A DNA stretch of 64,000 bases from Duganella sacchari (GTDB lineage: Bacteria > Pseudomonadota > Gammaproteobacteria > Burkholderiales > Burkholderiaceae_D): assembly GCF_900143065.1 (NCBI RefSeq), contig NZ_FRCX01000005.1:62001-126000 (forward strand). The letters run 5' to 3'. The notes beneath the pieces were generated by a model. That model was not told where the DNA came from. It ran no database searches and worked only from the letters and a program-made list of their open reading frames with translations. The number at the start of each line of letters is the position of its first letter. Within the stretch, counting starts at the first letter, position 1. The position numbers and the translations under genes were made by a program. This document shows positions 1 through 64,000 of this stretch, one piece after another.

Positions 1-1268
1 GTGACGACCACCTCCTGGCCGACGCGTGGCAGGAACAACGCACCAAAGCCCTTGCCCGCGACCGATTGCGCCACGCGCAGCCAGGTCGAGCTTTTATCGT
101 CCTTGGCGCCGTCCCGGTCCCACGGAAACTGTACCTTGATGCGTCCCCACTTGTCGGTCCATATTTCTTCGCCGCTCGGACCGACCACCAGCGCCGTCTC
201 GCAACCTACCGCGCGCGGACGTGGCGTCTGTACCGGCGGCCGGAAGGGCACGGCGGACGGGAAGGCCTCGAACGAATTGGAATACAGATCATCGCGCGCG
301 GTGTGATGCACGCGGCGCAGCACAAACGCGGCATTGAGCGTATCGACGAAATGCCCGGACAAGGTGAATTTGCTGCCCGCGCTGAACGGATAGCAGTAAC
401 TATCGCCACGCAGGATCTCCGCGCCGACCTGGCTGGCTTCCACGCGCAGCTTGGCGATCGCGTTGGCTGCCGCGACGGCGAGGTGGCCGGTCGCAAATTC
501 GTACACAGCACCGTTGCCGGTGGTGGCGGAATGCGTGCCTTCCAGCGAGGTGCTGGGGTTGATGAAGTCATAGTCGTTGACAGTCGATTTCTTGATGGCG
601 ATGCGGTTTTCATACGCGAAGCGCGAGACGGTATCGATTTCATTGCTCATCCCAGTATGCGGGAAGAAGCGCACTTTGGCTGCGCCATCGCAATCGGCAA
701 AGTTGGACGATGCATCGCCCAGTACCATCGTATGTCCGCTACTGCTGAACGTGAAGAAGTAGAAGATGCCGGCCTGCTCCATCAGACGGCTGATGAAGTC
801 AAACGCCGTCTCATCGTACTGCACCACGTAATCCAGCTTGTCATAGGTCTGCGTCAGCTTGTCGTCAAAGGTGATGCCGAAATCGCCCAGCACTGCCTTG
901 ATGATCTCCGCGACAGATTTGGCCTGATAGATTTTGCGGTCGCGCGATAGCGTCAGCAGCCAAAGCATGGGCACGACTTCCGCTTCATAGGTCGAGAAGT
1001 CCTGATCGAAGCCACCTTGTATGAAGCGGGAGACGATGCCCGTGATATAGCGCTTGCTGCCGCCTTCCACATTCAGCGTCACCGTCATGTTCTTGCCGAC
1101 CACTGTGGCGGCACTCAGACCGGCGTTAGCTGAGCGCATGTACAGGCTAAACTTGAACAGTTCGGAGATGCCTTCGCTGCCCTCGACCGCATCAAGCAGC
1201 AGGTCGTTATCGCCAAATGGCGACGTGAGCGAGAGCAGGCCGCCCGGCTGTTCAAACCCGGTCCTCAT
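1..1268 (-). CDS. vgrG: VgrG, type VI secretion spike protein (C-terminus beyond window)
   Basis: Trimeric spike at the tip of the T6SS Hcp tube, corresponding to phage gp27/gp5. Reading from the ATG at 1268 leftwards gives an open frame of 422 codons that runs off the window edge. The start has the typical VgrG N-terminus (LLSLTSPFGDNDLLLDAVEG), followed by the gp27-like region with EGSEGISELFKFSLYMRS and a Q-x-Y-D-E-T-A-F-D-F-I-S-R-L-M-E-Q-A-G segment. Near the window edge is the gp5 OB-fold entry with WGRIKVQFPWDRDG. Its ATG overlaps the clpV stop by 4 nt (ATGA), so it is translationally coupled as the last visible gene of the tss operon. Whether it carries a C-terminal effector extension cannot be seen. 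Confidence 0.96.
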   Translation of the reverse strand, partial: MRTGFEQPGGLLSLTSPFGDNDLLLDAVEGSEGISELFKFSLYMRSANAGLSAATVVGKNMTVTLNVEGGSKRYITGIVSRFIQGGFDQDFSTYEAEVVPMLWLLTLSRDRKIYQAKSVAEIIKAVLGDFGITFDDKLTQTYDKLDYVVQYDETAFDFISRLMEQAGIFYFFTFSSSGHTMVLGDASSNFADCDGAAKVRFFPHTGMSNEIDTVSRFAYENRIAIKKSTVNDYDFINPSTSLEGTHSATTGNGAVYEFATGHLAVAAANAIAKLRVEASQVGAEILRGDSYCYPFSAGSKFTLSGHFVDTLNAAFVLRRVHHTARDDLYSNSFEAFPSAVPFRPPVQTPRPRAVGCETALVVGPSGEEIWTDKWGRIKVQFPWDRDGAKDDKSSTWLRVAQSVAGKGFGALFLPRVGQEVVV

Positions 1269-3955
1269 GGCTGGCCTCTCATTGGATTATCGCGGAAGAC
1301 ATAGGCAAACTGCTCATCCACGCCGACACTCATGTGTATCGCACTGAATGGCTTCTGCATCGACATCCGCTCCAGCACCAGCGACGACAGCAAGGGCAGC
1401 ACGGTCTGCGTCAGGATGAAGTCGATATTACGGGCGCCACTGTCCACCTCCGTGCAACGCGCGGTGACGACCTCCGTTACCCGGTCATCCCAGGTAAACC
1501 GGGCGTTGTGGTTTTCCGCGAAACGCGCTGCCAGCTTGGCTAGTTTCAGATCGACGATATTGCTGATCTGCTCATCGCCGAGCGGGTAATACGGAACCAG
1601 CACCAGGCGGCCAAGGAAGGCGGGGCTGAACTGGCGCAGCAAGGCCGGGCGCAGCTGCTCAATCAGCTCGGTCACTTCGGGACGTTTGCCGTTGGCGCAC
1701 GCCTGGGTGATGACGTCCTGCGCGGCATTGGAAGTCAGCAGGATCAGTGTGTTCTTGAAGTCGATGGTGATGCCTTCGCCGTCCTCCATCGTGCCTTTGT
1801 CGAATACCTGGAAGAACAGCTCCAGCACATCCGGATGCGCCTTCTCCATTTCGTCCAGCAGGACCACGCAGTAAGGGCGGCGGCGCACGGCCTCCGTCAA
1901 CACGCCGCCTTTGCCATAACCCACATATCCGGGCGGTGCGCCTTTCAGGCTGGAGATGGAATGTGCCTCCTGGAATTCGGACATATTGATGGTGACCATA
2001 TTGCGCTCGCCGCCGTACAGCATGTCCGCCAATGTGAAGGCAGTTTCGGTTTTCCCTACGCCGCTGGGGCCGACCAGCATGAACACACCGACCGGCTTGC
2101 CCGGATCATCCAGCTCGGCGCGGAAGGTACGCACACGGCGCGCGATGGCATCCAGCGCCTGCTCCTGGCCAACCACGCGGTCTTCCAGCCTTTCCTTCAA
2201 CTGCAGCACGGTGTGAATTTCGTCGGCCAGCATTTTGCCGACCGGGATGCCGGTCCAGCCGGAGATCACGCCCGCGACAATTTTCGAGTCGACGCAGACC
2301 GGCACCAGAGGCTCGTCGTCCTGTATCGCCTCCAGGCCTTTTTGCAGGCGCTGCAACTGGTCGCCGCGTGAAATACGTTCTTCGTCATCGAGCACGGCCG
2401 CGTCATCGGTGGTGGCAGCGATAGCGCGGCGCAGCACCAGGATTTCGTCGACTGCGCGGCGCTCTTCGGCCAGCTTGTCCCGCACGCGGGTCTGGCGCTC
2501 CTGTAGCTGCGTCAACTGCTTGTCGAAGCGCGCGATATCGGCAGCGCGGTCTTCGCCGCGTGCATGCTGCTGACGCAGCAGGCGTAGCTCTTCGCTGGTC
2601 AGCGTGATGTCGTACTCCAGCGCTTCCAGCTGCGGCGGCGTGCCCGCCTGCCCGATCGCGACGCGGGCACACGCGGTATCCAGCACGCTGATGGCTTTAT
2701 CCGGCAGCTGGCGTCCCGTGATATAGCGGTGCGACAGGCGCACTGCATCGGTGACCGCTTCATCGAGGATTTCCACGCCGTGATGTTTTTCCAGCGTCGC
2801 CACCATCCCGCGCAGCATGACCACTGCGGCATCGGCCGACGGTTCCTCGACTTTGACAACCTGGAAACGGCGAGCCAATGCTGGATCGCGTTCCACATAT
2901 TTTTTGTATTCCGCCCAGGTGGTGGCGGCGATGGTGCGCAGTTCGCCGCGCGCGAGGGCAGGCTTGAGCAGGTTGGCGGCATCACCCTGCCCCTCACTGC
3001 CGCCAGCGCCGATCAGCTGATGGGCTTCGTCGATGAACAGGATGATGGGCGTGGCGGAGGCGCGCACTTCGGCAATTACTGACTTGAGGCGGTTTTCAAA
3101 TTCGCCTTTGATGCCGGCGCCGGCTTGCAACAACCCGAGGTCCAGCGTTCGCACTACCACATTGGCCAATGCCGGTGGCACCGCACCTTGTGCAATACGC
3201 TGCGCAAAGCCTTCCACGACAGCGGTCTTGCCGACACCGGCCTCGCCCGTCAGGATAGGATTGTTCTGGCGCCGGCGCAGCAGGATGTCGATGATCTGGC
3301 GTATCTCCGCATCGCGGCCTCGTATGGGATCGATGCGGCCCTCACGCGCCAGCGCTGTCATGTCGATGGTGTACTGGTCCAGCGAAGGCGTGGCGCCGCT
3401 CGCCGCGCGCGCCACAGGCATTACGCCGGCTTCCCCGCCGGCTGGCGCGATAGCGCTGGTCTGAACCGCGCTGCCGGCATCCTCGGCTGAACTCGCCAAT
3501 AGAGCTGCAAGCTCGCTTTTCAGCTGCTCACGCGGGATCTTCAACAATTCCGGCGCGGTTTCGATCAGCAGACCGCGCAAACTATCCTGCTCCAGCAGCG
3601 CAAGCAGCACCGTGCCGGAACGGATCTGCTGACTGCCCAGCAGCATGGAGCTGAGCAGCCAGGCTTCCTGGAACAGCGCGATGAAATGCTGCGACAGTGC
3701 TGGCGTACGGCCGTTGCCACGTTTGAAGCCATCCATGCTGCGCTGAAGCTGCACCGTCACCGCACTCTCGGCGATGCCAAACCGTTCGAGCAGCAGCACC
3801 AGATCCGGCGCCCGCTCCTCCAGCAAGGTAAACAGCAAATGCTCCAGCTCCACGTTGAACTGCGTCTGCTTGACGCACAGCTCTGCGGCATGGCCCATCG
3901 CCCGCTTGCATTCGGGATTCAGCTTGGACAGCAAGGTGCGGATATCAATTTCCAT
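1265..3955 (-). CDS. clpV: ClpV/TssH, T6SS sheath-disassembly AAA+ ATPase
   Basis: Hexameric ClpB-like ATPase that extracts and recycles contracted TssB/TssC sheath. At 896 aa it has the usual ClpV length. Residues 1-150 form the Clp N-domain that recognises the sheath. The first AAA+ module has Walker A GEAGVGKT (237-244) and Walker B ILFIDE (305-310). A short middle coiled coil lies at about 450-530. The second AAA+ module has Walker A GPSGVGKT (629-636). Both nucleotide sites look intact. It sits 5 nt downstream of tssG and overlaps vgrG by 4 nt, in the order tssG-clpV-vgrG. It is distinguished from housekeeping ClpB by the short middle domain and the T6SS context. Confidence 0.97.
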   Translation of the reverse strand: MEIDIRTLLSKLNPECKRAMGHAAELCVKQTQFNVELEHLLFTLLEERAPDLVLLLERFGIAESAVTVQLQRSMDGFKRGNGRTPALSQHFIALFQEAWLLSSMLLGSQQIRSGTVLLALLEQDSLRGLLIETAPELLKIPREQLKSELAALLASSAEDAGSAVQTSAIAPAGGEAGVMPVARAASGATPSLDQYTIDMTALAREGRIDPIRGRDAEIRQIIDILLRRRQNNPILTGEAGVGKTAVVEGFAQRIAQGAVPPALANVVVRTLDLGLLQAGAGIKGEFENRLKSVIAEVRASATPIILFIDEAHQLIGAGGSEGQGDAANLLKPALARGELRTIAATTWAEYKKYVERDPALARRFQVVKVEEPSADAAVVMLRGMVATLEKHHGVEILDEAVTDAVRLSHRYITGRQLPDKAISVLDTACARVAIGQAGTPPQLEALEYDITLTSEELRLLRQQHARGEDRAADIARFDKQLTQLQERQTRVRDKLAEERRAVDEILVLRRAIAATTDDAAVLDDEERISRGDQLQRLQKGLEAIQDDEPLVPVCVDSKIVAGVISGWTGIPVGKMLADEIHTVLQLKERLEDRVVGQEQALDAIARRVRTFRAELDDPGKPVGVFMLVGPSGVGKTETAFTLADMLYGGERNMVTINMSEFQEAHSISSLKGAPPGYVGYGKGGVLTEAVRRRPYCVVLLDEMEKAHPDVLELFFQVFDKGTMEDGEGITIDFKNTLILLTSNAAQDVITQACANGKRPEVTELIEQLRPALLRQFSPAFLGRLVLVPYYPLGDEQISNIVDLKLAKLAARFAENHNARFTWDDRVTEVVTARCTEVDSGARNIDFILTQTVLPLLSSLVLERMSMQKPFSAIHMSVGVDEQFAYVFRDNPMRGQP

Positions 3956-3960
3956 GGTCG

Positions 3961-4977
3961 TCAGCCTTCAGCAGTCGACAGCAGGAAGTTGGCCGGCTGA
4001 TACGTCGCCGTGGAAGGACCGGCGCTGCACAGCCATGTACTCAGGCCCAGACGTGGCGCCAGCGGCTGCCCTGCCCCCAGCAGCGTGTGCGGACGCCCGG
4101 CCAGCTGCAAGCGCAGACGCACCTGGATATCCCGCTGGAGATGCCGCGCCACCAGCCAGCCCAGTAGCGCGTTGTCTTTTTCACCCGGCAGTAACGCTGC
4201 GTACTGCGCGGCTTTCAGCGGTGGCGCATCCAGCGCCAGTCCGGCGCCCTGATCCCACGCCCGCGTGCCAAGGCAGGCGCCCATGCCCAACCGCGCCTGC
4301 CGCGTCACCGGCTTGCCCGGATCATGCAGACGCGCACGGTCGCATACCGCCAGCGGATGCCAGCCGCCGACAAACTGCTTGCCATTGAAGCGCACGCCCA
4401 TCCGGTCGCGCACTACCGCCAGCAACGATGCCATCGAACGCGGCGCCGCTCCCTGCAAGCCCGCATGGCGCAGCCAGGCTTGCTGGCCGTCCGGCCCGCG
4501 CACACCTTCGGCGCGTCCCAGGCTGGCCAGTGCATCCAGGCTGCGCACCAGCGGCGCGGTGTTGATCGCATCCGTACTTAAGGCCAGATGATGCTTGCGC
4601 CGGCTGCGGTATAAAAACCCCAGCAAGCGCTGATTGAATATGTCCAGGAAGTCCAGGCCGGACATATCGCGCGCGCGACGGCGTTCCATCAGCAGCTCGG
4701 TGAACGGTATCGGCAGCGGCCCTTGTGCACCGGCCAGCGTCAACACGGGCGATTTCAATGTCAATGGCGGACCGGGACGTGTACTGTCCTGCAAATCGGC
4801 GACATCGCTGGGCGCAAACGACATATCCACCTGGGCGGCCAGGCGCAACGCTTCATCCATGCCGCCAGCAGTGCCCACCGGCGCACGCGCAGGTTCGCTT
4901 CGTTCCAGCAGGCTGATTGCCTGGAACAAATCGAAGGCGTGCGGGTCGTCCCGCAATAGCGACATCAGATCAGACAT
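3961..4977 (-). CDS. tssG: TssG, T6SS baseplate wedge protein
   Basis: Baseplate component that with TssF, TssE and TssK forms the wedge around the VgrG spike. The ATG at 4977 (MSDLMSLLRDDPHAFDLFQA) is preferred over an in-frame GTG at 5001. The ATG start begins with the typical TssG N-terminus and has a GAGTGG stretch upstream. It gives 338 aa, normal for the family. The sequence contains the family segment LTLAGAQGPLPIPFTELLMER followed by FLDIFNQRLLGFLYRSRRKHH. The gene overlaps the end of tssF by 13 nt, so the two are co-expressed and probably co-translated. Confidence 0.93.
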   Translation of the reverse strand: MSDLMSLLRDDPHAFDLFQAISLLERSEPARAPVGTAGGMDEALRLAAQVDMSFAPSDVADLQDSTRPGPPLTLKSPVLTLAGAQGPLPIPFTELLMERRRARDMSGLDFLDIFNQRLLGFLYRSRRKHHLALSTDAINTAPLVRSLDALASLGRAEGVRGPDGQQAWLRHAGLQGAAPRSMASLLAVVRDRMGVRFNGKQFVGGWHPLAVCDRARLHDPGKPVTRQARLGMGACLGTRAWDQGAGLALDAPPLKAAQYAALLPGEKDNALLGWLVARHLQRDIQVRLRLQLAGRPHTLLGAGQPLAPRLGLSTWLCSAGPSTATYQPANFLLSTAEG

Positions 4978-6713
4978 TGTCGTCCACTCATCGCAGGCCA
5001 CTGCATCCAGGGTTCGCCGCCACGTTCCACGGCCAGCCGCACAAAAGAATTCGCCGAAGTGTACAAGGCAAAGAAGCGCGACAGCACACCACCGAGCACC
5101 AGCGGCGAGGTACCGACAAACGCATCCGCATCAAACTCCAGCACGATGTCCGTGCCACGGCAGTGGCCTCGCCAGGTATCGTTGCCCAACCGCGCCGTCG
5201 CCACCGAGGCCACCATGCTTTTCACGCCACGCACCTGTGCTTGGTCGCGCGCACTGTCGCCAGCGAACAGCATCAGCATCTGCTGCAAGGTAGCGACACT
5301 GGTGGTGCCATCCACCAGCGAGCGGTGATTCAGCCGCAGCAGCGCCACCAGCGACCACAAGGCCTTGGCCTCCATCACCGGCGGGCGCTGTGCGCTAGGC
5401 TGATAGAGCGCGCGTATCAGGGTCGAAGTAGAAATGCCCTCGCCATAGAAACGCGTACCTGGCGCCACCTGTTCGGCCAGGTCACGGTTGGTGCATAGCA
5501 GTTGGGCGTAGACCACCGGCTCGTCCGGTACCACGCGCACGTCGCGGCGGTCGACAAAGCTCAGATACACGTCGGTACCTGTAATCCCCTTGCGCAGACT
5601 CATCTCGCGGCGCAGGGACCAGAACACGCCGTCGCTGCCGTCCAGAGTGGACTCCGCAAAGACGCTGGGAATGATGGTGGGCCTGTCGGCGCGCGGATCG
5701 GAAGCCGTGACCGAGACCACCGAATGCACTTCCATCACGGCTTCGCGCTGATAGTCCGGCACCAGCAGGTATTCGTAATGTCGGCGATGCAGGCGTATCG
5801 GCTCGCTGGTCACCGGGAACAGGTTCACCGCCGGCACGCAGCCGAGCTGGAAATTGTCCGCGCTCAGTTGCGACAACACGCGCGCACTGCGGTTGAATAC
5901 GAAGCGCAGCGAGAACCCCTGCCCTGCGCCCAGCAGGCCTCGCAGCCCGTTCACGTCAAAGAACTGGAACTTGCGCGGAAAGGCGAAATACTCCTGCAGC
6001 AGCGCGTATGCCGGATGCGCGTGCGCGGGCTGCGCCAGCACGGCTTCGTTTTCATCGAAGCCCACCTCGGTGAGCGCCATGGGTCCCAGCCGATGCAGGC
6101 TGCCATCGCCGCCTTGCAGTTCCATGCGTTCCAGACCGCTAATCAGCAGTTCATGCAGGGGCATGGTCGTCATCAGATCGCCATGCAGATGCAGGCGCAG
6201 GCTGTCCAGTTCCAGCTCCGCCACATCAATGCCTTCATCACAGCGCAAATCCAGGCGCAGCGTGCGCGTATCTTCCATCTTGATGGCGGCCACGCGCAGC
6301 GGCCACAGGGTGGTATCCCACGCTACCTGGAAGCGGCAGTTTTCGCCGCTGGCGGCGGTCGTCGACAGCATGGCGCCGCGCGCCACCGGCATGCCCGCCA
6401 TGACCTTGCCCTGCGTCGAATCGAGCGTCATCTGCACCACCGTCATGGCGGGCACGGGCTGCGTCAGGCTTGGGCACAGATTGTCCAGCATGGCGCCGGC
6501 GATGGTGGGGAAATCGCGGTCCAGATCGCGGTGCACGCGCGCGGTCAGAAAAGCGACCGATTCAATCAGCCGTTCCGTATGCGGATCTGCCGACTCACCG
6601 CCACTCAGCACCAGCCGTTGCGCAACCTTCGGATAACGCGCGGCGAAGTCCGCCGACTGCGTGCGCAGATAGGATAATTCGCGGCGATAGTATTCGAGGA
6701 TGTCGTCGCTCAT
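4965..6713 (-). CDS. tssF: TssF, T6SS baseplate wedge protein
   Basis: 582-aa homologue of TssF/VasA/ImpG, the main wedge scaffold of the T6SS baseplate. The N-terminus (DDILEYYRRELSYLRTQ) is the family hallmark, followed by FAARYPKVAQRL and the PHTERLIESVAFLTAR segment. Length matches the usual ~580-620 aa. The start ATG overlaps the tssE stop by 4 nt (ATGA), and the 3' end overlaps tssG. The tight overlaps tssE/tssF/tssG suggest stoichiometric production of the wedge subunits. No anomaly was seen in the frame. Confidence 0.96.
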   Translation of the reverse strand: MSDDILEYYRRELSYLRTQSADFAARYPKVAQRLVLSGGESADPHTERLIESVAFLTARVHRDLDRDFPTIAGAMLDNLCPSLTQPVPAMTVVQMTLDSTQGKVMAGMPVARGAMLSTTAASGENCRFQVAWDTTLWPLRVAAIKMEDTRTLRLDLRCDEGIDVAELELDSLRLHLHGDLMTTMPLHELLISGLERMELQGGDGSLHRLGPMALTEVGFDENEAVLAQPAHAHPAYALLQEYFAFPRKFQFFDVNGLRGLLGAGQGFSLRFVFNRSARVLSQLSADNFQLGCVPAVNLFPVTSEPIRLHRRHYEYLLVPDYQREAVMEVHSVVSVTASDPRADRPTIIPSVFAESTLDGSDGVFWSLRREMSLRKGITGTDVYLSFVDRRDVRVVPDEPVVYAQLLCTNRDLAEQVAPGTRFYGEGISTSTLIRALYQPSAQRPPVMEAKALWSLVALLRLNHRSLVDGTTSVATLQQMLMLFAGDSARDQAQVRGVKSMVASVATARLGNDTWRGHCRGTDIVLEFDADAFVGTSPLVLGGVLSRFFALYTSANSFVRLAVERGGEPWMQWPAMSGRQCLI

Positions 6714-7165
6714 GCCGTGGCCTGCATGGATGCTGAACGCGCGTCCAGCACGACGTCAAAATTGACACGGCACAGTTGCTGTCCCAGCGCCACCACTGCG
6801 GCGATCGCCGCGTGTGCGGCAAACGGCCGCGCGGGACTGCTCAGCACCTGCACGCGCACATGCGACAGCCTCGGTTCGTACAGGGCGATGCCGCGCTCCA
6901 GCACCGACGACCAGGTCACGAGATCCTGGTCCGACTGCGCCGACAGCGCCAGCATGTCCGGCAGTCCGTAATCCAGTACGGTGGGATCGCCTTCAAGGAA
7001 CTCCTTTATCGTCAGCCCGTTGCGCACATTGAAAAGCCGCAGCAGGTCCTGCTGTAGCGAATGCTGCAAGCCGCCACCATCGAGCAGCCTGCCATCGGCA
7101 GAGGCATGCATGCCGGTGATGCGGTCGAACAAGGGAACGAGCGACGCCGTGATGGCTTTAGACAT
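6710..7165 (-). CDS. tssE: TssE, T6SS baseplate gp25-like protein
   Basis: 151-aa gp25-fold baseplate subunit that nucleates sheath assembly. The sequence has the GPW/gp25 arrangement: an N-terminal PLFDRITG, then a central LQQDLLRLFNVRNGLT followed by DYGLPDMLAL, then ERGIALYEPRLSHVRVQV containing the conserved EPR motif. It lies 58 nt downstream of hcp and overlaps tssF by 4 nt. The ATG at 7165 is the only sensible start. Confidence 0.93.
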   Translation of the reverse strand: MSKAITASLVPLFDRITGMHASADGRLLDGGGLQHSLQQDLLRLFNVRNGLTIKEFLEGDPTVLDYGLPDMLALSAQSDQDLVTWSSVLERGIALYEPRLSHVRVQVLSSPARPFAAHAAIAAVVALGQQLCRVNFDVVLDARSASMQATA

Positions 7166-7223
7166 AGTTCACTACGATACACGGTGATCACTCGGGCGAA
7201 CGCCGCGCGCCCGCCCATGGTCA

Positions 7224-7709
7224 TCAATCCGCCTTCATCGTCTCCAGGTTCCAGTTCCAGGTACCGGTGCCCTTCGCAGTCGAATCGGCCTGCTGCTGGG
7301 TATAGTCGCACTTGATCTTGGTGAAGCTGATCGAGAACGAATCCGACGGAATGCCGCCACCGCCCGAGGTGCTGATGTTCGAGATCATGGCGTTGGTCAG
7401 CTCGTACTTGAAGAAGCTCATGTACTTGCCGTTTTCAACCCGCCCCACGTGCAGCGTGGCGGTGCCGACCTTGGTGCCCTGGGTACAGGCCTTGTACATC
7501 TCGGTGGTCGACAGGTCCGACATTTTCGAGAACGAGATCTCGGAAAACACCGGACGGCCGGAGGTACGCTCCGTGTTGGAGGAATCCATTTGCAGCGGCA
7601 GCGATGCGCTATGCGAATACGACAGCACGATGATCTTGTCGGCATAGCCGGTGATCATGCAGTTGCCCTTGATGGTCGTGCCCAAATCCAGAATAAGTAC
7701 GTCAGACAT
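7224..7709 (-). CDS. hcp: Hcp/TssD, T6SS inner-tube protein
   Basis: Hexameric ring protein that stacks to form the T6SS inner tube and is itself secreted. The start is set at the ATG at 7709 (MSDVLILDLGTTIKGNCM), preceded by a GGAG 9 nt upstream; an upstream in-frame start would add 14 unconserved residues. At 161 aa it is the usual Hcp length. Recognisable segments are YADKIIVLSYSHSAS, RPVFSEISFSKMSDLS and the C-terminal SFSISFTKIKCDYTQQ. The gene sits between tssC and tssE with short intergenic gaps (82 and 58 nt), so it belongs to the same operon. No C-terminal effector extension is present. Confidence 0.95.
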   Translation of the reverse strand: MSDVLILDLGTTIKGNCMITGYADKIIVLSYSHSASLPLQMDSSNTERTSGRPVFSEISFSKMSDLSTTEMYKACTQGTKVGTATLHVGRVENGKYMSFFKYELTNAMISNISTSGGGGIPSDSFSISFTKIKCDYTQQQADSTAKGTGTWNWNLETMKAD

Positions 7710-7791
7710 TGCTGGCTCCAGTTGTTGATGTGCGGGCCCGGACGCCAGCACGGCGCCGGGACTGCGGAAGTGTCAGTTGAACAGCGCGGAA

Positions 7792-9282
7792 TCAGCCAGC
7801 GGCGGCAGGCAGTTCCGCGACCAGGCGGATCGACGTGGTCAGCTCTTCCATCTGGAAGTGCGGTCGCAGGAACACCGTGGCCGAGTAAGCGCCTGGCTTG
7901 CCTGGTTTTTCGGTGACATCGACACGGCCTTCAGCCAATGGGAAGCGCGCCTTTTCGCCCTGCGTGGCGTTAGGGCTCAGCAGCACATAGGAACTGAGCC
8001 AGCTATTCAGATAGTTCTCCACGCTTTGACGGGTCTGGAAGCTGCCGACCTTGTCGCGCATGATGACCTTGATGTAGTGCGCGAAGCGCGATGCTGCCAG
8101 CACGTACGGCAGACGCGACGACAGGGCCGCATTGGCGTTGGCCGAGTCCAGGTTGTAGAGCTTGGGCTTGTTGACGGTCTGGCCACCGAAGAAGGCCGAG
8201 TAGTCCGAGCCTTTGGAATTGACCACGGCGATGAAGCCAAGGTCGTTCAGCTCTTTCTCGCGGCGGTCGGTGATGGCTACCTCGGTTGGGCACTTGAGCG
8301 CGATATCGCCTTCGTCGGTCTTGTAGGTATGCGCCACCATGCCTTCGATCTTGCCGCCGCCTTCCACGCCGCGAATCGCGGTGGTCCAGCTATGCTTGGC
8401 GTAGGCGTCGGTGATGCGCAGGCCCAGTTGGTAGGCCGAATTGGCCCACAGGTATTTGCTGTGATCGCGGCCGTCGACATCTTCCTCGAAGCTGAAGCTT
8501 TCGACGGGATTGGTCTTGGCGCCGTATGGCAGGCGCGCCGCGTAGCGTGGCAGCACCATGGCGATGTAGCGCGAGTCTTCGGACTCGCGGAAGCCACGCC
8601 ACGAGGTCAGCTCGGCGCTTTCAAAGATCTTGGACATATCGCGCGGCACGCCCAGTTCGGTGAACTCGCTCATGTCGAACAGCGATGGCGCGGCAGCGGT
8701 GATGAATGGCGCATGCGCGGCGGCCGCCACTTTCGACAGGCGCTGCAGCAGCGCCACGTCTTGCGGATGGCGGCCGAAGTAGTAGTCGCCGATCAGCACC
8801 GAATAGGGATTGCCACCGAAGGTGCCATATTCCTCTTCGTAGATTTTCTTGAACAGCACCGACATGTCGTGATCGACCGCGCTCTCCAGGTCCTTGAGCA
8901 GCTCTTTCTTGGACACGTTCAGCAAGCGCAGTTTCAGCGTGGGGCCGGTTTCGGTACCGAACACCATGTCGTGCAGGCCGCGCCACGAAGCTTCCAGTTT
9001 CTGGAATTCGTCGTGGTGGATGATGGCGTTGAGCTGGTCGCTCAGGATACGGTCAATTGCGGCGACCCGCTCGTTGATCATTGCGACCACGCCTTTATCG
9101 GGCGCGGTTTTCATGCCTTCGTCCAGCACCTGGGTGGCGAACTGGCCCAGCAGTTTTTTGGCGTAAGCGCTTTGCGAAGGCTCGACCGCCATTTTGCCTT
9201 CCTGGACGATGCGGTCCAGCAGGCTTAGTTCTCCAGTCTCCGTCGCTTTGGCGCCGCCTTTGGCGGATTGATTAGCAGCCAT
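7792..9282 (-). CDS. tssC: TssC/VipB, T6SS contractile sheath large subunit
   Basis: 496-aa large sheath protein that polymerises with TssB around the Hcp tube. Visible family segments are LLDRIVQEGKM near the start, SWRGLHDMVFGTETG, the region KIYEEEYGTFGGNPYSVLIGDYYF, and the C-terminal YVLLSPNATQGEKARFPLAEGRVDV followed by KPGAYSATVFLRPHFQMEEL. Length agrees with the family (~490-500 aa). It lies 49 nt downstream of tssB, the standard adjacent sheath pair. There is no sign of frameshift. Confidence 0.97.
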   Translation of the reverse strand: MAANQSAKGGAKATETGELSLLDRIVQEGKMAVEPSQSAYAKKLLGQFATQVLDEGMKTAPDKGVVAMINERVAAIDRILSDQLNAIIHHDEFQKLEASWRGLHDMVFGTETGPTLKLRLLNVSKKELLKDLESAVDHDMSVLFKKIYEEEYGTFGGNPYSVLIGDYYFGRHPQDVALLQRLSKVAAAAHAPFITAAAPSLFDMSEFTELGVPRDMSKIFESAELTSWRGFRESEDSRYIAMVLPRYAARLPYGAKTNPVESFSFEEDVDGRDHSKYLWANSAYQLGLRITDAYAKHSWTTAIRGVEGGGKIEGMVAHTYKTDEGDIALKCPTEVAITDRREKELNDLGFIAVVNSKGSDYSAFFGGQTVNKPKLYNLDSANANAALSSRLPYVLAASRFAHYIKVIMRDKVGSFQTRQSVENYLNSWLSSYVLLSPNATQGEKARFPLAEGRVDVTEKPGKPGAYSATVFLRPHFQMEELTTSIRLVAELPAAAG

Positions 9283-9331
9283 GATTTAGCTCTCTCGTTA
9301 TAACGATGTAGGGGAAGCGCGTGAGCGCTGA

Positions 9332-9862
9332 TCAGGTTGGCGACGCTTCGGCGTCAGCCGCCGGCGCGGTTTCAGCCGGTCCCTGTTCCTTGAGTGTCTT
9401 CAGCTCTTCGCTGTTCTGGATGATGTTTTCCAGCAGCGCGTCGAGTTCATCGTTGCCATCGAGTTTGCCGAGCAGGTCGCGCAGTTGTTGGCGTACTTCC
9501 AGCAGTTTGGCCAGGCGTGGCACTTGGGCGACGATGGCTTCCGGGTGGAAGTGGTCGTATTCGGTGAAGTTCAGTTCCACCTTGAGATTGCCGTCGCCCT
9601 TGAGGGTATCCGGCACGGAGAGGTCGAGACGTGGAGCGATTTTGCCCAGGACTTCATTGAAGTTGTCGCGATCAATTTCAATCAGTCGTCGCGCCTTGAG
9701 CTTGGGCGGCGGGACCAGCGGCTGACCGGAGAGGTCTGCCAGCAGGCCAACCACGAGCGGGAGTTCTTTTTTTTCGGTGGCGTCACCGATCTCTACATCG
9801 TACGTGATTTGCACACGTGGGGGACGGTTCCGTCCTACCCATTTTTGTAAGCTGTCTGACAT
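9332..9862 (-). CDS. tssB: TssB/VipA, T6SS contractile sheath small subunit
   Basis: Small sheath subunit, 176 aa from the ATG at 9862 (MSDSLQKWVGRNRPPRVQIT). This start is chosen over an in-frame GTG at 9874 because a GGAG lies between the two at good spacing and the conserved protein begins here. The family motifs GRNRPPRVQITYDVEIG and LPLVVGLLADLSGQP are present, followed by RRLIEIDRDNFNEVL. It is the first gene of the visible tss operon, with 241 bp of AT-rich non-coding DNA upstream, the expected promoter location. Confidence 0.95.
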   Translation of the reverse strand: MSDSLQKWVGRNRPPRVQITYDVEIGDATEKKELPLVVGLLADLSGQPLVPPPKLKARRLIEIDRDNFNEVLGKIAPRLDLSVPDTLKGDGNLKVELNFTEYDHFHPEAIVAQVPRLAKLLEVRQQLRDLLGKLDGNDELDALLENIIQNSEELKTLKEQGPAETAPAADAEASPT

Positions 9863-10103
9863 TCCCATCTCCACAATGCTAGTAAAAGCGGCTGACGATG
9901 TACAAACTAAAAACAGGCGGACTGGAGTTTTTTAAAAATGCGGCTAGGCTCGCGTCACCACCCTCGTTGCGCCGCAACGGTGATAGCTACAAAGGTTTCC
10001 AATACTCAATTGATAATAAATGTAAATTCTTTATGGAACAAGCATTTTTACGTATTGCCGCGTGCGTTTTTCGCCACTGCACAAATGTGACATTTTGGTG
10101 ACG
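9863..10103. other. AT-rich intergenic region upstream of tssB
   Basis: A 241-bp gap between the tssB start and the stop of the large coiled-coil gene, both read leftwards. It is visibly more AT-rich than its surroundings and is the likely site of the tss operon promoter. On the minus strand a TTTACA and a TTGAGT are seen but no convincing -10 element at proper spacing. No clear sigma-54 (GG-N10-GC) site was found. No gene is supported. Confidence 0.4.
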
Positions 10104-13100
10104 TCAGGTTGTGGGTGGCGGTTCTATCGGTGGTGGCAGCTTGGCGGCGGCGAGTTTCTGCGCCAGCGACTGACTTGCCTCGCTCGCGGCTTTTACGGTG
10201 GAAGCTGGGTCGGGCGGTTTGATGCCTGGTTTGTCGATGGCATCCTTGAGTTGGTCCAGTGATGGACGTTTGAGATTGGTGGGTGGTTTGCCTGCAAGTG
10301 CGTCTTTAAGGACGTCTGCCGCTGCCGGTGCTGCTGGCTTGGCAGGTACGGCCGCAGCGGCGGCATCCGCGAGGTTGCCGGGGACCGCGGGGATGGCGGC
10401 GTTGAGGTCCGCAGGCGCTGTTGCGGCAGTTGCCGCCTTGGTTTGCTCGACGACGCCGGCAGGCGCGTCAGGGATATCAGGCATCGCAGTGCGAACGTCT
10501 TTCTTGCCGTCGATGGGCGGGATGGATTTGTCTTTGCCATCCTTGCCATCCTTGTCGCTGGCAGCGAGGCTGCCGGCTGCGCTCTTGTCGCCGCCCACCG
10601 CGCCGCCTGGAGGGCTTGCGCCACCGTCGGCGGCGTTGACGTTGGCCTTGTCGCCAGCAACCTTCGTGGCATCGACATCGGGAGGCTGCGCGCCGTCGCC
10701 AGCGCCCTTGGCAGTCGTGGCGTCGCCGGTGCTCCCGGTGGCGGCGGCACTATCGGCTGCTTTGGCGTCGCTGCCTTCGGCGCCGGTGCTGGCTGACGCT
10801 CCGGATGCTTCCTTGCTCGCTTCCGCCGTCGAGCTGTCGCCAGCAGCCGCGCCGCCTTGTGCAGCGGCTCCGTCCTCTGCACTCGCGCCGCTGTTGCCGT
10901 CTTCGCTGGCCGCAGCGTCAGCCTTGCTGCCTGCAGTTTCGCCGTCTGTGGCCGCACCTTGTGCTGCCTGGCCTGCGCCCGCTCCCGAAGCAGCAGCAGC
11001 AGCAGCGCCTGCGGCAGCCTCAGTGCTGGGTGCCGCAGCACCGCCGTGTTTCTCCACTTCCCCGGCCACAATCGTTTCTGCCTTGATCGCATCCGCGCGC
11101 GCTGCATTCACCTGCGCTTCCACCGACTCCGCTTGCGCCTTCGCCTGATTGATGCCCGCCTGCGCTTGATCCTTCATCGCCGTCGTCTGCGACTCCGCAC
11201 TGGCCGCCGCCGAGCCAACATCCTTCTCACTGGCGACCACCTGCGCCGCAAGCGACTGTTCCGACTCCTTGGCCGCTTGCGCCGCCTGCTGCGCCTTGTC
11301 CGCCTCTGCTTTCACGTCCGCCGTCAACGCATCAGCATCAGGCGCATGCGGCGCCATCGCATCCGCCGACTGCGCGCGCGACTCCTCCAGCGACGACGAC
11401 ATCTGCGCCATCGCCCCATCCGACTCCGCCGCCACGCTATCGGCATCCTGCTTCATGCTATCGAACGAAGCCTGCACCTGCTCCGATACCGAACTATCCG
11501 ACGACATCGAATCGCTGGCCTGCTGCGCTCCCGCCCTGGTTTCATCCGCCGCCGACTGCACACCGGCCGCGCCCTGCAATGCCTCCCCGGCCGCAGCCTT
11601 GGCCTGTGCCACCAGATCGCCCGCAGCCGCCTGTGCCTGCGCCTTCCACTGATTCACCTTGTCCGCGACATCACCCGCCTGCCGCACCTGCGACGCCGCC
11701 TGCTGATACGTTCCCGCAACATCATCATAAAACTGCGCAAACGGCGCGACCTGTTCGCCGACCTCGCGTATCGGCAAATCCTCAATCGCCTTCGACGCCT
11801 GGTCCACATACGACAGCGCCTGATCCGCGCCCTGCCGCACCTGCTGCCGCGCCGTGCCGCTGACCGAATCCACCTGCGCACTGGCTTGCGACAGCATATC
11901 GGTCAGCTTCTGCACCGGCTGGCGCGCCTGCTGCTGCACGGTCGCCAGCGTGGCGCTCAACTTGTCCAGGCCCTCCTGCGCCATCGCCGCGGCCTGCCCT
12001 ACTTTCTGCTTGCCCTGCGCCAGCAGATCCTTCAGCGGCGCACCGGCAGCCTTGATCTGTTCCTCCAGCGGCTTGAAGGTCTGATCCAGCAAATCCGACA
12101 ACTGCTGCTTCAAACGCTGCACCAGCGCCTCGCACTGCAGCTTCTCCAGGCACTGCTGCACGGTCGAACGCACCTGATCCAGAATCTGTTGCACCGCTGC
12201 GGTGGCCTTATCAAACTGCTCCTGCACCACCGGCGGAATCTTTTCCGCCGCATCGCTCACCTGCTTGAGCGCGGCCTGCATCTTCTCCAGCAAACCAATC
12301 AGCGTATCAATCGCCACCTGCACCTGCGCCACCGCCTGCTCCAGCAAGGGATTGAGCCCATCGACCACACCGATCGCCTGATCCATCAGGGCACTCGCCT
12401 TGTCCGCCGCCGTCTTCACCGCTGTGCGCGCACTGGCGATGGCAGTCTTCACACCGGGGATCATGCCCTTGATGCCGACGAATAGCCCACGCGCCACCAT
12501 CAACGGCGGCGCCTTCATTTGATAACGCGTGCAAATCTCAATCGCGTTCGTGCACAGCACATCCGCCTGATCCAGTTCGCTGGATGCCGTATCGAGCAAG
12601 CCGTTGGCCTCCGCCACGAATGGCGGAATGCTGTCCTTCACTTGCGTGAGCATGGCAATCGCATCGGCAATCGCCGTACGCACGGGGATGAAGTTGTCCG
12701 GCAGTTGCCTGAGCGTGGCTTTGGCATTTTCCGCCTCTTCATCCAGCTCGCGCATCAGTTGCAGCACCTTGTCGATCTCGCCGCGTATGGTGTCCAGCAC
12801 CGCCTGCAACGCCGCCTCGATATTGTGCACGCGCGTTTCCAGTGCGTCGATGGGCTTTATCACACGGTGTATCAGCGTATCCACCGTGGCCGCCGCATCG
12901 GAGATCTGGTCGATGACTTTATCAACCTGCGCGCGTGCTTCGGCCAATGGCTTGAACAGGATGTCACTCACGCGATCGAGCTGCGCGCTGGCGTCATCAA
13001 ACAGCGCCTCGCAATTGCGCGCCTCATCGCCGATGGCGCGATTGATGTGGTCGACCAGGTTCATCGACGCCTGCAACGGATCCAGCAGCGCATTGGCTTT

Positions 13101-13847
13101 ATCGTTGAGCAGATCGGAAACGCCGCCGATGGTTTTGGTCGCCAGCTCGGTCGCATCCTGCATCGCCGAGTCCAGATCGGTGACGTTGCCATCCAGCGTA
13201 TCGCGCAGGGACTTGATCTGCGCCAGCGTATCCGATTGCAGATGTTCGGCACGCGAGATCACATCCTGCACCGCTGCGTTGCCGGCGCCCGCGCCGCCCT
13301 CCAGCCTGGCCAGCGTTTTCAGTTGCTGCGACAGCGGCAGCAGATCGCGTCCATACTGCTCGACCATCGCCCCGCTGCGTTTGGCCAGATCCGCCAGCGC
13401 CTGGCCGCGCGAGGGCATGCTGTTAAAGAAGGCCATTTGCGCGCTGAAGTCCGGCACCAGCGCCTGCAGTTCGGGCAGCGTGGTGCTCAGCGACGCCACC
13501 GCCTGGTTGGCACTGTCCACCACGGCCTGTACGCCCGCCGTCTGGTCCAGCAAACGCTGCGGAATCGCGGCGGCATCGCTGGCCAGCTTGCGCAGGTCCG
13601 CGACCGCCTGTTCCAGCACGCCGGTGCAGCAATCGAGTATGGCCTGGGGATTCAGCAGATCGGGAATGGCCTTCATCTGCTCCACCACCTTCTGCATGTC
13701 TGCCTTGGAGGAATCGACGGTGGTGGTGACGTCGTCGGCAAAGCCCTTGCCCTGCTCCACCACGGTATCCGCCGCCTTTTGCACCGCAGCGGCGATATTC
13801 GGCGGGCATTGAGGCAATACCTCGACGGCGTGGTCGATGACTTTCAC
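10104..13847 (-). CDS. Giant alanine-rich coiled-coil protein of unknown function
   Basis: 1247 aa from a GTG start at 13847 that overlaps the stop of the upstream 211-aa gene by one base (TAGTG), so the two are coupled. Residues 1 to about 930 look almost entirely helical and amphipathic, with long stretches of Ala/Gln/Asp/Leu heptads punctuated by prolines (for example LPDNFIPVRTAIADA) and a few cysteines. No transmembrane segment or signal peptide is seen. From about residue 930 composition shifts abruptly to Ala/Gly/Ser/Asp low complexity, then Pro/Lys-rich to the end (PPPIEPPPTT). I do not recognise a family. The overall look recalls apolipoprotein-, LEA- or tape-measure-like helical rods, but only in composition. 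Its position immediately upstream of the tss operon suggests, without proving, a T6SS link. Confidence 0.75.
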   Translation of the reverse strand: MKVIDHAVEVLPQCPPNIAAAVQKAADTVVEQGKGFADDVTTTVDSSKADMQKVVEQMKAIPDLLNPQAILDCCTGVLEQAVADLRKLASDAAAIPQRLLDQTAGVQAVVDSANQAVASLSTTLPELQALVPDFSAQMAFFNSMPSRGQALADLAKRSGAMVEQYGRDLLPLSQQLKTLARLEGGAGAGNAAVQDVISRAEHLQSDTLAQIKSLRDTLDGNVTDLDSAMQDATELATKTIGGVSDLLNDKANALLDPLQASMNLVDHINRAIGDEARNCEALFDDASAQLDRVSDILFKPLAEARAQVDKVIDQISDAAATVDTLIHRVIKPIDALETRVHNIEAALQAVLDTIRGEIDKVLQLMRELDEEAENAKATLRQLPDNFIPVRTAIADAIAMLTQVKDSIPPFVAEANGLLDTASSELDQADVLCTNAIEICTRYQMKAPPLMVARGLFVGIKGMIPGVKTAIASARTAVKTAADKASALMDQAIGVVDGLNPLLEQAVAQVQVAIDTLIGLLEKMQAALKQVSDAAEKIPPVVQEQFDKATAAVQQILDQVRSTVQQCLEKLQCEALVQRLKQQLSDLLDQTFKPLEEQIKAAGAPLKDLLAQGKQKVGQAAAMAQEGLDKLSATLATVQQQARQPVQKLTDMLSQASAQVDSVSGTARQQVRQGADQALSYVDQASKAIEDLPIREVGEQVAPFAQFYDDVAGTYQQAASQVRQAGDVADKVNQWKAQAQAAAGDLVAQAKAAAGEALQGAAGVQSAADETRAGAQQASDSMSSDSSVSEQVQASFDSMKQDADSVAAESDGAMAQMSSSLEESRAQSADAMAPHAPDADALTADVKAEADKAQQAAQAAKESEQSLAAQVVASEKDVGSAAASAESQTTAMKDQAQAGINQAKAQAESVEAQVNAARADAIKAETIVAGEVEKHGGAAAPSTEAAAGAAAAAASGAGAGQAAQGAATDGETAGSKADAAASEDGNSGASAEDGAAAQGGAAAGDSSTAEASKEASGASASTGAEGSDAKAADSAAATGSTGDATTAKGAGDGAQPPDVDATKVAGDKANVNAADGGASPPGGAVGGDKSAAGSLAASDKDGKDGKDKSIPPIDGKKDVRTAMPDIPDAPAGVVEQTKAATAATAPADLNAAIPAVPGNLADAAAAAVPAKPAAPAAADVLKDALAGKPPTNLKRPSLDQLKDAIDKPGIKPPDPASTVKAASEASQSLAQKLAAAKLPPPIEPPPTT

Positions 13848-14482
13848 TACAGTGTATCCAGTGTGGACGTGGTGCGCGACGTGGCGTCACTCAGCGCCGC
13901 CTTGATCGCCGCCACCTTGGACGGCGCCGGGTCCAGCGACAGCGATGCCGAACCCACCGTGGCGATGGTGGCCTTCACTTCGGCCAGCGCCTGGTTCAGC
14001 TCAGGCAGCACTTCGGCGCCTTCGATCTGTACCTCCTCCAGCAACGGCAGCAGGTTGGGCACCACCGGGATCTGCGGCAGCGCGCTTAGCGCAGGCAGTG
14101 CCGACAAGGCTGCGGCGGCAGCGCCTGACGATGGCGCCACCAGACGCCCGGGGCGTGCCTGGCGATTCAGTTCTTCGTACACCAGCACCGCACCGCTTTG
14201 CAGACGCCCCGCCAGCGCGTGCAGCCAGCCATCCGCGCCCGCGTTCGCCGTCGCCAGCGAAGGGCCGGAGCGTTGCAATATCCATTGAAGTTCAGCGCGG
14301 GCGGCAGGTTCGCCCATCCAGTAGCGCAGGTAGGTATAGGCGTCGGCCGCCGAGGCAAAGCGGCGCCGGGAGCCGGCCATGCCGCCACCGCCATACGCCA
14401 ATACCTGCCCCATCTGTCCACCAGATTCGTAGAAAGTAACGCGGCTGGAGTGGCGCCATAAGCTGGCCAGTGGATGCAGCAT
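13847..14482 (-). CDS. Unknown 211-aa protein coupled to the coiled-coil gene
   Basis: The start is placed at the ATG at 14482 (MLHPLASLWRHSSRVTFYES) with AGGA about 9 nt upstream; an upstream frame extension exists but looks non-coding. The N-terminal half has a Gly-rich turn (QVLAYGGGGMAGSRRRF) and a tyrosine/tryptophan-containing stretch (AYTYLRYWMGEPAARAEL). The second half has an Ala/Leu/Pro repeat-like segment (ALSALPALSALPQIPVVP) followed by an acidic helix. No signal peptide or membrane helix is seen. Its stop overlaps the GTG of the 1247-aa gene by 1 nt. The Leu-Pro spacing resembles the repeat region of the 527-aa protein across the island (16992-18575), which hints at a common function. 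No family recognised. Confidence 0.7.
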   Translation of the reverse strand: MLHPLASLWRHSSRVTFYESGGQMGQVLAYGGGGMAGSRRRFASAADAYTYLRYWMGEPAARAELQWILQRSGPSLATANAGADGWLHALAGRLQSGAVLVYEELNRQARPGRLVAPSSGAAAAALSALPALSALPQIPVVPNLLPLLEEVQIEGAEVLPELNQALAEVKATIATVGSASLSLDPAPSKVAAIKAALSDATSRTTSTLDTL

Positions 14483-14647
14483 GGGAGTTCCTGCTTGAAC
14501 CTTGGTCCGGCGACAATAACATGAGCAGCTTGACAACGCAAACTGCGGTTAAGCCACAATCCCGGCCACTGCCGGCCTCGCTTTCGTTGCACCAAGGCAG
14601 TGGCTCAGGTAGCATGGAAAGTGAACACCAGCCTATAGAAAACGCCC

Positions 14648-16252
14648 ATGAACCGCGCCTTTTTGAAACTACTGGGGTTGATCGGTTTGCTTTTTCTGTC
14701 GCTGGCAGCACAGGGCGCGGACAGCCCGACGCTCGACAATATTCGCAAGAAACATGTCATCCGCGTGGGCGTGAAAACCGACTTCGGCCCATTCAACTCC
14801 CTGAATGCCAAGGGCGAGGTGATCGGCTTTGAAAGCGACATCGCGGCCCTGATTGCCGAGCGCCTGGGCGTGGGCCTGAAGAAGGTCAGCATCACCACGG
14901 AAAACCGCTTTCAGAAACTGGAGCTGGGCGATGTCGATATCCTGATCGCCACCGTCGGCGACACGCCGTCCCGCCGCATGATTGCCACCGCAGTGGAGCC
15001 CGGCTATTCCGAAACCAGCGTCAACCTGCTGTTCGCGCCGGGCAAGGCGGTGGACAGCTGGGCCAACATCCGCCAGCAAACCATCTGCGCGGTGCAAGGC
15101 AGCTACTTCAACAAGCCGATGGCCGAGCGCTATCTGCTGGAACTGCAAACCTACAAGACCGTGCGCGACGCCCATCTGGCGCTGCGCGATGGCCAGTGCG
15201 CCGGCTTCCTGTATGCAACGGCGGCCCTGGCCAACACCGTCCAGCTGCCCGAGTGGCAGGGCTACCGCATGACGCTGCCCAATGCACTCGTCACGCCGAT
15301 GGCCATTTTCATTCCGCGCAACGAGCAAGGCGGCGCGCTGGATGTCGCGCTGGGCGATATCCTGGCCGACCTGCACCGTACCGGCTGGCTGCTGGCAGCC
15401 AGCCAGCGCTGGGGCATCACCTCCACCGGCTGGCTGCATACGCAGCAGACACTGTTCCTGGAGCGCGACGAGCAAGGCCAATACCTGTGCACGCGCAACG
15501 CTGCTGGCCGCTGGCCGGCGGCGTGCCGCAATACCGAGTATGTCTCCAGCACGGAGGTCAGCGGTTTGCAGGCGGTCGGCCTGTGGCTCAAGGAACAGCT
15601 GGATGTGGATCTCAACTTCATCTACGATCCCTACGACCGCAAGCAGTTCATCACGGGGATCGCCTACACCATGCTGCTGATCGCCTGCAGCATCGCCATC
15701 AGCCTGGTGCTGGGCGTGGCCGTGTCGGTCGCCGTGGATCACCGTAGCGGCTGGGGCGCCAAGGTCATTCACGCCATCATGGCGTACGGCCGCCTGACGC
15801 CGCCGCTGCTGATGATGTATCTGATCTTCTTTGGCCTCGGCGGCTGGACCATGCGCGAGTACGGCATCAAGCTGCCGGCGTTTGCGGTGGCCTCGTTCTG
15901 CTCCGGCTACTACACGGCGGGGCTGGTGATGCGCGCGCTGCTGGAAGCGTCCACGCACATCCGCAGCTATGACGCCGGCTTCGTGCTGCGTCTGCACAAC
16001 CTGTCGCGCACCGCCACCTATGCCAACTGGCCGATCAAGCAGGCGCTCATCAACCTGACCAAGCAGACCATGATCGCTTCAGCCATCGCCATACCTGAAC
16101 TGCTCAGCGCGGCCAGCCTGCTGATCGCCGAGAAGGGCAACATCTTCCTGACCATGACCATGCTGGTGCTGACCTTCTACCTCATCACCAGCCTGTGGAC
16201 ACGCCTGTTCAACTACGCTGAAAAAGCGCTGCTGCCGGCGGGGCAACCATGA
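14648..16252 (+). CDS. Amino-acid ABC transporter fusion: periplasmic binding domain plus permease
   Basis: 534 aa in one chain. It starts with a signal sequence/anchor (FLKLLGLIGLLFLSLAAQGA). Residues of about 28-250 form a family-3 solute-binding domain (VIRVGVKTDFGPFNSLNAKG, GFESDIAALIAERLGV, a DVDILIATVGDTPSR segment). A linker with a Cys pair (YLCTRNAAGRWPAACRN) follows. From about residue 330 there is a HisM/GlnP-like permease (ITGIAYTMLLIACSIAIS, a PPLLMMYLIFFGLGG helix, and the cytoplasmic-loop region before LINLTKQTMIASAIAIPELL). Family knowledge: polar amino-acid import. The stop overlaps the following permease by 4 nt (ATGA). No ATPase is encoded nearby, so it must borrow one or be used differently. 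It is divergent from the 211-aa and coiled-coil genes across 165 bp. Confidence 0.88.
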   Translation: MNRAFLKLLGLIGLLFLSLAAQGADSPTLDNIRKKHVIRVGVKTDFGPFNSLNAKGEVIGFESDIAALIAERLGVGLKKVSITTENRFQKLELGDVDILIATVGDTPSRRMIATAVEPGYSETSVNLLFAPGKAVDSWANIRQQTICAVQGSYFNKPMAERYLLELQTYKTVRDAHLALRDGQCAGFLYATAALANTVQLPEWQGYRMTLPNALVTPMAIFIPRNEQGGALDVALGDILADLHRTGWLLAASQRWGITSTGWLHTQQTLFLERDEQGQYLCTRNAAGRWPAACRNTEYVSSTEVSGLQAVGLWLKEQLDVDLNFIYDPYDRKQFITGIAYTMLLIACSIAISLVLGVAVSVAVDHRSGWGAKVIHAIMAYGRLTPPLLMMYLIFFGLGGWTMREYGIKLPAFAVASFCSGYYTAGLVMRALLEASTHIRSYDAGFVLRLHNLSRTATYANWPIKQALINLTKQTMIASAIAIPELLSAASLLIAEKGNIFLTMTMLVLTFYLITSLWTRLFNYAEKALLPAGQP

Positions 16253-16908
16253 ATAGCGAAACGCCGAGCTTCCTCATCACGTGGACGCCGTTCCTGCTGC
16301 AGGGCTTCATGTGGAATATTTTCATCGCCATCTGCGCCGTAACGCTGGGCTCGCTGCTGGGCGCCGGACTGGCCTGGCTGCGCGTGCGCAAGAGCGGCGC
16401 CATCGCCACGGCCGCGGAACAGCTCTCGACCTTCTTCCGTGGCGTGCCCACCCTGGCGCTGATTTTTTACGCGGTGTTCGTGCTGCCGACCGAGTTCTCG
16501 CTCGGCAGCACGGTGATCCACATCCCGCAATGGAGCAAGGCGGTGATCGGGCTGGCCGCCGCGCCACTCTCGTTCACGTCGGAAAGCCTGGTAGTGGCCT
16601 ACCGCGCCTGGCAGCGCGGCGACATCGGCGCGGCGCTGCTGTTCATCCCCACCTGGATCAATGTGTTCCTGATTTCCTTTGTCGCTTCCAGCGCCTCGTC
16701 ACTGGTGGGCGTGAGCGAACTGGTCAGCCGTTGCAACACGGTGATCGCTGCCACCGGCACCAGCGTCATGGTGCCGGTCTACCTGTATTGCAGCCTGTAT
16801 TTCGTGCTGACCTCGCTGCTGTTCACCTTCCTGATCCGGCGTTTCAAGGACTCCGCCTTCATGGCCGGGGTGCATGCGCGGCTCACGCAACAAACTTGCC
16901 GAAATTAA
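16249..16908 (+). CDS. Amino-acid ABC transporter permease (partner of the fusion)
   Basis: 219-aa inner-membrane permease of the HisMQ/GlnP type, with about five hydrophobic segments starting at ITWTPFLLQGFMWNIFIAI. The family feature RGVPTLALIFYAVF (TFFRGVPTL) follows the first two helices. It overlaps the preceding fusion gene by 4 nt, so the pair should form a heterodimeric channel. The expected cytoplasmic ATPase gene does not follow; instead a gap of 83 bp leads to the 527-aa repeat protein. The conserved glycine of the EAA loop is hard to place confidently, so coupling to a canonical ATPase is unproven. Confidence 0.85.
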   Translation: MNSETPSFLITWTPFLLQGFMWNIFIAICAVTLGSLLGAGLAWLRVRKSGAIATAAEQLSTFFRGVPTLALIFYAVFVLPTEFSLGSTVIHIPQWSKAVIGLAAAPLSFTSESLVVAYRAWQRGDIGAALLFIPTWINVFLISFVASSASSLVGVSELVSRCNTVIAATGTSVMVPVYLYCSLYFVLTSLLFTFLIRRFKDSAFMAGVHARLTQQTCRN

Positions 16909-16991
16909 GCATTTGTGATGACTGAGACATAGTCTTCTGTTATAAAAACGTACTCACTCTGCTTTTTTTCGCACACGTTCGGGAGACTGGC

Positions 16992-18575
16992 ATGCCGCTG
17001 ACCTTTCAGGAAGAAACGAAGTTACGGGAAGCCTTTAGCGCCATCGAACGTGAACGCAGAGAGTCGTTGCGGGCCATGTTCAATGACACCCATCTGCGGC
17101 CCAAGAGCCGGGTAGAGGATGCCAAAACGCTGGCCAAGTCGGCCAAGGACGCCAAGAAAAGCCTGGCTGCGATTCCCGGCGTCGGCGTGCCCGATCTGAG
17201 CCTGCCGGACATGAATCTGCCGTCGCTGAACCTGAACCTGTTCAAGGGGCTGGACTTGCGGCAGCTGGTGGATTTCACCATGCCGCGCATCCCGATTCCC
17301 AACTTTGACATCTACCTGATCCCCGATATCAAGCTGGGCCACCTGCCCGGCTTCAACCTGCCCAAGATCAGGCTGAACCTGAAAGGCATCCTCAAGTTCA
17401 AGGACCTGCTGCCGGAGATATCGCTACGCGCGCTGGTGTATAAAATCCTGGCGCGCTTCCCGGATGTGAACATCCCCGCCATCCTGTACGACCTGAGCCG
17501 CATCTTCGACATCGACTTCAACCTGCTGTTTCCGAATATCCGCGACCTGTTCCCGGACTTCTTCAACATCGACCTGACCATCCGCCTGCCGCACCTGGCG
17601 CTGCCAGACATCAACCTGCCCGAGGTCCACCTGCCCAATGTGGACTTGCCCGAAATCGACCTCGGCAGCATCGACTTCAGCGCCATTCACATCCCCGGCA
17701 TCGACTTCCCCCGGATGCTGGAAATTCCCGGCTTCGATAAAGTGCTGCGGCTGCTGTTTGAACTGTTCGACTGCGTTGACCTCAACGTCATCATCACCGA
17801 GCTGGGCATTGAGTTCATGTCGGAGTTCATCAGCTCGGCATTGCCGCTGGTGCAGCAGGTCAAGGCCGGCGCCAAGGCGGCCAGCAACTGGGGCACGGCC
17901 GCCATGGACTGGCACAAATCGCGCAAGACCACGGTGCAGCGCGGCTTCCTGCTGCCCGGCGATGCGCGCGACGCCTGCGATGCCGTGGCCGACTTGCTGC
18001 GCACCAGCCGCAACGAACACGCCGCGCTGGCGACCATCCAGACCACGCAGCTGGCGGTATCCACCGCCGGCCTGTTTGCCGACCTGGGCGGTGCATCCGG
18101 CCCGGCCGTCGCGGCGGCCAGCGCGATCGCCACCACCTGCCAGAAGATCATGATTATGGGAGCGCGTTACAAGGAGGTGAAGAAGGTCAACCTGATCCTG
18201 TCCAACCACGCGATGGAGGCGCTGACCTCGAACATCTTCAAGGTGTCGCCGCTGCTGGGCGCCTACTACCTGGCCAACAACACCACCAGCAATGTGCTGA
18301 ACATCCTGTGCGACAACATCATCGAGGACGGCTGGATGGCCGAGTGGGAAAAGAACAAGCGCCAGCACCTGGACCCGCTGCTCACCGAATGCACGCGCTT
18401 CATTGCGGAATCGCGCTATGTGCTCGATCCGGTACGGCAGAACAAGGGGATGTTTGTCGAAAAAAGCAAACTCGACCAGCTCAAGGAAAGCGTGACGCTG
18501 TACTTCAAAAAGAAAGCCGGCATGGCGCCGGCCAGTGCCCGCGTGGCAACCCACAAATACGCGGGCTCCAAATAA
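16992..18575 (+). CDS. Unknown 527-aa protein with five-residue Leu/Ile-Pro repeat
   Basis: Start ATG at 16992 with an excellent ribosome site (GGGAG, 6 nt spacing). Residues 1-60 are a charged helix. Residues of about 62-248 are rich in alternating hydrophobic/Pro/Asp/Asn residues. At 199-248 this becomes a regular five-residue repeat, with units such as NLPEV, HLPNV, DLPEI, DLGSI, DFSAI, HIPGI. This resembles the periodicity of pentapeptide-repeat beta-helices, but with Ile/Val where those have a small residue. Residues 250-527 are mostly helical and include a Gly/Ala-rich hydrophobic stretch (about 355-392) that could insert into a membrane. No signal peptide. It stands at the end of a transporter pair and opposite the coiled-coil genes. 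No family recognised; a T6SS-linked cargo or a structural filament protein are guesses. Confidence 0.75.
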   Translation: MPLTFQEETKLREAFSAIERERRESLRAMFNDTHLRPKSRVEDAKTLAKSAKDAKKSLAAIPGVGVPDLSLPDMNLPSLNLNLFKGLDLRQLVDFTMPRIPIPNFDIYLIPDIKLGHLPGFNLPKIRLNLKGILKFKDLLPEISLRALVYKILARFPDVNIPAILYDLSRIFDIDFNLLFPNIRDLFPDFFNIDLTIRLPHLALPDINLPEVHLPNVDLPEIDLGSIDFSAIHIPGIDFPRMLEIPGFDKVLRLLFELFDCVDLNVIITELGIEFMSEFISSALPLVQQVKAGAKAASNWGTAAMDWHKSRKTTVQRGFLLPGDARDACDAVADLLRTSRNEHAALATIQTTQLAVSTAGLFADLGGASGPAVAAASAIATTCQKIMIMGARYKEVKKVNLILSNHAMEALTSNIFKVSPLLGAYYLANNTTSNVLNILCDNIIEDGWMAEWEKNKRQHLDPLLTECTRFIAESRYVLDPVRQNKGMFVEKSKLDQLKESVTLYFKKKAGMAPASARVATHKYAGSK

Positions 18576-18577
18576 AA

Positions 18578-18597
18578 ACCGCCGCATGGGCGGCGGT
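18578..18597 (-). terminator. Intrinsic terminator of the Tyr/Pro-rich lipoprotein gene
   Basis: An 8-bp GC stem (ACCGCCGC / GCGGCGGT) with a 4-nt loop. On the minus strand it is followed by a TTTTTATTT tract, so it terminates the leftward gene at 18606. On the plus strand the tail is poor, although it may slow transcription leaving the 527-aa gene. Confidence 0.75.
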
Positions 18598-18605
18598 GTT
18601 GCTGC

Positions 18606-19001
18606 TTAACGGTGACGGTAGTAGCCGCGGTGGCCCCAGCCGCCCCGGCAGCACCAGTGGCCGAACGAGAAGTCCAGTCCGATCGATACCGGCGGGTAGT
18701 AATAGGCCGGCGCCGGCGCGTAATACACCGGTGCGGGTGCATAGTAGACCGGCTGGCTGACGTAAGTCGTGGTGGTGGTATAGGCCGGCTCCGTGCTGTA
18801 CGTGACGCGCGACGGCTGCTGTGCCGGCAGCTCTTCAGTCCAGGTGCCCGACTGTGCCTGGCTACCAGAAGGCATGACCGACACGGTATGCCACTGATAG
18901 GGGTCTTGCACGCGGGTCGTGGTGTAATACGCTGGCCGCTGCTGGGTCGCACAGCCAGTCAGCGCCGCCAGGGCGGCAACTACTGCAACGATAGTTTTCA
19001 T
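18606..19001 (-). CDS. Small Tyr/Pro-rich outer-surface or periplasmic lipoprotein
   Basis: 131 aa from the ATG at 19001, which has a strong GAGGAG ribosome site. The N-terminus is a lipoprotein signal peptide with lipobox ALTGC (MKTIVAVVAALAALTGC). The mature part is low complexity: Thr/Tyr-rich stretches, then tandem YYAPAP-type repeats, ending in a Gly/His/Arg/Tyr-rich tail (HWCCRGGWGHRGYYRHR). Such proteins are common and uncharacterised in this family. The histidine/cysteine-rich tail could bind metal, but this is speculation. A leftward intrinsic terminator follows the stop. Confidence 0.8.
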   Translation of the reverse strand: MKTIVAVVAALAALTGCATQQRPAYYTTTRVQDPYQWHTVSVMPSGSQAQSGTWTEELPAQQPSRVTYSTEPAYTTTTTYVSQPVYYAPAPVYYAPAPAYYYPPVSIGLDFSFGHWCCRGGWGHRGYYRHR

Positions 19002-19091
19002 GGCAATCTCCTCATTCCAGATCCTACTATATAAGGAAATCATACGCCGTTCGCGGCCCATTACAGCTTGTTACACCACTTTACTCAAGCG

Positions 19092-19123
19092 AAAAAAAAG
19101 GAACCTCAGGCGGTTCCTTTTTT
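19092..19123. terminator. Bidirectional intrinsic terminator
   Basis: Stem GGAACC/GGTTCC with a 6-nt loop, flanked by eight A on the left and six T on the right, so it can act on both strands. It lies downstream of the leftward TonB-domain gene at 19143. Confidence 0.8.
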
Positions 19124-19142
19124 GCTCAGTAGCGGCCGGAAA

Positions 19143-19490
19143 TCAGTCAAGTTTCCAGGCGTAATCGACCTTGGTCCAGGTTTCGGCGGGGGCGCCGTCC
19201 TTGGTGCCGGGTTTAAATTTGCAGGCGCTCAGGGCTTTGATGGCGGCCTTGTCCAGATTTTTGAAACCGCTGCTCTTCTCAACCTTGGAATCCGCAACAG
19301 TACCATCCGACTTGACCAGGAACGACATCGACACGGTGCCCTGCTCTTCATTCATCAACGAAGCTTTCGGGTATTCGGCCTTGCAGTTTTTAGCATCAAA
19401 ACTGGCAGGAACCTCTGCGGCAAAAGCTGCCGGTGCGCCCGATACGAGCACTGCTGCAATAACACTCATCCAACGCTTATTGATAGACAT
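19143..19490 (-). CDS. Secreted stand-alone TonB C-terminal-domain protein (copy 1)
   Basis: 115 aa from the ATG at 19490 (GGGGG ribosome site). It has a cleavable signal peptide ending in APAAFA-A, then a single TonB C-terminal-like domain: YPKASLMNEEQGTVSMSFLV, the DGTVADSKVEKSSGFKNLD segment and KAIKALSACKFKP-type ending. Unlike a genuine TonB it has no retained membrane anchor and no Pro-rich periplasm-spanning linker, so it should be soluble in the periplasm. Two cysteines (NCKAEYP and SACKF) are conserved with the neighbouring copy and could form a disulfide. About 70% of residues match the tandem paralogue at 19558. Role unknown; it might modulate TonB-dependent receptors. Confidence 0.82.
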   Translation of the reverse strand: MSINKRWMSVIAAVLVSGAPAAFAAEVPASFDAKNCKAEYPKASLMNEEQGTVSMSFLVKSDGTVADSKVEKSSGFKNLDKAAIKALSACKFKPGTKDGAPAETWTKVDYAWKLD

Positions 19491-19557
19491 CTGAACCCCC
19501 AAGTGTTTTTATCCGGCACTCAGGCCATGCACCCGCACGGCCGCCTCTGAGATTGAA

Positions 19558-19887
19558 TTACAGCTTCCAGCTATAGTCGACTTTGGTCCAGGTCTGGGCG
19601 ATCGAGCCGTCTTTGGTACCAGGTTTGAATTTGCAGGCGCTCAGGGCTTTCAGGGCTGCTTTGTCCAGGTTCTTGAAACCGGACGATTTTTCTACTTTCG
19701 ACTCGACGACGTTACCGTCGGCACCAACCAGGAAGGCCATGGTGACATCGCCCTGTTCTTCGTTCATCAGCGAAGCTTTTGGATATTCAGCTTTGCAGTT
19801 TTTATCGGCCAGCGAGGCAGGTACTTCACCGGCGAAGGCGGACGAAGCGATGGACAGGATGACGGCGGCGAATACAGACTTGTTCAT
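19558..19887 (-). CDS. Secreted stand-alone TonB C-terminal-domain protein (copy 2)
   Basis: 109 aa from the ATG at 19887, preceded by AGGAAA. Signal peptide MNKSVFAAVILSIASSAFA, then the same TonB-C domain as copy 1 (CKAEYPKASLMNEEQG, SSGFKNLDKAALKALSACKF). It lies 67 bp upstream of copy 1 in the same direction, indicating a local tandem duplication, possibly co-transcribed. The core domain is nearly unchanged, while signal peptides and the loop before the last strand have diverged. No linker or anchor. Confidence 0.82.
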   Translation of the reverse strand: MNKSVFAAVILSIASSAFAGEVPASLADKNCKAEYPKASLMNEEQGDVTMAFLVGADGNVVESKVEKSSGFKNLDKAALKALSACKFKPGTKDGSIAQTWTKVDYSWKL

Positions 19888-19990
19888 AATATGATTTCCT
19901 AAATTGTTTTTAAACACTAGTTAAACGAACTCCACAGCGGGCCATCTGTCCACAAGGGTGGACGGCAGACTGCGGCAAAATTTTCAGAAC

Positions 19991-21742
19991 TTAGAACTCT
20001 TCCCACTCGTCGCTGCCGGCGGTGCTGGCTGCCGAGGCGACTTTTTTCGGTTTGGCTGCCGGTGCAGCGGCTGGCTTGGTAGCCAGCTTTTTCACTGGAG
20101 CGCGGGCTGCCGCGATCGGTTTGACCGTGGCGGCCTTGGTGGCAAATGCTGGCGCAGCAACAGCAATGCGCTCTTCACCTTCCACGAGCTTGAAGATGCT
20201 GACCACGCGAGCCAGCTCGCCGGCCTGATCTTGCAAGCTTTGTGCTGCGGCGGCGGCTTCTTCCACCAGCGCGGCATTCTGTTGGGTCATGCTGTCCATC
20301 TCGATGATGGACTGGTTGACCTGGGCAATACCAGCGCTCTGTTCCTGGCTGGCGTTGGCGATTTCACCCATGATGTCGGTAACGCGGCGCACCGAGGACA
20401 CTACCTCGTCCATGGTCATACCGGCCTGGCCGACCAGTTTGGTACCGGCGCCGACTTTCTCGACCGAGTCATCGATGAGTGCCTTGATTTCTTTTGCTGC
20501 CGCAGCGCTGCGCTGTGCCAGGTTACGCACTTCCGACGCCACCACGGCGAAGCCGCGGCCCTGTTCACCAGCGCGCGCTGCTTCGACTGCCGCGTTCAGT
20601 GCCAGGATGTTGGTCTGGAAGGCGATGCCATCGATCACGCCGATGATGTCCACAATTTTCTTGGCCGATGCGTCGATCGAGCTCATGGTATCAACCACTT
20701 GCGACACTACCTGGCCGCCTTTGACTGCCACATCCGACGCGGCCGAGGCCAGCTGGTTGGCTTCACGGGCGTTGTCGGCATTCTGCTTCACGGTCGAGGT
20801 CAGCTCGTCCATGGCCGACGCGGTTTTCTCCAGCGACGATGCCTGCATTTCAGTACGCGACGACAGGTCAACGTTACCGGCCGCGATTTCACGCGACGCG
20901 GTGCCGATGGTTTCGGTGCCGGTACGGACCTGGCCAACGATGTCCACCAGGCTGTTGCGCATTTCTTTCATTTCCGCCAGCAGGCTGTCTTTGTCGCCGC
21001 TGTTGGTGTCGATCAATACCGACAGGTCGCCATTGGCAATGCTGCCAGCGATCGATGCGGTGTAGTCAGGCTCGCCGCCCAGCTGTTTCAGCAGGCCGCG
21101 GGTGATGACCAGTGCAGCGGCTACCGAGATCGCCACGGCCAGCAGGCCCATGATGATCATGAAGGTACGGGCGCTGGAGAAGCCGTTGGCGGCATCCACC
21201 TGCATCTGCGCGTTCATCTTGTCTTCCAGCGCGCCCAGTTGTTCCAGCGCGGTCATCCATTTTTTCTGGGCTGGACGGATCTCCTTCACCAGCACGCGGG
21301 TTGCTTCTTCCGCTTTGCCCGCCAGCCACAGTTCCGAGGCTTTGGCGATGGCTGGCATGGCCACGCCTTCGCTTTCCTTCACAGTCGCCAGCAGCGCTTT
21401 TTCTTCTGCGGTGGCTTCCTGCGCGAACTGTGCGCTCAGTTTGTTCTGTGCATCCGCATACTTGCCAGCCAGTTCCTTGATGCGGTTCATGTCTTGTTCC
21501 ATGTCAGCCGGGTCAGCAATCATGGTCAGTACGCGCAGCGAGTTGATGCGTTCGCCGACGTTGTTACGCATATCGACCACCAGGCGCGATACGACGTTGT
21601 TCACGCTAATCACGTGATCGAGACGGTTCTGGATCTGTGACATGCGCAGGATACCTACGGCAGTCACCGCCACCAAAAACAGCAGTACCAGAGCGAAACC
21701 GAGGCCCAGGCGAGTACCGACTTTCATTTTTGCTAAATTCAT
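19991..21742 (-). CDS. Methyl-accepting chemotaxis protein with CheR-tether tail
   Basis: 583 aa from the ATG at 21742 ([15 protein letters not shown]). TM1 is at about residues 10-32, a helical periplasmic four-helix sensor domain at about 35-190 and TM2 at about 190-212, followed by HAMP and the long signalling hairpin. The hairpin has the canonical tip ([40 protein letters not shown]). The C-terminus has an Ala/Lys/Pro linker and ends in DEWEEF, matching the aromatic-x-x-x-aromatic pentapeptide that docks CheR/CheB. It is therefore a Tsr/Tar-like major receptor class able to recruit adaptation enzymes. Ligand unknown. Stands alone, no che genes near. Confidence 0.95.
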
Positions 21743-22081
21743 TTCGTCTTCTTCGTAATTGACACTGTTGATGAAGTTGCCTCGGATGACGCGACTTTTG
21801 GACCTGCCACCCAAACAAAACCCTTGCTGCTAAGTAATATACTATGACAGTAGCAAACAATGACTGCGAATGCAAAAATTTGCAGCTCCACCAGCAGCCC
21901 ACATGTAGTTTTTTGGAACCAGCAATACACCACTGAAGTCGGTGGATATGTGTGTATATTCAGGAATTATAGATGCAAATTTTGCTTCAAAGCAAGCAAT
22001 TACTGCCTCAAAAATACGCAAACGAATTTTCCGCGTGGAAATTTCGCCACACCCATCTAAAGTTTGCCAAAAGGGCTATTT
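21743..22081. other. AT-rich intergenic region between chemoreceptor gene and dusA
   Basis: 339 bp without a supported gene. It should hold the chemoreceptor promoter (leftward). A TGCAAA-aa-TTTGCA inverted repeat lies at 21871-21884, and a TATATT-like element nearby on the minus strand. I see no confident -35/-10 pair and no sigma-28 motif. Short reading frames here lack ribosome sites. Confidence 0.4.
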
Positions 22082-23110
22082 CTACGCAGTAATACGCAAA
22101 CGGGCTGCGGCTTCGAGCAGCAGTTGGGCGTCGCCGGCGGCGAGCTTTTTGGAATCGGACAGGGTTTGGCGGAAGGCACGAGCGCCGGGCAGGCCGGTCA
22201 TGATGCCGAGCATGTGGCGGGTGATGGAATTGAGCTTGAGGCCCAGCGGGCCGTACTGCGCCAGCTGTGCCTGGATATACGGCACCATGGCTTGCAGTAC
22301 CTGCTCGCGCGTCTTGGGTTCGGACGTGTCGCCGTAGTAGCGCTGGTCGAAATTGGCCATCAAAAACGGGTTGTGATACGCCTCGCGGCCCAGCATGACA
22401 CCGTCCAGGTGCTGCAGGTGTTCATCAATTTCGGCCTCGGTTTTGATGCCGCCGTTGATGATGATTTCGAAGTCAGGGAAGTCGCGCTTGAGCTGGTAGG
22501 CGTACTCGTACTTCAGCGGCGGGATTTCGCGGTTTTCCTTTGGCGACAGGCCTTTGAGAATGGCGTTGCGGGCATGCACGATGAAGGTGGTGCAGCCGGC
22601 GTCCGCCACCTTGCCGACGAAGTCACGCACGAACTCATAGCTTTGCACGTCGTCAATGCCGATGCGGTGCTTGACGGTGACGTCGATCGATACCGCGTCG
22701 CGCATGGCCTTGACGCAGTCGGCCACGAGCTGGGGCTCAGCCATCAGGCAGGCGCCAAACGCGCCCTTCTGCACGCGCTCGGACGGGCAGCCGCAGTTCA
22801 GGTTGACTTCGTCGTAGCCCCACTTCTCGCCCAGCTTGGCGCTGGTGGCAAGGTCGGCCGGATCGCTGCCGCCCAGTTGCAGGGCCACCGGATGCTCTTC
22901 TTCATTGAAGCGCAGGTGGCGCTCCACATCGCCATACACCAGCGCACCGGTGGTCACCATTTCGGTGTACAGCCAGGTGTGTTTGGTGATCTCGCGGTGG
23001 AACACGCGGCAGTGGCGGTCGGTCCAGTCCATCATCGGCGCGACGGACAGGCGGCGGCTTGGCACTACAGGTGCTGGGGCGGCGGTCGGCTGGTCGATGA
23101 TGATGGTCAT
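22082..23110 (-). CDS. dusA: tRNA-dihydrouridine(20/20a) synthase DusA
   Basis: 342-aa FMN enzyme reducing uridines in the tRNA D-loop. It starts with RLSVAPMMDWTDRHCRVFHR, the DusA signature, followed by VALQLGGSDP (FMN binding) and NLNCGCPSERVQKGAFGACLM containing the catalytic Cys at about residue 121. The VKHRIGID segment and the INGGI phosphate-binding motif follow. DusA rather than DusB/C is indicated by the N-terminus and the long C-terminal helical domain with HMLGIMTGLPGAR. It lies 36 bp downstream of the XRE regulator gene in the same direction. Confidence 0.95.
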   Translation of the reverse strand: MTIIIDQPTAAPAPVVPSRRLSVAPMMDWTDRHCRVFHREITKHTWLYTEMVTTGALVYGDVERHLRFNEEEHPVALQLGGSDPADLATSAKLGEKWGYDEVNLNCGCPSERVQKGAFGACLMAEPQLVADCVKAMRDAVSIDVTVKHRIGIDDVQSYEFVRDFVGKVADAGCTTFIVHARNAILKGLSPKENREIPPLKYEYAYQLKRDFPDFEIIINGGIKTEAEIDEHLQHLDGVMLGREAYHNPFLMANFDQRYYGDTSEPKTREQVLQAMVPYIQAQLAQYGPLGLKLNSITRHMLGIMTGLPGARAFRQTLSDSKKLAAGDAQLLLEAAARLRITA

Positions 23111-23146
23111 GGTGGCAACGCTAAGGGGTACGCAGAAGGGTCGACA

Positions 23147-23713
23147 TTATAGCGCAAAAGGCAGCGTCACTAATCCGACCAGGTAGCGGGCCGGCACGGC
23201 GCCGGGATTTTCGTAGGCGATGAACTGGCCCTCTCGGAAGGCCAGGCAGTCGCCCGCCTGCATGCGCCAGCGCTGCTCGCCCGTGGTCACTTCCAGCTCG
23301 CCCGCCAGCAGCCAGACTTGCTGATAGATGTCGGCGCTGTGCGGCGACTGGTCGTATGCCACACGGCGGCCCGGCGGAAATACCACTTCCACCAGTTGCA
23401 GCGGCGAGCGCACGCCGGGCGACAGCTGGCGCCGCTGGTAGCCGGAATCCGGATCGGTCCACACAGGCTGCTGCGCAAACGTGCTCAGCGGCGACGGCGC
23501 CGCACTCTCCGTCTCGAACAGGGAGGCCAGTGTCACGCCCAGCGCACTGGCCAGCTTGTCCAGCACTGTGGCGGTGGCGCTGCTTTCGCCGCGCTCGATC
23601 AGGGAAATATTGGAACGGCTGACGCCGCTACGTTCTGCCAGCGCGGCCAGCGATAAACCACACGCCGTGCGCAAGGCCAGCACGCGGCTGGCAATGAGTT
23701 GATTGATATCCAT
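23147..23713 (-). CDS. XRE-family regulator with C-terminal cupin domain
   Basis: 188 aa from the ATG at 23713 (MDINQLIASRVLALRTACG). Residues of about 5-62 form a lambda-repressor-type HTH (LSLAALAERSGVSRSNISLI), and about 90-185 a cupin sensor domain (VEVVFPPGRRVAYDQSP, later QVWLLAGELEVTTGEQRWRM). This architecture is typical of PuuR/SutR-like regulators. Upstream in-frame ATG 23722 and TTG 23743 are rejected because the best -10 element (TATAAT, 23726-23721) would place +1 at about 23714, making the transcript essentially leaderless. It is divergent from the GNAT gene and probably controls both through the inverted repeat between them. Confidence 0.88.
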   Translation of the reverse strand: MDINQLIASRVLALRTACGLSLAALAERSGVSRSNISLIERGESSATATVLDKLASALGVTLASLFETESAAPSPLSTFAQQPVWTDPDSGYQRRQLSPGVRSPLQLVEVVFPPGRRVAYDQSPHSADIYQQVWLLAGELEVTTGEQRWRMQAGDCLAFREGQFIAYENPGAVPARYLVGLVTLPFAL

Positions 23714-23741
23714 AAAATCCATTATACTGGATTTACCATCC
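23699..23741. promoter_or_regulatory. Divergent promoter/operator between XRE regulator and GNAT gene
   Basis: A perfect 7-bp inverted repeat AAATCCA-N6-TGGATTT (23715-23734) is centred on two overlapping -10 elements: TATACT (23723-23728, plus strand, with TTGATT at 23699-23704, 18-bp spacer) and TATAAT on the minus strand. A further ATCC half-site follows at 23738. A repressor bound here would shut both genes. The obvious candidate is the XRE protein itself (inference). Confidence 0.6.
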
Positions 23742-23757
23742 AATAAAATGACACACC

Positions 23758-24210
23758 ATGTCTATCGCCTTTGAAACCCCGGATCAGCACGACGTCCACA
23801 TGTTGATCGCAGAACTGGACACCTACCTGCTGGAACGCTATCCGCCGGAAGCCGTGTACGCCTTGAACATCCAGGAACTGCTGCAACCAAATATCCAGTT
23901 TGCCGTGGCGCGCAATGATGATGGCGCCGTGGTCGGCTGCTGCGCCGTGGTGCTGACGCCGGACTACGCCGAGATCAAACGCATGTATGTGCGGCCTGCT
24001 GCACGCGGCACCGGCATGGGCAGGCAATTGATGGGAGCACTGGAACAGACTGCACGGAGTGCGGGTTGTCCGCAGATGGTGCTGGAGACCGGGCCAGAAC
24101 AGCCGGAAGCGCTGGCCCTGTATGAACGCCATGGCTTTGAACGCTGCGGACCGTACGGCGATTACCCGGACGATCCGCACAGCGTCTTCATGCGCAAGGC
24201 ACTGAATTAA
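23758..24210 (+). CDS. GNAT-family N-acetyltransferase
   Basis: 150 aa. Acetyl-CoA-binding motif A is RPAARGTGMGRQL (residues 80-91, fitting R/Q-x-x-G-x-G/A), preceded by the strand EIKRMYV and followed by the motif-B region LYERHGFERCGPYGDYP. Substrate unknown. It is divergently transcribed from the XRE-cupin regulator and likely under its control. Its stop codon overlaps, in convergent orientation, the stop of the DUF3141 gene (shared ttaa at 24207-24210), so no terminator separates them. No clear Shine-Dalgarno sequence. Confidence 0.9.
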   Translation: MSIAFETPDQHDVHMLIAELDTYLLERYPPEAVYALNIQELLQPNIQFAVARNDDGAVVGCCAVVLTPDYAEIKRMYVRPAARGTGMGRQLMGALEQTARSAGCPQMVLETGPEQPEALALYERHGFERCGPYGDYPDDPHSVFMRKALN

Positions 24211-26459
24211 GCGGCCGTCGGGTCGCCCTTCTTTTTGCGCACCACCGCCAGCTTCGGCGTGGCTGGACCAAAGATGGTGGCGATGCGCTCCAGCCGCGTC
24301 GCCGCCTCACCGGTCAGCGTGCCAGTGGCGCCGGCCACCTGGCGCACGATGCCGAGCGCTTCCTGGCGTGCTTCCGGCTCTTCCGGCAACAGCAGCGGCA
24401 GATCGTTGACAGCCGCCTCTTCATCCACCTGCAGCATCAGATACTGCTCGCGCAGGATCTTCTTCAACAGCGTCACGCTCATCACCTTGTCATCCGAGGT
24501 ACGCAGGCGCAGCTGGCGCATGGCGGCGAACGCGCGCTCGTCGGCAGCGCTCATTTCCGGGCTGCGGAAGATGTACAGCAAGGCGCGGATGATGCCCTCG
24601 GTGAGACCGCCCTCTTTCGTGCGCAAGGCCAGCGCCGCGCGGTTGGCGGTGATCGCGGCTTCGCGCGCGATGTCGCGGCCGATGCGGCGCGGCTTGCCGC
24701 CGTCGGTATTCAAGCCGACCAGCGCCTGCAGCACCGGCGAACCATACACACCCAGGAATATGTTTTCGGTGGCCTGATCGCGGATGTCCTTGTAGCGGTC
24801 CAGCGCATCAACGATCTGCTTCGACCACGCTTCCTGCATCTGCAGGAAGATATTGTCCTGCGCCACAGGACGGCGCTCGGCGCGAACCTTCTCGGCCAGT
24901 TCCGGTATCTTGTTCAGCAGCGGATTTTTGCTGGAGAACATGGTGTAGCGCATGCGCAGCGGATGGGCTTCGCGCAGGCGTTCGGCCGTCGCTTCCGTGA
25001 CCAGGCTTTTCACGATCGGGCTGGCAAAGGTCTGGTACAGGCCCTTGTTGATTTCCGAGACGCGCGCCACCGTGGCGAAGCGGCGTTCGTCCGCCACGTC
25101 GTTGCCGCCCAGCGCGCGCAGCGCCTCCAGATTGCGGCGCTCGAAACGCATCACATAGTCGCCAGCGGCCAGGTCGCCCGCAGCGATTTCCGCTTGCAGC
25201 ATTTCCTCGTCCTTGTCGAGGAAGACGGCTTCGTACAAGCCTGGCGGCATGATGTCGATCATGTCCATCGCGGCCGTGAATTCTTCGTGCTCCTTGTTGG
25301 CCACCGAAGCCGACACAAAGATGCCCAGGTGGCCGATACTCTGGTGCATGGAGTAGATGATGGTCTGGCCGCCCGCCACCAGCGCGGCGTCGTCCTCGTA
25401 CAGATCCAGTACCCAGCCCAGCGCCTGCTGCGGCGGCGTGATGTCATCGCCCCACGAGCAGAACACCACGATCGGCGACTTGATGTTGCGCAGGTCGATG
25501 CGGTGGCCATCGCTGTCGAGCAGCGCGGCATCGCTGAGGCGGTTGCCGACGAACAGCGAGTCGGCGATGTATTGCATCTCACCGGCGTTCAGCAGCACCG
25601 GATTGCCCCACCATTTTTCAAAGTCGAGGAAGCGCTGCGCTTCGGTGTCGATCTTGGAATAGACGTGGTAGTTTTTGCTCCACAGGGTATTGGACGGATT
25701 CATCTTCTCAAAGTTCTCGACCAGCTGTGCGCCGTCGAAAATGCCGTTCCCCAGGTCGCCTGCGAGCGCCGTCATCCACGTGCCGCCCAGCGCCCCGCCC
25801 AGATAGCGCAGCGGATTCTTGCCGCGCACGCCAGCCCAGTAGGACAGCGGCGCACCGGCCAGCACCAGCGGGCCGACCAGGTCGGGATTCAAGGCGCTGG
25901 TCATCATGATCTGCCAGCCGGCCTGGCAATTGCCGATCAGCGCAGGTTTGCCATCCGCTTCCGGATGCAGTTCAGCCACCTTGGCAATGAAGCGGGCTTC
26001 GGCGCGGCACACGTCTTCAATCGTCTGGCCCGGTACCGGGTGCGGCGTGAAGCCGACGAAATAGCAGGGATGGCCAGCCTTGAGGACCACGCCAATTTCA
26101 CTGTCGTGTTTCATGCCGCCGATGCCGGGGCCATGGCCGGCGCGCGGGTCGAACACGATGAAGGGACGTTTGCTGGGGTCGGGGGTGATGCCGTCGGGCT
26201 GCAAGATGTGCAGCAGGCCGTAATTGACGGGGCGTTCGAGATGGCGGCCATCCATCACGACCTCAAATTTGAAACTCAGCACATGCGGCGCGGTCTGCTC
26301 GGCGCGGTGATTGCGCTCGTCGCCGCGCTCGCGCAGCACTTCCATGAACAGGACCGAACGCTGGGCAGCGTCGATCCAATAGTCGCTGGCCTGCTGTACC
26401 AGGTTGAAGGGATTACCCGGCCAGTTCAGCCAGGGGTTGCTCTTGTCATCGCTCACCAT
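24207..26459 (-). CDS. DUF3141 protein, PHA-synthase-like alpha/beta hydrolase
   Basis: 750 aa from the ATG at 26459 with a GGAGG ribosome site; a longer frame exists but begins in non-conserved sequence. The N-terminal half is an alpha/beta hydrolase with the nucleophile elbow IGNCQAGW (Cys at about residue 178), the cysteine-type elbow seen in polyhydroxyalkanoate synthases, and VFCSWGDDITPP near the expected catalytic Asp. The C-terminal half (after about 440) is helical and not recognised. The product is annotated in related genomes as a DUF3141/poly(3-hydroxyalkanoate) synthetase-like protein; true substrate unknown. It is monocistronic, separated from typA by a terminator, and convergent with the GNAT gene. 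Confidence 0.88.
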   Translation of the reverse strand: MVSDDKSNPWLNWPGNPFNLVQQASDYWIDAAQRSVLFMEVLRERGDERNHRAEQTAPHVLSFKFEVVMDGRHLERPVNYGLLHILQPDGITPDPSKRPFIVFDPRAGHGPGIGGMKHDSEIGVVLKAGHPCYFVGFTPHPVPGQTIEDVCRAEARFIAKVAELHPEADGKPALIGNCQAGWQIMMTSALNPDLVGPLVLAGAPLSYWAGVRGKNPLRYLGGALGGTWMTALAGDLGNGIFDGAQLVENFEKMNPSNTLWSKNYHVYSKIDTEAQRFLDFEKWWGNPVLLNAGEMQYIADSLFVGNRLSDAALLDSDGHRIDLRNIKSPIVVFCSWGDDITPPQQALGWVLDLYEDDAALVAGGQTIIYSMHQSIGHLGIFVSASVANKEHEEFTAAMDMIDIMPPGLYEAVFLDKDEEMLQAEIAAGDLAAGDYVMRFERRNLEALRALGGNDVADERRFATVARVSEINKGLYQTFASPIVKSLVTEATAERLREAHPLRMRYTMFSSKNPLLNKIPELAEKVRAERRPVAQDNIFLQMQEAWSKQIVDALDRYKDIRDQATENIFLGVYGSPVLQALVGLNTDGGKPRRIGRDIAREAAITANRAALALRTKEGGLTEGIIRALLYIFRSPEMSAADERAFAAMRQLRLRTSDDKVMSVTLLKKILREQYLMLQVDEEAAVNDLPLLLPEEPEARQEALGIVRQVAGATGTLTGEAATRLERIATIFGPATPKLAVVRKKKGDPTAA

Positions 26460-26526
26460 GATCCTCCATTGCGTTTTTGCTGCCACGCACAAAAGTACCC
26501 CAGTAAGAGCGAAAAGGCAAATGAAA

Positions 26527-26546
26527 AAGCCGCCTTGCGGCGGCTT
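26527..26546 (-). terminator. Intrinsic terminator of typA
   Basis: Stem AAGCCGCC/GGCGGCTT with a TTGC loop 25 nt after the typA stop. On the minus strand it is followed by a T-rich tail. Confidence 0.75.
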
Positions 26547-26570
26547 CTTGATCCTGCGGCCAGGCGCGAA

Positions 26571-28403
26571 TTACGCTTCGCGCGAAGCTTTTTTACGCTC
26601 GTGCTCTTTCAGGTGACGCTTGCGCAGACGGATCGATTTCGGGGTGATTTCCACCAGTTCGTCGTCGTCGATGAATTCGACTGCGTATTCCAGCGACATC
26701 TGGATCGGCGGTACCAGGCGTACGGCTTCGTCGGTACCCGACGAACGCACGTTGGTCAGCTGCTTGCCCTTGATCGGGTTGACCACCAGATCGTTGTCAC
26801 GCGAGTGGATACCGATGATCATGCCTTCGTACACTGGGTCGTTGTGGACCACGAACATACGGCCGCGGTCTTGCAGTTTCCAGATGGCGTAAGCAACAGC
26901 AGCGCCGTCGTCTTGCGAGATCAGCACGCCGTTACGACGGCCGCCCAGTTCGCCTTTGCTATTGTCGACTGGCGCGTACGCGTCAAACACGTGCGACATC
27001 AGGCCGGTACCACGGGTCAGGGTCATGAATTCGCCCTGGAAGCCGATCAGGCCACGTGCTGGAATACGGTATTCCAGACGCACACGGCCCTTGCCGTCCG
27101 ATTCCATGTTTTGCAGGTCGCCACGACGACGGCCCAGTTCTTCCATGACGCCGCCCTGGTTGGCTTCTTCCACGTCGACCGACAGTTGCTCGAACGGCTC
27201 GTGGCGTACGCCATCGACCATTTTGAACACCACGCGTGGACGCGATACGGCCAGCTCGAAACCTTCACGACGCATGTTTTCGATCAGGATGGTCAGGTGC
27301 AGCTCGCCGCGGCCCGATACTTCGAACGTGGTGTCGTCGTCGGTTGGTGCAACGCGCAGAGCAACGTTGGCCTTGAGTTCTTTGTCCAGACGGTCGCGCA
27401 GCTGGCGCGAGGTCACGAACTTGCCTTCGCGGCCAGCCAGTGGCGAGTTGTTGACCATGAAGTTCATGGTCAGGGTCGGCTCGTCAACGGTCAGCATCGG
27501 CAGCGCGTCCGGGGTATCCGGTGCGCACACGGTCGAACCGATGCCGATTTCTTCGATACCGTTGATCAGCACGATGTCGCCAGCGACTGCGTCGTCGACC
27601 AGCACGCGCTCCAGGCCTTTGAAGTTCAGCACCTGGTTGATGCGGCCTTTGATCGGGGTGGCGCCTGGACCGTTCAGAACGATCACGTCCTGGCCGGTTT
27701 TGACGCGGCCGCGGTTGATACGGCCAATGCCGATCTTGCCCACGTACGACGAATAGTCCAGCGAGGTGATTTGCATTTGCAGCGGACCATCTGGATTGTC
27801 GTCACGGACTGGCACGTGTTCCAGGATGGCGTCGAACAGTGGCTTCATGTCGCCCGAGCGCACGTCTTCGGTCAGGCCGGCGTAGCCGTTCAGACCCGAG
27901 GCGTAGACGATAGGGAAGTCCAGCTGCTCGTCGGTAGCGCCCAGTTTGTCGAACAGTTCGAAGGTCTGGTTGATGGCCCAGTCAGCGCGCGCGCCTGGAC
28001 GGTCCACCTTGTTGACCACCACGATCGGCTTCAGGCCCAGGGCCAGTGCCTTGCGGGTCACGAAACGGGTCTGTGGCATTGGGCCTTCCTGGGCATCCAC
28101 CAGCAGCAGAACCGAGTCCACCATCGACAGCACACGCTCCACTTCACCGCCGAAGTCGGCGTGGCCTGGGGTGTCAACGATGTTGATGTGGGTGCCTTCG
28201 TACTCAACCGCGCAGTTCTTGGACAGAATCGTGATGCCACGTTCTTTTTCCAGATCGTTCGAGTCCATGACTCGGGTGTCGACAGCCTGGTTCTCACGGA
28301 AAGTGCCAGACTGGCGCAGCAGCTGGTCAACCAGGGTGGTTTTACCGTGGTCAACGTGGGCGATGATTGCAATATTGCGAATTGCGCGTTTAGTATTAGA
28401 CAT
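26571..28403 (-). CDS. typA: TypA/BipA ribosome-associated GTPase
   Basis: 610-aa EF-G-like GTPase acting in ribosome assembly and stress adaptation. G1 is AHVDHGKT (residues 15-22), followed by the switch I region with [11 protein letters not shown]3 DTPGHADF, and G4 VVNKVDRP. Then come EF-G domain II (VGRINRG-like), domain III/V segments and the TypA-specific C-terminal domain ([20 protein letters not shown], then AVRLVPP). The lysine/arginine-rich tail ends in KKASREA. It lies 88 bp downstream of truB with its own extended -10 promoter in the gap, so it can be expressed apart from the upstream operon. Confidence 0.97.
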
Positions 28404-28459
28404 GGTTGTATATGTGCGGAAAAACTGCGAGTGGGTACGCGAGGTACGCGAAGCCTTCT

Positions 28460-28468
28460 AGTATAGCA
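28460..28468 (-). promoter_or_regulatory. Extended -10 promoter for typA
   Basis: On the minus strand TGC-TATACT matches an extended -10 element (TGn directly before the hexamer). The -35 position is weak (GATAAA at 17 bp), as is typical for extended -10 promoters. The predicted +1 at about 28453 leaves a 50-nt leader before the typA ATG. Confidence 0.5.
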
Positions 28469-28491
28469 TGTTGCGTTGCAACTTTATCGCT

Positions 28492-29417
28492 TTATTGCGG
28501 CGTAAATGCGATTAAACGTTCTGGCGCGAGAATACTGTATTCGCCAAGGATGGCGGTGCCCAGCAGCTTGTCGTCCAGATAGACCCGCACCCTGCCCTGA
28601 TACTGCGGCACCGTGATCGACGGTTCCTTGCCCAGTGGCAGGCGCTGGCCGTTCAGGAAACGCTTGGCCAGGTCGGCATTCAGCTGCACCGGTGGGAAGC
28701 TCGACAGCAAGGCATCCACCGGCGACAACAGGTCCAGCGGTGCTGCGTGCACAGCCAACTCGTCCAGCGTAATCATGCGGTCCGTGGTGAGTTCGCCTAC
28801 CTGCGTGCGGCGCAGTGCGTTCAGGTGCGCACCGCAGCCGAGCGCGGCGCCGATATCTTCGCCGAGCACGCGGATATACGTCCCCTTGCTGCAAGTGACC
28901 GACAGTTTCAGGAACGGCGCTTCGTAGGAAATCAGTTCCAGCTTGTGAATCACCACATCGCGCGCTTCGCGTTCGAGCGTGATGCCTTCGCGTGCGTATT
29001 CGTACAATGGCTTGCCGTCGCGCTTGAGCGCCGAGTACATCGGCGGCACCTGCTTGATCGGGCCGCGGAATTGCGCCAGCACGGCTTCAATCTGCGCCAG
29101 CGTGACATGGACCTCGCGCGTTTCCAGCACCTGGCCTTCGGTGTCGCCGGTATCGGTGGTCTGCCCCAGGTGGACGGTGGTGTCGTAGCTCTTGTCCGCC
29201 TCCAGCAAGTCCTGCGAGAACTTGGTGGCTTCGCCAAAGCACAGCGGCAGCAGGCCGGTGGCAAATGGATCGAGCGTGCCGGTGTGGCCAGCCTTCTTGG
29301 CGTTGAGGATGCGCTTGGCCTTGATCAGCGCGTCATTGCTGGACAGGCCTACCGGTTTGTCGAGCAGCAGCACGCCGTCCACGAGATCGCGGACACGTTT
29401 TACACGGGCCTGATTCA

Positions 29418-29418
<1 letters not shown>
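28492..29418 (-). CDS. truB: tRNA pseudouridine(55) synthase TruB
   Basis: 308 aa. It makes pseudouridine 55 in the T-loop of tRNAs. The N-terminus VDGVLLLDKPVGLSSNDAL and the catalytic motif GHTGTLDPFATGLLP with Asp50 are present, followed by GEATKFSQDLLEADKSY. A small C-terminal PUA-like domain ends the protein. The ATG overlaps the rbfA stop by 1 nt (TAATG). The rbfA-truB pair at the end of the nusA-infB operon is the classical proteobacterial arrangement. Confidence 0.97.
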
Positions 29419-29891
<473 letters not shown>

Positions 29892-32756
29892 TTACAGGGT
29901 ACGCGCGATTTCCTGGACTTCGAACACTTCCAGGGAGTCGCCCACCTGAATGTCGTTGTAGTTCTTCAGCGACAGGCCGCACTCCAGGCCGGCGCGGACT
30001 TCCTTGGCGTCGTCCTTGAAGCGTTTGAGCGAGTCGATCTCCCCAGTCCACACCACGATGTTGTTGCGCAGCAGGCGCACCGACGACGAACGCTTGACCA
30101 CACCATCGGTCACCAGGCAGCCGGCCACTGCGCCGACTTTGGAGACCAGGATGACCTGGCGTACTTCGACCTGGCCGGTAACGGTTTCGCGTTTTTCCGG
30201 TGCCAGCATGCCCGACAGCGCCGACTTGATCTCGTCGATCGCATCGTAAATGATGTTGTAGTAGCGGATGTCCACGCCGTTCGACTCGGCCAGCTTGCGC
30301 GCCTGGGCGTCGGCACGGGCGTTGAAGCCGATGATGACCGCTTTCGAGGCCACCGCCAGATTGACGTCCGACTCGGTGATGCCACCGACTGCGGCGTGCA
30401 CGATCTGTACCCGCACTTCCGAGGTCGACAGTTTCTGCAGCGAGCCCACCAGCGCTTCTTGCGAACCTTGCACGTCGGTCTTGATGATCAGCGGCAGGTT
30501 TTTCACTTCGCCTTCGGCCATCTGGTCGAACATGTTTTCCAGTTTCGCGGCCTGCTGTTTCGCCAGTTTGACGTCGCGGAACTTACCTTGACGGAACAGG
30601 CCAATCTCACGGGCTTTACGCTCGTCCGCCATGACCATGACTTCTTCACCGGCTTGCGGCACTTCGGTCAGACCCTGGATTTCGACCGGAATCGATGGGC
30701 CAGCCTGGGTAATCGGCTTGCCGTTCTCGTCCAGCATCGCACGCACCCGGCCATACGAAGAACCTGCCAGGATCACGTCGCCGCGCTTCAGCGTACCGGA
30801 TTGCACCAGCACGGTTGCGACCGGACCCTTACCTTTATCCAGACGGCCCTCAACCACCAGGCCACGGGCCGGCGAATCGATCGGTGCTTTCAGTTCCAGC
30901 ACCTCAGCTTGCAGCAGCACTTGCTCCAGCAGGTTGTCGATACCTTCACCGGTCTTGGCCGATACCGGCACGAATGGCGATTCGCCACCGTATTCTTCCG
31001 GCACCACGCTCTCGGCAACCAGCTCCTGCGTGACGCGGTCAACGTTGCCGCCCGGTTTGTCGATCTTGTTGATCGCCACCACCAGAGGCACGCCAGCCGC
31101 TTTCGCGTGAGCGATCGCTTCTTTGGTTTGCGGCATCACGCCGTCGTCCGCTGCCACCACCAGAATCACGATGTCGGTGGCTTTCGCACCGCGGGCACGC
31201 ATGGCCGTAAAGGCTTCGTGACCTGGCGTATCCAGGAAGGTGACGATGCCGCGCGGGGTTTCCACGTGGTAGGCGCCGATGTGCTGGGTAATGCCACCGG
31301 CTTCACCCGACGCCACTTTGGCACGGCGGATGTAATCCAGCAGCGAGGTTTTACCGTGGTCAACGTGACCCATGACGGTCACCACCGGTGCGCGCGAGAC
31401 GGACTCGAAGTGCGCGTGCTCGCCCTGGTCGGCCAGGATTGCTTCCGGATCGTCTTCCTCGGCAGCGTGGGCTTTGTGGCCCATTTCTTCCACCACGATC
31501 ATCGCGGTTTCCTGGTCCAGCACCTGGTTGATGGTGCACATCTGGCCCAGCTTCATGAGCTGCTTGATGACCTCGGATGCCTTGACGGACATCTTGTGCG
31601 CCAGTTCGGCCACGGTGATGGTTTCAGGAACGTGCACATCCTTGACGATGGCTTCGGTTGGCGCCTGGAAGTTGCTTTCGCGGTCATCCGACTGATGATG
31701 GCGACGGCCACCCTTGCCACCGCGCCAGCTGTCGCGGCCCGTGCTGGCGCCAGCGCCGGCGTTGCCGCCACGGCCCTTGCCACCACCTGGTGCGCCACGT
31801 TTCTTGGCATCGTCCTGCCAGGTCGACGACACATTCGCCGACTTGATCGATTTCTTGTCGCCAGCAACCGCTGGTTTCTTGTCGTCTTTTTTCTCGCCGG
31901 GCTTGGCTGCATTGGCGGCGGTCGCCGGCTTGTGCAGCGTGCCTTCAGCAACTTTCGGTTTGACCGGTGCCGGTGCCGGCTCCGGTGCCTTGATGGCGCG
32001 GCGCGGCGCATTCATCATGGCCTTGATCTGGGCGACTTCATCGGCTACCGCCTGGCGTGCGCGCTCGGTGGCAGCGGCTTGTTCAGCAGCTTCCTTGGCA
32101 GCAGCAGCCTTCTTCTTGGCTTCTTCCGCAGCAGCTTTTTGCTTGGCTTCTTCCGCCGCAGTATCGACCGCAGGCGCAGCCGGCGCCGAGGCAGCAGCGG
32201 CCTTGGCGGCAGCAGCTTTCTTGGCTTCGTCTTCAGCTTCCTTCTTGGCAGCAGCTTCTGCTTCAGCAGTCGCCTTGGCCTGGGCTGCCTTGTCGGCTTC
32301 CAGCTTGGCCAGACGCTCTTGCTTCTCGCGCAGTTCGGCTTCCTGACGCGCGATCAGCTCCGCTTGCTTGCGGGCTTCTTCTTCGCGGCGTGCGGTTTCA
32401 GCCGCGTCGATCACCGGCGCGGCCGGGGCGGCAGCGGTGGTCGTCAGCGGTTCGTCGCGCTGGACGAAGGTACGGGTCTTCTTGACCGCCACCTGGATGG
32501 TGCGGGCTTTGCCATTGGCGTCCGCCTGTTTGATCTCGGTGGTTTCCTTGCGGGTCAGCGTGATCTTTTTCTTTTCAGTCGGCTCACCGGCGCCGTGGGT
32601 GCGGCGCAGGTGTTCGAGCAGCTTATCCTTATCCTCTTTCGACAATGGATCTGACGCCGAACTTTTCTCGACGCCGGCAGAACGCAGCTGCGTCAGCAGC
32701 AAATCTGCAGGCATCTTCAGTTCGGTGGCAAATTGGGCTACGTTGTTACTCGCCAT
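29892..32756 (-). CDS. infB: Translation initiation factor IF-2
   Basis: 954 aa. The N-terminal IF2N module ([20 protein letters not shown]) is followed by a second small domain, then an Ala/Lys/Glu-rich helical linker (about 110-270) and a Gly/Arg-rich stretch. The GTPase domain starts near residue 455 with G1 GHVDHGKT, a switch [13 protein letters not shown]3 DTPGHEAF and G4 NKIDKPGG. Beta-barrel domains II-IV follow, ending in [17 protein letters not shown]. It delivers fMet-tRNA to the 30S subunit. It lies 46 bp downstream of nusA. The variable linker is long but within the betaproteobacterial range. Confidence 0.98.
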
Positions 32757-32802
32757 TCAGTCCTCTTTTCTATGTGTCGCGGAGATGATAAAGATACTCA
32801 AA

Positions 32803-34853
<2,051 letters not shown>

Positions 34854-34916
34854 GAAAATTCTCCAGTTCAAGGCCTGTTAATGTGGTGCACAACAAGCCG
34901 TTTAAAACGGTTCAAC

Positions 34917-34941
34917 AAAAAAAAAATGGGCATCTGCCCAT
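34917..34941 (-). terminator. Intrinsic terminator within the rimP-nusA operon leader
   Basis: A perfect stem ATGGGCA/TGCCCAT with a 2-nt loop is followed on the minus strand by a run of about ten T. It lies downstream of the operon's predicted promoter (35014-35042) and 63 nt before the rimP start. It can therefore act as a leader attenuator as well as stop readthrough from rluB. Confidence 0.7.
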
Positions 34942-35007
34942 CTTCTTAAAACACCTAGCCAGATGAAAGGCTGCATCGGAATTAACCTGTGCAGAACCTC
35001 TACTAGG
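34942..35007 (-). ncRNA. Candidate structured leader RNA of rimP-nusA operon
   Basis: Between the predicted +1 (about 35007) and the terminator, the minus-strand RNA can fold. An outer helix CCAGCC with GGCTAGG (bulged A) has its first bases near or just upstream of +1. An inner helix AGG-tt-CTGCA pairs with TGCAG-CCT around a 14-nt loop. It could be a leader regulatory element or a short terminated RNA. A rimP-leader motif is described in other proteobacteria, but I cannot test a match here. Confidence 0.4.
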
Positions 35008-35013
35008 CTGGAT

Positions 35014-35042
35014 ATTATAACCTTATATGGTTTGCGCTGCAA
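35014..35042 (-). promoter_or_regulatory. rimP: Promoter of the rimP-nusA-infB operon
   Basis: Near-consensus sigma-70 promoter on the minus strand: -35 TTGCAG (35042-35037), 17-bp spacer, -10 TATAAT (35019-35014). Predicted +1 near 35007 gives a leader of about 154 nt before rimP. Confidence 0.75.
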
Positions 35043-35090
35043 TGCCGCACAGGCGACATGGCAGGCAAACAACAAGGCGAAGAGCGTGTT

Positions 35091-37223
35091 TTAGCCCTTG
35101 CGGCGGCGCGGCATACCGTGGTCTACGGCACCACCACGCGGCGGCTGGCCACGGCGTGGCTGACCGCCAGTCGCACCGAAACCAAACGTGGTTTGCAGCG
35201 GATCTGGCTGGCGCGGACCACGACTTGGGCCCTTGGATTGCTGACCACGCCCCTGGCCTTGACCCTGCCCTTGCCCACCCTGGCTGCGGTTGCCCTGACC
35301 TTGCGCGCGCGGAGCTGGCGCCTCGCCCAGCGGACGACCACCGGCGTAAGCACCAATGCCTTGCGGGCGACCACCCGGACGACCGGATGCCTGGCCGCCC
35401 TGACCCTGGCCTTGACCACGGCCCTTGCCGCCACGGTTGCCATTGCCACCAGCGTTGCCGCCATTGCCACCAAACCCGCCCTGACCACGGCCATTGCCGC
35501 GCGCAGGTTTGGCGAATGGCAGCGCGTTGGCGTTGCTCAGGTCGGCACGATTGAAGTTAGGCTCGTTTTCATCGTCCTCGTCATCATCGTAGTAGTCGCG
35601 CTCTTCGCGGCGATTGCCGCGCTCGGCGTGCTGGTCGCGGTTGCTGCCGTTACGCTGACGCTTTTCCGGCCCCTTGTTCTGGGCTGGCTTGGCTTGCTGC
35701 GGCGTCTTGCCGGCCGCAGGCTGAGCGACTTTTTTCTCGATGCTATAGGCCGCCATCAGCGCGCGCACGGCGTTTTCCTCCATCTCTTCCCAGCGGCCAC
35801 GTTTCAGGCTGCTTGGCAGGGTCATGGCGCCGTAGCGGGTACGGATCAGGCGCGACACGGTCAGGCCGATCGCCTCGAACATGCGGCGCACCTCGCGGTT
35901 ACGGCCTTCGCCGATGATTACGCGGTACCACTTGTTGATGCCCTCGCCACCACCGTCAGCGATTTTCGAGAACTGCGCCATGCCGTCTTCCAGCTCGACC
36001 CCGGCCAGCAGCTTCTGACGCATGCCCTCTTCCAGCTCGCCCAGCGTACGCACGGCGTACTCCCGGTCGATGCCGTAGCGCGGGTGCATCAGGCGGTTGG
36101 CCAGGTCACCGGACGTGGTGAACAGCAGCAAACCTTCGGTGTTGAAGTCCAGGCGGCCAACGGCCAGCCATTTGCCGGCCTTCATGGTCGGCAGGCGCTC
36201 AAACACCGACGGACGGCCATCCGGATCATCCATCGAGACGATCTCACCGGCTGGCTTGTGGTAAATCAGCACGCGTGGCGGCTTCTTGCTGACACGGCGC
36301 TGAATCAGCTTGCCGTTGATACGTACCGCATCAGTCGGCAGGATGCGCTGGCCGGTGTGGGCTGGCTCGCCGTTGACCGACACGCGGCCAGCCAGGATCA
36401 GCTCTTCCATATCGCGGCGCGAACCCAGACCGGATTCCGCCAGGATTTTGTGCAGCTTAGGCGCATCGTCTTCCGCCGTCAGGTCGCGACGCACGGTTTT
36501 TTGCTGATGGCGGGACTTGCCCTCATCGCTGTCAAACGCGTCCGACGTGACGTAAGAGAATGCAGCGTCTGCATCATTGCCTTTGGCGCCACCAGCCTGC
36601 TGGCCGTTACGCGGCTTGCCATTCTTACCACGTTTGCCATTGCGCTGGTTATTATTAGGACGCTCGGCGCGCTCCTGGCGCGGCTTGGCCTCCTGCGGCG
36701 CAGCTGCCGGGGCACCCTCTTCCGATACCACACCTTCTGCAACGACCGGCTCCACACGGGGCGGCATCGATGCCTCACGCAGCGCGCGCTGGGCGCGCAT
36801 CTGGCGCGGACCACGTGGGCGCTGGCGCTCGGCACGCTCGCCCGCTTCGGCTGGCGCCGCAGATGCTTCGCCCACCGGTGCGGCGGACGCTGGCGCTTCA
36901 GCAGCGACAGCGGTCTCGGCGACCGAAGCAGCTTTTTTGGCGCGCGGCTTGACTGGCTTGGCAGCTGGCTCCGCACCGTCAGCAACGGCTTCGGCGGCAT
37001 CGGCCTTCCTGGCGCGCGGCGTCTTCACTGGCGCCGGCGCATCTGCGGCGGCGTCGGCTTCCGCCTTGGTCTTGCGCTTAGGCTTGACGGCAGGCGCCTC
37101 GCCTGCGGCAGCAGCCGCCGCCTTGTCGGCTTCGATTTGCGCTTTGGTGCGACGTTTAGGCTTGGCGACAACTTCGGCCGCTGCCGCGTCGTTGACTGTC
37201 TCAGAGGTATTAGGATTGTTCAT
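35091..37223 (-). CDS. rluB: 23S rRNA pseudouridine synthase RluB with long low-complexity tails
   Basis: 710 aa from the ATG at 37223 ([12 protein letters not shown]). Only the middle (about 260-500) is the enzyme: an S4 RNA-binding domain ([20 protein letters not shown]) and a RsuA/RluB catalytic domain with the aspartate motif [13 protein letters not shown] and later [17 protein letters not shown]. It makes pseudouridine 2605 of 23S rRNA in E. coli, where the protein is only about 290 aa. Here a ~250-aa Lys/Ala/Pro-rich N-terminus ([12 protein letters not shown]-type repeats) and a ~210-aa Gly/Gln/Arg RGG-like C-terminus are added, both suggestive of RNA binding or condensation. The start overlaps the scpB end by 14 nt. 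Confidence 0.92.
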
Positions 37224-37905
37224 TATTCGTTTCTTGGTTGTGCTCAGCGTCAACCGTTAAATCTGGCGCAGGGCCGGGTTCTGGCACAGCGCTTTCTTGC
37301 GCCGCTTTTTCAAAATTCTCTTGCAGGGCCGCCTCCAGTGTTTCCATGGCGTTTTGCCCATCACTGATTTGCTGCAAAGGCGGCAGCTGGGACAGCGAAT
37401 TCAAGCCCAGATCATCCAAAAACTGCTTGGTGGTTCCCAGCAAAGCCGGGCGCCCGACGACATCCCGATAGCCGATGGCATCTACCCAGCCACGGTCTTC
37501 CAGCATCTTGATCGTCTGCGAATTCACGGCAACGCCGCGTATTTCTTCAATATCCCCCCGGGTAACGGGCTGGCGATAGGCAATAATGGCCAGCGTTTCC
37601 AGCGTCGCCCGCGAATACCTGGGTGGTTTTTCCGGATTCAGGCGGTCGAGATACAGCTTCATCTCGGGCCGGCTCTGAAAGCGCCAGCCGGTCGACAGGC
37701 TGATGACTTCCACACCCTTGCCAGCCCAGTCGGACCGCAATTCTTCCAGCAATTCCTTGATCGTATCGGCGCCTATGCCGAGGCCGCGCGGCCGGTCCTG
37801 GTCGTCCAGTTCGACAAACAGCTTTTTCAGACTGTGGATCGATAACGGCTCACGAGCGCATAGCAAGGCGGTTTCGAGGACTTTTTTAGCCTCAAGATTA
37901 TCCAT
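37210..37905 (-). CDS. scpB: Segregation and condensation protein ScpB
   Basis: 231 aa from the ATG at 37905. It is a winged-helix partner of the SMC-ScpA complex in chromosome condensation. Conserved: [18 protein letters not shown] at the start, then [17 protein letters not shown], and the signature [22 protein letters not shown] with [11 protein letters not shown]. The last ~50 residues are an acidic, family-variable tail. The gene overlaps rluB by 14 nt, a neighbour pairing common in Burkholderiales. No good Shine-Dalgarno sequence precedes the ATG. Confidence 0.95.
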
Positions 37906-38118
37906 AAGCAAAATCGAAAGAAATCAATCACATTCAGTGAGGCTGGCGGGAGGACTCGCTGAAGCTGCTTTTCCGACGCCAAGGCCTATGCGTACCCGGC
38001 GGGAGAGAGGGACATGCCGGCAACGGCCGTAACCGCTGCTTTCTACGTGAAACGTGGGCAGGAAGCCAGACGTTTCATACAACAACGCGAATTGTACCTG
38101 ATAAAACGCCGAAACGCG

Positions 38119-38139
38119 CATTTCGACCGCATCGAAATG
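38119..38139. repeat. Perfect inverted repeat upstream of scpB
   Basis: CATTTCGA and TCGAAATG separated by 5 nt. It lies 10 nt past the glk stop and about 25-45 bp upstream of a TACAAT (-10-like, minus strand, 38096-38091). There is no T tract, so it looks more like an operator for the scpB-rluB transcript than a terminator of glk. Confidence 0.4.
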
Positions 38140-38148
38140 TAATTGAGC

Positions 38149-39174
38149 TTACACAGAGGCAAGTCTTTCCGACAAGATTGCTGAAACACCAACGAACGCC
38201 GGGTATTCCGCCGTGATGACCCAGGTCGGTACCGCGGCCAGGTATTTATTGAAACGGCCCTTGGCTTCAAAGCGGGCGCGGAAGCCGGAACGGTCGAAGC
38301 GTTCGCCCAGTTTGGGCACGATGCCGCCGCCAATATAGATGCCGCCCTGCGCGCCCAGCGTAACGGCGATATTGCCGGCAATCGTGCCCAGCATGCAGCA
38401 GAAGGCTTCGATCACCTCGTCACACAGCGAGCATTCGCCCGCCAGGGCGCGGCGCGAGATGTCGGCGGCGCTGAGTTTTTCCGCCGGCAGGTCGCCATGG
38501 TCGGCCAGCGCGCGGTAGATCAGTTCGATGCCGGCGCCGGACATCAGACGCTCCGCCGACACATGCTCGAATTCTTTCCAGGCATATTGCAGGATGGCGA
38601 CTTCGGTCGGATTGGCGGGCGAGAAAGTCACGTGACCGCCCTCGCTCAGCAGCGCAGTCCAGCCGTCCTTGCCCGGAATCAGGCCCGAAACGCCCAGGCC
38701 TGTGCCGGCGCCGATCAGGCCCAGCGGCGTGCCCGGCACGCCGGCGCCGCCACCGACCTGGTGTTTTTGCGTTGCCGACAGCTGCGGCAACGAGCTGGCC
38801 AGCGCGGTGAAGTCATTGACCACTACCAGTGTGTCAAAGTTGACTTCGCGGCGCAGCGCCTCAATCGAGAATGCCCAGTGGTGGTTCGTCATGCGCACCA
38901 TGTCGCCGGTGACCGGATTGGCAATCGCAATCGCGCCATTCCGGATGCCGGTGACGCCGGCCTGGGCTACGGTTGGCGAGGCCAGATACGCAACCAGGGC
39001 GGCGGCCAAGGTTGGATAGGCGGCACACGCCAGCACTTCGATCGCTTCAATCCTGCCCGGAGCGGTTTCCAGCGCAAAGCGCGCATTCGTGCCGCCGATA
39101 TCCGCCAGCAGACGCGGGCCACCAGGAAAAACCGTGGTCAGGGAGGGAGGCGTTTGTACGGATTGAGCAGTCAT
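38149..39174 (-). CDS. glk: Glucokinase (Glk family)
   Basis: 341 aa. ATP-dependent phosphorylation of glucose. It has the bacterial glucokinase layout: phosphate-binding [14 protein letters not shown] (residues 22-35), [13 protein letters not shown] with the catalytic Asp, [16 protein letters not shown] (adenosine motif), [13 protein letters not shown], and a C-terminal [17 protein letters not shown]. These mark the hexokinase-related Glk type, not the ROK type. An N-terminal extension of about 20 residues precedes the ADP motif. It is monocistronic. An 18-bp palindrome of the LacI-regulator type lies about 140 bp upstream, suggesting sugar-responsive control. Confidence 0.95.
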
Positions 39175-39313
39175 GATGGATCGAAATGAGTTGAAACTTA
39201 AGCTTAAAGTATTTTTGCTATCACAAGCAAGAGATGTTTGTAGTTTTAGTACAGTTTGCTACATAACTTTGCATTCAGAGATATTTTTTCCGTAGTATGA
39301 CTACCACAAGCCA

Positions 39314-39331
39314 ATTGGAATCGATTCCAAT
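39314..39331. promoter_or_regulatory. LacI/GalR-type operator palindrome upstream of glk
   Basis: An 18-bp perfect palindrome whose core TGGAATCGATTCCA has the central CG and the TGnAAnCG arm typical of LacI-family operators. A second inverted repeat, GTAGT-atg-ACTAC, lies at 39292-39304 on the glk side. Between glk (start 39174) and the DedA terminator, the only gene it can serve is glk. Confidence 0.6.
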
Positions 39332-39337
39332 ATGCCG

Positions 39338-39365
39338 TAAAAAAAGCGCCGCAGATAGGCGGCGC
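39338..39365 (-). terminator. Intrinsic terminator of the DedA-rhodanese gene
   Basis: Stem GCGCCGC/GCGGCGC with a 6-nt loop. On the minus strand it is followed by eight T. It lies 6 nt after the stop at 39372. Confidence 0.85.
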
Positions 39366-39371
39366 ACTCTG

Positions 39372-40328
39372 TTATGCGGAAGCGGTGTTGTCTTCGGCCA
39401 GCGTGTCGCGTGGTGCGCGGAAGGCGGCATTCCAGGCGTCCAGCCCGCCATGCAGCGGCCGGGCGCGATGGTAGCCTTGGCTGATGAGTCCCTTGGCCAC
39501 ATGGGCGGCGGTCACATCGTTCGGGCAACTGCAGTACACAATAATGTGGCGGCCCTTGTCCAGCCCCAGGGCATCCGGATTAAGCTCGCCACCATTGAAC
39601 AGCAACGCGCCAGGCACGGCCGGGTCCAGCATTTGCGCGGTAGCGCTGCGGGCGTCGATCAGGATGGGCTCCGTGCCCTGCTCCAGCAGCTGCTTGAAGC
39701 CATCGATCGTGATGCGCTCGATTTCCACCGACTGGCGGAAGCGTTTGCGCTCCACATATTTAAACGCAACGAACAGGGCCAACAGCACGCCCAGCACGAT
39801 CAGCGCGGTGGTTCCCATGGTGCTCAGGATGTCGAGCAGCTGATCGACGCTGGTGTGGAAGAAGGCGCCCAGCGCGATGCCGGCGCCGCTCCACAGCAAG
39901 CCGCCCAGCAAACTAAAACCAAGGAAGGTGCCGCCACGCGTGCCCATGGCGCCAGCCAGCGGCGGTGCAATGGTGTTAAAGCCCGGGATGAACTTGGCGA
40001 CGATGAGCGCTTTCGGTCCCCAGCGGTTGAAATTGTCCTCGGTCTGGCTCACGCAGTAATCGGGCGACAGCGAAATCTTGCACAGCAGCTTGAGGATGCG
40101 CTTGCCGTAATACTGACCGGCGCGGAACCAGAAATAGTCGCTGATGAGACAGGCGATCATGCTGACGGCCAGCACGGCCGGCCAATGGGTGTCGCCGTCG
40201 ATCGACATGGCGCCCGCCACAATCAGGATAGGAAAGGCAGGAATCGGCAAGCCGATCTGCTCGACCAGCACCACCCCGAACACGATCAGGACGCCATATT
40301 CTTGCAGCAGGAGGATTAAATTCGCCAT
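39372..40328 (-). CDS. DedA/VTT-domain membrane protein fused to a rhodanese domain
   Basis: 318 aa. Residues 1-190 form a DedA-family (VTT/SNARE-associated) membrane domain: EQIGLPIPAFPILIVAGA, the re-entrant motif FRAGQYYGKR, and KFIPGFNTIAPPLAGAMG; a final transmembrane helix is at about 174-190. Residues of about 205-310 form a cytoplasmic rhodanese domain, with IDARSATAQM, the loop YCSCPNDVTA carrying Cys266 at the catalytic position, and the closing GLDAWNAAF. DedA proteins are linked to undecaprenyl-phosphate and phospholipid flipping, envelope integrity and drug resistance. The coupling to sulfur transfer or sensing is unexplained. It starts 25 bp after the ABC ATPase stop and may be the last gene of that transcript. 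Confidence 0.92.
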   Translation of the reverse strand: MANLILLLQEYGVLIVFGVVLVEQIGLPIPAFPILIVAGAMSIDGDTHWPAVLAVSMIACLISDYFWFRAGQYYGKRILKLLCKISLSPDYCVSQTEDNFNRWGPKALIVAKFIPGFNTIAPPLAGAMGTRGGTFLGFSLLGGLLWSGAGIALGAFFHTSVDQLLDILSTMGTTALIVLGVLLALFVAFKYVERKRFRQSVEIERITIDGFKQLLEQGTEPILIDARSATAQMLDPAVPGALLFNGGELNPDALGLDKGRHIIVYCSCPNDVTAAHVAKGLISQGYHRARPLHGGLDAWNAAFRAPRDTLAEDNTASA

Positions 40329-40353
40329 ACGGATATCTTAACTTAAAAATCGC

Positions 40354-42030
40354 TTAACCGTGGCCGGGGATCGCCGCCAGCAGCGCCCGCGTGTAGGGCT
40401 GTTGCGGGTTGCGGTACAGCGCGTCTGCGTCGGCCAGTTCCACCACCGCGCCCTGCCGCATCACCATGACCTGGTCGGCCATGTATTTCACCACCGACAG
40501 GTCGTGCGAGATGAAGATGTATGACAGGCCCAGCTCATCCTGTAAATCCCGCAAAAGATTGAGCACCTGCGCCTGCACCGACACGTCCAGCGCGGAAACC
40601 GATTCGTCGCACACCAGAATTTCCGGCTGCAGGGTCAGGCAGCGCGCGATGGCAATGCGCTGCCGCTGGCCACCGGAAAACTCATGCGGGTAGCGGGTGT
40701 AGGCCGATGCGGGCAATCCAACCTTGTCCAGCAGCGCATGGGCCATGGCTGCGCGCGCGCGGTTGTCGGCGCCGATGCGGTGAATGCGCAGCGGTTCCAG
40801 CAGGATGTCGCCCACCGTGAAGCGCGGGTTAAGCGAGGCATACGGGTTCTGGAAGATGATCTGGATGCGGCGCTTGTAGGCCTGGAATTCGCGCGCGGAC
40901 ATGCTGAGCAGGTCGCGGCCGTCGAACATGGCGCTGCCGCCACTGGCCTGATGCAGCCGCAGCAGCGTCAGGCCGACCGTGGTCTTGCCCGAGCCGGATT
41001 CCCCCACCACGCCCAGCGTCTGGCCGCGCGCCAGCGTGAAGGAGACATCCTTGACGGCCTTGATTTCGCGCTGGCCGAACCAGCCTTCGCGCAGATAGAA
41101 GCTCTTGCTGAGGTTGCGCACTTCCAGCAGCGGCTTGCCGTCGCTCTTGCGCACACGGGAGTCCATGCTGGCGATGCCGTCCGGCTCCGCAGGAATTCCC
41201 GTCTGATAGTCGGCAATCACCGGCAAGCGGTGCGGGCGCGCATCCAGCGTCGGCCGGCAATGCAGCAGCGCGCGCGTGTAGGCATCGGCGGGCTGGTTGA
41301 GGACTTGCTGCGCCGGTCCGGCTTCACGCACCTTGCCATGGCGCATGACGATGACGTGGTCGGCAATCTGCGCCACCAGCCCGAGGTCATGCGTAATGAA
41401 CAGCACCGACATGGCACGACGCTTTTGCAGCCGTGCGATGAGCTCCATGATCTGCTGTTGTATCGTGACGTCGAGCGCGGTGGTGGGCTCGTCGGCGATC
41501 AGCAGCCGGGGTTCGCAGGCAATGGCCATGGCAATCATCACGCGCTGCTGCTGGCCACCGGACAGCTCGCCAGGATAAGCGGCGATCCTCAGCGCCGGAT
41601 CCGGGATGCCAACCTCCTCCAGCAGTTCCAGCGTCCGGCGGCGCGCCTGCGCGCGGCTCATCCGCAGGTGCAGCATGAGCACCTCGGCAATCTGCGCGCC
41701 CACGGTGAAGACCGGGTTCAGCGACGACATCGGCTCCTGGAAAATCATGGCGATGTCCTTGCCGCAGAGGGCGCGTCGCTGCTTGCTGTTCAGCGCCAGC
41801 AGCTCGCGGCCATCGAACCGGATGCTGCTGTCCGCACTGACGACGGCCGCCGCGTCGAGCAGCCCCATCACCGCCAGCGAGCTGACCGACTTGCCGCTGC
41901 CGGATTCGCCGACCAGCGCCACAGTGGCATTGCGCGGCACATCAAAAGAGATGCCTTTGACGGCTTCCGCCGTGCTCTTGCGGTCGAGGCGGAACGCAAC
42001 GCGCAACTGGCGGACTTCAAGCAGGTTCAT
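40354..42030 (-). CDS. Peptide ABC transporter, duplicated ATPase (YejF/DppDF fusion type)
   Basis: 558 aa from the ATG at 42030 ([13 protein letters not shown]), which overlaps the permease stop by 4 nt; a longer upstream frame is spurious. Two complete ATPase domains are joined. The first has Walker A GESGSGKS (41-48), signature LSGGQQQR, and Walker B LLIADEP. The second has GESGSGKT, signature FSGGQRQR, and LVCDES. Both have the oligopeptide-specific C-terminal extension (YTRALL). It energises dipeptide/oligopeptide import through the two permeases upstream. The single-gene double ATPase is the YejF-like arrangement. Confidence 0.94.
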
Positions 42031-43148
42031 TGCTTCACCTTGGGATCGAGTGCGTCGCGCAAGGCATCGGTGAACAGCGAGAACGCCGTCACCAGCAAGG
42101 CCATGGCGATGGCGGCGGCCGTCAGTTGCCACCAGCGGCCGAGGATCAGTTCATTCTGCGCTTCGTTCAGCATGCTGCCCCACGACACCACGCCCACTGG
42201 CACGCCAAAGCCCAGGAAGCTCAGGATGACCTCCGCCTTGATAAAGCCCACCACCAGGATCGACATTTGCACCAGCGCCACATGGCTGACGTTGGGGAAG
42301 ATGTGGCCAAACATCCTGCGCCAGTGCGAGGCGCCGATGGCATCAGCGGCAAGCACATATTCGCGCGTCTTGTGCTTGATGTACTCGGCGCGGATCAGCC
42401 GGTACGGACCGGTCCAGCCGGTAAGGCCGAGTATCAGTACCATCGTCAGCACGCCCTTCTGCTGCAACACCGCCGCCACGGCCAGTATCATGAGCACCGA
42501 CGGGATGGCGGTGAAGATGCTGTAGAACCAGTTGAACAGATCATCCACCACGCCGCCGCAATAACCGGACAGCGCGCCAAACAGGGTGCCCAGGCCAACC
42601 GCCAGCAACGCAGCCACCAGGCCGACGACAATCGAGGTCTCGCCGCCCTTGACGGTTTTCCTGATGATGTCATGGCCCCACTTGTCGGCGCCGAACGGCA
42701 GGGTCGCGCGGCGCCCGCCGTCAGCTGCTGCACCGCCCTTGCCCTGGCCCTCGCCCGCTTGCGCCCGCAACGCCGCCAGGTCGTCCGCGAGCGGATCGAT
42801 GACGCCATACATCTCCACTGCGCCGGGTGCTGTACCGCCATGGCCCTGCGGTGCCGCCAGCTGCGCGCGCAGTGCGCGGATGTCGTCAGCGATCGGGTCG
42901 AAGACGTTGTCCGGCAAGGCCTGCGGCGGCGCGGCCGGCGTGACAGCCGTGCCGACGGCTGGCGCGTCGGCAAATCCCGGCGGCGCATAACTCACCCCCA
43001 CTTCCTGTTCCCAGTCCGCGACAATCAGGCCCGAGGCCGACAGCACCACCATCACCAGGAAGGCCAGCACCACTGCCAGTGACGCCATCGCCACCCGGTC
43101 CGCGCGCAATCTGCGCCATGCCAGCGCCCACAAGCCTTGCGCCCTCAT
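42027..43148 (-). CDS. Peptide ABC transporter permease (YejE/DppC-like) with enlarged periplasmic loop
   Basis: 373 aa. A TM helix at about 20-43 is followed by an unusually long periplasmic segment (about 45-155), then a DppC-type permease core (GWGHDIIRKTVKG-like, GGETSIVVGLVAALLAVGLG, the EAA loop AADAIGASHWRRMFGHIFPN). The loop contains an internal duplication: DPIADDIRALRAQ (84-96) and DPLADDLAALRAQ (118-130) joined by Gly/Ala/Pro-rich spacers. It overlaps the neighbouring genes by 4 nt on both sides. It forms the membrane channel with the DppB-like subunit. Confidence 0.93.
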   Translation of the reverse strand: MRAQGLWALAWRRLRADRVAMASLAVVLAFLVMVVLSASGLIVADWEQEVGVSYAPPGFADAPAVGTAVTPAAPPQALPDNVFDPIADDIRALRAQLAAPQGHGGTAPGAVEMYGVIDPLADDLAALRAQAGEGQGKGGAAADGGRRATLPFGADKWGHDIIRKTVKGGETSIVVGLVAALLAVGLGTLFGALSGYCGGVVDDLFNWFYSIFTAIPSVLMILAVAAVLQQKGVLTMVLILGLTGWTGPYRLIRAEYIKHKTREYVLAADAIGASHWRRMFGHIFPNVSHVALVQMSILVVGFIKAEVILSFLGFGVPVGVVSWGSMLNEAQNELILGRWWQLTAAAIAMALLVTAFSLFTDALRDALDPKVKQ

Positions 43149-44083
43149 GCGAGCTTCACCCGTGGATCGACGGCCTGATACAGCAGATCTGTCAGCAGAT
43201 TAAACACCATGGTTGCCGCCGCCACGTACACCGTGATCGCCTTGATTACCGGGAAGTCGCTGCGCTCCACGGCCAGGATCACCTCGCGACCAATGCCCGG
43301 AATGCCAAAGAAACGCTCCAGCAAAAACGCGCCGATCAGCAAGGCCGGCAGGTTCGACATCACATACGTCAGAATCGGAATCGCCGCATTGCGCAGCACG
43401 TGCACCCACATCACGCGCCGCTCGCCCAGTCCCTTGGCGCGCGCGGTACGTACATAATCCTGTCCCACCTCGTCCAGCACAAAACTGCGGAACAGGCGCA
43501 AGGTCGGCGCCACCGATACCGCCAGGCCGATCAGCACCGGCAAGGCCGAATAGCGCAGCAGGTTCTCGGCGAAATGGTCGCTCCAGCCCTGCACCGGAAA
43601 CCAGCCCAGCTGGTATGCCAGTCCATACTGAAACGCGATGATGTACACCAGGATGCTGACCGACATGCCCACCGTGCAGGCCATCATCACCAGGCGGTCC
43701 GTCAGCGAGCCGCGCACAAACGCGACGGCCAGCGCCAGCGCAACGCCGATCAGCGTCTCCAGCAGCGTCAACGGAATCAGCACCGTCAGCGAAGGTCCCA
43801 GCCGGGTCGCGATGATGTTGGACACCGGCTCGCTGGTCGCCCAGCTCGCGCCAAAGTCGAAGGTCACGATCTGCCTGACGAAAATCCACAGCTGCACATG
43901 GTAGGGCTGGTCGACACCAAGCTGCCGACGGATGTTGGCGATGCTCTCGGCATTGGCCATCTTGCCGGCCAGGATATAAGCCGGATCGCCGCCCACCCAG
44001 TTAAACAGCACAAACACCAGCAGCACCACGCCCAGCATGGTCGGCAGCATTTGCCACAGGCGGCGAACTATATAGGCCAGCAT
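43145..44083 (-). CDS. Peptide ABC transporter permease (YejB/DppB-like)
   Basis: 312 aa. DppB-type permease: N-terminal helix YIVRRLWQMLPTMLGVVLLV, VGGDPAYILAGKMANAESI, periplasmic QLGVDQPYHVQLW and the EAA loop YVRTARAKGLGERRVMWVHV. Five further helices follow, with AVDPRVKL at the C-terminus. It overlaps the next permease by 4 nt and starts 6 nt after the end of the broken binding-protein gene, so all four belong to one operon. Confidence 0.95.
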   Translation of the reverse strand: MLAYIVRRLWQMLPTMLGVVLLVFVLFNWVGGDPAYILAGKMANAESIANIRRQLGVDQPYHVQLWIFVRQIVTFDFGASWATSEPVSNIIATRLGPSLTVLIPLTLLETLIGVALALAVAFVRGSLTDRLVMMACTVGMSVSILVYIIAFQYGLAYQLGWFPVQGWSDHFAENLLRYSALPVLIGLAVSVAPTLRLFRSFVLDEVGQDYVRTARAKGLGERRVMWVHVLRNAAIPILTYVMSNLPALLIGAFLLERFFGIPGIGREVILAVERSDFPVIKAITVYVAAATMVFNLLTDLLYQAVDPRVKLA

Positions 44084-44089
44084 CTTGTC

Positions 44090-45846
44090 TCAGTCCTTGA
44101 TATCGATGTACTTCCATTCCTGATGCAGGATGGGATGCTTTTTATACCCCAGCACACGCGGCTGCGCCAACATATTCCGGTAGCGCGAGAAAGCCGGCAT
44201 GACCGCCGCCTGCACTTCCAGCTGACGCGCCATCTTGCGGTACAGCGCATCGCGCTGCGGGCCGGGCGGCATGCCGTGGCTGGCTTCGTACCAGGCGTCG
44301 AACTGCGGGTCCTGGTAGCAGCCGTTGTTGTTCTGGCCGATATTCCCGCCGTAAAACAGCTGCATGAAATTGTCGCCATCGGGATAATCAGCCAGCCACT
44401 CGTAGGTACGGGTCTGGATCTTGCACAGCATTTCGGCCCGCTGGATGTCGCTGAAAATCATGCGCGGGTTGTCCATGCGGATGCCGATGCGCTGGTACGT
44501 CTTGCGCCACAGCTCGGCCATCAGCACGCCATTGGCTTCGTTGCGCGAGGTGTAGCTGATGACCAGCGGCTTGCCATCCGGCTGCATGCGCCAGCCATCG
44601 GCGCCCTTCCTGTAGCCATACCGGTCCAGCAGCTGGTTGGCCAGCACCGGATCATAGCGCAGCAGCGGCTGGTAAGCGGGATCATGCCCCGCCACGCCGG
44701 ACGGAATCGGAAACGTCAGACGCTGCGCTTCGCCGTTGTGCACCAGGCGGATTTCCTCGTCCACATCGTGCGCCATGGCGATGGCGCGGCGCAGCGCAGC
44801 GCGATCTTCTCCTTGCTGAAGCCGCCGACGACCGGATCACGCATATTCCAGTAGTAATAGCTGAGCCCCGGATCGACAATCCGCGACAGCTGGATGCCGC
44901 GCTCGGCCAGCTCGGGCCGCAGCTTGCCATCGACCAGCGCTTTCGGCGCCAGCGGGCCGTCCAGCCAGAACAGGTCCGCCTCGCCGCTCGTGAACGACAG
45001 CCAGCGCGACTGGTCCTCGAGCTGCACGCTGATCTCGATGCGGCCGATCTGCGGGATCTTCTTGCCCTTCATCTGCCGCTCGATCACGGCGTCGCCGTGG
45101 AAGTCCCACACTTCAGCGCGGTGCCCGGTATTCTCTTCGAGCACAATCCGGCTGCCGCGTATCCACTGGCCCAGCTTGTAAACGCCGGTGCCGACCGGAT
45201 GCCCCGCCACTTCACCCTTGCTGTCGCCATACAGGTCCACGACCTCGCGCGCGACCGCCGCCAGCGGCGCATAGGCCAGTATCATGCCAAGGTTGAAGTC
45301 GGTGCGCGTCAGGTGAATCCGCAAGGTGTAGGGATCGATGATTTCCAGCCCGGCCACCGGCGCATCGTAGTTGAAGCGGCCGGTCTGGCGGGCCTGCTCG
45401 GCCAGTGCGTCGAGGCCCAGCACCTTCCCTTCCAGCAGCCAGGCGTTCGGCGACGCCAGGCGCGGATCGAACAGGCGCTTCCACGCATAGACGTAATCGG
45501 CCACGGTCAGCTCACGCGGTTGGCCGTGGAAGGCGGGATCCGGCGTGAAATACGTCCCCGGCTTCAGGCGGATCAGATAGGTTTTGCCATCGGCGGCCAC
45601 TTCCGGCAAGGCAGCGGCCGTTTCTGGCGCCAGCTGGACCGGGCGGGCCAGATAGTCGTAGGTGTACAGGGTTTCAAAGATTGCTTCGGTGATGTGGCCG
45701 GTGTACAGATCCCGCCCCAATGCCGGATCAAAGCTGGCTTCCGCGGCCGGCAAAATATAGTGCAGTGTCTTTACCGGCGCCGCAGCCCATGCCCAGGCAG
45801 CAGCCATCATCATGCTTGCTGCCGCGGCCATTTTTACGCTCCGCAT
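44090..45846 (-). pseudogene. Frameshifted periplasmic peptide-binding protein of the ABC operon
   Basis: Family-5 (DppA/OppA-like) solute-binding protein in two frames. The first frame (45846 to about 44800, ~350 codons) has a signal peptide (KMAAAASMMMAAAWAWAAAP), LHYILPAAEASFDPALGRDL, the YVYAWKRLFDPR motif and ends correctly at GGFSKEKIALR, then runs into unrelated residues and stops at 44716. The second frame resumes at RRAIAMAHDVDEEIRLVHNG and continues with the normal C-terminal half to 44090. A tandem AGCGC duplication at 44793-44802 sits exactly at the switch; deleting one unit restores a single ~585-codon frame. The start at 45846 has GAGG with 6-nt spacing. It may be a recent mutation, a slippage switch or a sequencing error. 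Confidence 0.88.
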
Positions 45847-46176
45847 CCCCATCCTCACGCCGCCTGTGTGACCTGCACAATACCGCATTTTTTACTTGGC
45901 AGGAAAGCCATGCTCCGCCCCGTTTTGGTGCAGTCAAGCAGATTCTGTGATGCGCCGCAGCATTCGGTCATGCCATCCCGCAGCATGCCTGACTTTGCAG
46001 CGCACCATCGCTTTACAAAAACTCATGTATTTTTTACATAAACCGTTGTTTTTACGCGTCAAAGTAATCGATTTCGTTTGACAGTGCTCTTGCGGCAATG
46101 TTTTGATGCGCGCCTTTCCTAAATATTTCACTTGTATATATTTTAGAAAAGAAAAAACTTTCTTGGAGTATTGTTT
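45847..46176. other. Divergent intergenic region between the ABC operon and TBDR 1
   Basis: 330 bp without a supported gene. The right part is AT-rich and carries the TBDR 1 promoter (46078-46107). The left part should hold the ABC operon promoter, but no convincing pair was found. A TGTG-N7-CACA element at 45865-45879 is too weak to call. Confidence 0.4.
46078..46107 (+). promoter_or_regulatory. Promoter of TBDR 1
   Basis: Perfect -35 TTGACA, 18-bp spacer, -10-like TTTGAT. The hexamer ends 69 nt before the ATG, exactly as for TBDR 2. The same TTGACA-N18 arrangement precedes all five receptor genes here. Confidence 0.6.
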
Positions 46177-48966
46177 ATGATGATGGAAACGGTTTTATCC
46201 CGCTCCGTGCGCCTGATGTTCTCGGGCTCCGTAGCAGCAGTCCTGGCCATGCCAGCTTTCGCGCAGAACGCCGAGCCGACCGGCCCGATCCAGCGCGTTG
46301 AAATCACGGGTTCGAGCATCAAGCGCGCATCCGCTGAAACCGCCTCGCCGGTGCAGATGATCACCCGCGACGAACTCATGAAGTCCGGCAAAACCACCGT
46401 GGCGGAATTCCTGCAAAGCCTGACCGTGGACGGCGCTGGTTCGCTGCCATCCGGTTTCGGCACCGGCTTCGCAGCCGGCTCGACCGCCATTTCGCTGCGC
46501 GGCCTGGGCGCCACCTCCACCCTGGTACTGCTGAACGGCCGCCGCATGGCACCGTTCGCGCGTGCTGACGATGGCCAGAAGAGCTTCACCGACCTGTCCA
46601 CCATTCCGATGCAGCTGGTGGAACGCATCGAAGTGCTGAAAGACGGCGCTTCCTCGACCTACGGCGCCGACGCGATTGCCGGCGTGGTCAACATCATCCT
46701 GCGCAAGGACTTTGAAGGCGTGACCATCAAAGCCGATACCGGCGCCTCCCGTTACAGCGACAACAAACAAAACAATATCGCTGTCACCGTGGGCAAGGGT
46801 AACCTGGACGACGACAAGTACAACCTGGTATTCAACGTCGAATACAAGAAGTCCGACGAACTGGCCGCTGCGGACCGCAAGGACCGCGGCTGGATCGGCC
46901 ATGGCGACATCCGTCCATGGGGCTACAACCAGAACACCCAGTACATGGGCGGCTACATCACCCCGGGTGCATCGACCGCGACGCCAACCGGCGCCCTGCG
47001 CGATCCGAAGACCGGCAACTACGTGTCGCTGGGCGGCTGCTCGCAGTTCTCGCAGACCGTCAAGCAAGACGCTGCTGGCGGCTGCCTGTGGTCGCAAGAC
47101 CAGTTCCGCGACCTGCAACCGAACGTTGAATCGCTGAACCTGTACACGCGCGGCACCCTGCAAGTCAATTCCGACCTGCAGGTGTACACCGAACTGGGCT
47201 ACGCGACCCGCAACAGCTCGTTCATGCTGGCGCCCGTCTCGGCCACGCCAAACGTGACCTTCCCGGCCACCGCCGCGAACCCGAACGGCATCATCCTGTA
47301 CAGCAATGACCTGCTGATGTCCGGCAAGCACCCGCAAAACACCTTTGGCACCGACACCCGTCTGCGCTACTCGATGTTTGACCTGGGCCCAAGCAACCAC
47401 ATCGCCAACAACGACTTCAGCCGCATCGTGCTGGGCGCCAAGGGCAGCAACTACGGTTGGGACTGGGATGCCGGCTTCACCCACTCGGAATCCAAGCTGT
47501 ACATCGAGTGGACCAACCAGCTGAACATGAAAGTGCTGAAGTCCGCGCTGGGCGATCCGACCAGCCAGTACTTCCCGTACTACATCGGCTCGCAAGCCTA
47601 CAAGAACCCGGCCTCGCTGTACGCAGCGATGCGCGTGAACGCGTCGTCGAACTCGACCACCAAGCTGGACATCGTCGACTTCAAGGCCTCGCGTGAACTG
47701 TTCGCGCTGCCAGGCGGTAACCTGGGCCTGGCCATCGGCGGCGAACACCGCCACGAGCAGCTGGACAACCCATCGCTGACCGGTTCGGAAGATGGCTCGA
47801 CCAACATTTCCTACGTGGCCGCCAAGGGCGACACCAAGGTCTCGGCAATCTATGCCGAGGTACTGGCGCCCGTGCTGAAAACCGTGGAACTGAGCGGCGC
47901 GCTGCGTTACGACCACTACAGCAACTTCAACTCGACCACGCCAAAACTGGGCGCGAAATGGACCCCGGTCAAGAGCTTCGCACTGCGCGGCACTTACACC
48001 GCCGGCTTCCGTGCACCTGGCGTGGCTGAAGCCAATGCGGAAAGCCAATCGACCGGCACCTCGTCGGTGGTCGATCCAGTACGTTGCCCAGGCGGCAAAG
48101 TGCCAGCAGCAGGCGGCGCCACCACGCTCGATTGCAACATCCAGATCGGCGCAGTCAAAGTGGGCAACCCTAACCTGGCGCCCGAGAAGTCGAAAGGCTA
48201 CACCCTGGGCCTGGTCTGGGATCCGCTGAACGACACCAACCTGTCGCTGGACGCGTGGAAAATCCGCCGCACCAACGAGATCAACCCACTGTCGTATGTT
48301 GAAGCCGCAGCGCTGCCAACCGCAGTTCGCGCCGACAACAACCTGGTGGTCAATGGCGTGGTGATCCCGAACACCGGCACCCTGCTGATCTCCAAAGCAC
48401 CGTACCAGAACTCGAGCTACACCGAAGTCAAAGGGATTGACCTGGACGTCAAACAGCGTCTGCGCCTGGGCGACTACGGCAAAGCCACGCTGAACCTGGT
48501 GTGGTCGCACGTGGCCTCGTGGGTACGCGCTGATAAGAACCAGGTATTCCAGTTTGCCGGCACCCACGGCAACTGCGACACCTCGGATTGCGCCGGCACG
48601 CCGAAGGACAAGATCAACCTGATCGGCTCCTGGGACAAGGGCAACTGGAATGTATCGGGCAGCGTCAACTACCGCTCGGACATGAAGAACATCCGTTACG
48701 AAGGCGCCCCTTGCGCGGTGCTGTTCGCCGACGGCACGCCATCGCCGAACGGTGCTTGCCGCCTGCCATCGTTCACCACGCTGGACCTGTCGACCCGCTA
48801 CAACTGGAGCAAATCGCTGCAGCTGTACGCGTCGATGAACAACGTGTTCGACAAGATCGCCCCGTTGGATGCACTGACCTACGGCGGCATGAGCTTCAAC
48901 CCGATGGACGCTTCCGGCGCCACCGGCCGTTACGTGAAGATTGGTCTGCAATACAAGTTTGACTAA
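46177..48966 (+). CDS. TonB-dependent outer-membrane receptor 1
   Basis: 929 aa from the ATG at 46177 (GGAG, 8-nt spacing). Signal peptide (ETVLSRSVRLMFSGSVAAVL ... AFA), then a TonB-box-like segment and the plug start QRVEITGSSIKR. Plug motifs STLVLLNGRRM, VERIEVLKDGASSTYGADAIAG and VVNIILRKDFEG follow. The 22-strand barrel includes GTYTAGFRAPGVAEA and NVFDKIAPLD near the end. It imports large or scarce ligands across the outer membrane with TonB energy; ligand unknown. Several closely spaced cysteine pairs occur in predicted loops (for example NCDTSDC). Unlike its four relatives it ends in KFD, one residue after the usual terminal Phe. It is followed by its own terminator. Confidence 0.95.
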   Translation: MMMETVLSRSVRLMFSGSVAAVLAMPAFAQNAEPTGPIQRVEITGSSIKRASAETASPVQMITRDELMKSGKTTVAEFLQSLTVDGAGSLPSGFGTGFAAGSTAISLRGLGATSTLVLLNGRRMAPFARADDGQKSFTDLSTIPMQLVERIEVLKDGASSTYGADAIAGVVNIILRKDFEGVTIKADTGASRYSDNKQNNIAVTVGKGNLDDDKYNLVFNVEYKKSDELAAADRKDRGWIGHGDIRPWGYNQNTQYMGGYITPGASTATPTGALRDPKTGNYVSLGGCSQFSQTVKQDAAGGCLWSQDQFRDLQPNVESLNLYTRGTLQVNSDLQVYTELGYATRNSSFMLAPVSATPNVTFPATAANPNGIILYSNDLLMSGKHPQNTFGTDTRLRYSMFDLGPSNHIANNDFSRIVLGAKGSNYGWDWDAGFTHSESKLYIEWTNQLNMKVLKSALGDPTSQYFPYYIGSQAYKNPASLYAAMRVNASSNSTTKLDIVDFKASRELFALPGGNLGLAIGGEHRHEQLDNPSLTGSEDGSTNISYVAAKGDTKVSAIYAEVLAPVLKTVELSGALRYDHYSNFNSTTPKLGAKWTPVKSFALRGTYTAGFRAPGVAEANAESQSTGTSSVVDPVRCPGGKVPAAGGATTLDCNIQIGAVKVGNPNLAPEKSKGYTLGLVWDPLNDTNLSLDAWKIRRTNEINPLSYVEAAALPTAVRADNNLVVNGVVIPNTGTLLISKAPYQNSSYTEVKGIDLDVKQRLRLGDYGKATLNLVWSHVASWVRADKNQVFQFAGTHGNCDTSDCAGTPKDKINLIGSWDKGNWNVSGSVNYRSDMKNIRYEGAPCAVLFADGTPSPNGACRLPSFTTLDLSTRYNWSKSLQLYASMNNVFDKIAPLDALTYGGMSFNPMDASGATGRYVKIGLQYKFD

Positions 48967-48988
48967 ACTTTATTAGTCGCACGACAAG

Positions 48989-49019
48989 AAGGACAGCGAG
49001 AAATCGCTGTCCTTTTTTT
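48989..49019 (+). terminator. Intrinsic terminator of TBDR 1
   Basis: Stem AAGGACAGCGA/TCGCTGTCCTT with a 4-nt loop followed by seven T, 22 nt after the stop. Confidence 0.92.
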
Positions 49020-49066
49020 ATTCTTAGCACAAATCTATTAGTTTTTTACTGAAAGCCGCATAAAGT

Positions 49067-49096
49067 TTGACAAGAGTGATCTAAAAGTGGTCTGAT
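49067..49096 (+). promoter_or_regulatory. Promoter of TBDR 2
   Basis: -35 TTGACA, 18-bp spacer, -10-like TCTGAT, ending 69 nt before the ATG at 49166. Confidence 0.6.
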
Positions 49097-49165
49097 AACG
49101 GCCCTTGTGAGAATTGGTTAGATTTTGCCTCGCAAGCTGAACCACTTGAGAAAGCACTTAGCAAC

Positions 49166-51964
49166 ATGATTAAAGAAACAATCTTGTCCCGTTCGCTGCG
49201 CGTGATGTTTGCCGGTGGACTGGCCATGACCCTGGGCCATGCCTTCGCCCAGGAAGCCGGCGAACCCGCGATGCAACGCGTCGAAATCACCGGCTCCAGC
49301 ATCAAACGCATCGCCGCCGAATCCTCGCTGCCGGTGCAATCGTTCAGCGCCAAAGACATCAAGCAGACCGGCGTTTCCACCGTGACCGACTTCATCCAGC
49401 AGCTGCCGGCGATGCAGGGCTTCTCGGTCGCCGCTGACTCGGTCGGCGGCGGCGGCGGTGGCGTGACCACCGCGTCGATCCACGATATCGGCGCCTCCTA
49501 CACCCTGGTACTGCTGAACGGCCGCCGCATTGCGCCAGCCAACTCGGGCACCGTGATCGACCTCAACTCGATTCCGCTGTCCGCGATTGAGCGCGTAGAA
49601 GTGCTGACCGACGGCGCCTCGGCCCTGTACGGCGCCGACGCGATTGCCGGCGTGGTCAACTTCATCCTCAAAAAAGGCGCGGCGCCGTGGGAAATCAACG
49701 CCAAGTACAGCTCGCCTGAGAAGGCTGGCGGCAAGAGCAATTCGCTGAGCCTGAGCAAGGGCTTTGGCGACATCGAGGACGACGGCTACAGCGTGTTCGT
49801 CTCGGTCAGCCACGATGAGCAAAAGCAGCTCAAAGCCTCGCAGCGCGATTTCGCCAAGACCGGCATGATCAACTTCACCGATCCGAAAACCGGCAAGGCG
49901 CTGCAGTTCCTGAACGGTTCCTCGCGCGCGATCCCGGCCAACGCCGCGGTCAAGTACACCGGCGCGGACGGCAAGGCCGGCACCGTCAACCTGAACCCGT
50001 ACGCGCTCATCAACGGCAAATGCGCCACCGCCAACGTCGATGCGTTTGGCGACGGCCAGTGCTACTACGATTACACCTCGACCATCGAGATCAATCCGGA
50101 ATCGAGCCGCGACTCGATCTTTAGCTCGGGCCGCCTGAAGCTGGGCAACAGCGGTTTCCAGGGCTTCTTTGACGCCGCCTACACCGAAGCCAAGATCACC
50201 GCGCGCATCGCGCCGTATCCGGCCGACTTCTCGCTGTCGACCAGCTCGCCGCTGTACAGCAAATACGTGTCGCCTTACCTGACGCCGGAACAGCGCGCGG
50301 GCGTGAGCTCGGTGGCGGTCAAATACCGCCTGTACGAAATGGGCGACCGCGGCTACGAGTACGGCACCAAGGCGACCCATCTGGTGGCGGGCGTGGACGG
50401 CGCGGCCTTCGGCTGGGACATCAATGGCGCGCTGACCTGGTCGCGCAACAAGCAGGAACAGAAATACCTGTCCGGCTTCCCGCTGGCTGACAAGTTCGAC
50501 GCCCTGCTCAACAGCGGCAACTTCGACCCGTTCGGCTACGCCCAGGGCGACATGCCGCAAGCCATGCGCGACCAGCTCAACGCCACCGGCTACACCGGCC
50601 TGTACAACACCCAGACCGTGGTCATGAAGGGCGCTGACGCCCACGCCTCGCGCAGCGCGTTTGAACTGCCAGGCGGCACCGCCATGGTCAGCGTGGGCGC
50701 CGACTACCGCGTAACCAGCTTCAGCACCGACCAGCAGGACGTGGCCAAGAAGGCCCTGATCCTGTTTGACAGCCCGGTCTACGACAACCACTACGAGCGT
50801 GCCAACGCCGGCGCCTTTGCCGAGCTGCTGCTGCCGATTAACAAGCAGTGGGAAGTCACGGCTTCAGGCCGCTTCGACAACATCGGCGCCGTCAAGGACA
50901 AGCTGGCCGGCCACGATGTGGGCGACTCCGCCAGCGCTGGCACCTATAAAGTGTCGACCAAGTACTCGGCGGCCAAGAACCTGATGCTGCGCGCCGCCAC
51001 CGGCACCGGCTTCCGCGCGGCCAGCATGCAGGAAATCGCTGGCCCGCTGGAAGAGTTCGGCGTCACCGGCGGTACCTACAACTGTCCGCTGACGGCGGCC
51101 AACGGCCTGGCCGGCCATCCGCTGGCCAAGTACTGCGAAGCCAGCCGTGGCCAGTTTGAGGTATTCCAGGGCGGCAATCCGGACCTGAAACCGGAGAAAT
51201 CCAAGCAATGGTCGATTGGCGCCGTGTGGGAACCAAGCAGCACCACTAGCGTGGCGATCGACCTGTGGAATGTGGAAATCCGCGACCAGGTGACCTCGGT
51301 CTCGGAAGGCCTGATCTTCGAGAACCCGGCCAAGTACGCCAACCTGTTCACCACCAAGCACATCGCCTCGACGGGCCTGGACGTGCTGGCCATCAAACTG
51401 CTGCCAATTAATATCGGCAAGGTGGAAAACCGTGGCATCGACTACGACTTCACCCAGAAGATCAAGCTGTTTGACGGCCGCCTGACCAACCGCCTGGCAG
51501 GTACCTATCTGCTGCGCTCGCGCTACACCACGCCGGGCACGGACGACCAGTGGGAAACCAGCCTGAACCGCTACGGTTCGAACGACAAGGTCAGCTTCCG
51601 CAACGTGATCAAGGCCAGCAGCTCGTGGGCCAATACGGCCTGGACCCACACGCTGACGGCCAACTACCGCAACGGCTACACCGACAAGCATCAGAACGCC
51701 GATGACTGCGCGGTAACCACGTCGGACGCGGCGCAGTCGTGCTACGACATCACGCTGGACGTGCCGAGCTACACTACATTCGACCTGCAGTCGGCTTACC
51801 GCCCAGTCAAGAATGTGGAAATCACCGCTGGCGCGATCAATCTGTTCGACCGCAACCCGCCATTCACGCTGCGTAACACCGGTTCGCACCAGGTCGGTTA
51901 CAACCCGTCGTACTCCAGCGCCCTCGGCCGCACTTTCTATCTCAGCGGTTCATATAAGTTTTAA
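49166..51964 (+). CDS. TonB-dependent outer-membrane receptor 2
   Basis: 932 aa. The signal peptide ETILSRSLRVMFAGGLAMTL resembles that of the other copies. The plug begins QRVEITGSSIKR, with a glycine run (VGGGGGGVTTASIHDIG) shared by TBDR 3 and in part TBDR 5, then YTLVLLNGRR, IERVEVLTDGASALYGADAI and AGVVNFIL. Barrel markers are TGTGFRAASMQEIAG and the C-terminal FDRNPPFTLRNTGSH. It ends in the outer-membrane consensus YLSGSYKF. Ligand unknown. It belongs with TBDR 3 and 5 in one subgroup by the Gly-rich plug loop. No good Shine-Dalgarno sequence is visible before the ATG, unlike TBDR 1 and 3. Confidence 0.95.
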   Translation: MIKETILSRSLRVMFAGGLAMTLGHAFAQEAGEPAMQRVEITGSSIKRIAAESSLPVQSFSAKDIKQTGVSTVTDFIQQLPAMQGFSVAADSVGGGGGGVTTASIHDIGASYTLVLLNGRRIAPANSGTVIDLNSIPLSAIERVEVLTDGASALYGADAIAGVVNFILKKGAAPWEINAKYSSPEKAGGKSNSLSLSKGFGDIEDDGYSVFVSVSHDEQKQLKASQRDFAKTGMINFTDPKTGKALQFLNGSSRAIPANAAVKYTGADGKAGTVNLNPYALINGKCATANVDAFGDGQCYYDYTSTIEINPESSRDSIFSSGRLKLGNSGFQGFFDAAYTEAKITARIAPYPADFSLSTSSPLYSKYVSPYLTPEQRAGVSSVAVKYRLYEMGDRGYEYGTKATHLVAGVDGAAFGWDINGALTWSRNKQEQKYLSGFPLADKFDALLNSGNFDPFGYAQGDMPQAMRDQLNATGYTGLYNTQTVVMKGADAHASRSAFELPGGTAMVSVGADYRVTSFSTDQQDVAKKALILFDSPVYDNHYERANAGAFAELLLPINKQWEVTASGRFDNIGAVKDKLAGHDVGDSASAGTYKVSTKYSAAKNLMLRAATGTGFRAASMQEIAGPLEEFGVTGGTYNCPLTAANGLAGHPLAKYCEASRGQFEVFQGGNPDLKPEKSKQWSIGAVWEPSSTTSVAIDLWNVEIRDQVTSVSEGLIFENPAKYANLFTTKHIASTGLDVLAIKLLPINIGKVENRGIDYDFTQKIKLFDGRLTNRLAGTYLLRSRYTTPGTDDQWETSLNRYGSNDKVSFRNVIKASSSWANTAWTHTLTANYRNGYTDKHQNADDCAVTTSDAAQSCYDITLDVPSYTTFDLQSAYRPVKNVEITAGAINLFDRNPPFTLRNTGSHQVGYNPSYSSALGRTFYLSGSYKF

Positions 51965-51994
51965 TACTTATTAAATAAGGACTTAGGTCTGCCA

Positions 51995-52029
51995 GCCCGG
52001 ATTTGCTTTGCGGCAAATCCGGGCTTTTT
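51995..52029 (+). terminator. Intrinsic terminator of TBDR 2
   Basis: 12-bp perfect stem GCCCGGATTTGC/GCAAATCCGGGC with a 6-nt loop and T5. Confidence 0.92.
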
Positions 52030-52410
52030 ATTTGTCGCATAAATGTAACGCTCAGTGACTGCATGAACGCAGATTAACCAAATTTAACACGCCCCAGAAT
52101 GGTGCATTGCAAGACGGTAGCCACCGTATATTTGTTTCTTTTTTGATGTTGAATCAATCTTTCCATCGTTTTTATGCCGGCACGCACCAAATTAGAGCGT
52201 TTTTTTGGCTTGGCTTGGAGCATTGTTGATTTAAGGTAAATGATAACGTTTCACTAAGTTCATAAGGGTTTCCACATTGACAGTAATTCCGCCCAAATGA
52301 TTTGATGAAAAACGAAAAGAACGAACATGTTTTTTTCCAAGGCAAAAAATTGCCTATAAAAAATATATAAACACACCCGTTGTTCATCGTTTTATTTTGG
52401 GAGCTAAATA
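52030..52410. other. AT-rich intergenic region between TBDR 2 and TBDR 3
   Basis: 381 bp beyond the TBDR 2 terminator with no supported gene. It contains the TBDR 3 promoter at 52277-52306. The rest is AT-rich with T-runs; no further element could be named. Confidence 0.4.
52277..52306 (+). promoter_or_regulatory. Promoter of TBDR 3
   Basis: -35 TTGACA, 18-bp spacer, -10-like TTTGAT, ending 104 nt before the ATG at 52411. Confidence 0.6.
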
Positions 52411-55251
52411 ATGATGGTTGAAACCGTATTGTCGCGGTCGGTACGCCTGATCTGCGCCAGTGGCCTGGCGCTGGGCATGCAAGCCGCCGTGGCACAAAAC
52501 ACGGACGCGCCTATCCAGCGCGTAGAAATTACCGGTTCGAGCATTAAGCGTATTTCCGCTGAAGGTGCGCTGCCTGTGCAAACCCTGTCCAAGCTGCAGA
52601 TCGAGCAGTCCGGCGCCAGCAACGTCGCCGACCTGATCGCGACCCTGCCGTCGATGCAAGGTTTCACCACCTCGTCGATGTCGGTCAACGGCGGCGGCGG
52701 CGGTCTGCAAACGGCGTCGATCCACTCGATCGGCGAAGGCTACACCCTGGTGCTGCTGAACGGCCGCCGCCTGGCGCCTGCCACCTCCGGTTCCACCGTC
52801 AACCTGGCCAGCATCCCTCTGGCCGCTGTCGAGCGCGTCGAGATCCTGACCGACGGCGCCAACACCCTGTACGGCTCGGACGCGATTGCCGGCGTGGTCA
52901 ACTTCATCCTGAAGAAAAACCAGACCGACGCGATTGTCGAAGCCTCGTACAACCAGCCACGCAGCAGCGGCGGCGCCACCTCGACCGCCTCGATCTCCAA
53001 AGGCTGGGGCGACCTGGACAAGGACGGCTTCAACCTCCTGCTGTCAGCTTCGCATGACGAGAGCAAGGCTTCGTATGCACGCGAACGCGACTTCTCGCAA
53101 AGCGGCGTGATCCCGTTCACTGCCAATGGCAAGGCGTACAGCCTCTACCAGCTGAGCTCGAACTCGATTCCTGGCGTCGCCACCGTCAAGTACACCAAGG
53201 CCGACGGCACCCCGTCCAGCGCGGCCTTCAGCCCTAACCTGTTTGCCACCGGCACTTGCAACGGCGCCAACCTGTTCAAGGTCGGCAACCGCTGCCTGTA
53301 CGACTACGCCGCCACCGTGGAAAACACGCCTGGCCTGAAACGCGACAGCGGCTTCGCCTCGCTCAATTTCAAGCTCAACGAGAACACCAACTTCTTCGCT
53401 GAAGGCCTGATCTCGTCGTTCAGCAACACCGCACAGTACGCCGCACCGGCCCAGCCGCTGGGCGTGCCGCTGAGCAGCGCGTTGTATGCAAAATCGATCG
53501 CGCCTTACCTGGCCCGCCTGGGCATCACCAATCCGGCCAGCGTCACCAGCGTCGCCATGAACCTGCGTCTGGTCGATGCCGGCGGCCGTGCCGACGAATA
53601 CAAAACCATCGCCAAACACCTGGCCTTGGGCGTCGATGGTTCGTTCAAAGGCCTCGATTACCGTGCTGCCTACACCCACTCGGAAAACAAGCAGACCGAT
53701 ACCGCCGCTGGCGGCTACATGAGCCTGAACGCGTTTGACGCGCTGGTCACCTCCGGCAAGTTTGATCCGTTTGCGCCACCAGGCACCTCGAAAGACGTGC
53801 TGGCGCCTGCCGTGCTGCACAACCAGCTGAGCGAGACCAAGTCGAAGATCGATATGGTGCAAGCCAGCGCTTCGACCGAAGTATTCCAGCTGCCGGCCGG
53901 CGCCGCCCAGCTGGCACTGGGTGCCGACTTCACCCGCCAGGCCTACTCGGAAGCGCCAGACGCCTTCACCCAAGGCCAGAACAAGCAGCAGCCTAACTTC
54001 ACCGACGCCATTGTGGGCGGCAGCGCTGGCGCCCTGCCAATCGACGCCAGCCGTAAAAACTGGGGTACCTACGGCGAGCTGCTGCTGCCAGTGCTGAAAA
54101 ACATGGACCTGACCGTGTCCGGCCGTTACGACGATTTCAGCGCCGTCACCAACGACAAGAACTTCGACGCGGACGGCAATCTGATTGCCCCAGGCAAGCA
54201 AGGCGAGTCGGCCAGCAAAGCCACCTACAAACTGGCGCTGCGCTGGAATCCGGTGGAATCGGTGCTGATCCGCGGCTCCTATGGCACCGGCTTCAAGGCG
54301 CCGACCATGAGCAACATCGTCAAGCCACTGGTCAACGGCGGTTCGTCGCAGTTCCACGCTTGCCCGATCACCAGCGCCAGTGATCCACGCTTCAAGCTGT
54401 GCAACCCAGGTTCGTCGGAATACGGCCTGCTGACCGGTGGTAACGCCTCGGTGGGCGCCGGTGCACTGAAACCGGAAGAGTCGAAACAGGCCACCCTGGG
54501 CATCCGTGTTGAGCCGATCAGCAGCCTGTCGCTGGGCTTTGACCTGTGGGACGTGAAACTGCGCAACCAGATCCAGACCCTGTCGGAAGACCTGGTATTC
54601 AACAACCCGGCCATCTACGACAGCCTGCTGCGCACCTACTTCGACCCGATCCAGAAGCAGAACGTGCTGGTAGCCGCGCTGACCCCATTCAACCTGGCCA
54701 GCTCGCACTACCAGGGTATCGACTGGGATCACACCTACAAGACCAACACCACGCTGGGCAAAGTCGCCGTGCAGTGGACCGGTACCTTCATGACCAAGGC
54801 TGAACAGGAAACCCCTGGCAGCGGCGTGGAGAAAAACATCGGCCGCTTCAACTCCTACGCCAACGTGACGTTCCGCTGGATCTCCAAGCTGACCGCCTCG
54901 TTGAATACCGGCCGCTTCACCCACGCGCTGACCGCCAACTACCACTCGGGTTACACCGACCAGGTGTACAACGAGGATGACTCGGTGGTGCGTGAAGTGC
55001 TGGCCGATGGTTCGCTGGGCGACTACGTGCCGATGAAGCGCCAGGTCGCGTCGTACACCACGTTCGACTGGCAGACCAAGGCGCAGCTGAGCAAGCAGTT
55101 CACGCTGATCGCTGGCGTGAAAAACATTGCTGACATCGCACCGCCATTCACCATCCGCAACGCCGGTGGTGGTAACCAGTCGGGCTACGATGGCCGTTAC
55201 ACCGACCCGCTGGGTCGTCAGTTCTACCTGACCGGTTCCTACAAGTTCTGA
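52411..55251 (+). CDS. TonB-dependent outer-membrane receptor 3
   Basis: 946 aa from ATG 52411 with GGGAG 7 nt upstream. Signal peptide MMVETVLSRSVRLICASGLA, cleavage near AVAQ. The plug has QRVEITGSSIKR, a Gly-rich loop NGGGGGLQTASIHSIG, YTLVLLNGRRLAP, VERVEILTDGANTLYGSDAI and AGVVNFILKK. In the barrel are GTGFKAPTMSNIVKP and a final NIADIAPPFTIRN followed by GGGNQSGYDGRYTDPLGRQF. It ends in YLTGSYKF. It is most like TBDR 5 in the C-terminal GGGNQ-x-GYDGRYTDP block. Ligand unknown. Confidence 0.95.
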   Translation: MMVETVLSRSVRLICASGLALGMQAAVAQNTDAPIQRVEITGSSIKRISAEGALPVQTLSKLQIEQSGASNVADLIATLPSMQGFTTSSMSVNGGGGGLQTASIHSIGEGYTLVLLNGRRLAPATSGSTVNLASIPLAAVERVEILTDGANTLYGSDAIAGVVNFILKKNQTDAIVEASYNQPRSSGGATSTASISKGWGDLDKDGFNLLLSASHDESKASYARERDFSQSGVIPFTANGKAYSLYQLSSNSIPGVATVKYTKADGTPSSAAFSPNLFATGTCNGANLFKVGNRCLYDYAATVENTPGLKRDSGFASLNFKLNENTNFFAEGLISSFSNTAQYAAPAQPLGVPLSSALYAKSIAPYLARLGITNPASVTSVAMNLRLVDAGGRADEYKTIAKHLALGVDGSFKGLDYRAAYTHSENKQTDTAAGGYMSLNAFDALVTSGKFDPFAPPGTSKDVLAPAVLHNQLSETKSKIDMVQASASTEVFQLPAGAAQLALGADFTRQAYSEAPDAFTQGQNKQQPNFTDAIVGGSAGALPIDASRKNWGTYGELLLPVLKNMDLTVSGRYDDFSAVTNDKNFDADGNLIAPGKQGESASKATYKLALRWNPVESVLIRGSYGTGFKAPTMSNIVKPLVNGGSSQFHACPITSASDPRFKLCNPGSSEYGLLTGGNASVGAGALKPEESKQATLGIRVEPISSLSLGFDLWDVKLRNQIQTLSEDLVFNNPAIYDSLLRTYFDPIQKQNVLVAALTPFNLASSHYQGIDWDHTYKTNTTLGKVAVQWTGTFMTKAEQETPGSGVEKNIGRFNSYANVTFRWISKLTASLNTGRFTHALTANYHSGYTDQVYNEDDSVVREVLADGSLGDYVPMKRQVASYTTFDWQTKAQLSKQFTLIAGVKNIADIAPPFTIRNAGGGNQSGYDGRYTDPLGRQFYLTGSYKF

Positions 55252-55281
55252 TCAGTTAGTCATCAAAGCGGAAATTTTTAC

Positions 55282-55305
55282 GGGCTCCTACGGGAGCCCT
55301 TTTTT
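55282..55305 (+). terminator. Intrinsic terminator of TBDR 3
   Basis: Stem GGGCTCC/GGAGCCC, 4-nt loop, followed by T6. Confidence 0.9.
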
Positions 55306-55362
55306 ATTGGCGACACAAATGCCACTAAGCGTTGTTTTATATAAACAGATAAGGTTTCATGA

Positions 55363-55392
55363 TTGACACCGCCATCACCGTAATGAAATTAT
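55363..55392 (+). promoter_or_regulatory. Promoter of TBDR 4
   Basis: -35 TTGACA, 18-bp spacer, -10-like AATTAT, ending 104 nt before the ATG at 55497, the same distance as for TBDR 3. Confidence 0.5.
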
Positions 55393-55496
55393 CAACACCC
55401 TGACCGTCACTTAACCGATGGTCACGAGCACGTACCCGCCCCTACCAAGCGGTGGGTGAATAAAAATATTGATGTTCGTTTTGGGAGTTGAGAGTA

Positions 55497-58163
55497 ATGA
55501 TGAAAGAAACTATTCTGTCCCGTTCCCTGCGTCGCATATATGCTGGCGGCCTGCTGGGTCTGGGTCTGATCGCGCCAGCCGTCCAGGCGCAAGACGACGC
55601 GCCGATCCAGCGCGTTGAAGTGACCGGTTCCTCGATCAAGCGTCTGGTGTCGGAAACCGCCAACCCGCTGAGCGTCATCAAGGCGGACGACTTTGTCAAA
55701 CAAGGTTTGACCACGGCCCAGGAAGTGCTGGACCGCATCCCCTCCAACAGCTCCAGCTTTACCTCCGGCAACGTGGTCGGCGGCAATAGCTCAGGCCTGC
55801 CGACCGGCGGCCAGTCCAGCGCAGACTTGCGCGGTCTGGGCGGCGACAAAACCCTGGTGCTGCTGAATGGCCGCCGCATCGCCAACCATCCTTACGATGG
55901 CGCCAGCGTCGACCTGAACATCATTCCGGTCGCGGCCCTGGAACGCGTGGAAGTGCTGCGCGACGGCGCTTCGGCGATCTACGGTACCGACGCGATTGGC
56001 GGCGTGATCAACTTCATCACCAAACGTTCGGTGCAGACCACCACGATTACCGCGGAAGCGATCCTGCCGCGCAAAGTCGGCGCTGATGAAAAGCGCATCA
56101 ATATTTCGAGCGGCTTCGGCAATCTGGACGAAGACGGCTACAACGTGTTCGGCGTGTTCGACCACCACAAGCTGGAGATCCTGACCTCGCAGCAGCGCGA
56201 CTTCTCCAAGACCGGCGTGATTCCGTCGCGCGGCCTGAACCTGACCTCGGGCACCACCTTCCCGGGCAACTACTTCGATCCGAAATCGGGCGCTACCGGC
56301 AACCCGGGCTTTGCCACCGGTTGCGACGCGCCCAACTCGGTGCCGCGCGCCAGCAACGGTACCTGCCGCCAGGACTACACACGCCAGATCGACGATCTGC
56401 CAGAACAAAAGCAGACCTCGTTCTTCGGCAAGGCCACCTTCAAGATCAACGGCGACCACCTGGCTTCGGTCGAGTACCTGCACTCGGAAAACGATGTGGT
56501 ATCGCACACCGCGCCGCCACCGCAGACCAGCCTGCTGCTGCCGAAAACCAGCAAATACTATCCAGGCAATTCGGGCGGCGTACCGGCCATGCCGGGCCTG
56601 TCCGGCGAACCGCTGTCGGTCAACTGGCGTCCGACCGAAGCCGGTCAGCGCGAGATCAACTCCAAGGGCGCGGCTGACCGTCTGAGCATTGCAGCCGAAG
56701 GCCTATTCAAGGACTGGGACTACAAGGCGGGCTTCACCGTGTCGGAAAGCCGTTCGGCCGAGTACTTCACGGGCGGCTACGTCAACGACGCCAAGTTTGC
56801 CGCCGGCGTGGCGAATGGCATCCTGAATCCGTTCGGCAAGCAGGACGCCGCCGGCAAAGCCTATCTGGAAACCACCGCGCTGCGCGGCCAGGTCCAGAAC
56901 GGCAAGACCCGCAACACCGGCATCGACGCCAAAGCCAGCCGCGAACTCATAGAAATGGGCGGCGGCAAGATGGCAGTGGCGGTCGGTACCGAACTGCGCC
57001 GCGAAGAAGCGGACTTCTTCGTCAACCGCGACATCGCCGGCCAGGCCGCCTCGTCGGGCCTGTCGGGTTCGCAGTCGACCGACGGCGCGCGCACCATCAA
57101 GGCCGTGTTCGGCGAGATCAGCCTGCCGCTGATCAAGGACCTGGACGTCAACGCGGCGGTCCGTTACGACAACTACAGCGACGTCGGCAGCACCACCAAT
57201 CCGAAACTGGCGGTGCGCTACCAGCCGACCAAGCAGGTGCTGCTGCGCGGTTCGGCCTCGACCGGCTTCCGTGCACCGACGCTGTTTGAAAAGAACGCGC
57301 CGCAATCGAAGAACGACACCAACAACTCGTACAACGATCCGATCCTGTGCCCAGGCGGCGTGCTGTCGTCCAACCCGATCGCCAACCCGCTGCGTGACTG
57401 CGACCTGCAACAGTTCAAACTGCAGGGCGGCAATCAGAACCTGAGCCCGGAAAAATCGAAGACCTTCTCGGTCGGCATGGTGCTGGAGCCGATTCCGCAG
57501 GCCACGCTGGCCATCGACTACTGGAACATCCGCCTCAAGGACAAGATCAACGCGCTGCCGGAAGAAGCCATCTATGGCGACTACCAGAAATACAAGGCGC
57601 GCTTCCTGCGCAATCCTGACGGCTCGCCGTACGCCATCCTGGACCTGAAGGAAAACCTGGGCAAGGTCAATACCGACGGCGTCGACGTCGCCCTGACCCT
57701 GCGCTCGGGCGCCACCAGTGCCGGCAACTTCACGCTGACCCTGGACGGCACCTACGTCCACAAGTATGAGTACCAGGACGAGCGCGATGGTCCATTCATC
57801 CAGAACGTCGGCCGCTACGCTGCCAACAATCCGGTGTTCCGCTGGAAGCACAACCTGGCGCTGAACTGGCGCCTGGGTGTCTGGAACGCCACGCTGGCAC
57901 AGTCGTTCAAGTCCGGCTACACCGACCAGAATCTGGACATCCCTGACCAGTACAAGAACCAGGTGCCATCGTACGCGCTGTGGAATCTGTCGGGCAGCTA
58001 CACCGGCTTCAAGGGCGTGACCCTGACCGCCGGCGTGAAAAACCTGCTGGACAAAGAGCCACCGTTCTCGAACCAGGGCACGCTGTTCCAGAAAGGCTAC
58101 GATCCACGCTACACGGATCCAGTCGGCCGTTCGCTGTACCTGCGCGGCAGCTACGCGTTCTGA
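55497..58163 (+). CDS. TonB-dependent outer-membrane receptor 4
   Basis: 888 aa from ATG 55497 (GGGAG upstream; an earlier TTG is rejected). Signal peptide KETILSRSLRRIYAGGLLGL, cleavage near VQAQ. The plug has QRVEVTGSSIKR and KTLVLLNGRRIA, then LERVEVLRDGASAIYGTDAI with GGVINFITKR, a GTDAIGG variant of the usual GADAIAG. The barrel includes STGFRAPTLFEKNAPQ and closes with KEPPFSNQGTLFQKGYDPRY. It ends in YLRGSYAF. It is the most divergent of the five and lacks the Gly-run plug loop. A large bidirectional terminator separates it from the convergent TBDR 5. Confidence 0.95.
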   Translation: MMKETILSRSLRRIYAGGLLGLGLIAPAVQAQDDAPIQRVEVTGSSIKRLVSETANPLSVIKADDFVKQGLTTAQEVLDRIPSNSSSFTSGNVVGGNSSGLPTGGQSSADLRGLGGDKTLVLLNGRRIANHPYDGASVDLNIIPVAALERVEVLRDGASAIYGTDAIGGVINFITKRSVQTTTITAEAILPRKVGADEKRINISSGFGNLDEDGYNVFGVFDHHKLEILTSQQRDFSKTGVIPSRGLNLTSGTTFPGNYFDPKSGATGNPGFATGCDAPNSVPRASNGTCRQDYTRQIDDLPEQKQTSFFGKATFKINGDHLASVEYLHSENDVVSHTAPPPQTSLLLPKTSKYYPGNSGGVPAMPGLSGEPLSVNWRPTEAGQREINSKGAADRLSIAAEGLFKDWDYKAGFTVSESRSAEYFTGGYVNDAKFAAGVANGILNPFGKQDAAGKAYLETTALRGQVQNGKTRNTGIDAKASRELIEMGGGKMAVAVGTELRREEADFFVNRDIAGQAASSGLSGSQSTDGARTIKAVFGEISLPLIKDLDVNAAVRYDNYSDVGSTTNPKLAVRYQPTKQVLLRGSASTGFRAPTLFEKNAPQSKNDTNNSYNDPILCPGGVLSSNPIANPLRDCDLQQFKLQGGNQNLSPEKSKTFSVGMVLEPIPQATLAIDYWNIRLKDKINALPEEAIYGDYQKYKARFLRNPDGSPYAILDLKENLGKVNTDGVDVALTLRSGATSAGNFTLTLDGTYVHKYEYQDERDGPFIQNVGRYAANNPVFRWKHNLALNWRLGVWNATLAQSFKSGYTDQNLDIPDQYKNQVPSYALWNLSGSYTGFKGVTLTAGVKNLLDKEPPFSNQGTLFQKGYDPRYTDPVGRSLYLRGSYAF

Positions 58164-58184
58164 TCGCATCAGCAGTAGCAGCAT

Positions 58185-58244
58185 AAAAAATCCCGGCAGC
58201 CTGAGCGCGCTCAAGATCGCGCTCAGTGCAGCCGGGATTTTTTT
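58185..58244. terminator. Large bidirectional terminator between convergent TBDR 4 and TBDR 5
   Basis: Outer stem AAAAAATCCCGGC/GCCGGGATTTTTT encloses a second perfect stem CTGAGCGCG/CGCGCTCAG. A/T runs on both sides allow function in both directions. Confidence 0.9.
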
Positions 58245-58259
58245 ATGTGACGACCTTAC

Positions 58260-61187
58260 TTAGAACTTGTAGTTGCCCGTAATGTAGAACGAACGGCCGG
58301 CTGGATCGGTGTAGCGGCCATCGTAGCCGACTTGGTTACCGCCACCGGCGTTCTGCAAGGTCAGCGGTGGATTGCGGTCGAACAGGTTTTTAATCCCGGC
58401 CGTCAGCGCAAAGTTACCGAAGTCATACTTGCCTTGCCAATCGAAGGTGGTGTACGACGGCACGCGCAGCGGTTCAGGTGCGCCGTCTCTCCCATTGAAG
58501 GCGATCGGGTCGCCAACGCTGCCATCTGGATTCACCGTCGATATCGCCGAACCAAATGGGTATTCCTGGTCGCGGTAGCCCGACTTGTAATGCGCGGTCA
58601 GTAAATTGGTCAACTTGCCGTTGGTCAGGCTCAGGCTCAGATTGGTTTGGACGCGGAACACCACGGCGTTGTCCTGGCCAAAACGGCCAAGGTCAGAATA
58701 CACCGTACCGTTGCCTTGCGTGGTGTAGTTCTGCTTGAGCATATAGGTGCCGTTCCAGGCCGCGCGCAGATCGCCGATAGCGGTCTTGCTGCGGTAGCTG
58801 AAGTCCCAGTCAATACCGCGGTAGTTGGCGACGCCGCCGTTGACTGGCGCCTGCAGATAAGCAATCGTGGTGTAGCCGGCAGGATCATAGTAAGGATTCA
58901 CGAACAGACTTTTATACGTCTGCGGATCACGGAAACCTTCCTGCTCCGGCACACCGGCCGACAGGATCTGGTCGCGGATCTGCACGTTCCACAGGTCTAG
59001 GCCCAGCGACAGGCCACGCAGTGGTTCAATCCGGCCGCCCAGAGTCCACTGCTTGGATTTCTCAGGCTGCAGGCCAGCGGAGCCGCTCAGGCTGTTGGGG
59101 CCGATCAGCAGATCGTACTGCGATTGCCGTGGCTGGCAACCTGCCGAACCGGGGAACGGGCAAAGATAGCTGCCGGCGGTACTGCCATTGAAGGTATTGG
59201 CACCCGCAACGTCGCTCAGGTTAGGCGTCTTGAAGCCGGTGCCGTAGGCGGTGCGCAGCAGCAAGGTATCGGTCGGCGTCCATTTCAGGCTCAGCTTGTA
59301 CGTGCCGGCGCTGGCGGTATTGCCAATATCACCGCTAGGCAAAAGCGGGAGCAGACCGTCGGCGTTTGGTACGCTGCCAAAGATGTAGTCACTGTGCACC
59401 TTGTCGTAGCTGTCATAACGGCCAGACACGGTCGCTTCCACCGTTTTATGCAGCGGCAGCAGCACTTCGGTGAACAGGCCCCAGTTGTCGCGCTTGGCGC
59501 TGAACGGCACCTGGCCATAATTGCCGCCCACCGGATAATTGCTCGACGCCGGCTGGGTCACAAAACCCGAGTTGGACAGGATCAGCGGATGGTAGTCGGT
59601 GGTGTATTTGGTCTTCGTATAGTCGCCGCCCAGCGAGATGATGGAGGTGCCGCCTGGCAGCGAGAACAGGTCATGCTGTACGCCCGCATGCAAGGTATTG
59701 AGCGTCGATTTGGTGCGCGAGAATACCGTGCCGTTCAACAGCGCTGGCTGCAGCTGGCTCGCGCCCTGGCCGGTGACCGGATCATATTTGCCCTGTGCGA
59801 CCAGGTCATTGAGCATGCCGAAGTCGGTGTAGCCGCCAGCGGCCGTATCTTTGATTTTGCTTTCCGACAGGATCAGCGCCGCATTGTAGGTCCAGCCAAA
59901 CGCCGAGCCGTCGATACCGGTCGCGAAGTGGCGCGCGGTCGTCTCAAACTTGTCCGCACGGCCGCCGATCAGCACCGAACGATAGTTCAGCGTGGCGTTG
60001 CCGCTCGGGTTTTCCAGGCCGTTGGCGTCCAGGTAAGACTGCACATATTTCTGGTACAGGGCCGGGAAGCGGTCGGTGGCATTCACACCCATCTGTTGCG
60101 CGGACGGGGCAAATTGCGCGGTCATCGCAAACTGCGACAGCACCAGCTCAGCCCAGGCGGTGGTGTTTTCGTTGATCTTCAGCGTCCCTTTCAGCAGGCC
60201 ACTGTCGCGCACGGTGCCGGGCACATCTTCCACGGTGGACGCGTAGTTGAACAGGCATTGCGTAGCCGATGGGCCCGCCAGCGGATTGCCGCAATTGCCA
60301 TTGGCGGCCAGGTAAGGATTGATGGCGTAGCCTGCGGTATCAGCTGTCGTGCCTTTAGGACGGGCATTGAACAGGATGTTGGCCGGCTCGGTGTTGCCGG
60401 TACGCTGGTCGTAATAGTACTGCTTGCCGTTGGAGCTGAACTTGAAGAACGCGCCGGGCGCTGAAAAATCGCGCTGCAAGGCGGCAATCCGCTGCTGCTC
60501 CTCATGGCTGTACGAAGCCAGTACGTTCCAGCCATCGGACTCCAGGTCACCCCAGCCTTTGGTAAGGCCGGCACTGCTCCACTTGCCGCCATTCTTTTTC
60601 GGTTGGCCATAGGTAGCAAATACTTCGCCCTTGGTCAGGTTCTTTTTGGTGATGAAGTTGACCACGCCGGCAATCGCGTCCGAACCGTACAGCGCGGAAG
60701 CGCCATCGGTCAGGATCTCGACACGCTCGATCGCTTCCAGCGGAATGCTGGACAGGTTGACCGAATAGCCGCCACCCTGCCCCGTGCCAAGGGCGCTGGG
60801 CGCCACGCGCTGGCCATCCAGCAGCACCAGCGTGTATTTCGATGGCAGCGAGTGCAAGGACGCGGTCGTCACGCCGGCGCCGCCGCCGTTGACTGAGCTC
60901 GAGGCCGGCACGAAGCCCTGCATCGATGGCAGCATCTGGATCAGATCAGTGGCGGAGGTCGCGCCAGTCTGCTTGATCTCGGCCGCCGTCAGCACCTGGA
61001 CGGGCAGCGAGCCCTCCTTCTGGATGCGCTTGATCGACGACCCGGTGATCTCCACCCGCTGCATCGGTTGATTGTCCGGTGGCGCGTTTTGCGCCATGGC
61101 AGGCAACGCCAGCAGGCCCATGCTGGCAACCACACCGCCCGAAAACATCAACCGCAACGAACGGGACGGCACTCTTTCTTGAATCAT
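58260..61187 (-). CDS. TonB-dependent outer-membrane receptor 5
   Basis: 975 aa from the ATG at 61187 with GGAGG 6-7 nt upstream; a longer frame upstream is not coding. Signal peptide ERVPSRSLRLMFSGGVVASM, cleavage near AMAQ. The plug has QRVEITGSSIKR, NGGGAGVTTASLHSLPSKYT, LVLLDGQRVAP, IERVEILTDGASALYGSDAI and AGVVNFITKK. The barrel has GTGFKTPNLSDVAG and a C-terminal NLFDRNPPLTLQNAGGGNQ block, ending YITGNYKF. It is convergent to the other four. Its plug loop and C-terminus tie it to TBDR 2 and 3, so an inversion or separate duplication is likely. Ligand unknown. Confidence 0.95.
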   Translation of the reverse strand: MIQERVPSRSLRLMFSGGVVASMGLLALPAMAQNAPPDNQPMQRVEITGSSIKRIQKEGSLPVQVLTAAEIKQTGATSATDLIQMLPSMQGFVPASSSVNGGGAGVTTASLHSLPSKYTLVLLDGQRVAPSALGTGQGGGYSVNLSSIPLEAIERVEILTDGASALYGSDAIAGVVNFITKKNLTKGEVFATYGQPKKNGGKWSSAGLTKGWGDLESDGWNVLASYSHEEQQRIAALQRDFSAPGAFFKFSSNGKQYYYDQRTGNTEPANILFNARPKGTTADTAGYAINPYLAANGNCGNPLAGPSATQCLFNYASTVEDVPGTVRDSGLLKGTLKINENTTAWAELVLSQFAMTAQFAPSAQQMGVNATDRFPALYQKYVQSYLDANGLENPSGNATLNYRSVLIGGRADKFETTARHFATGIDGSAFGWTYNAALILSESKIKDTAAGGYTDFGMLNDLVAQGKYDPVTGQGASQLQPALLNGTVFSRTKSTLNTLHAGVQHDLFSLPGGTSIISLGGDYTKTKYTTDYHPLILSNSGFVTQPASSNYPVGGNYGQVPFSAKRDNWGLFTEVLLPLHKTVEATVSGRYDSYDKVHSDYIFGSVPNADGLLPLLPSGDIGNTASAGTYKLSLKWTPTDTLLLRTAYGTGFKTPNLSDVAGANTFNGSTAGSYLCPFPGSAGCQPRQSQYDLLIGPNSLSGSAGLQPEKSKQWTLGGRIEPLRGLSLGLDLWNVQIRDQILSAGVPEQEGFRDPQTYKSLFVNPYYDPAGYTTIAYLQAPVNGGVANYRGIDWDFSYRSKTAIGDLRAAWNGTYMLKQNYTTQGNGTVYSDLGRFGQDNAVVFRVQTNLSLSLTNGKLTNLLTAHYKSGYRDQEYPFGSAISTVNPDGSVGDPIAFNGRDGAPEPLRVPSYTTFDWQGKYDFGNFALTAGIKNLFDRNPPLTLQNAGGGNQVGYDGRYTDPAGRSFYITGNYKF

Positions 61188-61317
61188 ATCTAACCTCCAG
61201 TTGTTTTTTAGGATGCAACAATCCAACGCCCTGAGCTGGATAAGCTGGAACGCGGGAATTCTTTAAATTTGGGGAATTACATCAGGAAGGTGAGCAACGG
61301 CACCGGCCATGGTTAAT

Positions 61318-61347
61318 ATAAAAACATGCCAGTAAATTAACTGTCAA
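61318..61347 (-). promoter_or_regulatory. Promoter of TBDR 5
   Basis: On the minus strand -35 TTGACA (61347-61342), 18-bp spacer, -10 TTTTAT (61323-61318), 130 nt before the ATG. Confidence 0.6.
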
Positions 61348-61399
61348 CCGTACATATGTAACGATTGGCGTACGTACAACAACCTTGCTAGTCAAACGC

Positions 61400-61433
61400 A
61401 AAAAAAAACGGCCCCAATTTGCCATTGGGGCCG
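61400..61433 (-). terminator. Intrinsic terminator of the DAHP synthase gene
   Basis: 10-bp stem CGGCCCCAAT/ATTGGGGCCG with a 5-nt loop. On the minus strand it is followed by nine T. It begins 8 nt after the gene's stop. Confidence 0.93.
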
Positions 61434-61440
61434 CAGAGGC

Positions 61441-62520
61441 TTATTTGGAAGCGCTTTCAGCAGCTTGCGTGGCAAGCCGCCGCTGGCGCACGGCGGCAGC
61501 CAGGCCTTGCAGCACTTGCACGCTGCTGTCCCAGTCGATGCAGCCATCGGTGACCGACTGGCCGTAGGTCAGTTCCTTGCCTGGCACCAGGTCCTGGCGG
61601 CCGCCGACCAGGTGCGACTCCACCATCACGCCAACGATGCGGTTGTCGCCGCCCGCCACCTGGCCGGCGATGTCGGCGCACACCGGGATCTGGTTTTCCG
61701 GCTTCTTCGAGCTGTTGGCGTGCGAGGCGTCGATCATCAGGCGCGGCGCCAGGCCTTGGGCCGCGATCGCCTTGCAGGCCTCGTCGACGCTGGCCGCATC
61801 GTAGTTCGGCGTTTTGCCGCCGCGCAGGATGATGTGGCAGTCTTCATTGCCATTGGTCGAGACGATGGCCGAATGGCCGCCCTTGGTCACCGACAGGAAG
61901 TGGTGCGGCTGCGACGCGGCCTTGATCGCATCGACCGCAATGCGCGTGTTGCCATCGGTGCCGTTCTTGAAGCCAACCGGGCAGGACAGGCCAGACGCCA
62001 GCTCGCGGTGCACCTGCGACTCGGTAGTGCGGGCGCCAATCGCGCCCCAGGAAATCAGGTCGGCAATGTACTGCGGGCTGATCACGTCGAGGTACTCGGT
62101 GCCGGCCGGCAGGCCCAGTTCGTTGATGTCGCGCAGCAGTTCGCGCGCCATGCGCAGGCCGTCGTTGATGCGGAAGCTGCTGTCCATGTAGGGGTCGTTG
62201 ATGAGGCCCTTCCAGCCCACCGTGGTGCGCGGTTTCTCGAAGTAGACGCGCATCACGATTTCCAGGTCGCCCGCCAGCGCCTGGCGCAGCGGCGCCAGGC
62301 GGCGCGCGTATTCCATGGCCGCTTTCGGGTCGTGGATCGAGCACGGGCCGATCACCACCATCAGACGGTCATCCTGGCCGTGCAGGATGCGGTGCAACGC
62401 GATACGCGCATTGGCGGCCGTCTGCTCAGCCGCTTCCGTGCACGCATATTCGCGGATCAGGTGGGACGGTGGCGTCAGTTCCTTCATCTCGCGGATGCGC
62501 AAATCATCGGTACGGGGCAT
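61441..62520 (-). CDS. aroG: 3-deoxy-7-phosphoheptulonate (DAHP) synthase, AroG type
   Basis: 359 aa. First enzyme of the shikimate pathway: phosphoenolpyruvate plus erythrose 4-phosphate to DAHP. Type I-alpha features: MVVIGPCSIHDPKAAMEYA, MRVYFEKPRTTVGWKGLIND, PAGTEYLDVISPQY, VGFKNGTDGNT, KGGHSAIVSTNGN, IDASHANSSKKPENQ and the metal/substrate region near the end (QSVTDGCIDWDSS). The gene has GGAG before its ATG. Which amino acid inhibits it is uncertain. Expression looks controlled by an aromatic attenuator immediately upstream (leader peptide 62617-62697, terminator 62555-62588), where Phe codons dominate; this is compatible with an AroG (Phe) isozyme but does not prove it. Confidence 0.96.
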   Translation of the reverse strand: MPRTDDLRIREMKELTPPSHLIREYACTEAAEQTAANARIALHRILHGQDDRLMVVIGPCSIHDPKAAMEYARRLAPLRQALAGDLEIVMRVYFEKPRTTVGWKGLINDPYMDSSFRINDGLRMARELLRDINELGLPAGTEYLDVISPQYIADLISWGAIGARTTESQVHRELASGLSCPVGFKNGTDGNTRIAVDAIKAASQPHHFLSVTKGGHSAIVSTNGNEDCHIILRGGKTPNYDAASVDEACKAIAAQGLAPRLMIDASHANSSKKPENQIPVCADIAGQVAGGDNRIVGVMVESHLVGGRQDLVPGKELTYGQSVTDGCIDWDSSVQVLQGLAAAVRQRRLATQAAESASK

Positions 62521-62554
62521 TGCTGTTCTCCAAGTGATCTAAAAAAATCGGGGT

Positions 62555-62588
62555 AAAAAAAAACCGCCTCATCGGGAGGCGGTTTTTT
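62555..62588 (-). terminator. Attenuator terminator upstream of aroG
   Basis: Minus-strand hairpin with arms AAAAAACCGCCTC and GAGGCGGTTTTTT, 5-nt loop, T tract of nine. It stands between the leader-peptide stop and the aroG ATG. Its 5' arm (ACCGCCT) can instead pair with AGGCGGT inside the leader coding sequence (62646-62640), an antiterminator. Confidence 0.85.
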
Positions 62589-62616
62589 GGGATTCTGCTG
62601 GGACTCGTTTTTGCTT

Positions 62617-62697
62617 CTACGTGCACCGGCCGCTACTCCACCGCCTTTGGGTTGGAAAGCTAAAGTAAAACCAGCCGGTAAAGAAGAATTTGGTCAT
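62617..62697 (-). CDS. Aromatic-rich leader peptide of the aroG attenuator
   Basis: A 26-codon frame, ATG at 62697, TAG at 62617-62619. It begins MTKFFFTGWFYFSF: six Phe, one Trp and one Tyr in the first 14 residues, with a second Trp at position 20. Phe codons are a mix of UUC and UUU. The coding RNA contains ACCGGC (62679-62674), which can pair with GCCGGT (62630-62625), and AGGCGGT (62646-62640), complementary to the terminator's 5' arm. Ribosome stalling on uncharged aromatic tRNAs in the first 14 codons would block the first pairing and favour the antiterminator, permitting aroG transcription. This is the logic of the trp and pheA attenuators. There is no Shine-Dalgarno sequence; the promoter puts +1 on the AUG. 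Confidence 0.85.
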   Translation of the reverse strand: MTKFFFTGWFYFSFPTQRRWSSGRCT

Positions 62698-62703
62698 GGA
62701 TTG

Positions 62704-62733
62704 ACTATAACGCCATAGTTCGCGCCTTGGCAA
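62704..62733 (-). promoter_or_regulatory. Promoter of the aroG leader
   Basis: Minus strand: -35 TTGCCA (62733-62728), 18-bp spacer, -10 TATAGT (62709-62704), then six bases and the leader ATG. Standard spacing puts the first transcribed base on the A of the AUG. Confidence 0.7.
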
Positions 62734-62773
62734 GCAATTTTTTTCGGCCAGAATGCCTTCCCACAAAACTTTA

Positions 62774-62789
62774 CCCCCGGCGCTGGGGG
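62774..62789 (-). terminator. Possible weak terminator after tldD
   Basis: Stem CCCCC/GGGGG with a 6-nt loop, 9 nt past the tldD stop. On the minus strand it is followed by TAAAGTTTTG, only a moderate U tract. Confidence 0.4.
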
Positions 62790-62797
62790 CAAAAAAA

Positions 62798-64000
62798 TCA
62801 GGCGGTGCCGCCGACGGTAACCCCGTCGATACGCAAAGTCGGCTGGCCCACGCCCACCGGCACGCTCTGGCCTTCCTTGCCGCACACGCCCACGCCCGGG
62901 TCGAGCTTCATGTCGTTGCCGATCATGGAGACGCGGTTCAGCACTTCCGGACCATTGCCAATCAGCGTCGCGCCTTTGACCGGATAGGTGATCTTGCCAT
63001 TCTCGATCATGTACGCCTCGCTGGCCGAGAACACGAATTTGCCATTGGTGATGTCCACCTGGCCACCGCCGAAGTTGACTGCATACAGGCCGTTCTTCAC
63101 CGATGCCAGGATCTCGCCCGGATCCTTGTCGCCGCCCAGCATGTAGGTGTTGGTCATGCGCGGCATCGGCAGGTGCGCAAACGATTCGCGGCGCGCATTG
63201 CCGGTCACCGGCATCTTCATCAGGCGCGCGTTCATGGTGTCCTGGATGTAGCCCTTGAGGATGCCGTCTTCAATCAGCGTGGTGCACTGGGTCGGATTGC
63301 CCTCGTCGTCGATATTCAGCGAACCACGGCGGTCGGCCAGCGTGCCATCGTCCACCACGGTCACGCCTTTGGCGGCCACGCGGTCGCCGATGCGGCCGGC
63401 GAAGGTCGACGAGCCTTTGCGGTTGAAGTCGCCCTCAAGGCCGTGGCCGATCGCTTCGTGCAGCAGGATGCCTGGCCAGCCAGGGCCCAGCACCACGGTC
63501 ATCGGCCCTGCCGGCGCCGGCCGCGCATCCAGGTTCACCACGGCCGACTTGACGGCCTCGGTGGCGTACTGGTCCAGCAGCGCATCGCTGAAGTAGCCGT
63601 AGTCGTAACGGCCACCGCCGCCCGCCGAGCCCACTTCGCGGCGGCCGTTCTGTTCGACAATCACGGTCAGCGAGACGCGCACCAGCGGACGGATATCCGC
63701 AGCCAGCACGCCATCGCTGCGCACCACCAGCACCACGTCGTACTCGCCGGCCAGGCTGGCCATGACTTGCACCACGCGCGGGTCTTTGGCACGCGCCATC
63801 TTTTCAATGCGCTCCAGCAGCTTGACCTTGGCGGTGGCGTCCAGCGATACCAGCGGGTCATGCGGCAGGTACAGCGAACGGCCGCCCACATGGTTCATCG
63901 AACCGGCGACCTTGATCTTGCCTGCGCCAACGCGGGCGATGGTGCGGGTAGCGGCAGCGGCATCCAGCAGCGCTGCTTCGGAGATTTCATCCGAGTACGA
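62798..64000 (-). CDS. tldD: TldD metalloprotease, N-terminus beyond window
   Basis: The frame is open from the window edge (residues [20 protein letters not shown]) through 400 codons to the stop at 62798; E. coli TldD is 481 aa, so about 80 residues are missing. The zinc-protease motif HEAIGH is in [20 protein letters not shown] near 63450, followed by the TldD segments [14 protein letters not shown] and [21 protein letters not shown]. The C-terminus is [17 protein letters not shown]. TldD acts with TldE (PmbA), which is not in view, in maturing modified peptides such as microcin B17 and in antitoxin degradation. An internal ATG at 63898 is not the start. Confidence 0.96.

Follow-up and report, generated by a model that had tools for sequence, protein, structure and literature searches.

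The window, which is the whole 64,000-nt stretch of Duganella sacchari DNA analysed here, carries a short open reading frame (ORF) crowded with aromatic codons upstream of the DAHP synthase gene aroG, and the locus raises the question of whether, and in what way, this frame controls the expression of the gene. The comparison of related sequences, together with RNA folding, makes it highly likely that aroG is controlled by ribosome-mediated attenuation of its transcription, as in trp and pheA, with the supply of phenylalanyl-tRNA as the signal.

Organization of the aroG leader region

On the minus strand the order of elements is tldD, a terminator-like site, a promoter site, the leader ORF, a terminator hairpin and aroG. 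The features of the leader and the gene are as follows:

62733-62704, minus strand: predicted sigma-70-like promoter of the leader and aroG, TTGCCA-18-TATAGT
62733-62728, minus strand: promoter -35 element, TTGCCA, separated from the -10 element by a spacer of 18 nt
62709-62704, minus strand: promoter -10 element, TATAGT
62697-62617, minus strand: leader ORF of 26 codons plus stop, with the ATG at 62697 and the stop at 62619-62617
62688-62656, minus strand: putative aromatic sensor codons 4-14 (FFFTGWFYFSF), assigned from codon statistics and the fold model
62679-62625, minus strand: predicted guard hairpin (1:2), from folding, consensus fold and covariation
62646-62640, minus strand: region 2, AGGCGGU, the predicted antiterminator arm; GGCGG precedes the terminator in 103 of the 105 leaders
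62583-62577, minus strand: region 3, ACCGCCU, predicted partner of region 2 (antiterminator) or of region 4 (terminator)
62588-62555, minus strand: predicted intrinsic terminator (3:4) with its U tract, from the folded leader and the terminator pattern
61441-62520, minus strand: aroG, the putatively regulated gene, encoding a DAHP synthase of 359 aa (NCBIfam NF006723)

The aroG product was recognized as an AroG equivalog (NF006723) with 586.3 bits against the NCBIfam cut-off of 568, and the product of tldD, which lies upstream of the leader on the same strand, was identified as TldD, also by NCBIfam. The leader peptide, MTKFFFTGWFYFSFPTQRRWSSGRCT, contains six Phe, two Trp and one Tyr, and eight of the 14 residues at its N-terminal end are aromatic. 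This reproduces the frame reported in a preliminary description of the locus, whose sequence, coordinates and two mutually exclusive pairings were all exact. A longer frame of 38 codons, opening at an upstream TTG, was rejected, as its start would precede the -10 hexamer.

The outer stem of the guard hairpin joins ACCGGC (62679-62674) with GCCGGT (62630-62625) and encloses an inner hairpin around 62660-62632. The terminator hairpin has 13 bp (62588-62558) followed by U's down to 62555, and region 3 is part of its 5′ arm. The intrinsic terminator proposed earlier downstream of the frame is present in the folded leader, though a simple terminator scan did not list the 62588-62555 hairpin, probably because the T run had been absorbed into the A-U end of the stem. 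A promoter-like site of its own was also seen for aroG in a simple scan.

Distribution among relatives and the start of the leader transcript

A scan of species genomes for AroG gave 591 confirmed places, of which the best 80 were kept, so that these 80 loci represent close relatives. At 78 of the 80 best-matching aroG loci an aromatic leader ORF, its Phe and Tyr codons densely clustered, occurs together with a terminator, and the frame and its aromatic codons, on which the preliminary description had built its case, are in this way recovered from relatives. The terminator pattern accompanies all 79 leaders (78 from relatives and that of the window); among the 80 loci, no leader was detected upstream of aroG in L031 and L071. 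The typical leader peptide is ...FYFSNSNPKAVE in Duganella and Janthinobacterium and ...FYFSYSSPTAVEKR in Herminiimonas and Oxalicibacterium, and most Paraburkholderia and Caballeronia loci encode MSAKFYFYFFW(H/Y)L(R/K)PLADREG.

A common promoter pattern, TTG[CA][CA]A-N16..19-TATRNT, was found upstream of 39 of the 79 leaders, with an 18-nt spacer in 37 of the 39. It bears on an explanation in which the hairpin merely ends the tldD transcript and the leader ORF is there by chance. The position of tldD, upstream and on the same strand, agrees with such an arrangement. However, a separate terminator-like site (62794-62769) was found behind tldD by the simple terminator scan and precedes the promoter pattern, and the ORF and the hairpin are kept jointly in relatives; we find this explanation scarcely credible.

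The distance from TATAGT to the ATG is 22-38 nt in 36 of the 39 leaders with the promoter pattern and 6 nt in the window, L002 and L044. As an ATG lying 6 nt past the -10 hexamer coincides with the expected transcription start, the geometry of the promoter suggests that the mRNA of the window leader starts at its own AUG, i.e., that it is probably leaderless. A Shine-Dalgarno-like CGGA 5′ of the leader, seen in many relatives, is absent from the window (62709-62697) as well as from L002 and L044. The short spacing was not found in eight other genomes with the same genus code, at least three of which appear to be already counted as named loci; their spacings are 22-50 nt.

In L245 (from the 2.2-Mb genome G098, apparently also that of L031) the entire attenuator is absent and aroG begins 36 nt after the tldD stop. 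Since the whole element is missing from L245, the L031/L245 case has the appearance of a loss, in which the switch was deleted naturally. Family members without a detected aroG attenuator also include L071 (Undibacterium sp. TS12), where a script was used, and G148, where the RNA model was used.

When the family was searched with this RNA model (R1), built from alignment A4 of 38 leaders, 143 of the 145 genomes gave a match at E <= 0.01, the best E being <= 5e-7 in 138. The eight best-scoring matches were inspected as loci and aroG adjoins in all eight. As the only structure retained in R1 is the terminator (10 pairs), its matches rest mostly on sequence. Four secondary matches were also inspected. 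L242 and L243 look like ordinary terminators with no aroG match nearby, L241 is a leader truncated by the contig end, so that no gene can be seen behind it, and L240 is the second aroG place of genome G241. These four gave no evidence of a regulated gene other than aroG.

In G241 the leader and aroG are present twice, at L240:1349-2560 and L244:1296-2508, one copy close to each end of the same contig. The two copies of aroG agree in 1047 of 1047 bases, and there is a difference of about one base between the leaders. The pair is therefore probably an unresolved end overlap (about 11 kb) of a circular assembly; a duplication is less likely.

To describe the order as a whole, 120 genomes were sampled, of which 94 have an AroG-like gene, at about 124 places; 120 of the 124 were analysed, the four omitted (genomes G040 and G084) showing 36-40% identity. 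An aromatic ORF with a terminator was found in 26 of the 120 DAHP-synthase upstream regions vs. none of 240 dinucleotide shuffles, by a relaxed detector which was written after a stricter first pass (22/120) and with which the shuffles were scored too. The positives come from 13 family codes, and each of their DAHP synthases is at least 64% identical to that of the window. The element was undetected in the other 94 regions, and an aromatic ORF without a terminator occurred in eight further regions vs. 3/240 shuffles. Outside the order, a class-wide sample gave a leader in one of 29 loci. The attenuator is widespread in the order yet far from universal, being present in a minority of the sampled upstream regions.

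The sets of leaders used below were composed as follows. Alignments A1, A2 and A3 hold 75 of the 79 leaders, L011, L013, L033 and L055 having been omitted by eye as near copies. The set of 105 leaders consists of the 79 plus 26 from the order sample, namely 25 positives besides the window and L139, the terminator of which was detected only with a looser pattern. Fold statistics cover 103 of the 105, without L096 and L154, which lack an exact GGCGG. The samples partly overlap, and the pairs G098/L031, G176/L014, G246/L008 and G256/L006 each appear to be from the same genome.

Putative sensor codons, RNA pairing and the predicted switch

Phe is specified by 490 codons of the 105 leaders, Tyr by 225 and Trp by 57. 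Every leader has at least one Phe codon; Tyr is encoded in 101 of them and Trp in 50. Before region 2, 704 of the 713 TTN and TAN codons of these leaders specify Phe or Tyr, and their third bases vary (TTT 354, TTC 132, TAT 110, TAC 108). An amino acid that stays constant while the third base drifts is the pattern expected if translation of the codons is the sensor.

The wide occurrence of Tyr and Trp codons could be taken to favor a combined sensor in its strong form, responding equally to Phe, Tyr and Trp. We consider this unlikely in view of the excess of Phe codons, of the His that replaces Tyr at one position in L016, L017, L025, L040 and L049, and of the F-Y-F leader AroR of Corynebacterium glutamicum, which reportedly responds to Phe and not to Tyr availability (PMC11802643). 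In the window, the second Trp codon, which is codon 20, shares nucleotides with the end of region 2, within an out-of-frame tail absent from most relatives, and it cannot serve as a stall site in this scheme. Judged by its codons, the aroG leader very probably senses Phe as its main signal, and Tyr and the run's one Trp codon could at most modulate the response, if they act. In assigning an input to Trp and Tyr, the preliminary description claimed more than the leaders bear out.

In the predicted switch, RNA polymerase would start at about 62697 and the leader mRNA would probably open with AUG. When charged Phe-tRNA is scarce, the ribosome would halt at codons 4-14 and cover the 5′ side of the guard hairpin. 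Folding suggests that region 2 (AGGCGGU) would then pair with region 3 ahead of the synthesis of region 4, and that transcription would proceed into aroG. With ample Phe, or with the leader untranslated, region 2 would be either covered by the ribosome or kept in the guard hairpin; being unavailable, it would allow 3:4 to form, with termination at 62555-62563 and a predicted short RNA of about 143 nt.

The switch was modeled from folding energies on the transcript before region 4, with a ribosome footprint of assumed size masked, and its probabilities are inferred values. For the window, the probability of 2:3 pairing, P(2:3), was 0.02 without a ribosome and rose to 0.79-1.00 when the A site was placed at codons 4-14. 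From codon 15 onward it was 0.10 or less with pairing limited to downstream RNA. With the ribosome at the leader's own stop it reached 0.74 if pairing across the ribosome was allowed, so the off state of the window must depend on ribosome release. The window stop lies 26 nt past the start of GGCGG, and in many close relatives this distance is 10 nt. Over the 103 leaders, mean P(2:3) was 0.39 for ribosome-free RNA, 0.86 with the ribosome stalled at aromatic codons and 0.22 with it at the stop. The difference between stall and stop is at least 0.5 in 71 of the 103 and smaller in 32, and P(2:3) is at least 0.5 without any ribosome in 41.

These values have to be set against another explanation, in which the terminator is constitutive and partial and the ORF incidental, so that a basal level of aroG expression would be set without any sensing. 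The 2:3 helix is short (longest complement 5-8 bp, mostly 6-8), and full-length RNA at equilibrium favors the terminator, 3:4 forming with P = 1.00 in all nine leaders tabulated, as a partial terminator would have it. Such a terminator, however, would not account for aromatic codons that survive synonymous change in 105 leaders and 13 family codes, nor for the positions that leave region 2 free, which make up 721 of 755 aromatic codons vs. 594 of 1675 other codons, stops included, in the 103 leaders; we regard it as very improbable. Equilibrium folding fails as an account of antitermination in full-length RNA, where 3:4 wins, and under ribosome-mediated attenuation antitermination must for this reason be kinetic.

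A consensus fold of 32 Duganella/Massilia-type leaders contains the guard stem and the terminator. Guard column pair 25-74 is G-C in 17 of the 32 and U-A in 11, and the terminator helix is 97.5% paired with two compensatory pairs. The covariation score for the two helices was 0.112 vs. a shuffled mean of 0.058, with none of 500 shuffles as high, the sequences being related and kinship inflating tests of this kind. Neither the pairs changed on both sides (three; 364/500 shuffles as high) nor the further pair types (408/500) were above shuffles. The guard and terminator stems show some covariation. The comparative evidence of codon conservation and of covariation in both hairpins supports the earlier proposal of ribosome-stalling attenuation, mainly on Phe. 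The antiterminator core GGCGGU:ACCGCC is nearly invariant among leaders, so that covariation is no test of core pairing. Of 103 leaders, 55 have a complementary antiterminator flank pair vs. 40.2 expected (0/2000 shuffles as high), and the flank pair does not form in 17 of the 32 Duganella/Massilia-type sequences.

In the Burkholderia type the consensus 5′ guard arm lies at the start codon (UCCGCC with GGCGGA) and its pairs are nearly invariant, and the Herbaspirillum/Undibacterium type has a weaker guard fold. The predicted guard arm varies by lineage, and the codons, region 2 and the terminator persist. In the window and L002 small indels shift the frame of the leader tail and the region 2 RNA is kept, so the codons and the RNA seem to be separately constrained.

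The same variation bears on whether a role in trans, beyond or instead of control in cis, is played by the leader peptide or by the short RNA that ends at the terminator. Such an RNA, transcribed from a promoter of its own and carrying an ORF, is indeed predicted, and peTrpL and rnTrpL of Sinorhizobium meliloti are reported as a precedent (PMC7298713). Yet the C-terminal half of the peptide is frame-shifted or replaced between relatives, leaving the aromatic run as its conserved part, and the 5′ arm of the predicted guard stem differs between lineages; a role in trans seems very unlikely.

Within the preferred reading, that of cis-acting attenuation, we tentatively put forward, at not quite even chances, that the family forms a natural rewiring series. 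The aromatic codons, the GGCGG arm and the terminator would be kept throughout. The guard arm would have been rebuilt, its place being next to the aromatic codons in leaders of the Duganella/Massilia type and at the start codon in those of the Burkholderia type. The leaders of the window and of two relatives from Duganella would have turned leaderless, and those of the window and L002 would also run out of frame past the usual stop.

Probable scope of control and comparison with known attenuators

The window's genome encodes a second DAHP synthase (L202:1222-2280, contig C31), 52% identical and of the PRK12755 subfamily, upstream of which no aromatic leader was found. One of these two isozymes alone would thus be under the attenuator, and the statement in the preliminary description that the committed step of the whole aromatic pathway is controlled in this way was too broad. 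Its contrast with TyrR/TrpR repression in E. coli is incomplete, as it omits DAHP-synthase attenuators already reported or proposed.

Membership in the Rfam family Phe_leader (RF01859) was rejected, the window scoring 21.6 bits vs. a gathering cut-off of 55, and no Rfam match at threshold was obtained in seven leaders (the window, searched at a permissive E-value, and six relatives, searched whole). A comparison of proteobacterial regulons deals with TrpR/TyrR control of aromatic genes and with gammaproteobacterial trp/pheA attenuation, and its passages on aromatic regulons contain no aroG attenuator (PMC5343134). A term check found neither aroG nor aroF in the text available for PMC2965389 and gave no match in that for PMC10219788. 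Among the matches listed, which come from the open-access literature, we found no description of an aroG attenuator in Burkholderiales.

The leader offers a testable account of the control of one DAHP synthase in Oxalobacteraceae, in relatives of Burkholderia and in a few more families of the order, with separately conserved codons and RNA arms within a single leader. It would merit an RNA-family entry, and it is an obvious part to weigh in engineering these bacteria to produce aromatic compounds. The aroG attenuator introduces no new principle.

In E. coli pheL-pheA a Phe leader peptide works with terminator/antiterminator logic, and the Vibrio aroAI-tyrA operons are taken here to be DAHP synthase operons. 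The aroG leader resembles the reported attenuation of pheA (PMC11802643), from which it differs in its target, and putative attenuators have been noted upstream of the Vibrio operons (PMC1173090). The Acholeplasma uORFC-13-1 motif, for which attenuation of DAHP synthase has been proposed, is similar by its description, in that a uORF containing one or more Phe codons is predicted there, together with a terminator, ahead of aroF; it is reported from Acholeplasma and environmental sequences only (PMC8632094). The S. meliloti trpL/rnTrpL attenuator RNA has its 5′ end at the leader ATG, as predicted for the window, and differs in that Trp is sensed and trpE(G) controlled (PMC7298713).

Attenuation of a DAHP synthase gene is already known, the reported precedent being C. 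glutamicum AroR/aroF (PMC11802643; original Neshat 2014). There, too, a short Phe-Tyr-Phe leader peptide precedes a DAHP synthase gene, and stalling reportedly raises transcription when Phe is limited (PMC11802643). That system belongs to Corynebacterium and to an aroF operon, and its resemblance to the aroG leader is functional only. Three points are new in comparison with these systems. Probable aroG attenuators form a conserved family that occurs in 13 family groups of the order, and those searched against Rfam gave no match at threshold. The predicted guard arm varies by lineage. In the window, L002 and L044 the start codon coincides with the predicted start of transcription, which probably makes these leaders leaderless.
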